Positions 1 to 64,000 of a stretch of DNA of 64,000 bases are shown here, piece by piece (the stretch's first letter is position 1; each line of letters opens with the position of its first letter). Source of the DNA: Bolinopsis microptera (lineage: Eukaryota; Ctenophora; Tentaculata; Lobata; Bolinopsidae). The translations under genes and the position numbers were made by a program. Location of the stretch: positions 15,146,322-15,210,321 of the forward strand of contig NC_087084.1 of the NCBI RefSeq assembly GCF_026151205.1, written 5' to 3'. The notes under the pieces were generated by a model that worked only from the letters and a program-made list of their open reading frames with translations, ran no database searches and was not told the origin of the DNA.

Positions 1-190
1 AGCCAAAGCTGTTGATAGGCAATATAAACATTACCATCTTGAGGATGAACTGATCAATCTTTACTGGTTGGATAATGGATATAGAGAAGAGGATTGAATT
101 CAAAATCTCACTACAAAATCTCACAAATCCATACTAGGATTGGCTCCAACTTATCTGCAAGATATGTCGGATTTATGTTTGGTGTAGGTA
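1..190 (+). pseudogene. Non-LTR retrotransposon RT C-terminal remnant
   Basis: Translating across frameshifts gives a leucine-rich stretch followed by a segment like KSILGLAPTYLQDM. This resembles the post-RT C-terminal region of CR1/jockey-type ORF2 proteins, whose usual pattern is a WLP..YRIEFK block and then a Y.C..GLAP.YL block. The frame breaks near position 98 and a stop follows, so it is a dead fragment that enters from outside the window. The assignment rests on pattern recognition only. Confidence 0.45.
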
Positions 191-1179
191 GCCTCTCTGT
201 AGTAGCTTCTAAGACGTACAATCAATTTGCTAATTCTTTGAAATCATTAAAGCTCTTCTAAAAACTTTGTCGAAAAACTATTCAAGTCATATTTGGTGAA
301 AGACCTTCAATTTAAAAAATATAACCTCATCGAATATTTTGAAATGGCCACAACCCATTTAAATATTTTAGTTCCTCTTATTCCGTCACATCTTACTATA
401 CATTTCTAACAGAGTAATCGTATAGTATCAATTAAACCAATTCAGTATCAACAAACCACGATAAACTATGTAGAAGATAAGAGGTATGTCACAAATAGAG
501 CCGACTCTAGAGAAAAAAGCATATGATAAAAACGATAGGAAATAGTATGAATGGGTACTCCACATCAAAGAGAATACATGAAAACATAGTTAGTAATCAA
601 ATTACACATTAAAAAGATAACCAAATAGGGTGAAAAGGAGCTTCGAAATGCGACGATAACACTAAAAAACAACCTAAATATTATTGTGAAAATATGACAT
701 TATTTGGTTTAGCGCTCGATTTTCATACCACGGTGTAAATATTCGAAAATATGCGCGGCGCACCTAAAATTTTGGTTCCATTAAACATGAATTTTTTGGT
801 CAAAATTATATTAAATATACTTTAATTAATTGTTATTACAAGATATAAGTTTAAAAATTTTCAAAATATAGCATATAAGTACCAAAAATAAATTGCGCGC
901 AAAAAAGTCAAAATTTTTACCACTTTTTTGGATTTTTACCTCAGAACAAATAGAGGGATTTGTTTTATTTTTACACAATCTTGTGCGGCTGTCTTTTAGC
1001 TATCTTCATGCAAGTTTTGCCGACATACCAACAAAATTAACTTGCTCAAAATATCAAAAAACATGGTTTTTTTGGCCTATTTTTGGCCCAAAAATCGGTT
1101 TTTTGCAATTTTACCCCAGAACAATCAGTCCAATCATTTTAAAACCACTTTCAATCGATTCTACGGTCAAAAATACGTC
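191..1179. other. AT-rich stretch without recognisable gene
   Basis: No coding pattern, splice-consistent exon or clear repeat unit is visible. An open frame from 893 runs through low-complexity AT-rich sequence and only becomes protein-like after about 1180. It is probably old transposon sequence. Confidence 0.4.
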
Positions 1180-1492
1180 TAGTAAGGTGTATCTGGGGTC
1201 CCTAGCGTATCGAGCAGACAATGCCCGTAAGAGCCTCTACTACAGGGGGAGCCACGCACGGGTCATACAACGTATGACAAGTGCACGTCACGCTAATTTG
1301 TACACCTCTACGAAAATTTGGAATGACCTCAGCCCCTATGTATTCGAAATATGTGATGCTAATGAAGATGGGATAATAATCCCGGGTTCTTCCAAGAATT
1401 CAGACTTGTCAGCCTCGTCAGGTATTATTAAATCTAACCTTAAAAAGCACTTGCTATCCCTCCAAAATCGAGATGACCCTAATACATGGTAA
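1180..1492 (+). pseudogene. C-terminal tail of a retrotransposon ORF2
   Basis: The last 70 or so codons read like the extreme C-terminus of a non-LTR ORF2. A TKIWNDLSP motif (compare the common kxWNxLP motif) is followed about 45 residues later by a basic IKSNLKKHLLSL segment and a stop at 1490-1492. About 330 bp downstream is an AT-rich run containing TTTATTTATTATTG, as often seen at CR1/L2 3' ends. The upstream part contains a fragment of the short MITE family at 1243-1280, so the frame is not ancestral there. Everything N-terminal of the tail is missing. Confidence 0.5.
1243..1280 (+). mobile_element. Partial copy of short hairpin MITE family
   Basis: The stretch CAGGGGGAGCC followed by CAACGTATGACAA matches one end of the complete elements at 2574-2679 and 3593-3675. 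The central GC palindrome is shortened and the other terminus is not recognisable, so it is a degraded copy inside a retroelement remnant. Confidence 0.55.
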
Positions 1493-2018
1493 CTACTTTA
1501 TATTATATCTCAAATTCTAAATCCGGTACGGCTCTGCACACATGATATCTCTCTCTGCCATGAAACATGGCTAACCTTTTAAACTATGATTTAAAACCTA
1601 AACATAAACTAAAACTCAACTGGGCTCTCCTATGTCACCAAACTAAACCAATAAGTAATTTTAGATTATTATATTTTTCTATATTTCAATTTGTATAACA
1701 AGTATATTGACGTAGTGGATGGTTGAGGGGGTTTCAAGCACAGGTCACTCTCAAATCCTAAAAATAAGTAGTGGCCTTCGGCACTTGAAACCTTTTCAAA
1801 CCTCCCCTGATTTATTTATTATTGATATTGTTTGATTGTGCCGTAAAAATAAATATTTGTTTTATTAATATTTGTTTTATTAATTACTACATATGCAACA
1901 TACCCATTGTAAAAAAGTGACGTATATTCGTATACGCTACAAAAGCCGCGCGCTAAGTTACAAATTGTAAAATCGCAGTTTTAGAGGGTTCCAATATATA
2001 CTAGGTATAGTACTAGTA

Positions 2019-2160
2019 GTGCGCCATCGACAGTGACCCGCGCGTGCCGACTGTAGGATGGTTTTTTAGCGCTAATTTCGGCCAGCACAAAATTCTTGAA
2101 ACAAATGCATATTGAGTAACCTTCCCTTGATCCAATTTTAACAAAAATTGGTTAGCTTAC
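2019..2160 (+). repeat. Dispersed repeat (GTGCGCCAT family), copy 1
   Basis: It begins GTGCGCCATCGACAGT and continues through TTTTTTAGCGCTAATTTCGG and GCCAGCACAAAATTCTTG. Related copies lie at 2808-2905 and 54354-54468 in the same orientation. No coding capacity is visible. Confidence 0.6.
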
Positions 2161-2573
2161 TGATAGACTTACAAGGAAAGTGTCCGAAAAATTTAAAGCA
2201 TATCCAACCATCAGACATTATGTCATTATGTTACAGCTGAAAGCAGCGTATTTTGCCCCATTTTGATAACTATGTCAACTCCGATATCCACCAAATTTTT
2301 CGGACAGTTGTGAAAGCCCTATTGAAAGGTCATACCATGATCATAAGGGCCGTACACTCTGTACAACGACTATTACACCTCATCAAGCTCCCGTCTTGAA
2401 CCGCTTCCGGCCATTTATATTTAAATAGTTTTAGAAATTAACCCTTACTAACTCCGTAGTACCACACCCACCTATTATATTTGAAAACATGCATTGTCAT
2501 ATGTCGTATGAAAGTATGATCAACTCTCTCTACAGTACAACTACAAACAAACCGCGATCAGTGCCCTCCACCC

Positions 2574-2679
2574 TTGTCATACGTTGTATGACCCGCCGCG
2601 CACGAAGTGCGCGGCTCCCCCTGTATCGTCGAAGACGATACTATAGTGAAGCGACAGTGGGGGTCACCACGTGATACAA
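2574..2679 (-). mobile_element. Short MITE with GC hairpin and perfect 8-bp TSD
   Basis: A 106-bp element bounded by TTGTCATACGTTG and a right end of CACGTGATACAA. It is flanked by the identical 8-mer CTCCACCC at 2566-2573 and 2680-2687. Inside is a near-perfect hairpin, GCCGCGCACGAAGTGCGCGG. The same family in the opposite orientation is at 3593-3675 with its own different 8-bp duplication, which shows that these are real insertion boundaries. An 8-bp target duplication points to hAT-like mobilisation, although the ends are not a classical hAT TIR. Confidence 0.8.
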
Positions 2680-2807
2680 CTCCACCCCTAATAAGCTTAG
2701 TATTACTTGCGGGGCTAACTTAATTATAATTCATTTCACCTAGCCATGATTCTACGCGTACTGCGTGACGCGCGCTACTGCAAGCGAGAGGGCTCTGGTT
2801 ATAGGCG

Positions 2808-2905
2808 GTGCGCCATCGACAGTAAGACGCGCGCGCTGACCATTGAATGGTTTTTTAGCTCTTATTTCGGCCAGCACATTATTTTGGAAACAATCGAAAA
2901 GTTAT
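2808..2905 (+). repeat. Dispersed repeat (GTGCGCCAT family), copy 2
   Basis: It matches copies at 2019 and 54354 through GTGCGCCATCGACAGT and ATTTCGGCCAGCAC, with substitutions. Flanking sequence differs. Confidence 0.55.
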
Positions 2906-3479
2906 AATACTTCCCATATAACAATTTTGTTGAAATTTGGTCAGCTTACGTAAACACTTATGTTCTACTGAACCTAATTTAGTTTGAGCAATTTTGATGG
3001 TCAGAATTCGAGTTATCAACGAATTTATACCTATTTTGTCATTTTGAGACCTCTTCATCAAGACCAATCTCTCCCAACTAAATTAGGTTCGGTAGGTAAG
3101 TATGATTGGAAGGTTCTGACAAATTTTCAGCATGATTCATGATCAGGAAGCGAAGATATGACAGAATAATACGACAAAAATCAACGAATTTCGTCAAATT
3201 ACGCGACTTTTACACCTAATTTTGCTGGCTAAAGCCGCGCACCATCAAATATGGCACTTAGGCAAAACTCACTGAACATTCCAAAAAGGTATACAAAATT
3301 TGGTACTGTGAAAATTCTCACAGTCTCTAAAAACAATGGTACAAAAATTTTGAAAATCCGAGCAAGTTTATTTTTATCGTGCACTCCCTACTGGTTAGAG
3401 CAAATGATTCATGTACCAACGCTACATGATATACCATACAGAAATGAAAGAGAAAGCAACGAGGGAAAAAAGTGAGCCA

Positions 3480-3772
3480 TTTTATGTTGCATTAGTGATA
3501 CAAAACCATTAATTAAACCATTTACCACCGGCTGATTTTTTAAAAATTTGTTTATTGGCTTCGTCAGAATTTTTTCGGCATTATAGTTGTACTTGTATCA
3601 CGTTGCGACCCCCACGGTCGTTTCACAGGGGGAGCCGCGCACTTCGTGCGCGGCGGGTCATACAACGTATGACAAAGTTGTACCGAGAAAACCAGTCCCG
3701 TAACTCTTACCGTTTTTTAATTATAACCGCTCGGAAATTATGTCGCATTAGTGCACAGGTTGTAGGTTTATA
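3480..3772 (+). repeat. Dispersed repeat interrupted by a MITE
   Basis: This stretch (CCATTAATTAAACCA, then CCAGTCCCGTAACTCTTACC, then CCGCTCGGAAATTA) recurs in part at 4425-4515 on the same strand. It also recurs inverted at about 15450-15640. Those two paralogues lack the 83-bp MITE at 3593-3675, so they serve as approximate empty sites. Confidence 0.7.
3593..3675 (+). mobile_element. Short MITE with GC hairpin and perfect 8-bp TSD
   Basis: An 83-bp element beginning TTGTATCACGTTG and ending CAACGTATGACAA, with the hairpin GCCGCGCACTTCGTGCGCGG inside. The 8-mer AGTTGTAC is duplicated exactly at 3585-3592 and 3676-3683. It is inverted relative to the copy at 2574-2679 and lies inside a dispersed repeat. 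Confidence 0.85.
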
Positions 3773-4069
3773 ACCTACCACACAGGGGGGCTGGAACAAG
3801 GTTTTCGATCAAACGCTGCCATTTGTAGTCAAACGTCGCCAACAGTTGCTCTCGTCCAATTAAATCGCTGCATTTTGCCTGCCATTATGCATAATTGAAT
3901 TACATATATTCGTATGCAAAGCTTGGCTTTCATAAACCTGGTTTTAGCTCCCCCTGTGACCAGGACGCGCGCTGAGTTGGACTCGTCGACAGTCCTGTTT
4001 GTAATATTTGGAACAAATATTTTACGAGTAATGAGTATCACCCGTTAATGCACAGGAGGACCAAAGTGC

Positions 4070-4205
4070 AAAGAAACTGCTGCTAACTGATACTAACTGC
4101 TGCTAACTGCTGCTTACTGCTACTAACTGCTACTAACTGCTACTAACTGCTGCAAACGGCGCGCGCAATGCTTGCGCGCGATTGCAGCAGTTAGTAGCAG
4201 TTGAA
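4070..4205. repeat. TAACTGCTGC tandem array ending in a GC palindrome
   Basis: About eight 10-bp units of the type TAACTGCTGC or TAACTGCTAC run from 4078 to 4155. They are followed by the palindrome GCGCGCAATGCTTGCGCGCG (within 4159-4182) and then by the reverse complement of the unit (GCAGCAGTTAGTAGCAGTT). The block can therefore fold into one long hairpin. Confidence 0.7.
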
Positions 4206-4224
4206 AGTGCAAAATTAATATATA

Positions 4225-4405
4225 TGTATATAGGTTTATTAGTTTTATAGAAATTTAAAAGTTCTATAGAAATTTATTATATATGGATTATAAGTGAAAT
4301 ACAATTTTGTTTGTGTGTTTTGTGTTCGTTATGCATCTTTATACCTATTTTAGAAGAGATTTTTATAAAATGTTAGAAGTGCAGTAGGGTCAGTTTTATT
4401 CATTC
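4225..4405 (+). repeat. Dispersed repeat pair, copy at 4.2 kb
   Basis: It runs from TAGGTTTATTAGTTTTATAG to GAGATTTTTATAAAATGTTA. A close direct copy lies at 31262-31425 with a short internal deletion. It is AT-rich and has no coding capacity. Confidence 0.7.
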
Positions 4406-4527
4406 ATTCAGCTTTCTTTTTCATTTAGCTTCATCAGAGTTTTCTTGGCACTATACCGAAAAAAACCAGTCCCGTAACTTTATCGTTTTCTTGATAAAGC
4501 CGCAGTAGTAATGTATGTGCTGATTTG

Positions 4528-4710
4528 GCTGCAAAAAATATCTATTCTGCACAGTTGTCACGTGGTGTAAAAGAGAGCCTCTGATTGGTCATTAAGACAG
4601 TGTCACGTGATTTATATTGCTGCAAAAAATATCTATTCTACACAGTTGTCACGTGGTGTAAAAGAGAGCCTCTGATTGGTCATTAAGGCAGTGTCACGTG
4701 ATTTATATTC
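4528..4710. repeat. Tandem duplication of a 91-bp CCAAT/E-box unit
   Basis: Two 91-bp units (4528-4618 and 4619-4709) differ at about two positions. Each holds GTCACGTGG, a CCAAT box on the minus strand (TGATTGGTCA) and GTCACGTGAT. A further GTCACGTGATC lies at 4742-4752, just before the GT-rich block. The combination is promoter-like, but no gene start follows. Confidence 0.75.
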
Positions 4711-4796
4711 GTTTTTGTGAATCTGGTTGACTAGTTGGCGGTGTCACGTGATCACAGGTAGTCGACCACAGGTGATCGAACTACAGATTACCATTT

Positions 4797-7700
4797 TGGG
4801 TAGTGGGTTTGTGTGTGTTGGTTGGAGTTAGCGTACTGTTTATGTTGGTGGTGTGTTGTATGTGGTGTTCTTGGGTGTGTGTGTGTGGCTATTGGTGGTT
4901 AATTTATGGGTTTGTGGGTGTTGTTTTTTGTGTAGGGTGTTGGGTTGTAGTTTTGTGTTGGTGTTTGTCGATGGTAGTGGGTCTGTTGTTAGTGGTAGGG
5001 GTGCGGGGGTGGTGGTTTTCGCGTTGTTGTAATGTGTGTGTAGGTTGTTGTTGGTGTGTTATGGGTTGGTGGTGGGTTGTATGTTGTGGGGGGTTTCTAT
5101 GGGTTGTTGTGGGCTGTGTTGGGTTTTGTTGTGTTTAATTAGTAGGTGGTTTGGTAGGTGTAATGGGGGTTGGTGTGGGGTGTTTGGGGCTGCATATGTG
5201 TTTGTTTTTTTTTTTTGTTTGGTGTGTATGGTTTATGTTGGGGTTTTTTGTGTTTTAGGGTGGGGGTTTGTGGTGTAGTTATAGGTTTGTGTGTGGTAAC
5301 GGTACTTGTTTGTTGTTTTTGTTGTTTTAGGATTTGGGTTGGTGTGTGTGTGTGGTTAGTGTGGTGGTGTATGTTTGGTCAATTTGGTGTATAAAAAATT
5401 TCAATGGTTTGTGTAGGCTTGTGGTAAGTATTTGGTGTTATGTGGAATTGTTTTGTGTTGTTGTGTTGTTGTGTTGTGTTGTGTTTTTGTGTAATGTTGG
5501 TAGTGTAGGTAGGTGTAATGTTGGGGGTTGTGGTGTGTAATTATGGGTAAGTAGTTGGGTGGTTAGGGTTGTTGGGTGGTGGTGGTTTTAAGTAATTGTG
5601 GTTGGTAGGGTGGGGTGTTGGGGTTAGGGGGTTGTTATGGTGGTGTGTTTGGGGTGGTAGGTGGGTGTTTTTTCGTGGGTGGTTTTGTTTTAGGGTTTGG
5701 GTGTTCTGGGGTCTTTGTGTGTGTTTGTTGTGTAGTTGTTGTTATGTTGTTTGTGTAGTGTTTGTGGGTGTGGTGTTTGTAGGGGTGTTATATGGTGTGG
5801 TTGGGTTATTAATTGTTGGTTTGCTTGTTTGTTGTGGTTAGTTGTGGTGGTTGGTTGGGGTCGCGGGTGTTGTGTTGGTGTGTTTTGGTTGTGGTTTGTT
5901 GTCTTTTGCGGGGTTTGTTCGGGGTTTAGTTACCCTGGTGGGGTGGTGTTTAGGGTTGCTGGTAGCTTGGGTAGGTGTGTGTGGGTTAGTGTAAGGTTTT
6001 GTTTTGTGGGTTAATTTAGGGTAGTGTGTTTGGTTGGTTAGTATATGTAGTGGGTTGTTTGGTGTATGTTTGTGTGGGTGTATAGGTTGGAGTTGTGGTT
6101 TGTGTCGGTTTTATATTAGGTTGTGTTTTTTGTTGGTTTGGTTAATGTGTTGTTTGGTGGTTGGGGTTTTGGTATCTGTGGTGGTTAGGCTTTGTTTGGT
6201 GGGTTAGTCAGGTAGAGTTTTTGTGTGTCTAATGTTTATGTGTCTGGGTGGTTAGTTGGGGGGTTGGGTGTTGTTGTGTCGTTGGGGGTGTGTGTGGTTT
6301 AGTGGTCTGGTGTGTTGGTTGGTATTGTGGGTTTCGTGTGCTTTTGTATTGGAGTTGGTGTTGTTGGTGGTTGTTGTGTATGTGGTTGTTTGTGGGGGTT
6401 GGGGTGTTCTGTAAGTGTTTTTTGTTGTTTTGTGTCCGCTTACTGCTTGTGTTTTATTCGGTGGTGTGTGTTTTGATGGGTAGGGTTATGTTTGTTGTTG
6501 TTAAGAGTTTTGTGTAATGCGTCTGTGTTTTTGTTGGGTGGTCGGTGGGTATTTGTTGGGTTTGGGCTAGTGTTGGTTGTAGGTAGTGGTGTGTGTTGTG
6601 GGTAGGTTTTTTAGGGTTTTAGGTACGGTTTATTATTCGCTGCGTTTTTATGCGTGTGTTGTGTGGATGTGGTTTGGGTTGTGGGTAAGCTCGTGTGGGT
6701 TAGGTTTCGGTTTGGTTGGTATTGGGTCTTTGTTGTGGTGTGTGGTGTTGGTGGTGTTGGTGTAGTTGGTGGTTGTGTGTGGCTGGGTGTTGGTGTGGTT
6801 TTGGCGTTTTTGGCTGCGTTGTGTGTGGTGTTGTTGGTGTGGTTGTGGTTGTTGTGTAAGTGTTTTGTTTGGTTGTGTCTGTGGTTGGGTGTAGTGGGAC
6901 TTGCTTGTTAATTGGCTTGTGGGTTTGGTTGTGTGGTAGGGTGGGTGTGGTTGGTTTGTTCGTGTGTATGTGTTTATCGGTTGCGTTGTTTTGGTTTTTT
7001 TTTTTTTTTTTTGTGGGGTGGTTGTATTATTGGGTTTAGGCGGTGTGTGGGTGTGTTGTTGTGGGCTGAGGTTGGTAGTTGTTAGTCTGTATGGGTGGGG
7101 GGTGGTTATAAGTGGTGCTGCTGTATTGTTTCTGTAGGGGTATGTTGCTGGTTCTGGTGTTAGTTTGTGTGGTATGGGTATGTTTTAGTGTATGTGTTTA
7201 GGGTTACTGGTTGTTGTGTGGGTTGTTTGTTGTGTGTTGTTAGGTTTGTTTTGTGGGGGGGAGTTTTAGTGAGGTGTGGTTGTTGGTTTGTTGTGTTTTG
7301 GTGTTTAGTTGTGTTGGGTTAAGGTATTGTGGGTTTGTGTTAAGGGGTTAGTGTTGTGTGTCGGTGTTTGTGGTTGGCCTGTGTTAGTTGTTAGGTAGTG
7401 GTTGTTTTGTTGTTTATTGTGCGTGTTGGGGTAGTTTATAGTGGTGGTGGTTGTGTGTGTTTTGTGTCTGTTTTGTTTGTGAGGGTGTTGGTGTTCTAGT
7501 TAGGTGTGTGTGTGTGTACGTGGTGTTAATGGTTGGTGTGCTCTGTGGTATGGTAGTGTTTGCTGTTTGTTGTAGTATAGTGTTTAGTTTTGTCTTTGTA
7601 GTATTGTTTTGGTGTGTGTTTGTTTATGTGGTGTAGTGGTGTGGGGGGTTGGTTTAGGTATTGTGGGTGTGGTTGGTTGTGTGTGGTGGTGTTATTTAGT

Positions 7701-9545
7701 TTTTAAGTTGTGGGTGTGGTGTTTTGGGAGTTGTGTCTTGTCTGTGTGGGGTGTGTTTGTTGTCGCTGTGTGTAGGTGTTTGGTTGTTTTTGTGTGTGTG
7801 GTGTTGTGTGTGTTGTTGTGTGATGGTGGTAATTTTAATTGTTGTGGTGGGTAGTGGTTGTGCTTTGTGTGTTCGGGCCCTGTTGTAGTAGGGTGTTTGT
7901 TATTTGGTGGTTTGTATGGGTGGTTGGTTGTGGGGTGTTGTGGGGGTTGTAGGGTGTGGTTGTGTGGTGTTGTGTGGTGTTTTGTGGGTGTTGGGGTATT
8001 TGGTTTTTGGTGGGTGTGTGGGTTGGTTGTTTTTGGTTTTTAAGGCTTGTGTGGGGCGTTTTTTGTGTAGTTGGGTAGTGGTTAGGTAGTTGTGTTTGTG
8101 TTTGTTGGGTGTTGGGGGTGGTATTTAGTAGTGGTTTGTTGGTGTGTTTTTGTGTTGTGCTGGTTGGGGTGTAATGTTGTTTGTGTGGTGTGTGTTTGTT
8201 GTGCTGGTTTTTTAGTATGTTGTGTTTGGTTTGTTTAGGTGGTGTGTTGTTTGGTTGTGGTGGGTTGTTAAGTGGTAGGTTTGTTTATGGGTGTGGTGTT
8301 TTTTGGGGGTTAGTTGGTTGTGGTTTTGGTGGTGGTGTGATGTGGGGTGTTGGTAAGGTTAGTGTTGGTTTTCAGGGTTAAGGGTTGTATAGGTGTTTGG
8401 GGATTTGTTAGTTTTGTGTGTATGTAATGTCGTTTTGCGTGGTGTGGTGTGGTATGGTTTGTTGATGGGGTGTTGGTAGTGTGGTTTATGGTTTGGTTGC
8501 GGGTATTTGTGTTGTTGTGTTGTGCTTTGTGTGTGGTTGTAGGTATGTGGGTGTTGTTTAGTGGTTGGGGGTTGGTAGGGTGGGTATTTTTGTACTTCTT
8601 GCTCATATTGGCGTGGCTTTTGGTAAGTGGGTTTGTGTATGGTTGTAGTTGTGGTAGTGGGTGCTGTTGTTGGTGTTTTGTGGTGGGGTGTGTGGTATTA
8701 TGCTATTTGTTTGTATTGGTTTTGTGGGGTGGTTGGGTTTATTTGTTTGTTCGTTGTGCTGTGTGTGGTGGTGTTGGTTAATGGGTTGTGTGTGTTTGGT
8801 TGTGGTAGGCTGTAGTTATGTGGTTGGTTGGTTGTTTTGTGTGGTGTTGTGGTAGTGTTTGTTGTTGGGTATAGGTGCTTGTGTGTGGTTGTGTTTTTGG
8901 TGCCCCTATGTGGTATTTGGTTGTAATGTGTGACTGTTGTGTTTTGGTAGGTGTGTCTGGTTGTGGGTTTGCGTTTGTGTATGGGTGCGTTGTGGTGTTG
9001 ATAGTGTGTGTGTGTGTTTGGTTTAGGTGGGGGCCTTGGGTAGTGTGTAGGCCTTGGTTGTGTGTAGGTTAAGTTGTTGTTTTTGTTGTCTTGTTTGTGT
9101 GTAGGTTGTAATTTGTTTGGGGTGATGGTTTGTGGTTTGGGTGGGGTTTTGTAGTTTAGTTGTGTGTGGTAGTTTGTGGTTGTGTAGGTGTTTTGCGTGT
9201 TGTAGTTTCTTGTGTTTGTTGTTGGCTAGGCCCGTGTTGTTTTGTTAGTGTTTAGGTCTTTGTTGTTGTTAATGTTGTGTTTAGGTCCTTGGGGTGTGAT
9301 GTTGTGGGGGTTGTGTTGGTTGGGTGTTTGGTATTGGGTGTGTGTTGTAGTTGTTAGGTTTGGTAGGTGTTGGTGTGTTCGGTGTGTGTTGTTGTTGTAG
9401 GTGTTGACTCTTGTAGGGTGCTTGTTTGTTTAGGGTTTGTTGGTTGTTTTAGTTGGAGTACTTGTGTTGGTGTTAGGTTTGGTGTTGTATGTTTTCTTGG
9501 TATTGTTAGTAGTTGGTTTGTTTGTGGTAGGATGGGGGTAGTAAT
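4797..9545. repeat. 4.7-kb G/T-only-biased low-complexity block
   Basis: On the + strand the sequence is almost entirely G and T; the 60 bases from 5041 to 5100 hold one C and four A. No fixed repeat period is visible: short words such as TGTGTTG, GGTGTG and GGGTTGTTG recur irregularly. The start after 4796 and the end near 9545 are sharp, with ordinary AT-rich sequence beyond. Open frames here encode only Val/Cys/Gly/Trp/Leu-rich strings and are composition artefacts. G-runs give quadruplex potential on one strand only. Confidence 0.9.
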
Positions 9546-10258
9546 AAAAATACGCTTTAAAAAAATTGTAAAAATAAAACACATTTTTAGTTAGAACACG
9601 GGTTTCGCCGCGGGTCAAAAAAGTTTAGTTTACTTTTACAATACGTGTCGGTTCTGAAAAATAATTATAAATTTTTTTAACCAAAATAAAATTTTTTTAA
9701 GGGGGTCTGACATGGTTCAATGAATTTTTTTTATTAAATACTTTTCAAATTTTACAGAGTACAGCAATAGATGAATATAAAATAGAATCGTTCAAAATAT
9801 CGCCCCCATCTGTAAAATATGATGGGCACCCAAACACGGTAAACACATAGTGAACTATGTCCGCAGTAACTTGGACCCATTACATCGAATTAATCTAAAT
9901 CCAAAAATTTATGAAAAACTATTTAATAACAAACAAATCCATGGTGAATAACTGTGGATATAGAGTCAAAATTGGTATTTCAATACGTCAAATTCCAGAT
10001 ACATTAGATACAGGTCTGAAATGGTCATTAATGTGTGAGAAGGTGTGCGGGTGAAGTGTGATATGATGTTGAAAGTATAGGAAGGTAGATTAAAAAAATT
10101 AATAAAACAAAAATAATAATTATATGGGGAGCAAAGAGACTAGGCTAGACTGTTGTTTCACTATCCAATAAACATTTCCAGAGATGCTTAGTGACCTCAG
10201 CTTTGAAAAGACTAGTAGACACAATCTGTCTTACCTGTAAAGGGAGTCCATTCCACAG
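9546..10258. other. AT-rich spacer
   Basis: No gene, tandem repeat or terminal inverted repeat is recognised between the GT-rich block and the composite element at 10.26 kb. Confidence 0.4.
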
Positions 10259-10349
10259 TATATGGGGGGGGGGGGGGGGGGGGGTGTCATGTCCGTCTAT
10301 GTCCGCCTATGTCCTGTCCTTTTTGGATTCTATGAGACAACGGACGTGT

Positions 10350-10552
10350 TTTTTTGGACATTGGCGGACACGGACGGACATTGGCGGACTCGGACGGACA
10401 TTGGCGGACATTGGCGGACACGGACGGACATTGGCGGACTCGGACGGACATTGGCGGACTCGGAGGCGGGACATTTGCGGACCCAGACGGACATTGGCGG
10501 ACTCGTACGGACATTGGTGGACATTAGTGGACATTGGTGGACATTAGCGGAC
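10350..10552. repeat. GGACATTGGC minisatellite
   Basis: Roughly ten-base units of the form GGACATTGGC, GGACTCGGAC and GGACACGGAC alternate. They are the complement of the TGTCCGCCTA units at the right end (15176-15283). The dominant spacing is ten bases, combined into 20- and 30-base super-units. Confidence 0.8.
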
Positions 10553-10675
10553 AAACATTTTGAGAATTTTTCGCAACTTCTATGTATTATAATTTTGTAC
10601 AAAACAAACGACTTATTAATCACACTAAAGCTATTAATAGCTTTAACTTATTATATCAAATTATATAGGGACCCA

Positions 10676-13600
10676 GGAAAAGGCCCCAGGAGGCGGAGGA
10701 GGAGGAGGAGGACTGGGGAGGAGCAGGACTGTTGAGAACTGATGAGGAGGACTGAGGAGGAGGAGGAGGAGTAGGAGGAGGACTGAGGAGGGGAGGAGGA
10801 AGAGGACTGAGGAAGATCAGGAAGACCCAGGAGGAGGACCCAGGAGGAAGAGTAGGAGGACTCAAGAGGATGACTCAGGAGGAGGAGGACTCAGGAGGAG
10901 GACTGAGGAGGACTGAGAAGGAGGAAGACTGAAGAGTACTGAGGAGGATGGCTGAGGAGGATGGCTGAGGAGGATGACTGAGGAGGATGACTGAGAGGGA
11001 GGAGGAGGATCAGGAAGACCCAGGAGGAGGAGGAGGACCCAGAAGGAGGACCTAGGAGGAGGAGGAGGAGAACTGAGGAGGATGACTCAGGAGGAAGAGG
11101 ACTCAGGAGGAGGACTGAGGAGGACTGAGAAGGAGGAGGACTGAGGAGGATGGCTGAGGAGGATTGCTGAGGAGGATGACTGAGAGGGAGGAGGAGGAGG
11201 AGAAGGACTGAGGAGGAGAAGGACTGTTGAGGACTGATGAGGAGAACTGAGGACGAGGAGGAGGAGTAGGAGGAGGACTGAGGAGGGGAGGAGGAAGAGG
11301 ACTGGGGAGGATCAGGAAGACACAGGAGGAGGACCCAGGAGGAGGAGGACCCAGGAGGAGGAGGAGGACTGAGGAGGACTGAGGAGGAGGACTGACGATG
11401 CCTGAGAAGGAGGAGGACTGAGGAGTACTGAGGAGGATGGCTGAGGAGGATGGCTGAGGAGGATGGCTGAGGAGAATGACTGAGGAGGATGACTGAGAGG
11501 GAGGAGGAGGAGGACTCAGGAGGAGGACTCAGGAGGAGGACTCAGGAGGAAGAGGAGGAGGAGGACTCAGGAGGACTTAGGAGAAATGAGAAGGAGGACT
11601 GAGGAGAACTGAGGAGGAGGAGGAGGAGAAGGAGGGGGACTGGGAGAGGACTGAGGAGGAGGAGGACTGATGAGAAGGATGAGGAGGAGGACTGAGGAGG
11701 AGGACTGAGGACCGAGGAGGAAGAGGAGGAGGATGAAGAGGAGGAGGAGGACCCAGGAGGAGGAGGACTGAGGAGGAGGACTGAGGAGGAGGACTGAGGA
11801 TGATGGCTGAGGAGGATGACTGAGAGGGAAGAGGAGGAGGACTCAGGAGGAGGAGGAGGACTGAGAAAGACTGAGAAGGAGGAGGACTGAGGAGGAGGAG
11901 GAGAACTGAACAGGAGGAGGAGGAGGGGGACTGGGGGAGGACTGAGGAGGAGGATGGAGGACTGAGGAGAAGGATGAGGAGGAGGACTGAGGAGGACTGA
12001 GGAGGACTGAGGACTGAGGAGGAAGAGGAGGAGGATGAAGAGGAGGAGGAGGACCCAGGAGGAGGACCCAGGAGGAGGACTCAGGAGGAGGAGGAGGACT
12101 GGGGAGGAGGACTGTTAAGGACTGATGAGGAGGACTGAGGAGGAGGAGGAGGAGTAGGAGGAGGACTGAGGAGGGGAGGAGGAAGAGGACTGAGGAAGAT
12201 CAGGAAGACCCAGGAGGAGGAGGAGGAAGAGTAGGAGGAGGAAGCATCTAAATGTTATTTCCATTTTTGTCCGTTTTTGTCCGCTCTATTTTTTGTCCGT
12301 TTTGAAAATATAGGGTACCGGACAAAAAACATGATCCCCCATATAACAGCAAAAATTGAACATTTTATTTAGCAATTTAGGTGTCCATTAATGTCCGCTA
12401 ATGTCCGTATATGTCCGTCTATGTCCGCCTATGTCCGTCTATGTCCGAGGAGGAGGACCCAGGAGGAGGAGGACTGAGGAGGACTGAGGAGGAGGACTGA
12501 CGATGCCTGAGAAGGAGGAGGACTGAGGAGTACTGAGGAGGATGGCTGAGGAGGATGGCTGAGGAGGATGGCTGAGGAGAATGACTGAGGAGGATGACTG
12601 AGAGGGAGGAGGAGGAGGACTCAGGAGGAGGACTCAGGAGGAGGACTCAGGAGGAAGAGGAGGAGGAGGACTCAGGAGGACTTAGGAGAAATGAGAAGGA
12701 GGACTGAGGAGAACTGAGGAGGAGGAGGAGAAGGAGGGGGACTGGGAGAGGACTGAGGAGGAGGAGGACTGATGAGAAGGATGAGGAGGAGGACTGAGGA
12801 GGAGGACTGAGGACCGAGGAGGAAGAGGAGGAGGATGAAGAGGAGGAGGAGGACCCAGGAGGAGGAGGACTGAGGAGGAGGACTGAGGAGGAGGACTGAG
12901 GATGATGGCTGAGGAGGATGACTGAGAGGGAAGAGGAGGAGGACTCAGGAGGAGGAGGAGGACTGAGAAAGACTGAGAAGGAGGAGGACTGAGGAGGAGG
13001 AGGAGAACTGAACAGGAGGAGGAGGAGGGGGACTGGGGGAGGACTGAGGAGGAGGATGGAGGACTGAGGAGAAGGATGAGGAGGAGGACTGAGGAGGACT
13101 GAGGACTGAGGAGGAAGAGGAGGAGGATGAAGAGGAGGAGGAGGACCCAGGAGGAGGACCCAGGAGGAGGACTCAGGAGGAGGAGGAGGACTGGGGAGGA
13201 GGACTGTTAAGGACTGATGAGGAGGACTGAGAAGGAGGAGGAGGAGTAGGAGGAGGACTGAGGAGGGGAGGAGGAAGAGGACTGGGGAGGATCAGGAAGA
13301 CCCAGGAGGAGGACCCAGGAGGAGGAGGACCCAGGAGGAGGAGGAGGACTGAGGAGGACTGAGGAGGAGGACTGACGATGCCTGAGAAGGAGGAGGACTG
13401 AGGAGTACTGAGGAGGATGGCTGAGGAGGATGGCTGAGGAGGATGGCTGAGGAGAATGACTGAGGAGGATGACTGAGAGGGAGGAGGAGGAGGACTCAGG
13501 AGGAGGACTCAGGAGGAGGACTCAGGAGGAAGAGGAGGAGGAGGACTCAGGAGGACTTAGGAGAAATGAGAAGGAGGACTGAGGAGAACTGAGGAGGAGG

Positions 13601-14445
13601 AGGAGGAGAAGGAGGGGGACTGGGAGAGGACTGAGGAGGAGGAGGACTGATGAGAAGGATGAGGAGGAGGACTGAGGAGGAGGACTGAGGACCGAGGAGG
13701 AAGAGGAGGAGGATGAAGAGGAGGAGGAGGACCCAGGAGGAGGAGGACTGAGGAGGAGGACTGAGGAGGAGGACTGAGGATGATGGCTGAGGAGGATGAC
13801 TGAGAGGGAAGAGGAGGAGGACTCAGGAGGAGGAGGACTGAGAAAGACTGAGAAGGAGGAGGACTGAGGAGGAGGAGGAGAACTGAACAGGAGGAGGAGG
13901 AGGGGGACTGGGGGAGGACTGAGGAGGAGGATGGAGGACTGAGGAGAAGGATGAGGAGGAGGACTGAGGAGGACTGAGGAGGACTGAGGACTGAGGAGGA
14001 AGAGGAGGAGGATGAAGAGGAGGAGGAGGACCCAGGAGGAGGACCCAGGAGGAGGACTCAGGAGGAGGAGGAGGACTGGGGAGGAGGACTGTTAAGGACT
14101 GATGAGGAGGACTGAGAAGGAGGAGGAGGAGTAGGAGGAGGACTGAGGAGGGGAGGAGGAAGAGGACTGGGGAGGATCAGGAAGACCCAGGAGGAGGACC
14201 CAGGAGGAGGAGGACCCAGGAGGAGGAGGAGGACTGAGGAGGACTGAGGAGGAGGACTGACGATGCCTGAGAAGGAGGAGGACTGAGGAGTACTGAGGAG
14301 GATGGCTGAGGAGGATGGCTGAGGAGGATGGCTGAGGAGGATGGCTGAGGAGAATGACTGAGGAGGATGACTGAGAGGGAGGAGGAGGAGGACTCAGGAG
14401 GAGGACTCAGGAGGAGGACTCAGGAGGAGGACTCAGGAGGAAGAG
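10676..14445. repeat. GGA-rich satellite with ~880-bp higher-order repeat
   Basis: Purine-rich units (GAGGAGGACTGAGGAGGA and variants) fill 3.8 kb. A rare marker, ACTGACGATGCCTGAG, recurs at 11391, 12497, 13371 and 14256. The last two intervals are 874 and 885 bp, and the first is about 220 bp longer because of the non-satellite insert at 12243-12446. Long stretches between markers are near identical, which shows recent unequal exchange. Open frames here are composition artefacts. Confidence 0.9.
12243..12446 (+). repeat. Internal copy of the element's right-arm sequence
   Basis: This non-purine insert (AGCATCTAAATGTTATTTCC through TATGTCCGTCTATGTCCGAG) is nearly identical to 15028-15233, next to the right terminus. 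It includes the TGTCCG units. The right-arm sequence was therefore copied into the satellite, or part of the array was duplicated together with it. Confidence 0.85.
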
Positions 14446-14734
14446 CAGTGGCGTAACGAAAGGCCCTGCTGACCCCGCTGTGCAGGGGGGCGCAGTCTTA
14501 GGGGGGCGCCAAATCGTCGTTTGAATGTGGGACAATTTCGAAAACTTAACTAAAGTACTAGCAAAACTGCGCGTTTTGCTCTAGATACACACTTTTTAAG
14601 AGATTTTACCGGCGTATTCTTTATAATCGCCTAATTTGTTCAATTTTAGGGAGGGGCACCAAAAGGGGAGGGGGCGCCAACAGGGGGGCGCTTTTTTCGG
14701 CAGGGGGGCGCCAACAGGCAACGTTACGCCACTG
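14446..14734 (+). mobile_element. hAT-type MITE nested in the GGA satellite
   Basis: A 289-bp element with terminal inverted repeats CAGTGGCGTAACG and CGTTACGCCACTG. It is flanked by a perfect 8-bp duplication AGGAAGAG (14438-14445 and 14735-14742). The CAGTGGCGTA-type end with 8-bp target duplications is typical of hAT elements. It has no coding capacity. Two relatives in this window, at 59395-59753 (inverted) and 60890-61190, share the interior motifs AAATCGTCGTTTGAATGTGG and ACTGCGCGTTTTGCT. Confidence 0.92.
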
Positions 14735-14947
14735 AGGAAGAGGAGGAGGAGGACTCAGGAGGACTTAGGAGAAATGAGAAGGAGGACTGAGGAGAACTGA
14801 GGAGGAGGAGGAGGAGAAGGAGGGGGACTGGGAGAGGACTGAGGAGGAGGAGGACTGATGAGAAGGATGAGGAGGAGGACTGAGGAGGAGGACTGAGGAC
14901 CGAGGAGGAAGAGGAGGAGGATGAAGAGGAGGAGGAGGACCCAGGAG

Positions 14948-15029
14948 GGTCCTCATCCTCCTCCTCCCTCCTCCTCTTCATCCTCCTCCTCTTCCTCCTC
15001 AGTCCTCAGTCCTCCTCAGTCCTCCTCAG
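14948..15029. repeat. Strand-switched (TCC-rich) satellite segment
   Basis: At about 14948 the purine-rich array flips to its reverse complement (CCTCATCCTCCTCC and so on) for about 80 bp before the right arm begins. The junction is a potential long hairpin. Confidence 0.85.
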
Positions 15030-15343
15030 CATCTAAATGTTATTTCCATTTTTGTCCGTTTTTGTCCGCTCTATTTTTTGTCCGTTTTGAAAATATAGGG
15101 TACCGGACAAAAAACATGATCCCCCATATAACAGCAAAAATTGAACATTTTGTTTAGCAATTTAGGTGTCCATTAATGTCCGCTAATGTCCGTATATGTC
15201 CGTCTATGTCCGCCTATGTCCGTCTATGTCCGCCTATGTCCGCCTATGTCCGCCTATGTCCGCCTATGTCCGCCTATGTCCTGTCCTTTTTGGATTCTAT
15301 CAGACAAGCGGACATAGACGGACGTGACACCCCCCCCCCCCCC
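15028..15343. repeat. Right arm of the composite element with TGTCCG array
   Basis: It holds TTTTTGTCCG motifs, then about ten TATGTCCGCC or TATGTCCGTC units (15176-15283), then GGATTCTATCAGAC and the inverted terminus ending in a run of C. It pairs with the left terminus at 10264-10345. Confidence 0.8.
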
Positions 15344-15449
15344 TATATGGGTTCACGCCAGCCACGCTACCAGCAAAGTTGGTTCACTAAAAAGTCATAC
15401 ATCACCTTAATAATCCCAGAATGTGTGTTTTCTGTTCGTCTGTGTAATT

Positions 15450-15640
15450 TCCGAGCGGCTTAATCAAAAAACGGTAAGAGTTATGGGGCCGGTTTTTTCG
15501 GTATAGTGCCGACAAAACTATGAGGAAGTCAAATGGTGAATTTTTTTAAAATCGGCAGGTGGTAAGTGGTTTAATTGATGGTTTTGTACCACAAATGTTA
15601 CATAAAATGGCTTGAGCAGAACGGCAAGAGTTACGGGGCT
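15450..15640 (-). repeat. Inverted copy of the 3.5-kb dispersed repeat
   Basis: It reads as the reverse complement of 3480-3772 without the MITE insertion (TTCCGAGCGG, AACGGTAAGAGTTA, GGTTTAATTGATGG). AACGGCAAGAGTTACGGGG recurs at 15620-15638, so part is duplicated. Confidence 0.6.
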
Positions 15641-16972
15641 CGTCTCTCATAATTGGGTTAGCCCGGGAAGATTCGCTGTAACGTTATACCATAAGCTTAT
15701 TAGGAGAGCTAGAGGGGGGACTGATAGTGTTTGGGGACTGTTTGGACTGCAGAGAGAGAGAGTTCATACGACAATGTTGTGCGTGTTTTCAAATATAATT
15801 GGCGGGTGTGCTGCGGAGTTAACAAGGGTTAATTTCTATAAAGATTTAAATAAAAATGGAAAGTGGTTCGAGAAGGGTGTGATGAGGGTTAATAGTCGGT
15901 GTTCAGACCTTATGATCATTGATCATGGAATGTGGTGCCTAATGGCTAATAATGACTTTATTATCCACAAGAAAGAACTGGTTATGAGACCGCGCGCGTT
16001 CAGCATACAACTTTCAGTGTACGGCTTTTCGTTTTTGATTTTACAAAGCAACTTTTAATGATTATTAATTGAATTGAAATAAATTTTCGTGCACATACAG
16101 AATGAATGGTTAATAATTTAATATATATGTAGACCAAGGTCTGTGCACGGGATGCTTCCTGGAAGAATCCAGTTCTTTTAGCGGGGCACCCTACCTAAAG
16201 CCAAATTGAGATATAATAATCATATTCCTAGAGAAATAATCAGAAATCGAATACCAATCAAATAATATGATATATAGGAGTAGTAACCATATTTACTATG
16301 CAAAATGCCCCAACCACATAGTGTAAATTAATATAGAATTCAAATTCCATATCATCATTAAACCTCAATAGTCAATATAATAGCCCAAGCAAAATTAAAT
16401 AACTTCTTATATACCTTACTGTCATACTACAAATTAATTAAACATTTGAAATCTGTTAACCAGAGAATAAATTTTTAAACCTAATGCAAGTGAAATAATT
16501 TAGATGCAATAATGAATGCCTAATGTGAGTATCATCTGTCAATGTCCTTGTAAAAAAGTCTGTAAAAGAGATATGAGTAACTAATATAGAAGAAAAAACA
16601 GGAAGTTGTCGTCTGTTGAAAAATAAATAAAATATCTAGAATATAAATTAGAATATAAAATAACATTCAGTCAATGTGTCGTCAATAAACTGTACAATTA
16701 TCAAATGTTAAAACTGGGTGATACAGTCACCAAAAATAAATACTAAGTATAATAAGTAAATAAATTAAATGTGGTCTATAAACTACCACTAGGTATAATA
16801 GGTCAATAAATTAAAAGTGGTTTATAAAACTACCACTGTGCGAACCCTTCCTCCAGTTAAAACATGTCAGTCATGTGCAAAATCAATCAAAATGGTAAGG
16901 TGGTAAAAAAAGGGAAAATCCTTTCGATACATCAATTATATATGCCTCAGATTTAAAAGAATTAGAAGATAC
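15641..16972. other. Probable retrotransposon 3' region and flank
   Basis: No convincing gene is seen. The 148-codon open frame from 15612 overlaps dispersed-repeat sequence and has no recognisable domain. The part adjoining 16972 should include the 3' UTR of the minus-strand retrotransposon. Its 3' boundary is not certain; the run of TTGAATTGAAATAAA near 16070 is one possible terminus. Confidence 0.35.
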
Positions 16973-19948
16973 TTAGTTATCGTCGACTATGATTGCAGTG
17001 TAAAATTTGTCATATGAATTGTCGACGGTATAATTAGGGTCTGTTGTTATAGATGAGAGTAGCTGTTTCTTATACGAATCACTTAAGCTTTTAACATCGG
17101 GCAGATTTCGTAGATCTGTTGGAACATTATTCCAACATTTTGCCCCCAAGTATTGAAAGTTTTTATGTGATGTTGATCTATTAACATATAAGTTGCAGCT
17201 TTCGCCGCTCCTACTACCTCCTGATATGTAACTAAATTTGTTCATAAAGTTTGTAGGACAATTGTCATGGATGATTCTAAACATATAATTTGACAGATGG
17301 AGTCGTCGTCTAAGATGGAGTGGTAACCATTTCATGTCTCTATAAACATTAAGGCTGCTCTCTGTTTGTGGAACGTTGAGAGCTATTTTGGCTACCTTTT
17401 TGTACAGAGTGTCAAGTTCAGCAAGTTTTGTCTTGCCAGCTCTACAATAGATCGTGTCTAAATAATCGAATTGTGGCAACATGAGTGCATTGGCAAACAT
17501 TTTCCTATATTTAATGGGTAGCAGTGCTTTACTTCTATACATGGCACCAATTCTCTTCATGACCTTCTTAATAATATAATCTACATGGCTTTTGAAGTTT
17601 AATTTACTATCTAGAATGAGGCCAAGATATTTTGTCTCTTTGCACTCCTTGATTGTGAAAGTTACCTCATTACATTCAATGGTTAATTCATCATGTTGAT
17701 CAACAGAGTCAAACAATAGGAATTCAGTCTTCGTTTCATTGAGTGATAATTTATTTACACTGAGCCATTTAAAGATTGTCATAAGTTCTATTTTCATGTT
17801 TATAAATGTGCTTCTGCAGGTTTGATCAAAGAATAGTGCACCATCATCTGCAAATAGAAAGGGCTTAGATAGGTTACAGGCATAAATGATGTCATTTATG
17901 AAGATACTAAATAATATAGGCCCAATGATGCTTCCTTGTGGTACACCACTCAGAACTTCTAAAAATGAGCTTATTTTGCCATTGATCCTTGTGCATTGAT
18001 ATCTACAAGATAAGAAGTTCTTAAACCAGGTTAAAGCAATGCCACCAATTCCATAATATGCCAATTTTTGAAGCAATATTTCATGATTCACTGTGTCAAA
18101 GGCCTTCTTAAGATCAAGAAAGATGATTCCTGGTTTATAAGACTTAGATTTACTCATATATATTTCGTCCATCAGATCGTACATCAAATAAGTTGTGGAG
18201 TGATTTTTCCGAAAGCCATATTGATGCCGGATGAAAAGTTTGTTCTCTTCCATGTAATCGGTGAGTTGCTTGCCGACAAAGTATTCTATAAGTTTTCCTA
18301 CAAGTGGAAGGATGGATATTGGCCTGTAATTATTAGGATCATCTTTCATTCCTGCCTTATGGATGGGAGTTACTCTAGCTTTTTTACAAAGGGTTGGTAC
18401 AACACCTGTATTAAGGCTCAAATTGACAATATGGGTCAGTGGCTCAACTATGTGTGGTACAGCTTGCTTAAGTAAAAATAGAGGCACATCGTCGTATGAG
18501 GCCTTGTCATTCTTGAGTGTTTCGACATACATTAGGATATCAGTTTCATTTATTTCTTGGAATCTATCAAATGAGATGTTAGAAGTTCTAGGAGGTAAAA
18601 AATCAGTAAAACTAACTCTTTCAATATTGGGGGCCTGATTTTGTAATCTTGATCCAACATTTGCAAAATGAAAGTTAAATAGCTCAGGATCATTCTCATT
18701 GATAGTTTGACAATTAGTTGTACCAGGGGTCATATTTGATGCCAGTTTGATAGTTTTCCATACCCCTTTAAGATCATTCTTGGCACTTTTAACTTGTAGA
18801 TCATCGATTACATTAGCCTTTTTGCAGGTTTTAGCTAATTTATTTCTAATATTTCTCTGAATCTTGTAGCAATCCCAGGCCTCATTACACTTTATACATT
18901 TGCTACATGTACCACATTTATTGCAATTTCCATTGTCCCTCTTATCCTTCTTTTTACGGAATTTCTTTAGAAGAAAATGTGTATGATTAATGGCATTTAA
19001 AAGTTCAGTAGAAGGTTTATGTATGAACTTTTCATGCCTTTCTATGGTCTTGCAAGGGAAGAAGGTTGCATATGCCTGTTCAATATGATGACAAAGGCCA
19101 GCAGTGATAGCTTCAACATCTGTACTTTCCAATAGTGGACTGTAATCAGAACAGGTATCTAGATAGTCTAAGAATTGTTTAACATTACGTTTACAATGAT
19201 TTCTAATTTCAACTTTTTCAAATTTAGGAGCTATAGGTACTTTACAATCTATCTCACACATAATAGCTTGATGATCCCCAATACGTTCATCAAGAACAGA
19301 AGATTGAACAAAATCTGCATAACAGTTAGTGAATATTACATCAATAGTAGTCTGGGTAAAATTGTCTCCACGTTTAGCAACTCTAGTTATCCCTTGAATG
19401 GTTTGAACTAGATTGTAACATCTCAAGGTCATATCTAATTTTTTGTACTGGGTGGATGAGATATTATTCTGGTCAATGTTTATATCCCCAATCCAGATAA
19501 CCTTTTTCCCGTTCAATTTTTTCATGCAAAAATGAATGTACTCAATAAAGTTATCAACACTGCAATAATTTCCAGAGCGATAGAAGCAGCAAACATTGAT
19601 CTTGCTATTCTTAAGCTTCACCCATAATGCTTCAATGTTATCAAGCTTACTATCCATAACTAATTCTGTGTAAGCTAGTTTTTTGTTTATCATTAAGCCA
19701 CAACCACCCCTAGAACTGTTTGGCCTGTCGCATCGCATAATGTTGAAGGAGGAAGGAATATTTATGGTGTCTGTGTCAATAGTATCATTAAGATTCATCT
19801 CATTTAGGGACAGTATGTCTAGCTTATGATCTCGAATGAGTTGAGTAAGTTCATTACTTTTAGCTAAATTTAGGAGACCACCTTGAATGTTACAGTGACC
19901 AATGCAAAGGTTATGAAATTTGTCAGCTGAGTTGTGAATATTTGTCAT
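16973..19948 (-). CDS. ORF2: APE-type endonuclease and reverse transcriptase
   Basis: A 991-residue polyprotein that would nick target DNA and copy the element RNA (target-primed reverse transcription). Residues 13-235 form an apurinic-like endonuclease, with N20 in GHCN, E50 in LSLNE, GDIN at 154-157 and the D225-H226 pair in GDHQA. Residues 520-760 hold the reverse transcriptase: YRPISILP, FLDLKKAFDTVNH, GVPQGSIIGP and the catalytic FADD at 699-702. The C-terminal segment has the usual AKCWNNVP motif. Odd: between the two enzymes, residues 342-360 carry six Cys at regular spacing (five CxxC steps, then Cx5C), suggesting a metal-binding knuckle. The frame is complete. The start is the ATG at 19948, which aligns with the duplicate start at 21611. 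The clade is CR1/L2/Rex-like by motif style, not by tree. Confidence 0.93.
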   Translation of the reverse strand: MTNIHNSADKFHNLCIGHCNIQGGLLNLAKSNELTQLIRDHKLDILSLNEMNLNDTIDTDTINIPSSFNIMRCDRPNSSRGGCGLMINKKLAYTELVMDSKLDNIEALWVKLKNSKINVCCFYRSGNYCSVDNFIEYIHFCMKKLNGKKVIWIGDINIDQNNISSTQYKKLDMTLRCYNLVQTIQGITRVAKRGDNFTQTTIDVIFTNCYADFVQSSVLDERIGDHQAIMCEIDCKVPIAPKFEKVEIRNHCKRNVKQFLDYLDTCSDYSPLLESTDVEAITAGLCHHIEQAYATFFPCKTIERHEKFIHKPSTELLNAINHTHFLLKKFRKKKDKRDNGNCNKCGTCSKCIKCNEAWDCYKIQRNIRNKLAKTCKKANVIDDLQVKSAKNDLKGVWKTIKLASNMTPGTTNCQTINENDPELFNFHFANVGSRLQNQAPNIERVSFTDFLPPRTSNISFDRFQEINETDILMYVETLKNDKASYDDVPLFLLKQAVPHIVEPLTHIVNLSLNTGVVPTLCKKARVTPIHKAGMKDDPNNYRPISILPLVGKLIEYFVGKQLTDYMEENKLFIRHQYGFRKNHSTTYLMYDLMDEIYMSKSKSYKPGIIFLDLKKAFDTVNHEILLQKLAYYGIGGIALTWFKNFLSCRYQCTRINGKISSFLEVLSGVPQGSIIGPILFSIFINDIIYACNLSKPFLFADDGALFFDQTCRSTFINMKIELMTIFKWLSVNKLSLNETKTEFLLFDSVDQHDELTIECNEVTFTIKECKETKYLGLILDSKLNFKSHVDYIIKKVMKRIGAMYRSKALLPIKYRKMFANALMLPQFDYLDTIYCRAGKTKLAELDTLYKKVAKIALNVPQTESSLNVYRDMKWLPLHLRRRLHLSNYMFRIIHDNCPTNFMNKFSYISGGSRSGESCNLYVNRSTSHKNFQYLGAKCWNNVPTDLRNLPDVKSLSDSYKKQLLSSITTDPNYTVDNSYDKFYTAIIVDDN

Positions 19949-20083
19949 TTCACAAAACGTGTTAGTCGTTGTGTCTGATTAAACTAAAATCAGGTGAAAA
20001 TTATCCGCCTGTAAATATTTTCAATAGAAAAGTTTTAAACTTGAAATCAAAATAAATATTCAGGTGGAAATGTCATGTCGATT

Positions 20084-21187
20084 TCAATGGTGGGCATGGT
20101 ACTTGATGTGCTTTGCTAGTTTAAAGATACCATCGCTGTTTAGATGCACATTGTCTTCCCCAAATCTACTAAAACAAGATGATTTCCTAAATCCAGATCT
20201 ATCACTAAACAAAAATCGATTAATCTCTGTGGGTATAAAGCTAACAAACGAGTATTTGGAAGGAATCTTAGATAAAAAGATATTGATGTCATTTATCACT
20301 TTATTTCTAGCAAAACTTTCTCTTGGTAAAATGTTTATGATCTTAATTTTTGCAGCTGGAGCCCACGAGTGAAGTGACTGGATCAGATTATCAATAGAGC
20401 GATTGGTGTTATCAAGGGCCTTTGCTTTTCCTGTGAACTCATCGGGTGACAATAATCTATTCCTCATGTGTCGAGGACTCTCTAGGATTAAGTCCACATC
20501 ATTAGTTCCACACATGAGTACGATGGTCTTCACATTATTTGCATCAATTGACCTCTTTCTTTCATCTGAGTGGAAGCGTTCATTGATACCGTTTGCAATG
20601 CCACTAGGATAGTGAAATACATGTGCTTCTTGATGAGCAGAGGATAGTTTTGTAGCATCTAACTTGGAGAACATGCTTGAGCTAACATACACAGCAAGGG
20701 ATTTGCTTTTGACTGAAGCAGGGGGTACGGTGCTCTTATGAGTGATTTTGTTGGGTGATGATTTCCCTTTGATTGAGGGTTCAGTTTCTCTTACAGTAAC
20801 GAAAGGCTTACTTGAGGTATCGGGTGGAGCAGACAAGGTTGCACTGCCATCAATCTGGCGCAGAGTAATGCTAATTCTCATGTCATCAGTATGGTCCTGA
20901 ATAAGGCTGTGTTCAAAGCTGTCCTGAGATTTTCTGGTCATAATCATTATGTCGCCATGGGAGAGAGTAAGATTGGCAACGTGGACTTTGCTTTTAGACC
21001 TAAAACTGAGGACTCTTGTTGCTCCTAACGATATGGTGGAAATCATGGAGCCTGGTGATATGGACCTCTCATCATCTGAATGGAATGGTATTCCTTGCTT
21101 GCCATTTTCATACTTGGTGATCATGGCGCTGTTAAATTTAAGACTTGGGAACTGTGAGCGTAAACGTTCTAAAATAGACTTTAATAA
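20084..21187 (-). pseudogene. 5'-truncated duplicate of ORF1
   Basis: This is the duplicated 3' part of ORF1, equal to residues 169-536 of the full protein at 21747-23357. It keeps the dioxygenase metal ligands and the whole SGNH domain but lacks the N-terminal zinc/coiled-coil part and the start of the AlkB domain. By chance the frame stays open upstream across the junction to an ATG at 21259, adding unrelated hydrophobic residues. It lies directly before the intact ORF2. Confidence 0.85.
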
Positions 21188-21611
21188 TGCAAAAATGAAT
21201 GTACTCAATAAAGTTATCAACACTGCAATAATTTCCAGAGCGATAGAAGCAGCAAACATTGATCTTGCTATTCTTAAGCTTCACCCATAATGCTTCAATG
21301 TTATCAAGCTTACTATCCATAACTAATTCTGTGTAAGCTAGTTTTTTGTTTATCATTAAGCCACAACCACCCCTAGAACTGTTTGGCCTGTCGCATCGCA
21401 TAATGTTGAAGGAGGAAGGAATATTTATGGTGTCTGTGTCAATAGTATCATTAAGATTCATCTCATTTAGGGACAGTATGTCTAGCTTATGATCTCGAAT
21501 GAGTTGAGTAAGTTCATTACTTTTAGCTAAATTTAGGAGACCACCTTGAATGTTACAGTGACCAATGCAAAGGTTATGAAATTTGTCAGCTGAGTTGTGA
21601 ATATTTGTCAT
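21188..21611 (-). pseudogene. Duplicate 5' fragment of ORF2
   Basis: The first 140 or so codons are identical to the start of ORF2 (endonuclease N-terminus with GHCN and LSLNE). At 21187 the sequence jumps back into ORF1 and the reading frame soon ends. It is therefore a truncated endonuclease without the GDIN and GDH catalytic motifs. Confidence 0.9.
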
Positions 21612-21746
21612 TTCACAAAACGTGTTAGTCGTTGTGTCTGATTAAACTAAAATCAGGTGAAAATTATCCGCCTGTAAATATTTTCAATAGAAAAGTTTTA
21701 AACTTGAAATCAAAATAAATATTCAGGTGGAAATGTCATGTCGATT

Positions 21747-23357
21747 TCAATGGTGGGCATGGTACTTGATGTGCTTTGCTAGTTTAAAGATACCATCGCT
21801 GTTTAGATGCACATTGTCTTCCCCAAATCTACTAAAACAAGATGATTTCCTAAATCCAGATCTATCACTAAACAAAAATCGATTAATCTCTGTGGGTATA
21901 AAGCTAACAAACGAGTATTTGGAAGGAATCTTAGATAAAAAGATATTGATGTCATTTATCACTTTATTTCTAGCAAAACTTTCTCTTGGTAAAATGTTTA
22001 TGATCTTAATTTTTGCAGCTGGAGCCCACGAGTGAAGTGACTGGATCAGATTATCAATAGAGCGATTGGTGTTATCAAGGGCCTTTGCTTTTCCTGTGAA
22101 CTCATCGGGTGACAATAATCTATTCCTCATGTGTCGAGGACTCTCTAGGATTAAGTCCACATCATTAGTTCCACACATGAGTACGATGGTCTTCACATTA
22201 TTTGCATCAATTGACCTCTTTCTTTCATCTGAGTGGAAGCGTTCATTGATACCGTTTGCAATGCCACTAGGATAGTGAAATACATGTGCTTCTTGATGAG
22301 CAGAGGATAGTTTTGTAGCATCTAACTTGGAGAACATGCTTGAGCTAACATACACAGCAAGGGATTTGCTTTTGACTGAAGCAGGGGGTACGGTGCTCTT
22401 ATGAGTGATTTTGTTGGGTGATGATTTCCCTTTGATTGAGGGTTCAGTTTCTCTTACAGTAACGAAAGGCTTACTTGAGGTATCGGGTGGAGCAGACAAG
22501 GTTGCACTGCCATCAATCTGGCGCAGAGTAATGCTAATTCTCATGTCATCAGTATGGTCCTGAATAAGGCTGTGTTCAAAGCTGTCCTGAGATTTTCTGG
22601 TCATAATCATTATGTCGCCATGGGAGAGAGTAAGATTGGCAACGTGGACTTTGCTTTTAGACCTAAAACTGAGGACTCTTGTTGCTCCTAACGATATGGT
22701 GGAAATCATGGAGCCTGGTGATATGGACCTCTCATCATCTGAATGGAATGGTATTCCTTGCTTGCCATTTTCATACTTGGTGATCATGGCGCTGTTAAAT
22801 TTAAGACTTGGGAACTGTGAGCGTAAACGTTCTAAAATAGACTTTAATAAGGGATTGTCATTTAACGGCCTTGTGTTATGGAAGCCTCCATTGTAGGCAT
22901 ATGGGAAATCCCCATAGTATGCTACAGCCCTATTGTTGAACGTTTGTGTGTATTGTGTTTCCATATCCAACTTGAGAGTATCGACAAACCTGAATACACC
23001 TCGACTCAAATCATGATATGGATTGATGGACTTACCCACAACGTTAACACTGGTTGAAGATTGTTTGTTAACATCAGAAGAATTCACAAGAGATGGGTTG
23101 CTATTAAGTTCAGTCACACTGCTAACTTCACAGTTTTGAGTTTCTGATTCATGTTCAGAGATAAGAACATTGTCCCCGCAAGAGAATGGAACCGCAATTT
23201 TGTCATGGCCTGAGCCTTGGGTAAGTTTGGTTAGACGAGCAATTTGTCTCCTCAAATTGTCGTTTTCAAGACTTAGTGATACACAGGTAGAACATTTTGC
23301 TTTTGCACTGTTAGGTCTGTCACGAAGGCTGTAATTTCTGATTGGGATACCGGACAT
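21747..23357 (-). CDS. ORF1: AlkB-like 2OG-Fe(II) oxygenase fused to SGNH esterase
   Basis: A 536-residue protein preceding ORF2. Residues 1-50 have a CSTC pair and a short heptad-like helix (LSLENDNLRRQIARL), likely for multimerisation. Residues about 119-280 match the AlkB pattern: Y195-E-N-G, then the iron ligands H205 and D207 in FHSDDE, ISLGATRVLSF, a LSHGDIMIM strand, H262 as third ligand, and R273/R279 in RISITLR, positions that normally bind 2-oxoglutarate. After a basic Ser/Pro linker, residues 330-536 form an SGNH hydrolase: VSSSM near 337-341 as candidate nucleophile block, GTND at 396-399, and the D514-x-x-H517 dyad. Esterase-type ORF1 proteins are known in CR1/L2-like elements; the AlkB domain is the unusual part. 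It could repair alkylated element RNA, but that is inference. Confidence 0.88.
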   Translation of the reverse strand: MSGIPIRNYSLRDRPNSAKAKCSTCVSLSLENDNLRRQIARLTKLTQGSGHDKIAVPFSCGDNVLISEHESETQNCEVSSVTELNSNPSLVNSSDVNKQSSTSVNVVGKSINPYHDLSRGVFRFVDTLKLDMETQYTQTFNNRAVAYYGDFPYAYNGGFHNTRPLNDNPLLKSILERLRSQFPSLKFNSAMITKYENGKQGIPFHSDDERSISPGSMISTISLGATRVLSFRSKSKVHVANLTLSHGDIMIMTRKSQDSFEHSLIQDHTDDMRISITLRQIDGSATLSAPPDTSSKPFVTVRETEPSIKGKSSPNKITHKSTVPPASVKSKSLAVYVSSSMFSKLDATKLSSAHQEAHVFHYPSGIANGINERFHSDERKRSIDANNVKTIVLMCGTNDVDLILESPRHMRNRLLSPDEFTGKAKALDNTNRSIDNLIQSLHSWAPAAKIKIINILPRESFARNKVINDINIFLSKIPSKYSFVSFIPTEINRFLFSDRSGFRKSSCFSRFGEDNVHLNSDGIFKLAKHIKYHAHH

Positions 23358-24186
23358 AGTTCAAATAAACACAATAATGCAAAGAATTCAGGATAGAGTC
23401 TAAAACCGATGCTACTGTTTATAGTTATTTAGTTGTTGATTACAGTACCTTTGCAGCAATTCAGAAGATGGGAATGAGTGGTGTCTGATATTCTTTAGGT
23501 GATAGATGGGTGATAGGTGATAGATGGGAGTTAACAGCTCTTAAAAACGATGTCTGATAGTCTTTAGGATGTCTTTTTTTTATTGAAATCTTTCAAATCA
23601 GTCAATTACATACAAGTTTACACAATGAATTAGTTAAATATAATATTGTCCTCTAAGCATGGATTGTCAAAGTTGAAATTGTCTCGGACAAAATGTATGT
23701 AACCAAAGGACCTGAGGGTCACCAAAACACAGATATTGAGTGCAAATGCAGCTCCTGCACATTTACTTTAAAATAAACTATCATGCAACAACCATTTACA
23801 TCGACATACAACCTGTAATGGTTGCTACATTTGATTGAGGTGTTAATTCCCACTAGGGGTCCTCAATAAATGTATTTAATTGTAGTTGTGAAAATAGTTT
23901 AAAACTCAATGGAATTATCGGATATTTATAATTCAATATGTATTGATTCTTCTGTGGAGCATACGCAGTGCTGCTAGCATGATAAGCATTTACTCCATTC
24001 GAGTATATTTTAAGAGTATGCTTGATGCAGATGCCTATGCAGAAGCAATTCATATATATAACATGTTATCAAAAATTCAAACAATATACACATAATATAG
24101 CAGTGACCCTATATACAAATTCAATACGAAATTCAATAAAAAATATTCATATATATAACTAGCACAAACTTTAGATCAGATATCCT
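23358..24186. other. Retrotransposon 5' region and AT-rich flank
   Basis: Upstream of ORF1 the motif GATGTCTGATAGTCTTTAGG occurs in two variants (about 23486-23505 and 23549-23568), probably 5' UTR sequence. On the minus strand TTTCAATAAA followed by A-run lies at 23574-23590, resembling the poly(A) end of another insert. No gene is visible. Confidence 0.4.
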
Positions 24187-24375
24187 AGGGGACTTGGAGT
24201 AGCAAGAGATTGACTAGAAGGTATATACCTTTTACAAAGATACGTCGAAAAGATTCCAGGGTGATACAGGATCGGAGAGTGCAGACCATAAAGTTTACGC
24301 ACCCACCTTTGCCTCTGAATTCTTGGTTGGATAGAAATTTATGCTAAATTAGTCGTTTATACTCCAAGTCCCTTT
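24187..24375. mobile_element. Small MITE with 13-bp TIR
   Basis: GGGACTTGGAGTA near 24189 and its exact inverse TACTCCAAGTCCC near 24360 bound about 190 bp of non-coding sequence. No clear target duplication was found. Confidence 0.55.
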
Positions 24376-24557
24376 GTTAAATTAAAAGAAGTAATATTAT
24401 ATGTGTCTAGATAAGAGCTAAAGGAAGCTTCATTCAATAAATACAATATCAATATAATCAATATCAATATCAATATCAGACTAAACTACCGAATAAATTA
24501 TTAAATATTAATTAATTCGTTCCGATTAAAAAATTTATAAATTAAATTAAATCGAGA

Positions 24558-25285
24558 TATTTAGTATTTAAAAAGTGAAACAAATTTTAGTGGAACAAAT
24601 TCAAAATTAAAAATGTTATCTTTACAATCATAATATAATAATATTTTTAATTTTATAATATTATAATGTTTGACAGTTTTAAATTTTAATATATCCATAT
24701 TTCTATTTAATTTTAAAATTCAATTTTATGTATAAATCAATAACTGGCCACCAAAGCCGCGCATTCTTGAAAACAGGATTAACTTGTTTATAGTTATACG
24801 ACAAAGTAAATTAAAAACTATCCGTGGTTTTTAAAAATAAAATATAATTTTACCCAAATCCAAAGCCAGCTTTATAAAATGTATTATTAGATCATAATAT
24901 ATCGTCAATATTCTAAATATTTAATTAATTTATAAACAAGCGTACTCCAGCCCCTACACGCATCAATTCCTTTGCGGCGCGGCCCAAGCTGCGCACGCTC
25001 GTATTGGCGGCCAGTTAACGGGTGATAGTCGTAAAATATTTGTTCCATTGGACCGTCGACGAGTCCAACTCGGCGCGCGCGGCGTCCTGGTAGGTTGTAA
25101 ACCTACAAGCGGCCAGTTATTGACTTATACATAAAATTGAATTTTAAATAGAAATGTGAATATATTAAAATTTAAAACTTTCAAAACGGAGGCTTATAAA
25201 TTTTATTGTATTATGATTGTAAAATAAAGGATAAAATTTTGAATTTGTTTCACTAAAAAATTTGTTTCACTATTTAATACTTTTA
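24558..25285. mobile_element. Fold-back element with ~180-bp inverted arms
   Basis: The left arm 24558-24745 (AAAAAGTGAAACAAATTTTA through AAATCAATAACTGGCC) is the inverse of the right arm 25113-25285 (GGCCAGTTATTGACTTATAC through GTTTCACTATTTAA). The centre carries GACGAGTCCAACTCGGCGCG, also found inverted near 3961-3990 and again near 54158-54181. Confidence 0.75.
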
Positions 25286-25569
25286 ATTGCTTTTCAATAA
25301 ATATCGTGTCAATGTGTACGTCTAAATTGTAAATGTTCATGTTTTGTGTAAACTGAATCCAATTGAGACTAGTGACAAGGATGAGGACCCAAATGCCTGT
25401 ACGGCTTTTTCGGACCCCTGTTATGTGGACCACTTCTCTAGAAATCGCTCTACAACATTACAACAAATGGTTAAAAGCGCCCAAAATCGATTTGAGAGAT
25501 TTTCAGTCTATAGTACAATCACGGTAGTAATATAAAGCATCAGAGAGAGCATCCTCAGTCATTGTATCC

Positions 25570-26241
25570 ACAAGAGATCACTTCTACAAAACAAGGTTAC
25601 AAGATAGTGCAGGTGATGCTAAAAAGACTTATTCCATCGTTAATAAGTTGCTCAATAAAGAAAAAGTTAGTACTACTACACCTTCTTGCTCTTCAAATCT
25701 TGAGAGTGCTAACAACTTTGCACAGTTCTTTAAATCAAAGGTCGACTACATAAAGATGAGTTTTGGCTATGAGCAGTACCTCAATATGAATCTGTCGCAC
25801 GCTGAATCCAAAAAGCTGGCTCAATTCAGATCAAGCTCACACAATTTCAATATTGAGACAGGACGTCATGGAACCCACAAAAGAAACCAGATCGTACCTC
25901 GGATATGTAAAGCTTGCTCAACAGAGGACATGGACATGCTCGAAAATTTCGCAGAAATGCCATTCTTCGACCCCATCATCGAAGATGAGGTACACGTCCC
26001 CCGGACCTGCTCCCTGTATGAAGACTACCGACACCGCTTTAGTCAGAGAGCCAAAACCTGTCTTTTCGCTAACTTAGAGGGGCTATTCACAGATGCCAGC
26101 CTCATAAGAGAGACAGCGAGGTTCTTGGTGAGAGCAAACAACAGGCGTTTCCCGAAGAAGGAAGTCACTAAGAAGGATCTGCTGAAGTCCAGCTGTAAAG
26201 TCCCCGCTACACCTCAACAGAACTCCTCTGCGGACACGTGA
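25570..26241 (+). pseudogene. Chimeric remnant: CR1-type linker plus zinc-binding retrotransposon tail
   Basis: Codons before 25770 read like the region between endonuclease and RT of CR1/L2 ORF2 (HFYKTRLQ, then KKTYSIVNKLLN, then ANNFAQFFKSKVDYI). From about 25800 the same frame becomes a different conserved retroelement C-terminus: LAQFRSSSHNFNIETGRH, a CKAC pair, then EDEVHVPRTC. That is a Cys/His pattern seen at the end of many animal non-LTR ORF2 proteins. The RT core between them is absent, so this is a joined or internally deleted remnant. The frame stays open to 26241. Confidence 0.6.
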
Positions 26242-26522
26242 CGGTCAAGTCGAGCTTCATTTCATTTTATATCACGATCACCATATCATATCATTTTGGA
26301 ACATGTTCATGGGAATTAAATTATTTTATTTGCACTTGTTTCTCTTTCAACAAAAGATGTGACGAAGTTAAATTTTTATGATTTTTAAATTTTTATTTTA
26401 AGAAAACTCTTGCACATTATTTATTTATTTATTTATTTCTATTATATTGATGTATAGTCAAGACGTGAGTGTTAGGGCTCTCATTGACAAATTTATGTTT
26501 AATCCTGTTTAATCCTGTTTAA

Positions 26523-28199
26523 TCCTGTTTATACAACAACATTTATTTAGAACAACAATTCCAAGATTCTCCTAACTCAGATGAATTTGTTCCTCTTTCT
26601 AATAGCCCAAAGATAGTACAATTCCGTCATGTGTCTGATGAAGAACTAGTAAGCATCATAAAGAATATGTCTAACAAATTCTGTGATCTTGACCCCATAC
26701 CTACAAAGATTCTCATCAAGTGTCTCCCAGAACTCCTTCCTCTGATCTCATTTATAGTCAATGAATCATTAGTTAAAGGTGAGTTTCCTATAAAACTTAA
26801 GGAGGCTCTCATTCGTCCAAGTTTGAAGAAACGTGGCCTTGACGGTGAATCTCTATCTAACTATAGGCCTATTAGCAATCTCTCCTTCTTGTCAAAAATC
26901 ATTGAGAAGTGTGTATCTATACAGCTCACCAGTTATCTTGAGGATAACAACTTGCTTTCTAAAGTTCAGTCCGGCTATAGGAAGTTTCATAGCTGTGAAA
27001 CTGCAACAACCAGAATCCATAACGACATCTTGATAACTATTGACAAGAAAACTAAAGTTGTTCTTTTACTTCTAGATTTGAGTGCTGCCTTTGATACTGT
27101 CAATCACCCAAGATTAATCAAGAAGCTAAGATCTGCTTATGGCATTACAGGCATTGCTCTTACATGGATCAGGTCCTACTTGGCTAACCGTTCATTTTGT
27201 GTCAAAGTCAAGGATTCGTCTTCCTCATCAACTGTTCTTGAGATAGGTGTGCCACAAGGTTCAATCCTTGGCCCCCTGCTATTCATATTGTACACCAAAG
27301 ATCTTGAGAACATTGCAAGTATGCATGGGTGCTGTATTCATTTGTATGCTGATGACACCCAGCTGTATTTCACTCTTGATTCTGATGACCCATCACAGCT
27401 AGAGCACAATATGGAACACTGTATGTCTGATATCAAGAAATGGATGACAAACAATTTCCTTCAACTGAATTCTTCTAAGACTGAAGTCATCGTTATATCC
27501 TCTAAATTTGACTCAAAAAATATTCCAGCCTCTCTACAGATTGTTAAGGATCAAGAGCCACATGTTGTTAGTGGAACTGTGAAGAGTCTTGGGCTGTATT
27601 TGGACAGTTATCTTTCAATGAGTGATCAGATTACGTCAGTGGTTCAAGCATGTAATATTCAGATCAGAAATTTGTGGTTTATTGCATCAAAACTGTCTTT
27701 TAACCTTAAGATTCAGCTTGTTCATGCTCTAGTACTCTCTAGAATTGATTATTGCAATAGCGTATATTTTGGACTGAGCTCTTATGATTTAAGTCGTTTA
27801 CAGAAGGTGCAAAATTCTGCTGTAAGATTTATTTTCGAGAGAGGAAGAAAGGCACACACTACTCCACTACTTAAGAAAGTTCATTTTCTACCAGTTAGAT
27901 TTAGAATGGATTTTAAGATTGCCCTACTTGCCTACAAGTGTTTAAATAATATAGCTCCTCCTTACTTAAAAGAGTTGATATCTCCTAGGCAGCAAAGTTT
28001 TAAAAATGTACGTCTTGATAATGATTGTTTTTACCTTAGTTTTCCGCCCTCTCCTAACTATGTAAACACAGAGAAAGCTTTTAGTCACTGTGCAGTTAAA
28101 GTATTTAATTCCTTGCCATACGACATAAGATCAGCTGAGTCAGTTACATCTTTCAAGACCAAACTTAAAACATACTTCTTTTCTCTAGCATTTGATTGA
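26523..28199 (+). CDS. Reverse transcriptase of truncated CR1/L2-like element
   Basis: An open frame continues upstream of the first possible start at 26631, so the protein is N-terminally truncated. The visible order is KFCDLDPIPTKIL (CR1/L2 signature before the RT), LSNYRPISNLSFLSKIIEK, LLDLSAAFDTVNH, GVPQGSILGPLLF, the catalytic YADDTQLY, then thumb and C-terminal helices ending FKTKLKTYFFSLAFD. No frameshift or stop interrupts about 550 codons, so the insertion is fairly young although it cannot move on its own. It differs from the element at 16-23 kb (FADDG instead of YADDT, and different flanking motifs). Confidence 0.9.
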   Translation, partial: SCLYNNIYLEQQFQDSPNSDEFVPLSNSPKIVQFRHVSDEELVSIIKNMSNKFCDLDPIPTKILIKCLPELLPLISFIVNESLVKGEFPIKLKEALIRPSLKKRGLDGESLSNYRPISNLSFLSKIIEKCVSIQLTSYLEDNNLLSKVQSGYRKFHSCETATTRIHNDILITIDKKTKVVLLLLDLSAAFDTVNHPRLIKKLRSAYGITGIALTWIRSYLANRSFCVKVKDSSSSSTVLEIGVPQGSILGPLLFILYTKDLENIASMHGCCIHLYADDTQLYFTLDSDDPSQLEHNMEHCMSDIKKWMTNNFLQLNSSKTEVIVISSKFDSKNIPASLQIVKDQEPHVVSGTVKSLGLYLDSYLSMSDQITSVVQACNIQIRNLWFIASKLSFNLKIQLVHALVLSRIDYCNSVYFGLSSYDLSRLQKVQNSAVRFIFERGRKAHTTPLLKKVHFLPVRFRMDFKIALLAYKCLNNIAPPYLKELISPRQQSFKNVRLDNDCFYLSFPPSPNYVNTEKAFSHCAVKVFNSLPYDIRSAESVTSFKTKLKTYFFSLAFD

Positions 28200-28377
28200 T
28201 TTTGCATTTACATAGGTAAAATGAACTTGTCATGTCTAATTTTCAATTAAACTAAGCTCAGTTAATGTAAGAGCCGCTTTAGAAAGCACTGGAGTTTATC
28301 TCCAGGATTAAATTATATCGAGTTATATGATTTAGCTATAAGGCGGTTTATAAATGTTGTATTTATTATTATAAAGG
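26523..28377 (+). mobile_element. 5'-truncated CR1/L2-like retrotransposon
   Basis: It contains an intact RT-encoding frame, lacks the endonuclease, and ends with a CR1/L2-style tail (GGCGGTTTATAAATGTTG, then TTTATTATTAT). AATCCTGTTT is repeated three times just before the 5' junction. 5' truncation is the usual result of incomplete reverse transcription. Confidence 0.8.
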
Positions 28378-28890
28378 GTCTCAATAAGAGGTCTCGACTG
28401 CCTAGGCGTCAAACCTTGGCAGTCGGTAGTTTTCCTCTGGCCCGGGATCAGCTGACCCTAGGGACCAGAGGGTAAAGGTGTAGAGACTATGTGTATCTAC
28501 AAATCTTTCGAGGTTGTTTTTACAAGAGACAGGGCTTGCTACGCAAGGGAAGAAAACCGGGAGAAACAATCACAAATTATACAAATAAATATTATAAAAC
28601 CTAGCAAAAAGAAAGCAAAAAGAAAGCAAACAAATTATTATTATAAAGGGTCTCAATAAGAGGTCTCGACTGCATAGGCGTCAAACCTTGGCAGTCGGTA
28701 GTTTTCCTCTGGCCCGGGATCAGCTGACCCTAGGGACCAGAGGGTAAAGGTGTAGAGACTATGTGTATCTACAAATCTTTCGAGGTTGTTTTTACAAGAG
28801 ACAGGGCTTGCTACGCAAGGGAAGAAAACCGGGAGAAACAATCACAAATTATACAAATAAATATTATAAAACCTAGCAAAAAGAAATTCA
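28373..28890 (-). repeat. Two tandem ~270-bp retroposon-like units
   Basis: The unit starting AAAGGGTCTCAATAAGAGG at 28373 recurs at 28645 (272-bp period) with one or two differences. Read on the minus strand each unit ends in CTTATTGAGACCC followed by TTTATAATAATAA, which looks like a LINE/SINE 3' tail. The copies adjoin through ATT-rich microsatellite sequence next to the CR1-like tail at 28377. The 63-codon minus-strand frame inside is not convincing. Confidence 0.75.
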
Positions 28891-28997
28891 AACAATCCTA
28901 CACTACTACAATAATTATTATTATTATTATATAGTAAGTGTGTGCCGCTGCAATTTGATTAGATTGCTGCAATTTAAATGATCCCAAAATGATCCCA

Positions 28998-29112
28998 GGG
29001 GGGACTCCCAACCCACCGCTTCGGCGGGTCGTTGATGCACCGATCACAAGCAAGAGCCACTTTGGTCTACTTGCTGTGAGGTGTCTCAGCTACATGGGTC
29101 GGGGGTCCCCCC
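28998..29112. other. GC-rich inverted-repeat module followed by T-tract
   Basis: GGGGGGACTCCCAACCCA at 28998 is nearly the inverse of 29095-29112 (GGGTCGGGGGTCCCCCC). Inside is a stem-loop ACCCACCGCTTCGGCGGGT, and a T-run follows directly. It may be a small MITE, part of the adjacent retroelement, or a Pol III-like transcription unit. The sequence does not decide between these. Confidence 0.4.
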
Positions 29113-29196
29113 TTTTTTTTCTTTTTTTTTACTGCAATTCAAATTGTTTGGATTGACAACAGCTCTTCATGTGGAAGCTTCATCCAATTGCTTTAT

Positions 29197-30915
29197 TGGT
29201 GGAATAGACTTTGTGAAATAGGCCCAAGATATGGGTACCATTCCAACGCTAAAAAGACAATTCTGATTGTCAAAAATCCCGAAGAACTAAACGAAGCTTA
29301 GACACTATTTGAAAACATGGGAGTTAAGATCACGACATCCGGAGAACACCATCTTGGTGCTGTTGTAGGCTCAAAAGAATTCAGGGAAGATTACATCAAA
29401 GGAAAAGTCGAAAAATGGATAGTTTATATTATATATTGAACAACTAGCAGATGTAGCAACCGAAAAACCACAAAGTAAAGTAAAAAAAGTTATTTTTTTC
29501 CCTACTATAACAGACATTGGAGAGCACTTTGTCCCACTTGAGAGCAAGATCATGTGCTCATTCCAGCCCTCCTCGGTTGCCCTCTCAACCAGCATGACAA
29601 AGATATCCTTGAACTCTTTAACTCCCTGTTCGATGTGGAGGCCTAGGTATCATCAATAGGATGAAGCAATCACTGCTCTTCAACCAGCATAACCATGCTG
29701 ATCTTGATTGGACAAACAAAGATTTCGAATGCTCTAATTTAAATTTTGACACCAAGTCTACCCTAGGGTCCACACATCCAAAATGATTATCTTGAAATTG
29801 AAAATTAGCTGGGTGGCATTTTCCTTTGCCTTACTAACGTGTGTGAGCGCAGTGTAGTGAGAAAGTGTTTTTAACTTAGGATTATGATTTATGATTTTTG
29901 AACTATTACATTGATAAGATTTATTTTTGATAGGTACTTAATAAAGTTGATGAATTACCCTCCCTATTAAAATTTAAAAAATATTTAGTGAAAATTGATA
30001 AACGAAGATCTAGATATTGATACATATTATAACCAACATTGCTTATCCTCTGCCTTGTTAACAAAGAGCAAATTTTCTTAATGCCTTCTCCCTGTCCTAA
30101 AACCAAAACTTCATCCTATTAAAGTAAAGGCCTGTTGTTACCACATGCTATTATACAGTCCCTCTCAAAAACATGCCTCAACCTCCATCAAAAACAATTT
30201 TAGTTTTCAGTCCTTCTAGTTTCCAAAAATGTACCGAGCTAGTGTTCTGGTGTGCACAAAAGCCCCTAAGCCCGTGCATTCCTTGCCCCGCTAGCTGCCA
30301 GTCCTTGGCAAACTTCCAATAGCAAAGATCAACTAGTCATTTACAAATTGAGCACTATACAATTTTAATTGTTTTAAATATTTGACTTTGTAAAATGAGC
30401 TAAAACATTGATTTTATTAGTTTCATTGATTTTATTAGTTTCATTGAATACCGTCAGGATAGCATCTTGTGAATATGCATACTCAGTGACCAGGATATCA
30501 CCAATGACCAAGCTGGATATGGGCAAGATGAAAGAAAAGAAAGAAGAACTGAGGAAACAGAAAGAAGAGTTTTTTATCCCAAAGGTTCAAGATGCTCTAT
30601 AATGGGTCAGATCATCTTAAGAACCGCTTAAACCAAGCAAGAGAAAAGGCAGCATCAACATGGCTCACAGCATTACCTCTAAAGGACCTCAACTATGTTC
30701 TAAACAAGCAAGAGTTCCAAGACAGCATATATATGCATACGCTACGGTTGGAAGATCCAAGGAGGGCCCTCTAAATGTGCCTGCGGAAATATGAACAGTG
30801 TCTACCACGCACTTGATTGTAAATTAGGTGGATACGTTTTCATGCGCCACAATGCCATAAGAAACACTGCAGCTTCATTCCTTCAAGAGGCAAGGTGTAA
30901 GGATGTTAGAATTTT
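29197..30915 (+). pseudogene. Decayed retroelement reverse transcriptase (broken in two parts)
   Basis: Part one (29197-29790, several frameshifts and stops) reads WWNRLCEIGPRYGYHSNAKK, then HLGAVVGSKEF, later EQLADVATEKPQ and GGLGIIN. Part two (30470-30915) reads STWLTALPLKDLNYVLNK, then CACG and HALDCKLGGYVFMRHNAIR. These are the thumb and the Cys/His-containing C-terminal blocks of a retroelement family I recognise from cnidarian, sponge and echinoderm sequences. I cannot name its clade with confidence. About 680 bp of unrelated AT-rich sequence separates the parts. Stops are present at, for example, 29299. Confidence 0.65.
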
Positions 30916-31261
30916 TTAAAAATATATATATACAGAGCAGGGACAATATGGAATACAGTACGACAAAATCTCATGCTAACTACATTCACCTGTTATAAGC
31001 CCAATCACCTCAAATCATCCATAAGAATCACCATCACTCACACTCAAAAGGAAGGAGAACCAAATGACTGGAACTTAGCCTTAAACAGCGTTCGACAAAA
31101 TTCAAAAACTTTAAAATTGACCTTGCCTAGATTACTTAAGCTTGAAAAAGCGGTAATATCTTAGCAAAATATAACTTGCAGCAGCCCCATACCTTGTCAT
31201 GAACATAATATCGAAACTACCTCTGTAATCACATCTTTCTCTGGGTGCAAAATGAATATAT

Positions 31262-31425
31262 AATATAGGTTTATTAGTTTTATAGAAATTTAAAAGTTCT
31301 ATAGAATTTTTTTATAGAAGGATTATGAACATTTTGTTTGTGTGTTTTGTGTTATGCATTTTCATACCTATTTTAGAAGAGATTTTTATAGAATGTTAGA
31401 AGTTGAGTAGGGTCAGTTTCAGACG
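31262..31425 (+). repeat. Dispersed repeat pair, copy at 31.3 kb
   Basis: It matches 4225-4405 (TAGGTTTATTAGTTTTATAG through TAGAAGAGATTTTTATAGAA), with a short internal deletion. The rest of 31.0-32.0 kb shows no gene. Confidence 0.7.
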
Positions 31426-31989
31426 TATTAAGCATAAATAACATCATTGCCATGTCTGAAGTGGTTTGTAAATGGGCCATTGTTAGCCCCAAGCGTTTTG
31501 GTCCGTCATTCCTGCCACTCAGCATTGCCTACTGTAAAGTAGAAATTTTTCTGAGACAATAGAGAAACTGACCTTGTCTCACTAAATTCAACCACTTTCC
31601 ATAATAAAATTACTAACAAATAAAGTTTTTAAAATAATTATATACAACCACTAAAGAATATTTCCTCAAGTTTATTTCTAGTTAACTAATTCGTGGTTTA
31701 AGCTCTTATTTTATTTATGAAAGGAATGTAAAATAAAACTTATTGTTTCATTTTTCATTGATAATAAACTTGTTACATCCAGTACAACCCAAGATGTCAG
31801 CCGACGCGACTTACAAAAATAAAGAAAGCTAGCATGTTATGTTCATTGTTCATAGTTTTTCTAACGAGCATACTTAGCACTTAGGCTAGCTGACCACAAT
31901 AAAGAAGCTAAGAGCCAGGTCAAAAATCACATCAGAACACGATTCAGGTTTGATCTGCTACAAAGCACACTCACAGCATGGGGTGTATC

Positions 31990-33402
31990 CAATGGTGAAA
32001 AGTGGTGAAATTTAACAATTTGGTAACCCGATTCACCTTAAAGGTCAGTCACAATTTTTCACCATTTTACACCATTTTACACCCATTCTAGTTTTTTTCC
32101 AAAATATCAAATTGAAATATTATATAATGTGTTTTCTGGTACTATACGACAATACCAAGAGCTCAGTTTTGAAGAACCTTAATCGCCATGTTCACTATAA
32201 GTAACCAGTTTTGGTGTACTTTTCTCACCATGATCATCAAGTTTAATTACAAGTTTAAAATATTTATCTCACTCGCCATGTTCACCAAAAATTACCAGTT
32301 CCGATGTACCTTACTCGCCATGTTCACTAAAAGTAACCAGTTTGGATGTACATTTCTCATCATGATCACACAAAAGGTACTAAATTGATGTACTTTTCTC
32401 ACCATGATCACCAAAAATTACTAGTTTTTATTTATCTTACTCGCCATGTTCACCAAAAGTTACCAGTTTCGATGTAACTTACTCTCCATGCTCACCAAAA
32501 GTTACTAGTTTTGATGTATCTTACTCGCCAAGTTTAATAAAAGTTACTAGTTTTGATGTACCTTACTCGCCAAGTTCACCAAAAGTTACTATTTTTGATG
32601 TACCTTACTAGCCAAATTCACCAAAAGTTACTATTTTTGATGTACCTTACTAGCCAAATTCACCAAAAGTTACCAGTATCAATGTACCTTTCTCGCCATA
32701 TTCACTAAATGTTACCAGTTTCAATGTATCTTTCTCGCCATTTTCACTTACAGTTACCAGTTTCAATGTACCTTTCTCACCATATTCACTTATAGTTACC
32801 AGTTTCACCATGTTCAGTGTTCACTAAAAGTTACCAGTATTGATGTACCTTTCTCGCCATATTCACTAAATGTTACCAGTTTCAATGTATCTTTCTCGCC
32901 ATTTTCACTTACAGTTACCAGTTTCAATGTACCTTTCTCACCATATTCACTTATAGTTACCAGTTTCACCATGTTCAGTGTTCACTAAAAGTTACCAGTA
33001 TTGATGTACCTTTCTCGCCATATTCACTAAATGTTACCAGTTTCAATGTATCTTTCTCGCCATTTTCACTTACAGTTACCAGTTTCAATGTACCTTTCTC
33101 ACCATGTGCACTAGTTTTGATGAAAAATGGTGATTGATAGTTTTTGTGAATCGAGTTTCCGAATTGTAAAACCTAGACGTACTTTAAATACAATGAAACA
33201 CATGTTTCTTTATATCCTTAAAATCTGAGTTAATAACGAAATAATGTTTTAGAGTGATAACACCAGGTCAAAACTAAAACTAGAAGGCAAATATACTCAT
33301 CGAAAAAATGGTGAAAAATGGCGAAATCTTACAATTTGGAAACCTGATTAACCATAAAAATCAGTCACAATTTTTCACCATTTTACACCATTTTTTACCA
33401 TT
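31990..33402. repeat. ~42-bp satellite bracketed by GGTGAAAA direct repeats
   Basis: Units of about 41-42 bp (GTTACCAGTTTCAATGTA and CTTTCTCGCCATGTTCAC) run from about 32190 to 33110. In the distal part a 161-bp higher-order repeat is marked by TGTTCAGTGTTCACT at 32811 and 32972. The array is flanked on both sides by related 95-bp sequences (31990-32085 and 33310-33402). Each is itself an imperfect inverted repeat, from GGTGAAAAATGG to TTTTTCACCATTTTACACC. Confidence 0.8.
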
Positions 33403-33479
33403 CAATTAAACAAATAAATCAATTAAATCATTACTCCGAATACCAATTGGTGATCATGTAATGCCCCAACCACTTACCG

Positions 33480-33605
33480 CTGAGCACCCCCGTTTTTATC
33501 TAGTATCTCTAGTTTTTATAAGAAATACTAGAATCTCTAGAATCTCTAGTTTTTATCAGAAATACTAGAATCTCTAAAATCTCTAGTTTTTATCAGAAAT
33601 ACTAC
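33480..33605. repeat. Short tandem repeat TCTCTAGTTTTTATCAGAAA
   Basis: About three imperfect units of 40-48 bp built from TCTCTAGTTTTTAT and AAATACTAGAA. It lies in the presumed 5' region of the gene that follows. Confidence 0.6.
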
Positions 33606-33830
33606 CTCAGTTATTGTAGTCTGTTGGTCGAAGGACTTTCAAATATATTATACTGATAATACTTGTCTGTACAGAACCTGAAAAGCTTTTAATACAAAAT
33701 TACTTTATTGTTATTGCTGCTATTGCTTTATAAATCCTTTCTATTTCACATTTTGCAGAGAATAATGTTGATTTTTTGAGATATCCCATTGGTTTTGCCT
33801 TGATATTAACATACTCTTTCACTAGTGACT

Positions 33831-41447
<7,617 letters not shown>

Positions 41448-41508
41448 TTATCTTACTCCTTACTATATATGTCACGTGATCTGTGCATCATCACCCCATA
41501 TGAATCAA

Positions 41509-41973
41509 GTTACCATATAAACCTCAGTTAGTTACCATAGCAACCTCAGTTAGTTACCATAGCAACCTCAGTTAGTTACCATAGCAACCTCAGTTAGTTA
41601 CCATAGCAACCTCCGTTAGTTACCATATAAACCTCAGTTAGTTACCATAGCAACCTCAGTTAGTTACCATAGCAACCTCAGTTAGTTACCATAGCAACCT
41701 CAGTTAGTTACCATAGCAACCTCAGTTAGTTACCATAGCAACCTCAGTTAGTTACCATAGCAACCTCAGTTAGTTACCATAGCAACCTCAGTTAGTTACC
41801 ATAGCAACCTCCGTTAGTTTATAGTAACCATAGCAACCTCAGTTAGTTACCATAGCAACCTCAGTTAGTTACCATAGCAACCTCAGTTAGTTACCATAGC
41901 AACCTCAGTTAGTTACCATAGCAACCTCAGTTAGTTACCATAGCAACCTCAGTTAGTTACCATAGCAACCTCA
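41509..41973. repeat. 22-bp array of RFX X-box motifs
   Basis: About 21 copies of a 22-bp unit (TTACCATAGCAACCTCAGTT plus AG), starting about 60 bp after the host gene stop. About 19 contain GTTACCATAGCAAC or a close form, which fits the RFX consensus GTNRCC, 0-3 bases, RGYAAC. Two units have ATATAAAC instead, and one short TTTATAG insertion interrupts the phase near 41820. It lies between two convergent genes, so it is not at an obvious promoter. Confidence 0.93.
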
Positions 41974-42439
41974 GGTACCACGGTGGTCGTTGTCACGTTT
42001 CTACACGAGATACCCCTCAGATAACGGGAAATGTTAACAAACAACAGTGGTTACCATAGAAACAACTATTAGGGCGGACTAGTCATAGCGAGGAATTTAA
42101 AGGGCCGGGTTTGCCAATAAGTTTATTTAATTAAAAGAACTTAAATATTTGTAGTTAAAAACCGTTCAAGCGTTAGTACATTTTTAATTTGTAAATTTTA
42201 AGTTATTTGTTTTTATATGATACGTTTAAACAACTTTTTTCTTCTCCCAAGGGTTTTACTTACTTACTTGTACCAATGTACCCTGTTTTACTTCCTAAAT
42301 ATCCTCTAATTATCACTACTGCTTACTAAGTTAGTAACTAAGATAGATGGTCATGTTCATACAATATGTCGTGTAAAAGTATTGAAGTAAATTGTTTTGT
42401 AGCTCTATCACAGTTGTTTTTGGTATTTACTAATGAGGT

Positions 42440-42740
42440 AAGGGGCCATCTACTTTAGGACGTCCGCCAAAATCACAGATTTTCAAGACACCCCCCTCCC
42501 CCTGTCCGGGTGTGTCCGAATTTTCAAAACAATCCCCCCTCCCCCGGACGTCCGGATTTCCAGCTACTTTTAAGAGTAAAAATAAAACCAACTCAAATTC
42601 ATTGTTAATATAATTCAAAGAGTTGAAGTAAAATTCAAAGAGTTGCAATAAATGGGACTTTATCGTTATTTTCTGCGAAAATTTCAGGGCGTCCGGATTT
42701 TCAGAAACCACCCCCTCCCCTTGCCGGATTTGTCCGAAAT
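42440..42740. repeat. C-run repeats with GTCCGG motifs
   Basis: Three related segments combine a C-run (ACCCCCCTCCCC-like) with GTCCGG or TGTCCGAA and TTTTCA (42455-42510, 42515-42560, 42685-42740). They suggest degenerate copies of an element whose other end abuts the 366-bp satellite. Confidence 0.5.
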
Positions 42741-45700
42741 GATGGTATGAAACAAATTGAGGTACTGGGAGTCAAAATCCCGAATATAATTGCAAAATCA
42801 TATTGTCCCAATCTCTGTCCCATTTTCAGTTTTTGAAGATGAAATTTCCAGGACCGAAATTTTACAGTTTTGACTGATTTTTTCACCTGCAACCAATTAG
42901 TAAGTCAATTATAGATGGCAATTGACACGATTGAGGTGGTGGAAGTTTGATTTCGGTCGGAGGAAGCCCACAGCAGAAAGCTTAACAAAAAGAAAAGTTG
43001 TATTTTCAAAATGCTGTCCCATTTTCAAATATGAAATTTTCTGAACCCAAATTTTACAGATTGGATGAACTTTTTGCCCAGAAACCAGTTAGTTAGTTAA
43101 TTGATGATGGTATGAAACCAAATTGAGGTACTGGGAGTCAAAATCCCGAATAAAATTGCAAAATCATATTGTCCCAATCTCTGTCCCATTTTCAGTTTTT
43201 GAAGATGAAATTTCCAGGACCGAAATTTTACATTTGTGACTGATTTTTTCACCTGCAACCAATTAGTAAGTCAACTATAGATGGCAAAAGACACGATTGA
43301 GGTGGTGGAAGTTTGCTTCCGGTCGAAGGAAGCCCACAGCAGAAAGCTTAACAAAACGAAAAGTTGTATTTTCAAAATGCTGTCCCATTTTCAAATATGA
43401 AATTTTCTGAACCAAAATTTGACAGATTGGATGAACTTTTAGTCTAGAAACCAGTTAGTTAGTTAATTGATGATGGTATGAAACCAAATTGAGGTACTGG
43501 GAGTCGAAATCCCGAATAAAATTGCAAAATCATATTGTCCCAATCTCTGTCCCATTTTCAGTTTTGAAGATGAAATTTCCAGGACCGAAATTTTACAGTT
43601 TTGACTGATTTTTCACCTTCAACCAATTAGTAAGTCAACTATAGATGGCAAATGACACGATTGAGGTGGTGGAAGTTTGATTTTGGTCGGAGGAAGCCCA
43701 CAGCAGAAAGCTTAACAAAACGAAAAGTTGTATTTTCAAAATGCTGTCTCAATTTCAAATATGAAATTTTCTGAAACCAAATTTGACAGATTGGATGAAC
43801 TTTTTGCCCAGAAACCAGTTAGTTAGTTAATTGATGATGGTATGAAACCAAATTGAGGTACTGGGAGTCGAAATCCCGAATAAAATTGCAAAATCATATT
43901 GTCCCAATCTCTGTCCCATTTCAGTTTTTGAAGATGAAATTTCCAGGACCGAAATTTTACAGTTTTGACTGATTTTTTCACCTTCAACCAATTAGTAAGT
44001 CAACTATAGATGGCAAAAGACACGATTGAGGTGGTGGAAGTTTGCTTCCGGTCGAAGGAAGCCCACAGCAGAAAGCTTAACAAAACGAAAAGTTGTATTT
44101 TCAAAATGCTGTCCCATTTTCAAATATGAAATTTTCTGAACCAAAATTTGACAGATTGGATGAACTTTTAGTCTAGAAACCAGTTAGTTAGTTAATTGAT
44201 GATGGTATGAAACCAAATTGAGGTACTGGGAGTCGAAATCCCGAATAAAATTGCAAAATCATATTGTCCCAATCTCTGTCCCATTTTCAGTTTTTGAAGA
44301 TGAAATTTCCAGGACCGAAATTTTACAGTTTTGACTGATTTTTTCACCTTCAACCAATTAGTAAGTCAACTATAGATGGCAAATGACACGATTGAGGTGG
44401 TGGAAGTTTGATTTTGGTCGGAGGAAGCCCACAGCAGAAAGCTTAACAAAACGAAAAGTTGTATTTTCAAAATGCTGTCTCAATTTCAAATATGAAATTT
44501 TCTGAAACCAAATTTGACAGATTGGATGAACTTTTTGCCCAGAAACCAGTTAGTTAGTTAATTGATGATGGTATGAAACCAAATTGAGGTACTGGGAGTC
44601 GAAATCCCGAATAAAATTGCAAAATCATATTGTCCCAATCTCTGTCCCATTTTCATTTTTTGTAGATGAAATTTCCAGGACCGAAATTTTACAGTTTTGA
44701 CTGATTTTTTCACCTGCAACCAATTAGTAAGTCAATTATAGATGGCAAATGACACGATTGAGGTGGTGGAAGTTTGATTTCGGTCGGAGGAAGCCCACAG
44801 CAGAAAGCTTAACAAAACGAAAAGTTGTATTTTCAAAATGCTGTCCCAATTTCAAATATGAAATTTTCTGAACCCAAATTTGACAGATTGGATGAATCTT
44901 TTGCCCAGAAAACCAGTTAGTTAGTTAATTGATGATGGTATGAAACCAAATTGAGGTACTGGGAGTCAAAATCCCGAATAAAATTGCAAAATCATATTGT
45001 CCCAATCTCTGTCCCATTTTCATTTTTTGTAGATGAAATTTCCAGGACCGAAATTTTACAGTTTGACTGATTTTTTCACCTGCAACCAATTATTAAGTCA
45101 ACTATAGATGGCAAATGACACGATTGAGGTGATGGAAGTTTGATTTCGGTCGGAGGAAGCCCACAGCAGAAAGCTTAACAAAACGAAAAGTTGTATTTTC
45201 TAAATGCTGTCCCATTTCAAATATGATATTTTCTGAACCCAAATTTGACAGATTGGATGAACTTTTTGCCCAGAAACCAGTTAGTTAGTTAATTGATGAT
45301 GGTATAAAAACCAAATTGAGGTACTGGGAGTTAAAATCCCGAATAAAATTGCAAAATCATATTGTCCCAATCTCTGTCCCATTTTCAGTTTTTGAAGATG
45401 AAATTTCCAGGACCGAAATTTTACAGTTTTGACTGATTTTTTCACCTGCAACCAATTAGTAAGTCAACTATAGATGGCAAATGACACGATTGAGGTGGTG
45501 AAAGTTTGATTTTGGTCGGAGGAAGCCCACAGTAGAAAGCTTAACAAAACGAAAAGTTGTATTTTCAAAATGCTGTCCCAATTTCAAATATGAAATTTTC
45601 TGAACCCAAATTTGACAGATTGGATGAATCTTTTGCCCAGAAACCAGTTAGTTAGTTAATTGATGATGGTATGAAACCAAATTGAGGTACTGGGAGTCAA

Positions 45701-46497
45701 AATCCCGAATAAAATTGCAAAATCATATTGTCCCAATCTCTGTCCCATTTTCATTTTTTGTAGATGAAATTTCCAGGACCGAAATTTTACAGTTTTGACT
45801 GATTTTTTCACCTGCAACCAATTATTAAGTCAACTATAGATGGCAAATGACACGATTGAGGTGATGGAAGTTTGATTTCGGTCGGAGGAAGCCCACAGCA
45901 GAAAGCTTAACAAAACGAAAAGTTGTATTTTCTAAATGCTGTCCCATTTTCAAATATGATATTTTCTGAACCCAAATTTGACAGATTGGATGAACTTTTT
46001 GCCCAGAAACCAGTTAGTTAGTTAATTGATGATGGTATAAAAACCAAATTGAGGTACTGGGAGTTAAAATCCCGAATAAAATTGCAAAATCATATTGTCC
46101 CAATCTCTGTCCCATTTTCAGTTTTTGTAGATGAAATTTCCAGGACCGAAATTTTATAATTTTGACTGATTTTTTCACCTGCAACCAATTATTAAGTCAA
46201 CTATAGATGGCAAATGACACGTTTGAGGTGGTGGAAGTTTGATTTCGGTCGGAGGAAGCCTACAGCAGAAAGCTTAACAAAACGAAAAGTTGTATTTTCA
46301 AAATGTTGTCCCATTTTCAAATATGAAATTTTCTGAACCCAAATTTGACAGATTGGATGAACTTTTTGCCAGAAACCAATTAGTTAGTTAGTTGATGATG
46401 GTATGAAACCAAAATGAGGTACTGGGAGTCAGAATCCCGAATAAAATTGCAAAATAATATTGTCCCAATCTCTGTCCCATTTTCAGTTTTTGAAGAT
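42741..46497. repeat. 366-bp satellite, ~10 copies with dimeric higher order
   Basis: The marker GATGGTATGAAAC or GATGGTATAAAAACC recurs at 42741, 43106, 43472, 43836, 44201, 44567, 44934, 45298, 45665, 46031 and 46397, that is every 364-367 bp. Alternate units share variants: ACTTTTAGTCTAGAAACC at 43433 and 44164; GGTATAAAAACC at 45301 and 46034. The array therefore evolved by exchange of about 731-bp dimers. It is AT-rich and non-coding, and ends at 46497 in unrelated sequence. Confidence 0.95.
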
Positions 46498-46604
46498 GTA
46501 CGCCACTGTATTGATCCGAACTGAGAATGGGGACAGTTCGGATCATTAGAAATTATCCAAGAAAACATTTCAACTATGCGACTCATATTAATTAATACTG
46601 TGTC

Positions 46605-46716
46605 TATATAGTCTATGTCCGCCTATGTCCGTCTATGTCCGCCTATGTCCAGTCCTTTTTGGGATTCTATGAGACAAGCGGACATAGACGGACGTGACAC
46701 CCCCCCCCCCCCCCCC
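46605..46716 (-). mobile_element. Solo terminus of the composite TGTCCG element
   Basis: GTCTATGTCCGCCTATGTCC, then CTTTTTGGGATTCTATGAG, then GGACATAGACGGACGTGACA and a C-run ending at 46716. It matches the right end of the element at 10.26-15.34 kb. No left terminus is seen. Confidence 0.8.
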
Positions 46717-47601
46717 AATATTATACCTGTCACCAAGATGCAGTTATCCTGATTTTAAATTTCAGTGCACTTTTGCCTTTTTTGGTGTATAGTAGTATAA
46801 AGTGTAGTAAAAAGGTACACTTTATTATACATTTTTACACTTTTAACTACACTTAACCAAATTATGTTCTATCTATTTTTCGTCAGGGTAAGGGGTTTAC
46901 TTTACGGCTCGACCAAAAGTTGCCCCACAAATCATTTCGAAAATGCGAACTTGTTCTGCGCAGTCCACTACACGGACGAAATGCGATTGTGTAGTCGAGA
47001 TTTTATAACATGCTAGAGTTTAACTGATTAGGGTTAGAGTACAGGGTATGGTTATTAACTGCTCATTACAGATATTTAAGGAACGTGTTAAACTAATCAC
47101 GTTATAGTGCAGCAGAGTGATTTATTATCGTTCACCTCACGGACCATAATATATATTTAATTCATTGATCCGGCCGGTTGTCATGACAGCGCGCACAATA
47201 TTCACAAATTTCATCATCGCGTCTTACGTTTATGATATTTTAATCAGATGCTACGGAAATTGCCACTTTGTCACAAAGACATCTTTTTGATAGTTTTAAT
47301 CTTCGAATCAACCAGAATTCTTTAAGAAGAAGAAATAATCATTTTAATTGTATCAGTACATAAAAATCTCTTCTTGATATAGCTTTAGTATCCACTGTTA
47401 AAATTGTTACAAATTTGGAATCATCAATCAAGTCCTTCTCAGACAATTTGACAATGGAGCTTTTTTATGTAAAATATCTTTCAAATTACTGTATTTTAGT
47501 TATTTACAAACTAAGTCTGATAATTTTTCAGCGAAATAAACTAAAGAAAATCAGCTCAGCAGAAACATAATTTGAGAGCATCTATTTTATAATTTTGTAA
47601 T
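46717..47601. other. Intergenic sequence between convergent genes
   Basis: No supported exon was found. It contains degenerate GATTAGGGTTAGAGTACAGG sequence (47027-47046) related to stretches near 54056 and 59890. Confidence 0.4.
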
Positions 47602-48478
47602 TCAGCTGTAAGCCTCTCCAATGTTGTCGAACTCCGGAATAGATTTGAACACAGTTTTAAACTGAGATGAAACTAATAACTCGTCAGGCTTTTCTCTGAA
47701 CGATTTGGTTCCATAGTCCACACTGAAAGTGATATGATGTTAACAAATAATTTAAATGATGTTGCACCTTTCGCCAGTGAATAATTTACTCGACCTTTTC
47801 ATCTACAATTAATAAAAACAGGAACTCGTTCATATTACGAACTCCTAGGCCGGTAACCTTAGCAACCTTAGGAAATGATACTCACTTAGAAAACTGAGTA
47901 TTGTTGTGAAGTGATGGCATATAATCGTATTTCATCCTTGAGAAGGGAGCAAACCTGCAAGTAAAGATATATAAATAGAGTTTTTTAAACAAGTGTTGAA
48001 CGTGAGAGTAATATTATCAACAAGCAGATGTAACCCCCGGCCCCCCCCCCCCAACAACAGAAGTAACCCCCCGCCCCCCCCCCCCCCACAACAAAAGTAA
48101 CCCCCACCCCCCCTCCCCCCCCCCCCGAGTTCAGTTCAATAGATCTGATATTAGTTGGGAGTTGATATGAACTTCTTTTAAAAGGAAACTCACTCAGAAT
48201 CAATAATTCGTTTACACCATTCCTCTTGAACATCCTTTTCTCTGAAAAAACGTTTGATTTAATCGAGCAAATTCATCTATCAGTCAGAAAAACAAAGATC
48301 AATTTATTGCAGTTAAACAATCTCAGTCCCCAGAAAACTATCCAGCAAACATAAGTACTAGGTCAACATTATATATGAGCTGCTTGGATACTCCTTCATC
48401 AAAACAATTGTTTTAATCAAAACAATACTCACTTAGCCACGTCCTCTGTGATTAACCACGAGTCATTATTTCTGTCTA
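47602..48478 (-). CDS. Last four exons of an unrecognised minus-strand gene
   Basis: Exons on the minus strand: 48478-48433, 48241-48194, 47954-47886 and 47722-47602, ending in TGA. Donors are all AA/GTGAGT or GA/GTGAGT and the last three acceptors are good (TTTTTCAG, CTTGCAG, ACTTTCAG). All internal junctions are phase 2, and the frame is open throughout. Together they encode about 93 residues: a polar start containing NNDSWLITEDVAKEKDVQEE, then SEFAPFSRMKYDYMP, LHNNTQFSN, SFREKPDELLVSSQFKTVF and SIPEFDNIGEAYS. I do not recognise the family. The upstream exons are not found: the first acceptor is weak and repeats begin near 48605. The exons are short and were found only through splice logic. 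Confidence 0.72.
48032..48126. repeat. C-run tandem repeats in an intron
   Basis: Three units of GTAACCCCC followed by a long C-run and CAACAACAGAA-type spacer, inside the intron 47955-48193 of the minus-strand gene. Confidence 0.8.
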
Positions 48479-48604
48479 CTTTCAACAATTATTGATAATT
48501 CGACTTGTTTCACAAGTTTAGCAATGCGAAAATTTCTAAACTTGCTTATCTCTAATAAGGAAATTTACATCTGAGACAAATTTTTTGAATCTAAAATTGA
48601 AAGG

Positions 48605-51215
48605 TTGGACACCGTAAAATGGGCGACCGGAAAATGTGGTGGGTTTTGAGCAATTTCGCCATATTTTTCCGAACCATATTTTAACCCGGTCGTTAATAAA
48701 CCCGTCGTAATAATCCCGAGTAAGGTAAAGAGAAATAATCGTTCCTCATCCTTTAAAATTGTGTAGCTGCCTTTAGTTGCCGAGCAAGCAATGTTTTAGT
48801 TATATTAGTGCTGGTTGCTTGAAGGGTTAGTTAAAACTTGTTCGCTACATTGTTCAATTATGATTATTTACATACTCAAATTGTGACCCCTTTAACCAAT
48901 TATGATTGTGCGTAATGTTAAAGAATAGTACGAGCTTCACTTGTTTAAAAAACGAGGGTATAAATTGTACTTTAAAATAACTTTTCAATATGTGATTCAA
49001 ACGATTTGCTGTTTAAAGACTTCCAATTTTTCCGAATCATGTCCACTGGAAGCTACAAGAATTTGATATGAACACGTGTGAAGATGTTCCTGATAATATG
49101 ATCGTTCAGAAGGGCAGCTTTGTGTACAACTTGTGACCCTGGCCAGGAACGAAACTCAGGGAGGGATGGTTTGTGGTAAGGATTTTATACTTTAGGACCA
49201 GGGGATAAATTCAGGGCATTCGGTATCATTCACATTTCTATATTTTATATCACATTATTTTCTTACTACTTCTTTATTTTTCAGCTGAGTGTCCAGCTGG
49301 AAGCTACAAGAACAATGATTTGACAAGTGTGTAGTTGTGACGCAGGATGACATCAAACCTGACAAAACTGCCGTGGTAGATAACGTAGAAGCTTTATACT
49401 ATTGTTACTCATTATTTGAGACTCGGGTCCACCGAGCATAGCAATGGTTTTTATTATGTTAGATGCTGGTCTGCTTGGAAGGGTTCGGGTTAGGATAGAA
49501 TGTTAAAATAACGGTTATTAATTATTGTATCACACAATCCAAAATTACTCAGGTCACGTGATTCATATGATATATTACAGTGAGCTGCACGGGACGAAAG
49601 ATGAGTGGTCAACTGCAATCAGAAACAACAAACACTTTCCAGTAATTCAAGGAACTGTGGTGGAAAAGGAACTTGCTCGGACTCAGGCAGGAGCTCTCTA
49701 CAAACGGGAGCAGCGAGGGTGACTGCAACTCAGGAACGGGATTTATTTTTCCAATTTAAAGAACCCGGTGTTTACTCAGTTTTGAAAACAGTAAAAGTTG
49801 CTAAATAACCATAGCATCACCACAAAGGATTTACTAAACCCTTTATATTTTATACAGCCAGGCTAAAGTTCTCATTCAGACCGACAGAAAGCTAAAGGGG
49901 GAAATAAAATAGGGAAGAGTCATTACTATAGTTGAAGCCTAATTAAATAACAAAACTACAGCTAAATGACTCTTAATGGATGATACGGCATTTAACTTAG
50001 ATATCTAATAAATAAATCTCAATAGTGACTAGTCGTGCTTCCCTTAGTGAATATGTATGACGACCTGAACTTCAGTCTCCTGAAGCCTCCATAGAGTTAT
50101 CGAGGTAACCTGCCCTGATAGATCTAAACACAGGGAACAGTAACAACCTATTTTCTTATTAGGTCATTTGTAAAGCAAATTGAATTTCGCTAATCAAAGA
50201 TTTAAAAAAGTTTTTTAATACAAATGTTTACGTTATGTTATTACGTTATTTTAACATGGAGACCTAGTTTTGTATTTACAACGAAAAGCCTCAATTTTTG
50301 TTAAAAACAATTTATTCAGAATTCAGACCCTTGCGCAGCGGAACGAACTGTTGTACTGACAAGACACTATGTGAACCCTTTGTGAAGTGTTTGTTGAGCT
50401 GAGGCACTAAGGTTGGGGTACAAAAGCGGAAAGAATATTCTTTGGTTGACTTATTTATCAACACTTATTAAACAAACGGGGAAAAATATAGCGGACTTTC
50501 CCAAAACCCGCCAAATTATCCCGGTCATGAATTTACCGGTGGCCGACCTTTCAAGTTTTTTTTCAGAGGTCAACAAATTTTCAACCGAAATTTCTGTTTT
50601 TTGTTACTTGTTAAAGAAGTTATTTCAATTAACAGTTATTGATATTACTCAGAAATAGAAAAAAAGACACGTCTATTTAAAGGAAAATAAATCTAAGTAA
50701 TAATAAGTCAAATCTTCATTAAAGCGTATTCTCATTCTCATTATCGCTAATGTCCCCTCCATTATCATTATTGATATCATTTGTTTGTTTTTTAATTAAT
50801 TTTAACCAGTTATATTATTATTATAATATATATACATATATTATTATTATTTTCGTTTTCTTCTTCTGTTTTATTCTCTACGATTTACTGATTCATGGAC
50901 AAGAGAAATGAGAATCACGGTCCATCCTGAAATCTGATTTCTATAACCAAATTGTGATTTTTATAACGAAATTATGGTAGCAACAGCCAATAAAGTTACA
51001 GCCCTCCATCCACTGCTTCAAAAGTCTTCTCTAGCACATAATATGAGACTTCAGGTAAAATATGATGATCACCACCCCCTTGGAACCCCATAATCTGACT
51101 CGGCGGGTTTTATTATGACTGCGGTAAAATTTTTGACCGGGAAAAATATGGCGGAATTTTCCAAAACCCACCACTTTATCCCTGTCATAATATTCCCGAG
51201 TAAGGTATGTTTATT
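48605..51215. repeat. Inverted pair of diverged dispersed repeats
   Basis: The sequence at 48610-48735 (GTGGTGGGTTTTGAGC, CGCCATATTTTTCC) is the diverged inverse of 51105-51210 (GGAAAAATATGGCGGAA, CAAAACCCACCAC). A third partial copy is at 50478-50540. The intervening sequence includes the GCC2/sushi-like pseudogene. Whether the pair ever bounded one element is unclear. Confidence 0.45.
49025..49810 (+). pseudogene. Decayed GCC2/GCC3 and sushi-like extracellular domains
   Basis: With frameshifts, 49045-49165 reads GSYKN, then CEDVPDNMIVQKGS and LCTTCDPGQERN. 49284-49345 (after a TTTTTCAG) reads ECPAGSYKNNDLTS. Both fit the Cys-rich GCC2/GCC3 (ephrin-receptor-like) repeat. 49575-49800 reads HFPVIQGTVVE in one frame and CSDSGRSSLQTGAARVTA in the next, a sushi/CCP-like block. 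Stops and shifts in every segment and loss of conserved Cys mean it is not functional. The source was probably a large secreted or receptor protein mixing these domains. The call is by pattern only. Confidence 0.45.
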
Positions 51216-51752
51216 ATGATATTATTATTCATTGTAATATGGCAATAAAATTTAAATTTTGTTTTACTTAAATTTTGTTTTCCTTAATTAAATTTGACGG
51301 GACTTTTAGGATATCTAACTCTAAGTTTGACCCATATCTATAATCTCTGAAATTTCTGTACAATTCTAAGAAGAATTACGTGAGTTAATAAAGGGTTGCG
51401 TGTGGGCAGTTACTTTTGGGCCACCCTGTAGTTTAGTAATTGAATTCTAGTCATTGGATCGTATTGAAAGTACATTACAGCACTAAATTGCGTGTAAGAT
51501 CGAATTGAAAGCTCAAACACTTCTTAATATACTTCATAATACACAGCTTCTTAACTGTCATTTGAACCCTACCCAGGTTCTTGGTTGTCCGGCTGTTAGG
51601 ATAGTTATAATATGGATTACATCACAAATTATACGTCACTGATTGGGCCATGTGATGTGATACCTGTGGGAGCCCGGAATGAGAGGTTCCTAGTTGTCGG
51701 TCACCGATTGAAAGTAATACTACACCTAAGTGTATAAGATTTAGAGTAGAGC
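49811..51752. other. AT-rich intergenic sequence
   Basis: No supported gene. It contains one or two fragments of the dispersed repeats noted at 48605-51215 and plain AT-rich sequence. Confidence 0.4.
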
Positions 51753-52023
51753 GATACTTGTGTTTGGACATGTCAGTAGAATGCCTGAAGATCGGTTGCC
51801 CAACTATTTACTTGAATGGAAACCCAAGCATGGGAAGAGATCAAGAGGCAGGCCTAGGAAGAGCTTAAATGATGTATTCATTGAGGATGCTGAGCAGAGA
51901 TTGGATCGTAATGGACTCACGATTGATTGTATGAGAAGATTAGCTGCAGACCGAAAGGGATGGAGAAATGTTACCCGCCGAAGTTGTATAATACAAAGTA
52001 ATGACGCAGTCGACGCAGACTAA
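51753..52023 (+). pseudogene. C-terminal tail of an RTE/craniofacial-protein-2-like retroelement ORF
   Basis: An 87-codon frame from 51760 reads MFGHVSRMPEDRLPNYLLEW, then GRPRKSLNDVFIEDA, then RLAADRKGWRNV and a stop. This is the widespread retroelement C-terminus (FGHV.RM..DRLP, RGRPR..., LA.DR..WR). The endonuclease and RT are missing, so it is a 5'-truncated copy. Sequence up to about 52.9 kb may be its 3' UTR. Confidence 0.7.
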
Positions 52024-52337
52024 TCCTTTTGGATGGAGATCTCGCCATGTAACATGTATGTATGATACCTACTTGTGTTATCGTATCCTACGCCCCTTCA
52101 CAGCAAGTACTGCTTGTACATTGTACAATGTAGAGGTTTGCGGTTATATTTGCATGTACGATACCAATTATTGTACCTTCGTAATTCACATTATTATACA
52201 ATACTTGATATTGTACCCTTTCTATTTACGCATACGATACTAAGATATTGTATCTATCGTGTTAGACTAGTGTTCGATACTTAATATACGTGAGTAATCA
52301 TAGTTTTTAGTCGCTAAACGACTAAATTAGTGCAGTG

Positions 52338-52562
52338 CGCCGAAAACTCCGCTTCTCAATCCTCCGCACAACCCTCGCCGCCATCCGAGGACACAGAGGA
52401 AGAGCAGTCCAATGGTGCGACGACACGAACAGCGACATCAACCTCATACCAGGATGGACTAGTAATATGTGTTGATATTATCTTTATATTTTCAAATTGT
52501 ATTGTATATAATAATTTTACACTTTGACCGTTGGGAGCGGTACCTTCGGAAAAAAAAAAAAA
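52338..52562 (+). mobile_element. Poly(A) retroposon with 14-bp target duplication
   Basis: AAATTAGTGCAGTG at 52324-52337 is repeated directly after an A-run at about 52560-52573. Between them is a 225-bp insert ending TACCTTCGG and about 13 A. That is the signature of LINE-mediated retroposition. The insert starts with an in-frame Ser/Glu/Thr-rich stretch (SAQPSPPSEDTEEEQS) and could be the 3' end of a host mRNA or of another LINE. Confidence 0.8.
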
Positions 52563-52899
52563 TTAGTGCAGTGTGTAGTGTGTACCTAGTACTTGTGAGC
52601 AGGCGAAGTTTATCATTGGCACGCCCCGGGAGGACTAGTCTGGTTGCCGCCTTCTATTTTACACTAGCTGTGTTTTGCAGTTCAGTGTTGCTTTTCATAG
52701 TGCAGTGCAATGTGTCCCATTAATGATTTTAATTAACACGGTTTGTTTAAACTTAAAGCTATTTGACTGTGTTACCAGGCTTTCTACTAAGAAATGTGAC
52801 TACAATTCAAAAATTCTAATTACTCTTGATACTTGTGTTACTAATGTGTATTTATGTATTTATCAATTCAAGTCTCCACGCCCTAGAGCCCTGGATTGT

Positions 52900-53215
52900 A
52901 GGTCGCTTCCCTAGAGTCTCGGGTTCTAGAGTTTGGACCGCACTTGAATAACCATTTCAAAAGGACACAGCGAAATATATTTTTGGAAATAGTAGACGAA
53001 TAATGCATAAAATGGGTTTTATTGCACATGAGAAATGTATAATTAAAAAATTATAAATCTTCTACTATAGGTACTCACAATATGTTGAAACAGTGAGCTG
53101 GCAAATTTGTCTACTGTTTTTCACTGCAGCTGTTTTCCACCCTGAATTGTTGGTTGAGATTAGATGAAACATAAAACTCATAAGTCATAGCGACTATAAT
53201 TATAATAATAAAATC
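52900..53215 (+). repeat. Dispersed repeat pair, copy A
   Basis: CTAGAGTCTCGGGTTCTAGA through TGAAACATAAAACTCATAAG. It is a diverged direct copy of 54475-54800 and encodes nothing recognisable. Confidence 0.7.
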
Positions 53216-53220
53216 ATGTC

Positions 53221-53345
53221 ATGGTTATCACAGTCATTCTGGCAAGCATGACATGATGACCGCGGCTCTTATAAAAGTTATACATTCTATACTATTATAC
53301 CCCCTTTACTATTTTCCAGGCATTAAGTCTCATCGGAAGTCGTGT
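53221..53345 (+). mobile_element. Deleted copy of the ACAGTGCTGGCAAG element
   Basis: ATGGTTATCACAGT, CTGGCAAGCA, TATTATACCCCCTTTACTAT and TTTTCCAGGCATTAAG occur in the same order as in the copy at 63101-63310. The GC hairpins are missing. Confidence 0.65.
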
Positions 53346-54227
53346 ATTGGGAAGTGGGTTTTCTATTACAATTGTAAATGAATGGAAAAAGAAGGCGACC
53401 GGATTCATTATCAGTATCATATTGCATTTGCGGACGGTTATTCAAATTAATATATATATATTTAAAGTCACTATTGTGACGGTACATTAGAACTAGACAG
53501 AAACAAAGTGCGAAGGGCCTGAACGGAACCCCTCGGTTTCAGTTCCTTGTTGAACACTGCCGTACAGCAAGGACATTCGCCGGGTTCTCCAAGGATGGGC
53601 ACATAGCTCACTCCACACAATGCTCTGTCAAATGTTGCTTATATACCAAGGATCTTCGCGGTCCTTGATATACGAACGGCCATAGTTCGTTAGTACGCAC
53701 TTAATGTACTTTTAAAACAAGTTGCGAATTTTTCGTTGCCTCAAATAGTGTCTTTTATAATTCTTTAAAAAGCAACATTTATTTCCAAAAGTGACTGGCA
53801 GTTTTTCTTAACGGGTGAGATATACTCGTAAAAATAAAATATTTGTTCCAAATATTAGATTTAGACCGTCAACGAGCGAGCGTGCTAAATCACTCTACAG
53901 TCGATCTTCGAGATTGTTCTAAAAGGGCCCCCGACAGTTGAAACCAACTTGAATCGATGTATTTTCGGACGCTGATTCTGAATCACCCCCATGACATAGG
54001 GTAAAAATGCTCTCTGGCGAGATATTGGCGAAAAACTGTCTCGATCACGTTGGGATCAGATTAGAGGGTCAGGGTTTTGAATAGTCGTTCAGGGCCAGCT
54101 AGAGAACGGGTTGAAGAAGTCACGTGACAGTCGAGTGTAGAGTGATTAATCATCTTCCGTCAACGAGTCCAACTCGGCACGCGTTTTGGTACGGTAGGTT
54201 ATAAACTACAAAATTTTCCCCGATATT

Positions 54228-54347
54228 AGCAACCGTTCACGAATTACCATGGATGTAAACTTTACGGCACTTCGTATGACTTAACTTTGTTGTTTAAGTG
54301 AAAAGTTTAAAATGTCTACCTTCTAGAATTTTTGGTCTAGGTAGGTA
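54228..54347 (+). repeat. Dispersed repeat, copy at 54.2 kb
   Basis: TTACCATGGATGTAAACTTT, then AAGTGAAAAGTTTAAAATGT and TAGAATTTTTGGTCTAGG also occur at 62904-63004 in the same order. It is followed directly by copy 3 of the GTGCGCCAT repeat (54354-54468). Confidence 0.7.
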
Positions 54348-54353
54348 ATGGTA

Positions 54354-54468
54354 GTGCGCCATTTACAGTAAGCCGACGGTAAGATGATTTTTTAGCGCTA
54401 ATTTCGGCCAGCACAAAATTCTTGGAAAAAAATGCATATTGTAATTGGGTAACCTTCCCTCGATACTT
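54354..54468 (+). repeat. Dispersed repeat (GTGCGCCAT family), copy 3
   Basis: GTGCGCCATTTACAGTAAGC, TTTTTTAGCGCTAATTTCGG and TGCATATTGTAATTGGGTAA match copy 1 at 2019. Confidence 0.65.
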
Positions 54469-54474
54469 AAATTC

Positions 54475-54800
54475 GTAGGGCGCTGCCCCAGAGTCTCAAG
54501 CTCTAGAGTCTGGACCGCACTATAATTACCATTTTAAAAGGATACTGAGAAATCTCCTTTTGGAAATATGAAATAGTAGACAAATAATGCATGTGTTTTA
54601 TTGCACATGAGGAATGTTTAATTAAAAAGGTATACATTTTCTACTACTCACAATATGTAAAAAATAGTCAGCTGGCAAACTTGTCCACTGTTTTCGATGT
54701 ATAAGTTTTCATAACATTTTCCAGCCTGAATGGTAAGTTTTGATTAAATGAAACATAAAACTCATAGCGACTTTAAGATTAAGTATGATAATAAAAATGT
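54475..54800 (+). repeat. Dispersed repeat pair, copy B
   Basis: It matches 52900-53215 (CAGAGTCTCAAGCTCTAGAG, ATAATGCATGTGTTTTATTG, AAACATAAAACTCATAGCGA) with substitutions and small gaps. Confidence 0.7.
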
Positions 54801-54821
54801 GTCGTGATTATTAGTATACAC

Positions 54822-55331
54822 ATATTTGACCAAAACCCATAATCATGGGTAGAGTGGACCGCTGCCAGTGTCTCTCTTTCCCAAACAAAAGGAAATGATA
54901 TTAATTTGATTGACCGTTCTCAAATGCAAAATGATACCGAGAATGAAATCGGTCGCTCGCTTTTCCCATTCATTCACGGCTTACGAATTGTAATAAGTTT
55001 CGATTGATTACATCAATCAGATGCTGTAAAAATCTCTTTGGGTTGCGTTCGGGTCGATACCTAGTATTTCGGGGTAAGGGTGGTAGTTATTACTTATTGA
55101 ATTAGCTGAAGTTTATTGGATCTTTATTGCCGAGTACAGCTGCCTTTGGGTAGTTCTTCTTAATCTATTACAATTGTAAATGAATGGGAAAAGCGAGCGA
55201 CCGATTTCATTCTCGGTATCATTTTGCATTTGAGAACGGTCAATCAAATTAATATCATTTCCTTTTGTTTGGGAAAGAGAGACACTGGCAGCGGTCCACT
55301 CTACCCATGATTATGGGTTTTGGTCAAATAT
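54822..55331. mobile_element. 510-bp fold-back MITE with ~165-bp TIRs
   Basis: TTTGACCAAAACCCATAATC at 54825 and its inverse GATTATGGGTTTTGGTCAAA ending 55328 start arms that pair for about 165 bp, with few mismatches. Each arm is flanked by TA (54823-54824 and 55329-55330), as expected for a Tc1/mariner-type insertion. There is no coding capacity. Confidence 0.85.
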
Positions 55332-56054
55332 CATCTCTTTTTGATTATAATGTCAGGGTACTTTATAAAGTCGAAATATAAACTGATATCTTCATTAATA
55401 TAAGGAGGAAGTTTCAACGATTTCGAAATTTTTTCCTTTAAACATATTTCCTTGTGTTTAGGTAAGCATATCGGTCGATCACTGACTGAATATGCCACTT
55501 AATACTCATTCAAGTTGGCATTAAATTCATATATAATGACATTAAACTGTCGTGGCAAAGCAGAAGTTGTTGGAAATCACGAATGAGCAAAATTCTCACC
55601 TTTCGCACGTGCAAACTTTGAGCGAACGTTGTGTGCGCATCCAATATTGAATCGCCGTAAATTTTTGCATGTAATTGTTTTATATATAGTTTGATAAGCA
55701 TGCAAAGTTTCAAAGTATTTCAAGAAGAACTGTAATCACAACGGCACTCTAAAGTTGACAGAAAATGACGAAAACAGCAATTTTCAGTGATTTTAGCAAT
55801 TTTCTATTAATTTGGGCGTGTCCCCACGTGTGCAACTTTTTGATTTTCAACTTTAAAACAAGCCTAATGCACAATTTATACCTATAGGAAGCAGAACTGA
55901 GCTCCACAACCCAAGGCATGGCCCAACACCAGAGAATACTAAATCGCAAAATTGACTTTTTTATAAAATAATTCTTTAAAAAAGCACAAACTTCAACGAC
56001 GAATATCTTTATGAAGGAGCAAGCTAGAAAAACTTTCCGGTAGATTTTCAGAAT

Positions 56055-56895
56055 GCTTGAACAATTATCTAAGATAAAAATTTCCTCAGATTTTGAATAC
56101 AATTACTTTTTAATGGTGTAAAATCATTTTTTAAAGTTATTACTTTGTCAAAAATCAAGTTTTAAAAACTGTTAACTTGATGACGTCATCAAGGGGTGTT
56201 CATGACGTCAAATAATTTGTTTATACAATGTAAACTAAAGTGTAAACAATTATTTTCAAGACCTGTGGTCGGAAATGGCTGTATCTTTTATACTTTTGAA
56301 TCTATGGACAATTAAATACAGGCTACAATTGACTGGCAAAGCGTCTATCCCTGAATATATATATGTATATATGTATCACGACAATCTATCGTAAAACAGG
56401 GGTTCTAGAAAACCCATTTCCCGATGCTCCTGAAACCTGAAACTTTTTTTGCAGTCGATTTAGTCAACGTCTAGATGCCCTGAAAAATTTCAGATCTCTA
56501 ACTCAATTTTAACCTGGTTTTTAAGGCACCTGAATATGGCGATTTTGGGTTTTTTACCGAATTTCGTATAACAGTGCTGGCGAGTATTTTATGCAAATTT
56601 CTTAAAAATCTCAACATAACTATTTTTTATTCCTGTCATCTTTGACATCAAATTAGAATGTTTTGAACTAAAAATAAATCTGCTGAACGACTTCCGATGA
56701 GTCTTAATGCCTGAAAAACTCCTGCCGGAGGCGGCGGCCTTCGGCCGCCGCCTCCGGCCGGAGTGCACGCTTCGCGTGCACGAAAGAGGCTTGTAACGTG
56801 TACCAAAGGGGGTATAATAGTAAAGGGGGTATAATAGTAAATGGGGTACATAGTATACCCACAATAAATGCAACGGTCGTGCTTGCCAGCACTGT
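56055..56895 (-). mobile_element. Long dispersed element with GC hairpins, left copy
   Basis: It is near identical and inverted relative to 63110-64000. The outer end is ACAGTGCTGGCAAGC (minus strand, at 56895). The terminal 325 bp is also closed on the inner side by ACAGTGCTGGCGAG (56571). Inside are two strong hairpins: 56725-56757 (CCGGAGGCGGCGG with its complement) and 56763-56781 (GTGCACGC-TTC-GCGTGCAC). Two AGGGGGTATAATAGTAA units precede the terminus. Homology continues inward to at least 56055. Short open frames across the hairpins are not conserved proteins. Confidence 0.85.
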
Positions 56896-56924
56896 GATTT
56901 TAGTTAGTAAATACCCAGTGTTTA

Positions 56925-57260
56925 AGAAATATCAAATAACGGAGTAGTTCGCTGTTTATTAGTCTCATGATTGAAATACTGATATCTGGATATTATCCGG
57001 TTGGAAGAGACAAGGACAAGTGAAACAAGGAAGTTAGGAGTAAGGGCAAATTTTCGGCGTCAACGCCATCTTCAGGCTCAAATTATTTGTTATATAGTAG
57101 TGTTGAAAGTATTAAAACTTTTTTTAATACTTTCAACACTACTATATAACAAATAATTTGAGCCTGAAGATGGCGTTGACGCCGAAAATTTGCCCTTACT
57201 CCTAACTTCCTTGTTTCACTTGTCCTTGTCTCTTCCAACCGGATAATATCCAGATATCAG
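56925..57260. mobile_element. Penelope-like palindromic insertion with 13-bp TSD
   Basis: TACCCAGTGTTTA occurs at 56912-56924 and again at 57261-57273, flanking the insert. Within it 56977-57262 is an almost perfect palindrome: arms of about 140 bp starting TACTGATATCTGGATATTAT, with a short A/T loop near 57118-57121. The arm contains CCTGAAGATGGCGTTGACGC followed by CGAAAA. Such a CTGA..., hairpin, GAAA motif is typical near the ends of Penelope-like elements, which often insert as inverted partial LTRs. The class assignment is inference; the insertion boundaries are well supported. Confidence 0.75.
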
Positions 57261-57273
57261 TACCCAGTGTTTA

Positions 57274-58129
57274 TATAACGTAAAGTGAAACATCTCTATA
57301 TACCAGGTACTTCGATATAATTACATCACCATCCTATTTTCTAGATACCAGGTTCATTCTATACCGTTTCCTACAAAATAACTGAGATATTTTTATATAA
57401 AATAAAGTCGACGTCTCTTCTATTTTCAGAAATATAGGATGGCCCACTTAGTGTAAAATAAGGTTGGCAACCAGATCAGTCCTCCTGGGGCGTATCAATG
57501 GTCAACACTGCCTGCTCACAAAGGTACGGTAACGAAGTGGCGTACACGGGTAATTAAAATGTACAAGGGTACGATAGAGAAGTGTCGTACACGGTACTTA
57601 AAGAAATATACGGGTACGATATCGAATACCTGCAAATCTCTAGCTCTCAAGCTCTGCAATTTCACTTTAGCTCTTACTGGCTACTGAGTGCCGTATGACT
57701 TTAAAAGATCGAATGACTTGATCGAGTCCTAAGTTAGGTAAGAATAAAGGAAACAGGGTGTTCGAACAATAAGTCTCGAATGGCAATAAATTACTATTTG
57801 ATCAATATACCAAGACTAGTGACCCGAAGGCCACGCTACACTGTTCTCGGAAGCGGTAACTTTTACAACCTTACCGTTAAATGCTCCTCGAAGAACTGCC
57901 GCTAACGGGGCAAGCAAACACTAACAGCACTGGGTCACGTGACATCACATGGCGAACCACGTGACACCGCGCGGCCCAGTTTGTCCAATAACCTAACTTA
58001 ACTAGCTAACCTGACTAACACGTGTCTACCTCCGCAAAACCATCCATAATCTATTACACTAATCTAATCTAATCTTACACTAATCCTAACGGTTATTTAA
58101 CACTTATACTAGAATATTCTAAAAGATAA
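57274..58129. other. Intergenic sequence
   Basis: No gene recognised. It contains two GTACACGGG(T/G)A-type repeats (57541-57600) and a cluster of CACGTGAC motifs at 57935-57965. Confidence 0.4.
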
Positions 58130-58560
58130 CCAATACCACCGCTATTTTTATGACAAAGATCTGAATAATACACCTTCACACACAAAGGAAATTTTCAATA
58201 AACTAGAAATATTAGCTTTACCGAACGTGATAGCTAAATGTATATTATGCTTAATGCACAAAGTTTATTCTAACACTGCGCCACCAAATATTATAGGAAT
58301 GTTCACTGTTTCAAACTTAAACGCACCTAGAAGAGAACCTGAGTTCTTTGCAGTACCATTTAACCGTTTATATAAGTTATATAACAAACAGTCAACATTA
58401 TTAACAAGGACATAAAATACGTCACCACTTGCCAACAAGACAAATTCCTAAATTCATTCAAGTCTACAGTCAGCAAGCATGTGCTTACTGCACAAGCACT
58501 TATATTAACCCGGATGACAAGGACTGGAACAACTCAAATTTCGTACTTTTAGAAATTTAA
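58130..58560 (+). pseudogene. Retrotransposon RT C-terminal remnant
   Basis: The frame around 58227-58415 reads KCILCLMHKVYSNTAPPNI, then RREPEFFAVPFNRLYKLYNK, with stops on both sides. It resembles the post-RT region of non-LTR ORF2 (a short K..Y...N..P block, then a basic, aromatic block). The likely 3' UTR ends near 58940 with GCCGAGTAATGCCTTCGGGT. A similar GCCGAGTACAGCTGCCTTTG lies near 55129 inside the fold-back MITE. Confidence 0.5.
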
Positions 58561-59394
58561 ATAATTTGGTACAACATACGTTGATCATAATAACGAGCAA
58601 CAAAACTTTAACCTCATAACGAACTATGACTATAGCTTCGAGCATTTTTTACAATGCTATCGATACCGCGCAATTTCACTGTCATTTACAACTTCTAAAA
58701 TATTAAAAATATCACCGCGCATTCTTCAGACCCTGTGTCGCTGTTCTAAATTTATGTCAAGAGATAAGAGTTATTTAAAATTCTTAATGGCACTATTTAA
58801 ATTTGCTAATAGCATAATCATATTTTATACATTATTAATATTTTATACATTGTGTGCATATATTTATATTTGATTGTAATTAAAGATTTTAAGGCGTTAG
58901 TGCCGAGTAATGCCTTCGGGTAGTGCTCCTCAATCAATCAAGATCTAAAAAGCCTAAACCCTGCTGCAACCAGCTTACCATATTACACTACACTGATAAG
59001 GTCCGAAAATGCAGATCCTTAAGTTTTTGCGGACCTACTCGTGAAACAATTATATTTTAACAAAATATGCAACATGCAGGTGCAATGGGCGGGTTAAAAT
59101 TAAATTAAGTTAAAAATGTGGCCGATTGTTCAGTGTTCAAAATAAATAGGCCGAAATCTGTTAAAAAATCTACAACATCCGAAGAAATCCTTAAAAAATG
59201 TCTGTTCAATATTCTGATTCCGGGAAGCATTCTCTTTACGCGATCAGCATCATATTCTACGATGAGATGTTGTTCATTTGGAATTGAGTAATAATAGGCA
59301 TGTCAAGGATTGAAGTCTAATAAGACCCTAGCTAGACGGTACATGATGCGTCATGTGATGGTGTTTTTGTTTTAGCTAGACGTGACGTCCTGAG

Positions 59395-59652
59395 CAGTGG
59401 CGTAACGTTGCCTGTTGGCGCCCCCCCCCCCCCCCGCCGAAAAAGCGCCCCCCTGTTGGCGCCCCCTCCCCTTTTGGTGCCCCTCCCAAAAAATTGAACA
59501 AATTAGGTGATTTTAGAGGATACGCCGGTAAAATCTCTAAAGAAGTGTGTTTCTAGAGCAAAACGCGCAGTTTTGCTAGTACTTAAGTTAAGTTTTCGAA
59601 ATTGTCCAACATTCAAACGACGATTTGGCGCCCCCCTAAGACGGCGCCCCCC

Positions 59653-59684
<32 letters not shown>

Positions 59685-59753
59685 CCCCCCGCCCCCCCCC
59701 CCCCCCCCCCCCCCCGCACAGCGGGATCAGCGGGGCCCTTCATTACGCCACTG
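59395..59753 (-). mobile_element. hAT-type MITE, copy 2, perfect 8-bp TSD
   Basis: It begins CAGTGGCGTAACG and ends ATTACGCCACTG, flanked by GTCCTGAG at 59387-59394 and 59754-59761. It is inverted relative to the copy at 14446-14734 and shares the inner motif CAAACGACGATTTGGCGCCC. Its G/C end tracts have expanded into long C-runs (about 59646-59715). Confidence 0.92.
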
Positions 59754-60607
59754 GTCCTGAGTACGTGATCATCTAAAACATTGTATTAAACTTTTTCCAA
59801 TATGATGTGCAGCGAAAACTTTGTTGTGATGATCAGCCATTTTGTACATAATAATAAGAAATGCAGACTAAAAATAAAATCATCGGTTAGATATTGGGAT
59901 AGGGTTAGGGTTGGGGTCAGAGTAGAGGGTTTGTGTTTTAAATAGTCACCCACCTAAAGAACGTGTTAAAGCAAATCACGTGATGCTCTGTACACTCTCA
60001 GGAGCAGGAAACGATCTTAGGAATACAAGGAATACAAATTTAAAATCTTAAGTTACAATAGTAACTGTTAAGATAATAACAATATCATGAGATTTAAATT
60101 TATTATATCAATATAACTTAAACTAAAGTGACTGAGAGTAAGAGGAGAGATAAGGTAGTAACATTTTCTTAGGTGTATTATATCAGACCGGGAACACTGT
60201 AACAAAAAAACATAAACGGAGTATACGCACAGAAAGGTATTTTGGTTAAAGAACCGAGGGTGCTATCTTTCAGTTCAAGAATTGTTTCTGGCTCACGGAA
60301 AATGTTATCAGAATAATATTTGATGACTAAATGTTATGCAGTAACATGGAGGTTTGGTTTATTTTAGGAAGAGATTAGTAGAAGAACCTAAATTCATCTG
60401 ACGTCCAATCAAAGCACAGCTGGGAGGTCACGTGACAGCAACGTCCGGTACCCGGGTTGAAGCGGTTTATTGGAGGGTTATCAGATTATGTGAAGTGAGC
60501 GGCAGTGCTGATTACTAAAGTTTTATCGATTGGCTGGGACCCTGGTAGTGTTACTGTTAGGTTAAGGTGTAGTAGGGAGCACAACAGGAGTTGAAAGGAA
60601 TTATATT

Positions 60608-60686
60608 ATGTCTCGGTCACTACCTTGGTATTCAGTATACAGACATGTCTTTCAGACACAGCGCAGCTTCGGTATCACGTGACAAA
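60608..60686 (+). other. Possible remnant of a first exon with mitochondrial-type leader
   Basis: From the ATG at 60608, MSRSLPWYSVYRHVFQTQRS followed by FGIT is a basic, Ser/Tyr-rich, acid-free stretch like a mitochondrial presequence. It stops at a TGA in GTCACGTGAC. A second frame from 60687 reads ESGINLDISVVKKLRRL. No downstream exon was found, so this is weak. Confidence 0.2.
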
Positions 60687-60889
60687 ATGAGCAATGAGTC
60701 CGGGATAAACCTTGATATATCAGTGGTTAAGAAGTTAAGACGATTATAAATTGAGAGTGTGATGGAGGAACCCTGGTCACGGTTAGCTCGTGAGTCACGT
60801 TGAGGGATAATTTGTCATATAATACACTAAATTGCCACAATACGGTCTTGGGTTGTGTCGAGCTTGAGGCGTTATCTAGTTCAAAATGG

Positions 60890-61190
60890 CAGTGGCGTAA
60901 CGAAGGGCACCGTCGACAAATCGTCGTTTGAATGTGGGACAATTTAAACTACTAAGCTAAACTACGGTACTAACAAAACTGCGCGTTTAATTCTAGAAAC
61001 AAGATTGTTTAGAGATTTTACAGGCGTATCCTCTAAAATCATCTAATTTGTCCAATTTTAGGGAGGGACGACAAAAGGGGAGGGGGCGCCAATAGGTCGG
61101 GGGCGCTTTTTCAGCGGGGGAGGGGGCGCCAATAGCCATAGGTGGAGGGCGCTTTTTCAACGGGGGAGGGGGCGCCAATGTACGCCACTG
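60890..61190 (+). mobile_element. hAT-type MITE, copy 3, older
   Basis: CAGTGGCGTAACGAAGG to TACGCCACTG, with the inner motif AAATCGTCGTTTGAATGTGG and tandem GGGGGCGCCAATAG-type units near the right end. The flanks CAAAATGG and CAGGACGG agree at five of eight positions, with only transitions between them, as expected for a decayed 8-bp duplication. Confidence 0.85.
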
Positions 61191-62399
61191 CAGGACGGGG
61201 TGTGCTTGAGGCGTAATCTTGTTGAAGACTGATAATTGTTTTAAAATTTGGGGTGGTAGTATAAGTAAACTTTAAGTTTAATGATTGCGATGTCTCTGGC
61301 AAAATTTGCCAATTTTTGTTCTCTTGGATGTAAATTTAAAGAGTTTTCCTAAATATAATATGTAAGTAAAGATTGTTACTTAATACTAGTACTACCTTCA
61401 CCAAAACTTTATCGGAAATTTTATATAAACAATTTGTTAAATTAGCTTCAACAATTGAACATGAACAATCCAAAAACCGTTTCTTATGAATGTAAGACTA
61501 AGCATGAAGCAAAGACCTCGCGAATCATTCGTCATCAAAATCACCTTCTTTTATTTAATGGTAAAAGCGTAAACGAAATAAGGAATTATGATGCCTATCA
61601 TGTATATCTAATTTTAAGTAGATTACCATCTTTTGTCGCTTCTACTTGAATGTTGTAGTATTTCGATAACAGAATATATCGACTTATCGAGCATCGAGGA
61701 ACAGAGTATATTGAGGAACAGAGTATAGCTTGGATGGAATTTGAAACGATATATAACGGGCATACCAGCATACAAGCAAGGAAACATAGCTGGCATCATA
61801 ATGGCCCTACGCGACGGCTACTACAACCACACTTATACAGACATAGCGAAGTCTGGTCACGGTTTGGTGTTTTACCCCAGTAACTCTTTCTTTTGCGCTG
61901 AAGTTTTATTTTTTTAATTTAGGTGGTTCGTACGAGTTTTGTTTTTTTTTACGTTTTTATTTTTATTTTTTTTGACGTTTTTATTTTTTTTGAAGTTTTA
62001 TTGTGACTTTACTTTTTTAGGTGGTACGAGTTTTTTTGACGTTGCTACTTGCTAGTTAGCCTGGCAACCAGAGGGTTCGGAGCCCAACAAAATGACTCTT
62101 TTGCATATTAAGCAGCGGGAACAACTGGGAATAGACTGTGTACTGCGATACTCTGTTGATATTTGTTCCATTCAAGGGACCGAAATGGTTAAACTAGGTA
62201 TTTGTTACCTGGGGACCCCAGGCTATTATGTTCATTAACATAGAGATTAGGCGGAATGACAGGCTGAGCGCGGCCCAGTAAGGTATTTGTACCTTATCTA
62301 ATGGTTATCGATTGATAGGCTCTTACTAATTCGCTCGCCCAAAGATTATTACGTGACTGTGATTTTTGTGGTTTTGCAGCCGAACAATATGGTTTACAC
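61191..62399. other. AT- and T-rich intergenic sequence
   Basis: No gene recognised. 61905-62040 holds imperfect TTTTTTGACGTTTTTATTTT units, probably a young tandem expansion. Confidence 0.4.
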
Positions 62400-62495
62400 T
62401 TTACATAAACCCTAATCCTTACTCTAATCATGACCCCGAAGCTATCCATAACCCTAACCAAAACCTTAACCCTAACCCGAGCCCTATACTACACA
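62400..62495. repeat. Degenerate telomere-like (CCCTAA) stretch
   Basis: CCCTAA and near variants (AACCCTAATCC, ATAACCCTAACC, TTAACCCTAACCC) occur about four to six times in 100 bp. It could be an interstitial telomere-like relic or coincidental low complexity. Confidence 0.45.
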
Positions 62496-62903
62496 ATCGA
62501 ATTCGTGTTTTATCAGCCTGTCAGTGTCACGTGACCAAAACAAATCTATTAGTACGTAAAACTATCCCCTGGTCATATTTTCACATCCTCAATCAATCAA
62601 GACCAACAAAATGACCTCTACCCACAACAATGATAATTACTGAGCTCACCAGACAATTTAAGTTTAATTAAACAAATACAAATAGAACATTATCATTATA
62701 TAACATTAAAGTTTTTTTACAACAATTAACGTGTAACTATAAGATTTTGTATCATCAATTCATTGAGTCCGTGGGACTCCTAATTAACTAAACTTTGATA
62801 CAAAGCATGCAAACTCAAAGTCGCTCTCGCTTGCATATTATGATTTTAGTGAAAAATCGTCATCAATGAATTAATGAGTTTTCCCCAATATTAATACGTA
62901 ACC

Positions 62904-63004
62904 GTTCACTACTTACCATGGATGTAAACTTTACGGCACTTTTTATCTCTGTTGTATAAGTGAAAAGTTTAAAATTTCTACTTTCTAGAATTTTTGGTCT
63001 AGGG
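62904..63004 (+). repeat. Dispersed repeat, copy at 62.9 kb
   Basis: TTACCATGGATGTAAACTTT through TAGAATTTTTGGTCTAGG match 54228-54347. Confidence 0.7.
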
Positions 63005-63109
63005 TGTTGGCTAGAAATTAACAATAAACTTAAGGGATTCAACAATAAGATACTCAGAGCTTCAACTTGAAAAATACGTCGTTATAAGTTACAAAGCAAA
63101 ATGGTTATC

Positions 63110-63664
63110 ACAGTGCTGGCAAGCACGAGCGGTGTCTTTATTTGGGGTGTACTATGTACCCCCTTTACTATTGTACCCCCTTTACTATTATACCCCCTTT
63201 GGTACACGTTGGAAGCCTCTTTCGTGCACGCGAAGCGTGCACTCCGGCCGGAGGCGGCGGCCGAAGGCCGCCGCCCCCGGCAGGAGTTTTCCAGGCATTA
63301 AGACTAATCGGAAGTCGTTCAGCAGATTTATTTTTAGTTCAAAACATTCTAATTTGATGTCAAAGATGACAGGAATAAAAAATAGTTATGTTGAGATTTT
63401 TAAGAAATTTGCATAAAATACTCGCCAGCACTGTTATACGAAATTCGGTAAAAAACCCAAAATCGCCATATTCAGGTGCCTTAAAAACCATGTTAAAATT
63501 GAGTTAGAGATCTGAAATTTTTCAGGGCGTCTAGACGTTGACCAAAGCGACTGCAAAAAAAGTTTCAGGTTTCAGGAGCATCGGGAAATGGGTTTTCTAG
63601 AACCCCTGTTTTACGATAGATTGTCGTGATACATATATACATACATATATACATATATACATAT

Positions 63665-63697
<33 letters not shown>

Positions 63698-64000
63698 TAT
63701 ATTCAGGGATAGACGCTTTGCCAGTCAATTGTAACCTGTATTTAAGTGTCCATAGATTCAAAAGTATAAAAGATACAGCCATTTCCGACCACAGGTCTTG
63801 CAAATAATTGTTTACACTTTAGTTTACATTGTATAAAAAAATTATTTGACGTCATAAACACCCCTTGATGACGTCATCAAGTTAACCGTTTTTAAAACTT
63901 GATTTTTGATAAAGTAATAATTTTCAAAATTAATTTTACACCATTAAGGAGTAATTTTATTCAAAATCTGAGGAAATTTTTACCTTAGATAATTGTTCAA
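63110..64000 (+). mobile_element. Long dispersed element with GC hairpins, right copy (runs out of window)
   Basis: It starts ACAGTGCTGGCAAGCACGA. Three TACCCCCTTTACTAT-type units, the hairpin GTGCACGCGAAGCGTGCAC (63224-63242) and the GGCGGCGG/CCGCCGCC hairpin (about 63248-63280) follow. The inner CTCGCCAGCACTGT is at 63421-63434. It then continues as the inverse of 56570-56055 to the window edge. A TACA/TATA microsatellite (63626-63710) is longer here than in the other copy. Confidence 0.85.

Follow-up and report, generated by a model that had tools for sequence, protein, structure and literature searches.

Does a retrotransposon of the ctenophore Bolinopsis microptera carry an AlkB-like demethylase of its own, and what would such an enzyme do for a mobile element? 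The question was raised by a sequence-only reading of a 64,000-nt stretch of the genome (contig NC_087084.1, positions 15,146,322 to 15,210,321; hereafter the window), in which one open frame was proposed to be a retrotransposon ORF1 that fuses an AlkB-type 2OG-Fe(II) dioxygenase to an SGNH esterase and is followed by an ORF2 with endonuclease (EN) and reverse transcriptase (RT) domains.

Architecture of ORF1 and of the element

The uninterrupted 536-codon frame at 21747-23357 is real, and its strand, left unstated in the earlier reading, is the minus one; the plus strand across the same interval is stop-rich and holds no open frame. The features of ORF1 are the following:

21747..23357, minus strand: ORF1, 536 aa, with coiled-coil-like helix, AlkB and SGNH domains (ORF reading, Pfam, AlphaFold2 model)
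23214..23291, minus strand: predicted N-terminal helix, residues 23-48, coiled-coil-like (AlphaFold2, low to modest pLDDT)
22515..22934, minus strand: AlkB-type 2OG-Fe(II) dioxygenase domain, residues 142-281 (Pfam, phmmer, model, Foldseek)
22737..22745, minus strand: H205-x-D207, iron ligands (invariant in the alignment)
22572..22574, minus strand: H262, distal iron ligand (invariant in the alignment)
22521..22541, minus strand: R273-x-S-x-T-x-R279, 2OG-binding arginines, with Ser where ALKBH2/3 have Asn (alignments)
21750..22370, minus strand: SGNH/GDSL esterase-like domain, residues 330-536 (Pfam, alignment, 9-domain profile)

The five residues to which the reading had pointed (H205, D207, H262, R273 and R279) stand where it placed them and are invariant in the alignments. 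Three approaches agree on the AlkB identity: Pfam, which returned the expected 2OG-FeII_Oxy_2 (PF13532) at residues 152-279 (E 4.1e-18, 66.7 bits vs. a curated cut-off of 31.2), a phmmer search of ORF1 against the PDB, which found human ALKBH3 (E 1.3e-13) and also ALKBH2, and an AlphaFold2 model of ORF1 built on a 15-row alignment. The whole chain was modelled with a mean pLDDT of 67 and a pTM of 0.44, residues 121-280 with a pLDDT of 72-95 by blocks of ten, and the SGNH residues 331-536 mostly with 58-95 (one block 43). Residues ~120-285 were modelled confidently as a double-stranded beta-helix, for which the best PDB matches in Foldseek were ABH2 (1.6e-15), ALKBH3 (2.4e-13), ALKBH6 (2e-10), AlkB (6e-10), and ALKBH5 (7e-9). 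Residues 115-285, for which a fold check had been suggested, fall within this fold, and any other fold for them is ruled out by the model together with Foldseek; a chance AlkB match is likewise ruled out by the Pfam E-value (4e-18), the fold model, and the conservation described below. In BFVD, the model matched polyproteins of RNA viruses and AlkBs of giant viruses; the best of these reached 2e-17, but the alignments were long and the rmsd large.

For the esterase half of the proposal, Pfam alone is weak (Lipase_GDSL_2 at residues 382-522, E 0.018, below the cut-off), whereas a profile of nine SGNH domains matches solved SGNH hydrolases, including platelet-activating-factor acetylhydrolase-like enzymes, as well as the 'ORF1-encoded protein' 4c1b (E 6e-8), which we take to be the ZfL2-1 esterase. 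Block III with its Asn and block V with its His (G67, N69, H188) are invariant in all nine domains. By eye, block I of the window family reads SSSM instead of GDS (GDSN or HDS in other families) and the Gly column of block II is occupied by Ser (Gly in family B), which makes esterase catalysis in the window family uncertain.

The element that holds this frame is a LINE copy with an internal duplication:

16068..23906, minus strand: whole LINE copy, family A, ~7.8 kb (3' end by blastn, 5' limit by eye)
16973..19948, minus strand: ORF2, 991 aa, APE-like endonuclease and reverse transcriptase (Exo_endo_phos and RVT_1 by Pfam)
21187..22850, minus strand: first copy of a 1664-bp exact tandem duplication, covering the C-terminal two thirds of ORF1 and the ORF2 start
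19524..21187, minus strand: second copy of the 1664-bp duplication, containing a truncated ORF1 (frame 20084-21259)
21138..21641, minus strand: truncated start of ORF2, an EN fragment that results from the duplication

The window copy measures ~7.8 kb vs. ~5.98 kb for an ordinary family-A unit (5' UTR ~350 nt, 3' UTR ~0.9 kb, end near TTTATTTCAATCAA) owing to the duplication and a longer 5' UTR. The EN-RT ORF2 that had been read after ORF1 is thus present, but it does not directly adjoin ORF1 in this copy, because the duplication inserts a truncated EN and a truncated second ORF1 between them; outside the window copy, ORF2 follows ORF1 after ~0.1 kb in family A. The duplication could stem from a switch of template while the RNA was being reverse-transcribed.

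Copies, active site, and selection

At least 85 genome matches to ORF1 were found by similarity search. Family A comprises at least 16 matches spanning residues 1-536 (97-100% identity, stop-free), and family B at least 22 matches spanning residues 1/5-536 (65-67% identity, 21 of the 22 stop-free). Sixteen family-A loci were fetched, of which 12 passed a filter for an exact 536-aa ORF1, while the four filtered out are also open and differ in length or, in the case of L020, only in the last residues; nine of the 16 hold the full 1001-codon ORF2 frame. The 3' homology ends within ~20 nt of one point in 14 of the 15 other fetched copies (blastn), the fetched stretch of the remaining one, L016, stopping before that point. 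Flanks differ among the 13 family-A copies compared, and no clear long target-site duplications were seen at the copies examined. A single domesticated gene is ruled out, since the copies are many, are accompanied by ORF2, and have different flanks.

An ORF1 with an esterase domain, an ORF2 with EN-RT and multiple differently flanked copies are thus all found here, as in the esterase-ORF1 LINEs (CR1/L2/RTEX; ZfL2-1), which according to PMC3905857 likewise have two ORFs, with a helix at the N-terminus and an SGNH domain at the C-terminus of ORF1, and EN-RT in ORF2. The window ORF1 differs in the AlkB domain added between helix and esterase, and the likeness is one of ORF layout and SGNH profile.

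Both iron-binding His, the Asp, both Arg, a Tyr, and several other residues are invariant in 15 of 15 ORF1s or ORF1 fragments, and none of the 12 filtered family-A copies departs from the five iron-ligand and 2OG-arginine residues of AlkB; these loci were drawn from profile or similarity matches, so that decayed copies are under-sampled. The same iron and 2OG residues, a Tyr, and several others are invariant in 18 of 18 aligned transposon AlkB domains, which were excised by a pattern requiring these motifs (36 loci tried, with only three host genes failing). The H-x-D...H ligands, whose loss in other copies would have counted against the earlier proposal, are therefore kept in every one of these sequences and, by eye, in three further loci (L071-L073). 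Family B aside, the aligned domains are only 22-40% identical to that of the window. AlkB might nonetheless persist because it helps ORF1p to bind nucleic acid or to assemble, with catalysis incidental or gone; if, as PMC3905857 has it, the esterase-type ORF1s of RepBase are without a structured RNA-binding domain, such an element would profit from a new fold that binds RNA. Binding alone, however, does not explain why iron ligands and 2OG arginines stay invariant across domains so diverged, and we consider this reading quite unlikely.

All 18 aligned transposon domains carry R-x-S-x-T-x-R, and the ALKBH2/3 signature R-x-N-x-T-x-R is absent from all 18, whereas the host genes L036 and L038 and human ALKBH2/3 have R-x-N; two diverged transposon AlkBs (L072, L073) have R-x-S-x-S-x-R. 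With R-x-S in place of R-x-N, the handling of substrate or cofactor may differ. The shared motif fits common descent of the transposon domains, but an ALKBH8-like host locus (L060) likewise has Ser, so the Ser alone is no proof of it.

The dN/dS comparison that the sequence-only reading had suggested was made between families A and B and places AlkB under constraint (85.7% aa identity, dS 0.96, dN/dS 0.10). In the same pair, the SGNH domain is 66.2% and the N-terminal 114 residues are 43.9% identical, both with saturated dS, and the linker is 56% identical (dN/dS 0.38). Other pairs gave dN/dS values of 0.076 (777/843), 0.18 (L045/L047, Helitron-type), 0.19 (L029/L039), and 0.215 (586/692), and three further pairings or regions were saturated. 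Within the 12 family-A copies, eight synonymous and eight nonsynonymous variants were counted in AlkB (pN/pS 0.27), five and 12 in SGNH (0.64), five and five in the N-terminus, and none and seven in the linker; the SGNH ratio hints at weaker constraint in that domain, with the numbers being small. At the level of codons, strong purifying selection on AlkB is shown.

The ORF2s of families A and B are 97.9% identical (dS 0.054, two copies compared), and the number of matches per 100 nt, 36-85 up to the ORF2 start, rises to 94-100 beyond it (one window 88) until the end of the fetched stretch, the change falling within the first ~200 nt of ORF2. Since the ORF1s have diverged while the ORF2s are ~98% identical, ORF1s were exchanged between A and B, and on this comparison the exchanged part is the 5' half (5' UTR and ORF1) on one ORF2 backbone. 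In a second, weaker case, the 644 ORF1 is 58% identical to 611 and the ORF2 starts are 92% identical over 53 residues; here too AlkB is the best conserved part (67.6%, vs. 60.6% for the N-terminus and 52.9% for SGNH).

Spread among LINE lineages and Helitron-like elements

A profile search of the B. microptera genome gave at least 151 PF13532 matches. That 151 is a lower bound follows from a further family with frames of ~630 aa, whose AlkB is 49-53% identical to that of the 644 query: it has at least 29 matches, and only one of them was found among the PF13532 matches listed. Four host-like ALKBH loci were recognised: L036, which is ALKBH2 (2e-59 to human ABH2), L038, which is ALKBH3-like, and, by eye, the ALKBH3-like L037 and the ALKBH8-like L060. 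The animal has ALKBH2/3-like genes of its own in L036-L038. No relatives were found among viral contigs by profile search.

Seven representative loci (L029-L035) were read at length. L029, L031, L032, and L034 hold AlkB together with Lipase_GDSL_2 (E-values from 8e-6 to 1e-3, none of which reaches the curated cut-off), while in L030 and L033 AlkB was found by Pfam and the SGNH blocks by eye and in the 9-domain alignment only; L033 and L034 also gave weak PHD-like matches. L035 is of another kind, with Lipase_GDSL_2 (8e-6, below cut-off), AlkB, DUF6570, and Helitron_like_N (PF14214, E 3e-22) in one open stretch of 2106 aa, where SGNH precedes AlkB, the reverse of the order in the LINE ORF1s. 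Hallmarks of Helitrons are a PIF1 helicase and TC...CTRR termini; L035 is termed Helitron-like by its Rep-like domain, in a 9.4-kb region. In all nine element types for which the reading extended far enough (those of the window, L025, and L029-L035), AlkB and SGNH share one frame as if they served one pathway, SGNH having been recognised by eye in L030 and L033. The target could accordingly be something other than nucleic acid, e.g., a host defence protein, a histone, or a lipid intermediate handled jointly with the esterase, but the nearest relatives of the domain are nucleic-acid repair enzymes and we hold such a target to be highly unlikely.

Of the 41 Helitron_like_N matches listed (41 being matches, not elements), six coincide with an AlkB match in position and in length of frame, and another two have AlkB within ~4 kb. 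The other 33 have no AlkB nearby among the matches listed, for which reason AlkB is probably dispensable to some Helitrons and not needed by every one.

The genome also holds at least 150 Lipase_GDSL_2 matches, roughly half of those listed in frames of 454-533 aa; 12 lie, by eye, within ~2 kb of a listed PF13532 match. That AlkB-free esterase ORF1s are common here was considered and ruled out, as both families opened (L072, 478 aa; L073, 521 aa) carry a diverged AlkB in the esterase frame, with HNDDE or HKDDE, a distal His, and RYSLSFR. In a test confined to these two sequences, the profile of the 18 other AlkBs gave scores of 73.0 (L072) and 70.4 bits (L073). By Pfam, L072 shows only 2OG-FeII_Oxy (9e-4, below cut-off), and neither family is among the PF13532 matches listed. 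The AlkB total may therefore be much larger than 151. Among the families opened, the 485, 502, 513, 455, and 426 aa families being left out, there was no esterase ORF1 family without AlkB.

In the RT tree (8 rows), the window, family B, and 611 group at 99/99, and 707 joins 676 (both PHD-like) at 100/99; 777 stands alone on a long branch (3.4), the program warning of long-branch joins, and two LINEs of unexamined ORF1 fall between the groups. The EN tree (9 rows) recovers the same two groupings at 99/99 and unites 478 with 521 (L069, L070) at 94/93, while the partial 593 is unplaced. Judged from these trees, AlkB-bearing LINEs belong to at least three deep RT lineages and a further EN group. 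AlkB and SGNH were read together in as many, and in that EN group, SGNH being recognised by eye only in one of the RT lineages.

The AlkB tree comprised 36 rows, L059 and L066 having been dropped and L071-L073 left out. Five Helitron-type rows form one clade at 100/100, with L045 so labelled by similarity alone; 777/843 tentatively joins host and human ALKBH2/3 at 86/73, and the other families lie outside with weak support. Neither a single clade of all LINE rows (p-AU 0.158) nor one of all 30 transposon rows (p-AU 0.179) is rejected, and for the two PHD-like families the disagreement between AlkB and RT trees is not significant (p-AU 0.108). The unrejected single transposon clade would suit a mere passenger, i.e., a host ALKBH captured once and spread by ORF1 recombination without selective value, all the more as ORF1s are exchanged between ORF2 backbones and a domain can ride on a successful ORF1. 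That account is already disfavoured, given dN/dS values of 0.08-0.22 in measurable pairs, an AlkB conserved above the rest of ORF1, and the occurrence of AlkB in both LINEs and Helitron-like elements with opposite domain order; we rank it as the least probable of the readings considered.

Kinship of the domain and its possible role

A profile of the 18 transposon AlkB domains matches ALKBH3 (7e-28), ALKBH2 (1e-23), E. coli AlkB (8e-11), and ALKBH8 (2e-10), and more weakly a 6mA demethylase (5e-4), ALKBH1 (0.016), and ALKBH5 (0.13). By this profile the transposon domains are much closer to ALKBH3/2 than to ALKBH5, which favours ALKBH2/3-type repair demethylation over m6A/6mA erasing, although kinship alone does not fix the substrate. 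Human ALKBH3 and ALKBH2, the best matches by both profile and fold, have the same fold, H-x-D...H and R-x5-R; the transposon domain differs in being mobile, multicopy, and joined to SGNH, and in having R-x-S instead of R-x-N. AlkB domains are also known from self-replicating plant RNA viruses (Closteroviridae, Betaflexiviridae), in whose polyproteins Foldseek matches were found; the elements described here are DNA-integrated animal transposons, and the likeness is one of fold.

The titles and abstract openings listed in searches of the open-access PMC literature (subscription papers, preprints, and Repbase being outside this scope) contained no report of AlkB in a LINE ORF1 or a Helitron, and the report of AlkB in a transposon found there is that of the Phalaenopsis Ty3/Gypsy elements, described in the available text of PMC9289625 as carrying AlkB in a separate ORF, an ALKBH5-like m6A eraser. 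Those elements are alike in being retrotransposons with an AlkB of their own and an intact active site. They are LTR elements with a separate ORF and no esterase mentioned in that text, whereas here the domain lies in LINE ORF1s or Helitron-like frames, is ALKBH3/2-like, and is joined to SGNH; a LINE EN-RT and an ALKBH5 match of only 0.13 set the present elements apart from the orchid type, with its Gag-Pol LTR structure and ALKBH5-like domain. Sharing of SGNH among LINEs, Helitrons, and other elements has precedents in the Texim SGNH-Helitron of fish (PMC4021074) and the GDSL ORFs of bdelloid retroelements (PMC5408684), the main texts of which do not contain the word AlkB.

The orchid precedent, with m6A demethylation in vitro (PMC9289625, available text), lends some weight to the view that AlkB is an epigenetic or epitranscriptomic eraser, one that would let the element escape silencing by taking off m6A or 6mA written by the host on element RNA or DNA, respectively. 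Such an escape directly benefits a transposon. Adenine methylation in ctenophores is part of the background to this view, and the literature matches listed included no ctenophore paper on it. Against erasing stand the profile scores, far from ALKBH5 and ALKBH1, weakly near the 6mA demethylase, and close to ALKBH3/2; Helitrons, moreover, have no RNA genome in need of protection, though 6mA could be present in their DNA. We regard an eraser role as unlikely, if still deserving attention.

The explanation to which we give roughly an even chance is that the window holds a recently active LINE, in whose ORF1 an AlkB-type demethylase, set between coiled coil and SGNH, clears m1A/m3C-type lesions from single-stranded intermediates. 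ORF1p would coat the RNA of the element that encodes it, and the ALKBH3-like domain would oxidatively strip Watson-Crick-face methyl lesions (m1A, m3C) that would otherwise stop the reverse transcriptase; alternatively, it would clear lesions from the single-stranded DNA that target-primed reverse transcription produces. The corresponding target in Helitrons would be the single-stranded intermediate of rolling-circle replication. ALKBH3 and AlkB prefer single-stranded nucleic acid, which would be the substrate common to LINEs and Helitrons. The esterase may act separately, with lipid or membrane as one conceivable target by analogy with the proposal for ZfL2-1.

Somewhat more tentatively, at a little under even chances, we propose that LINEs of several lineages and Helitron-like elements of this ctenophore share an AlkB-plus-esterase module by which alkyl lesions are kept off the single-stranded intermediates of replication. 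The module would either have arisen repeatedly, with its two domains in opposite order, or have passed from one class to the other. Among LINE backbones it would move via ORF1 exchange, and it is perhaps typical, not exceptional, of this animal's esterase ORF1s.

AlkB domains have been amplified in this genome far beyond the four recognised host-like ALKBH loci. If the proposed role is true, transposons can carry with them an enzyme for nucleic-acid repair or demethylation, and alkyl lesions or methyl marks would then be a selective barrier to transposition. It would also give a testable rationale for the poorly understood ORF1 proteins, as both the methylation of element RNA or DNA and the activity of ORF1p can be measured.

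The LINE copy and its surroundings in the window

The family-A LINE copy, whose ORF1 joins an AlkB domain to an SGNH domain, contained an exact tandem duplication of 1664 bp, which probably originated through a template switch or a recent rearrangement. Its 5' UTR was longer than in most copies, and two types of 5' end sequence were present among family-A copies. Other features of the window were a second LINE reverse transcriptase (RT) frame (RVT_1, 1.2e-34), sharing at most 30% identity with the other RTs compared, a long simple repeat, and low-complexity frames that probably represent a long tandem-repeat array.

19524-22850, tandem duplication within the LINE copy
23576-23906, 5' UTR of the LINE copy
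26523-28199 (+), second LINE RT frame
36702-37536, simple repeat that gives RE and SL runs when its two strands are translated
10891-14091 (-), Ser/Pro-rich frames recurring near-identically

Helitron-type locus and glutamate-receptor ligand-domain matches

A 2A-like ribosome-skipping motif, DVETNPGP, was located at L035:2840 (+), within a frame of 167 aa lying just upstream of the giant SGNH-AlkB frame of this Helitron-type locus, and was the sole match to D.E.NPGP among the window and the loci searched. Elsewhere in the genome, 32 glutamate-receptor ligand-domain matches were found on contigs C3, C6, and C12, several of them within open frames of > 900 codons and some in clusters.

Further AlkB families in the genome

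An additional AlkB+SGNH family of ~630-aa frames (29 AlkB matches; e.g., C10:656113 (+)) was nearly missing among the PF13532 matches listed; in one member (L071), the AlkB part carried HSDSE and RISITLR. The AlkB domains of two esterase ORF1 families, represented by L072 (478 aa) and L073 (521 aa), were too divergent to be reached by the PF13532 search, and therefore the genome likely harbors additional hidden AlkB families.
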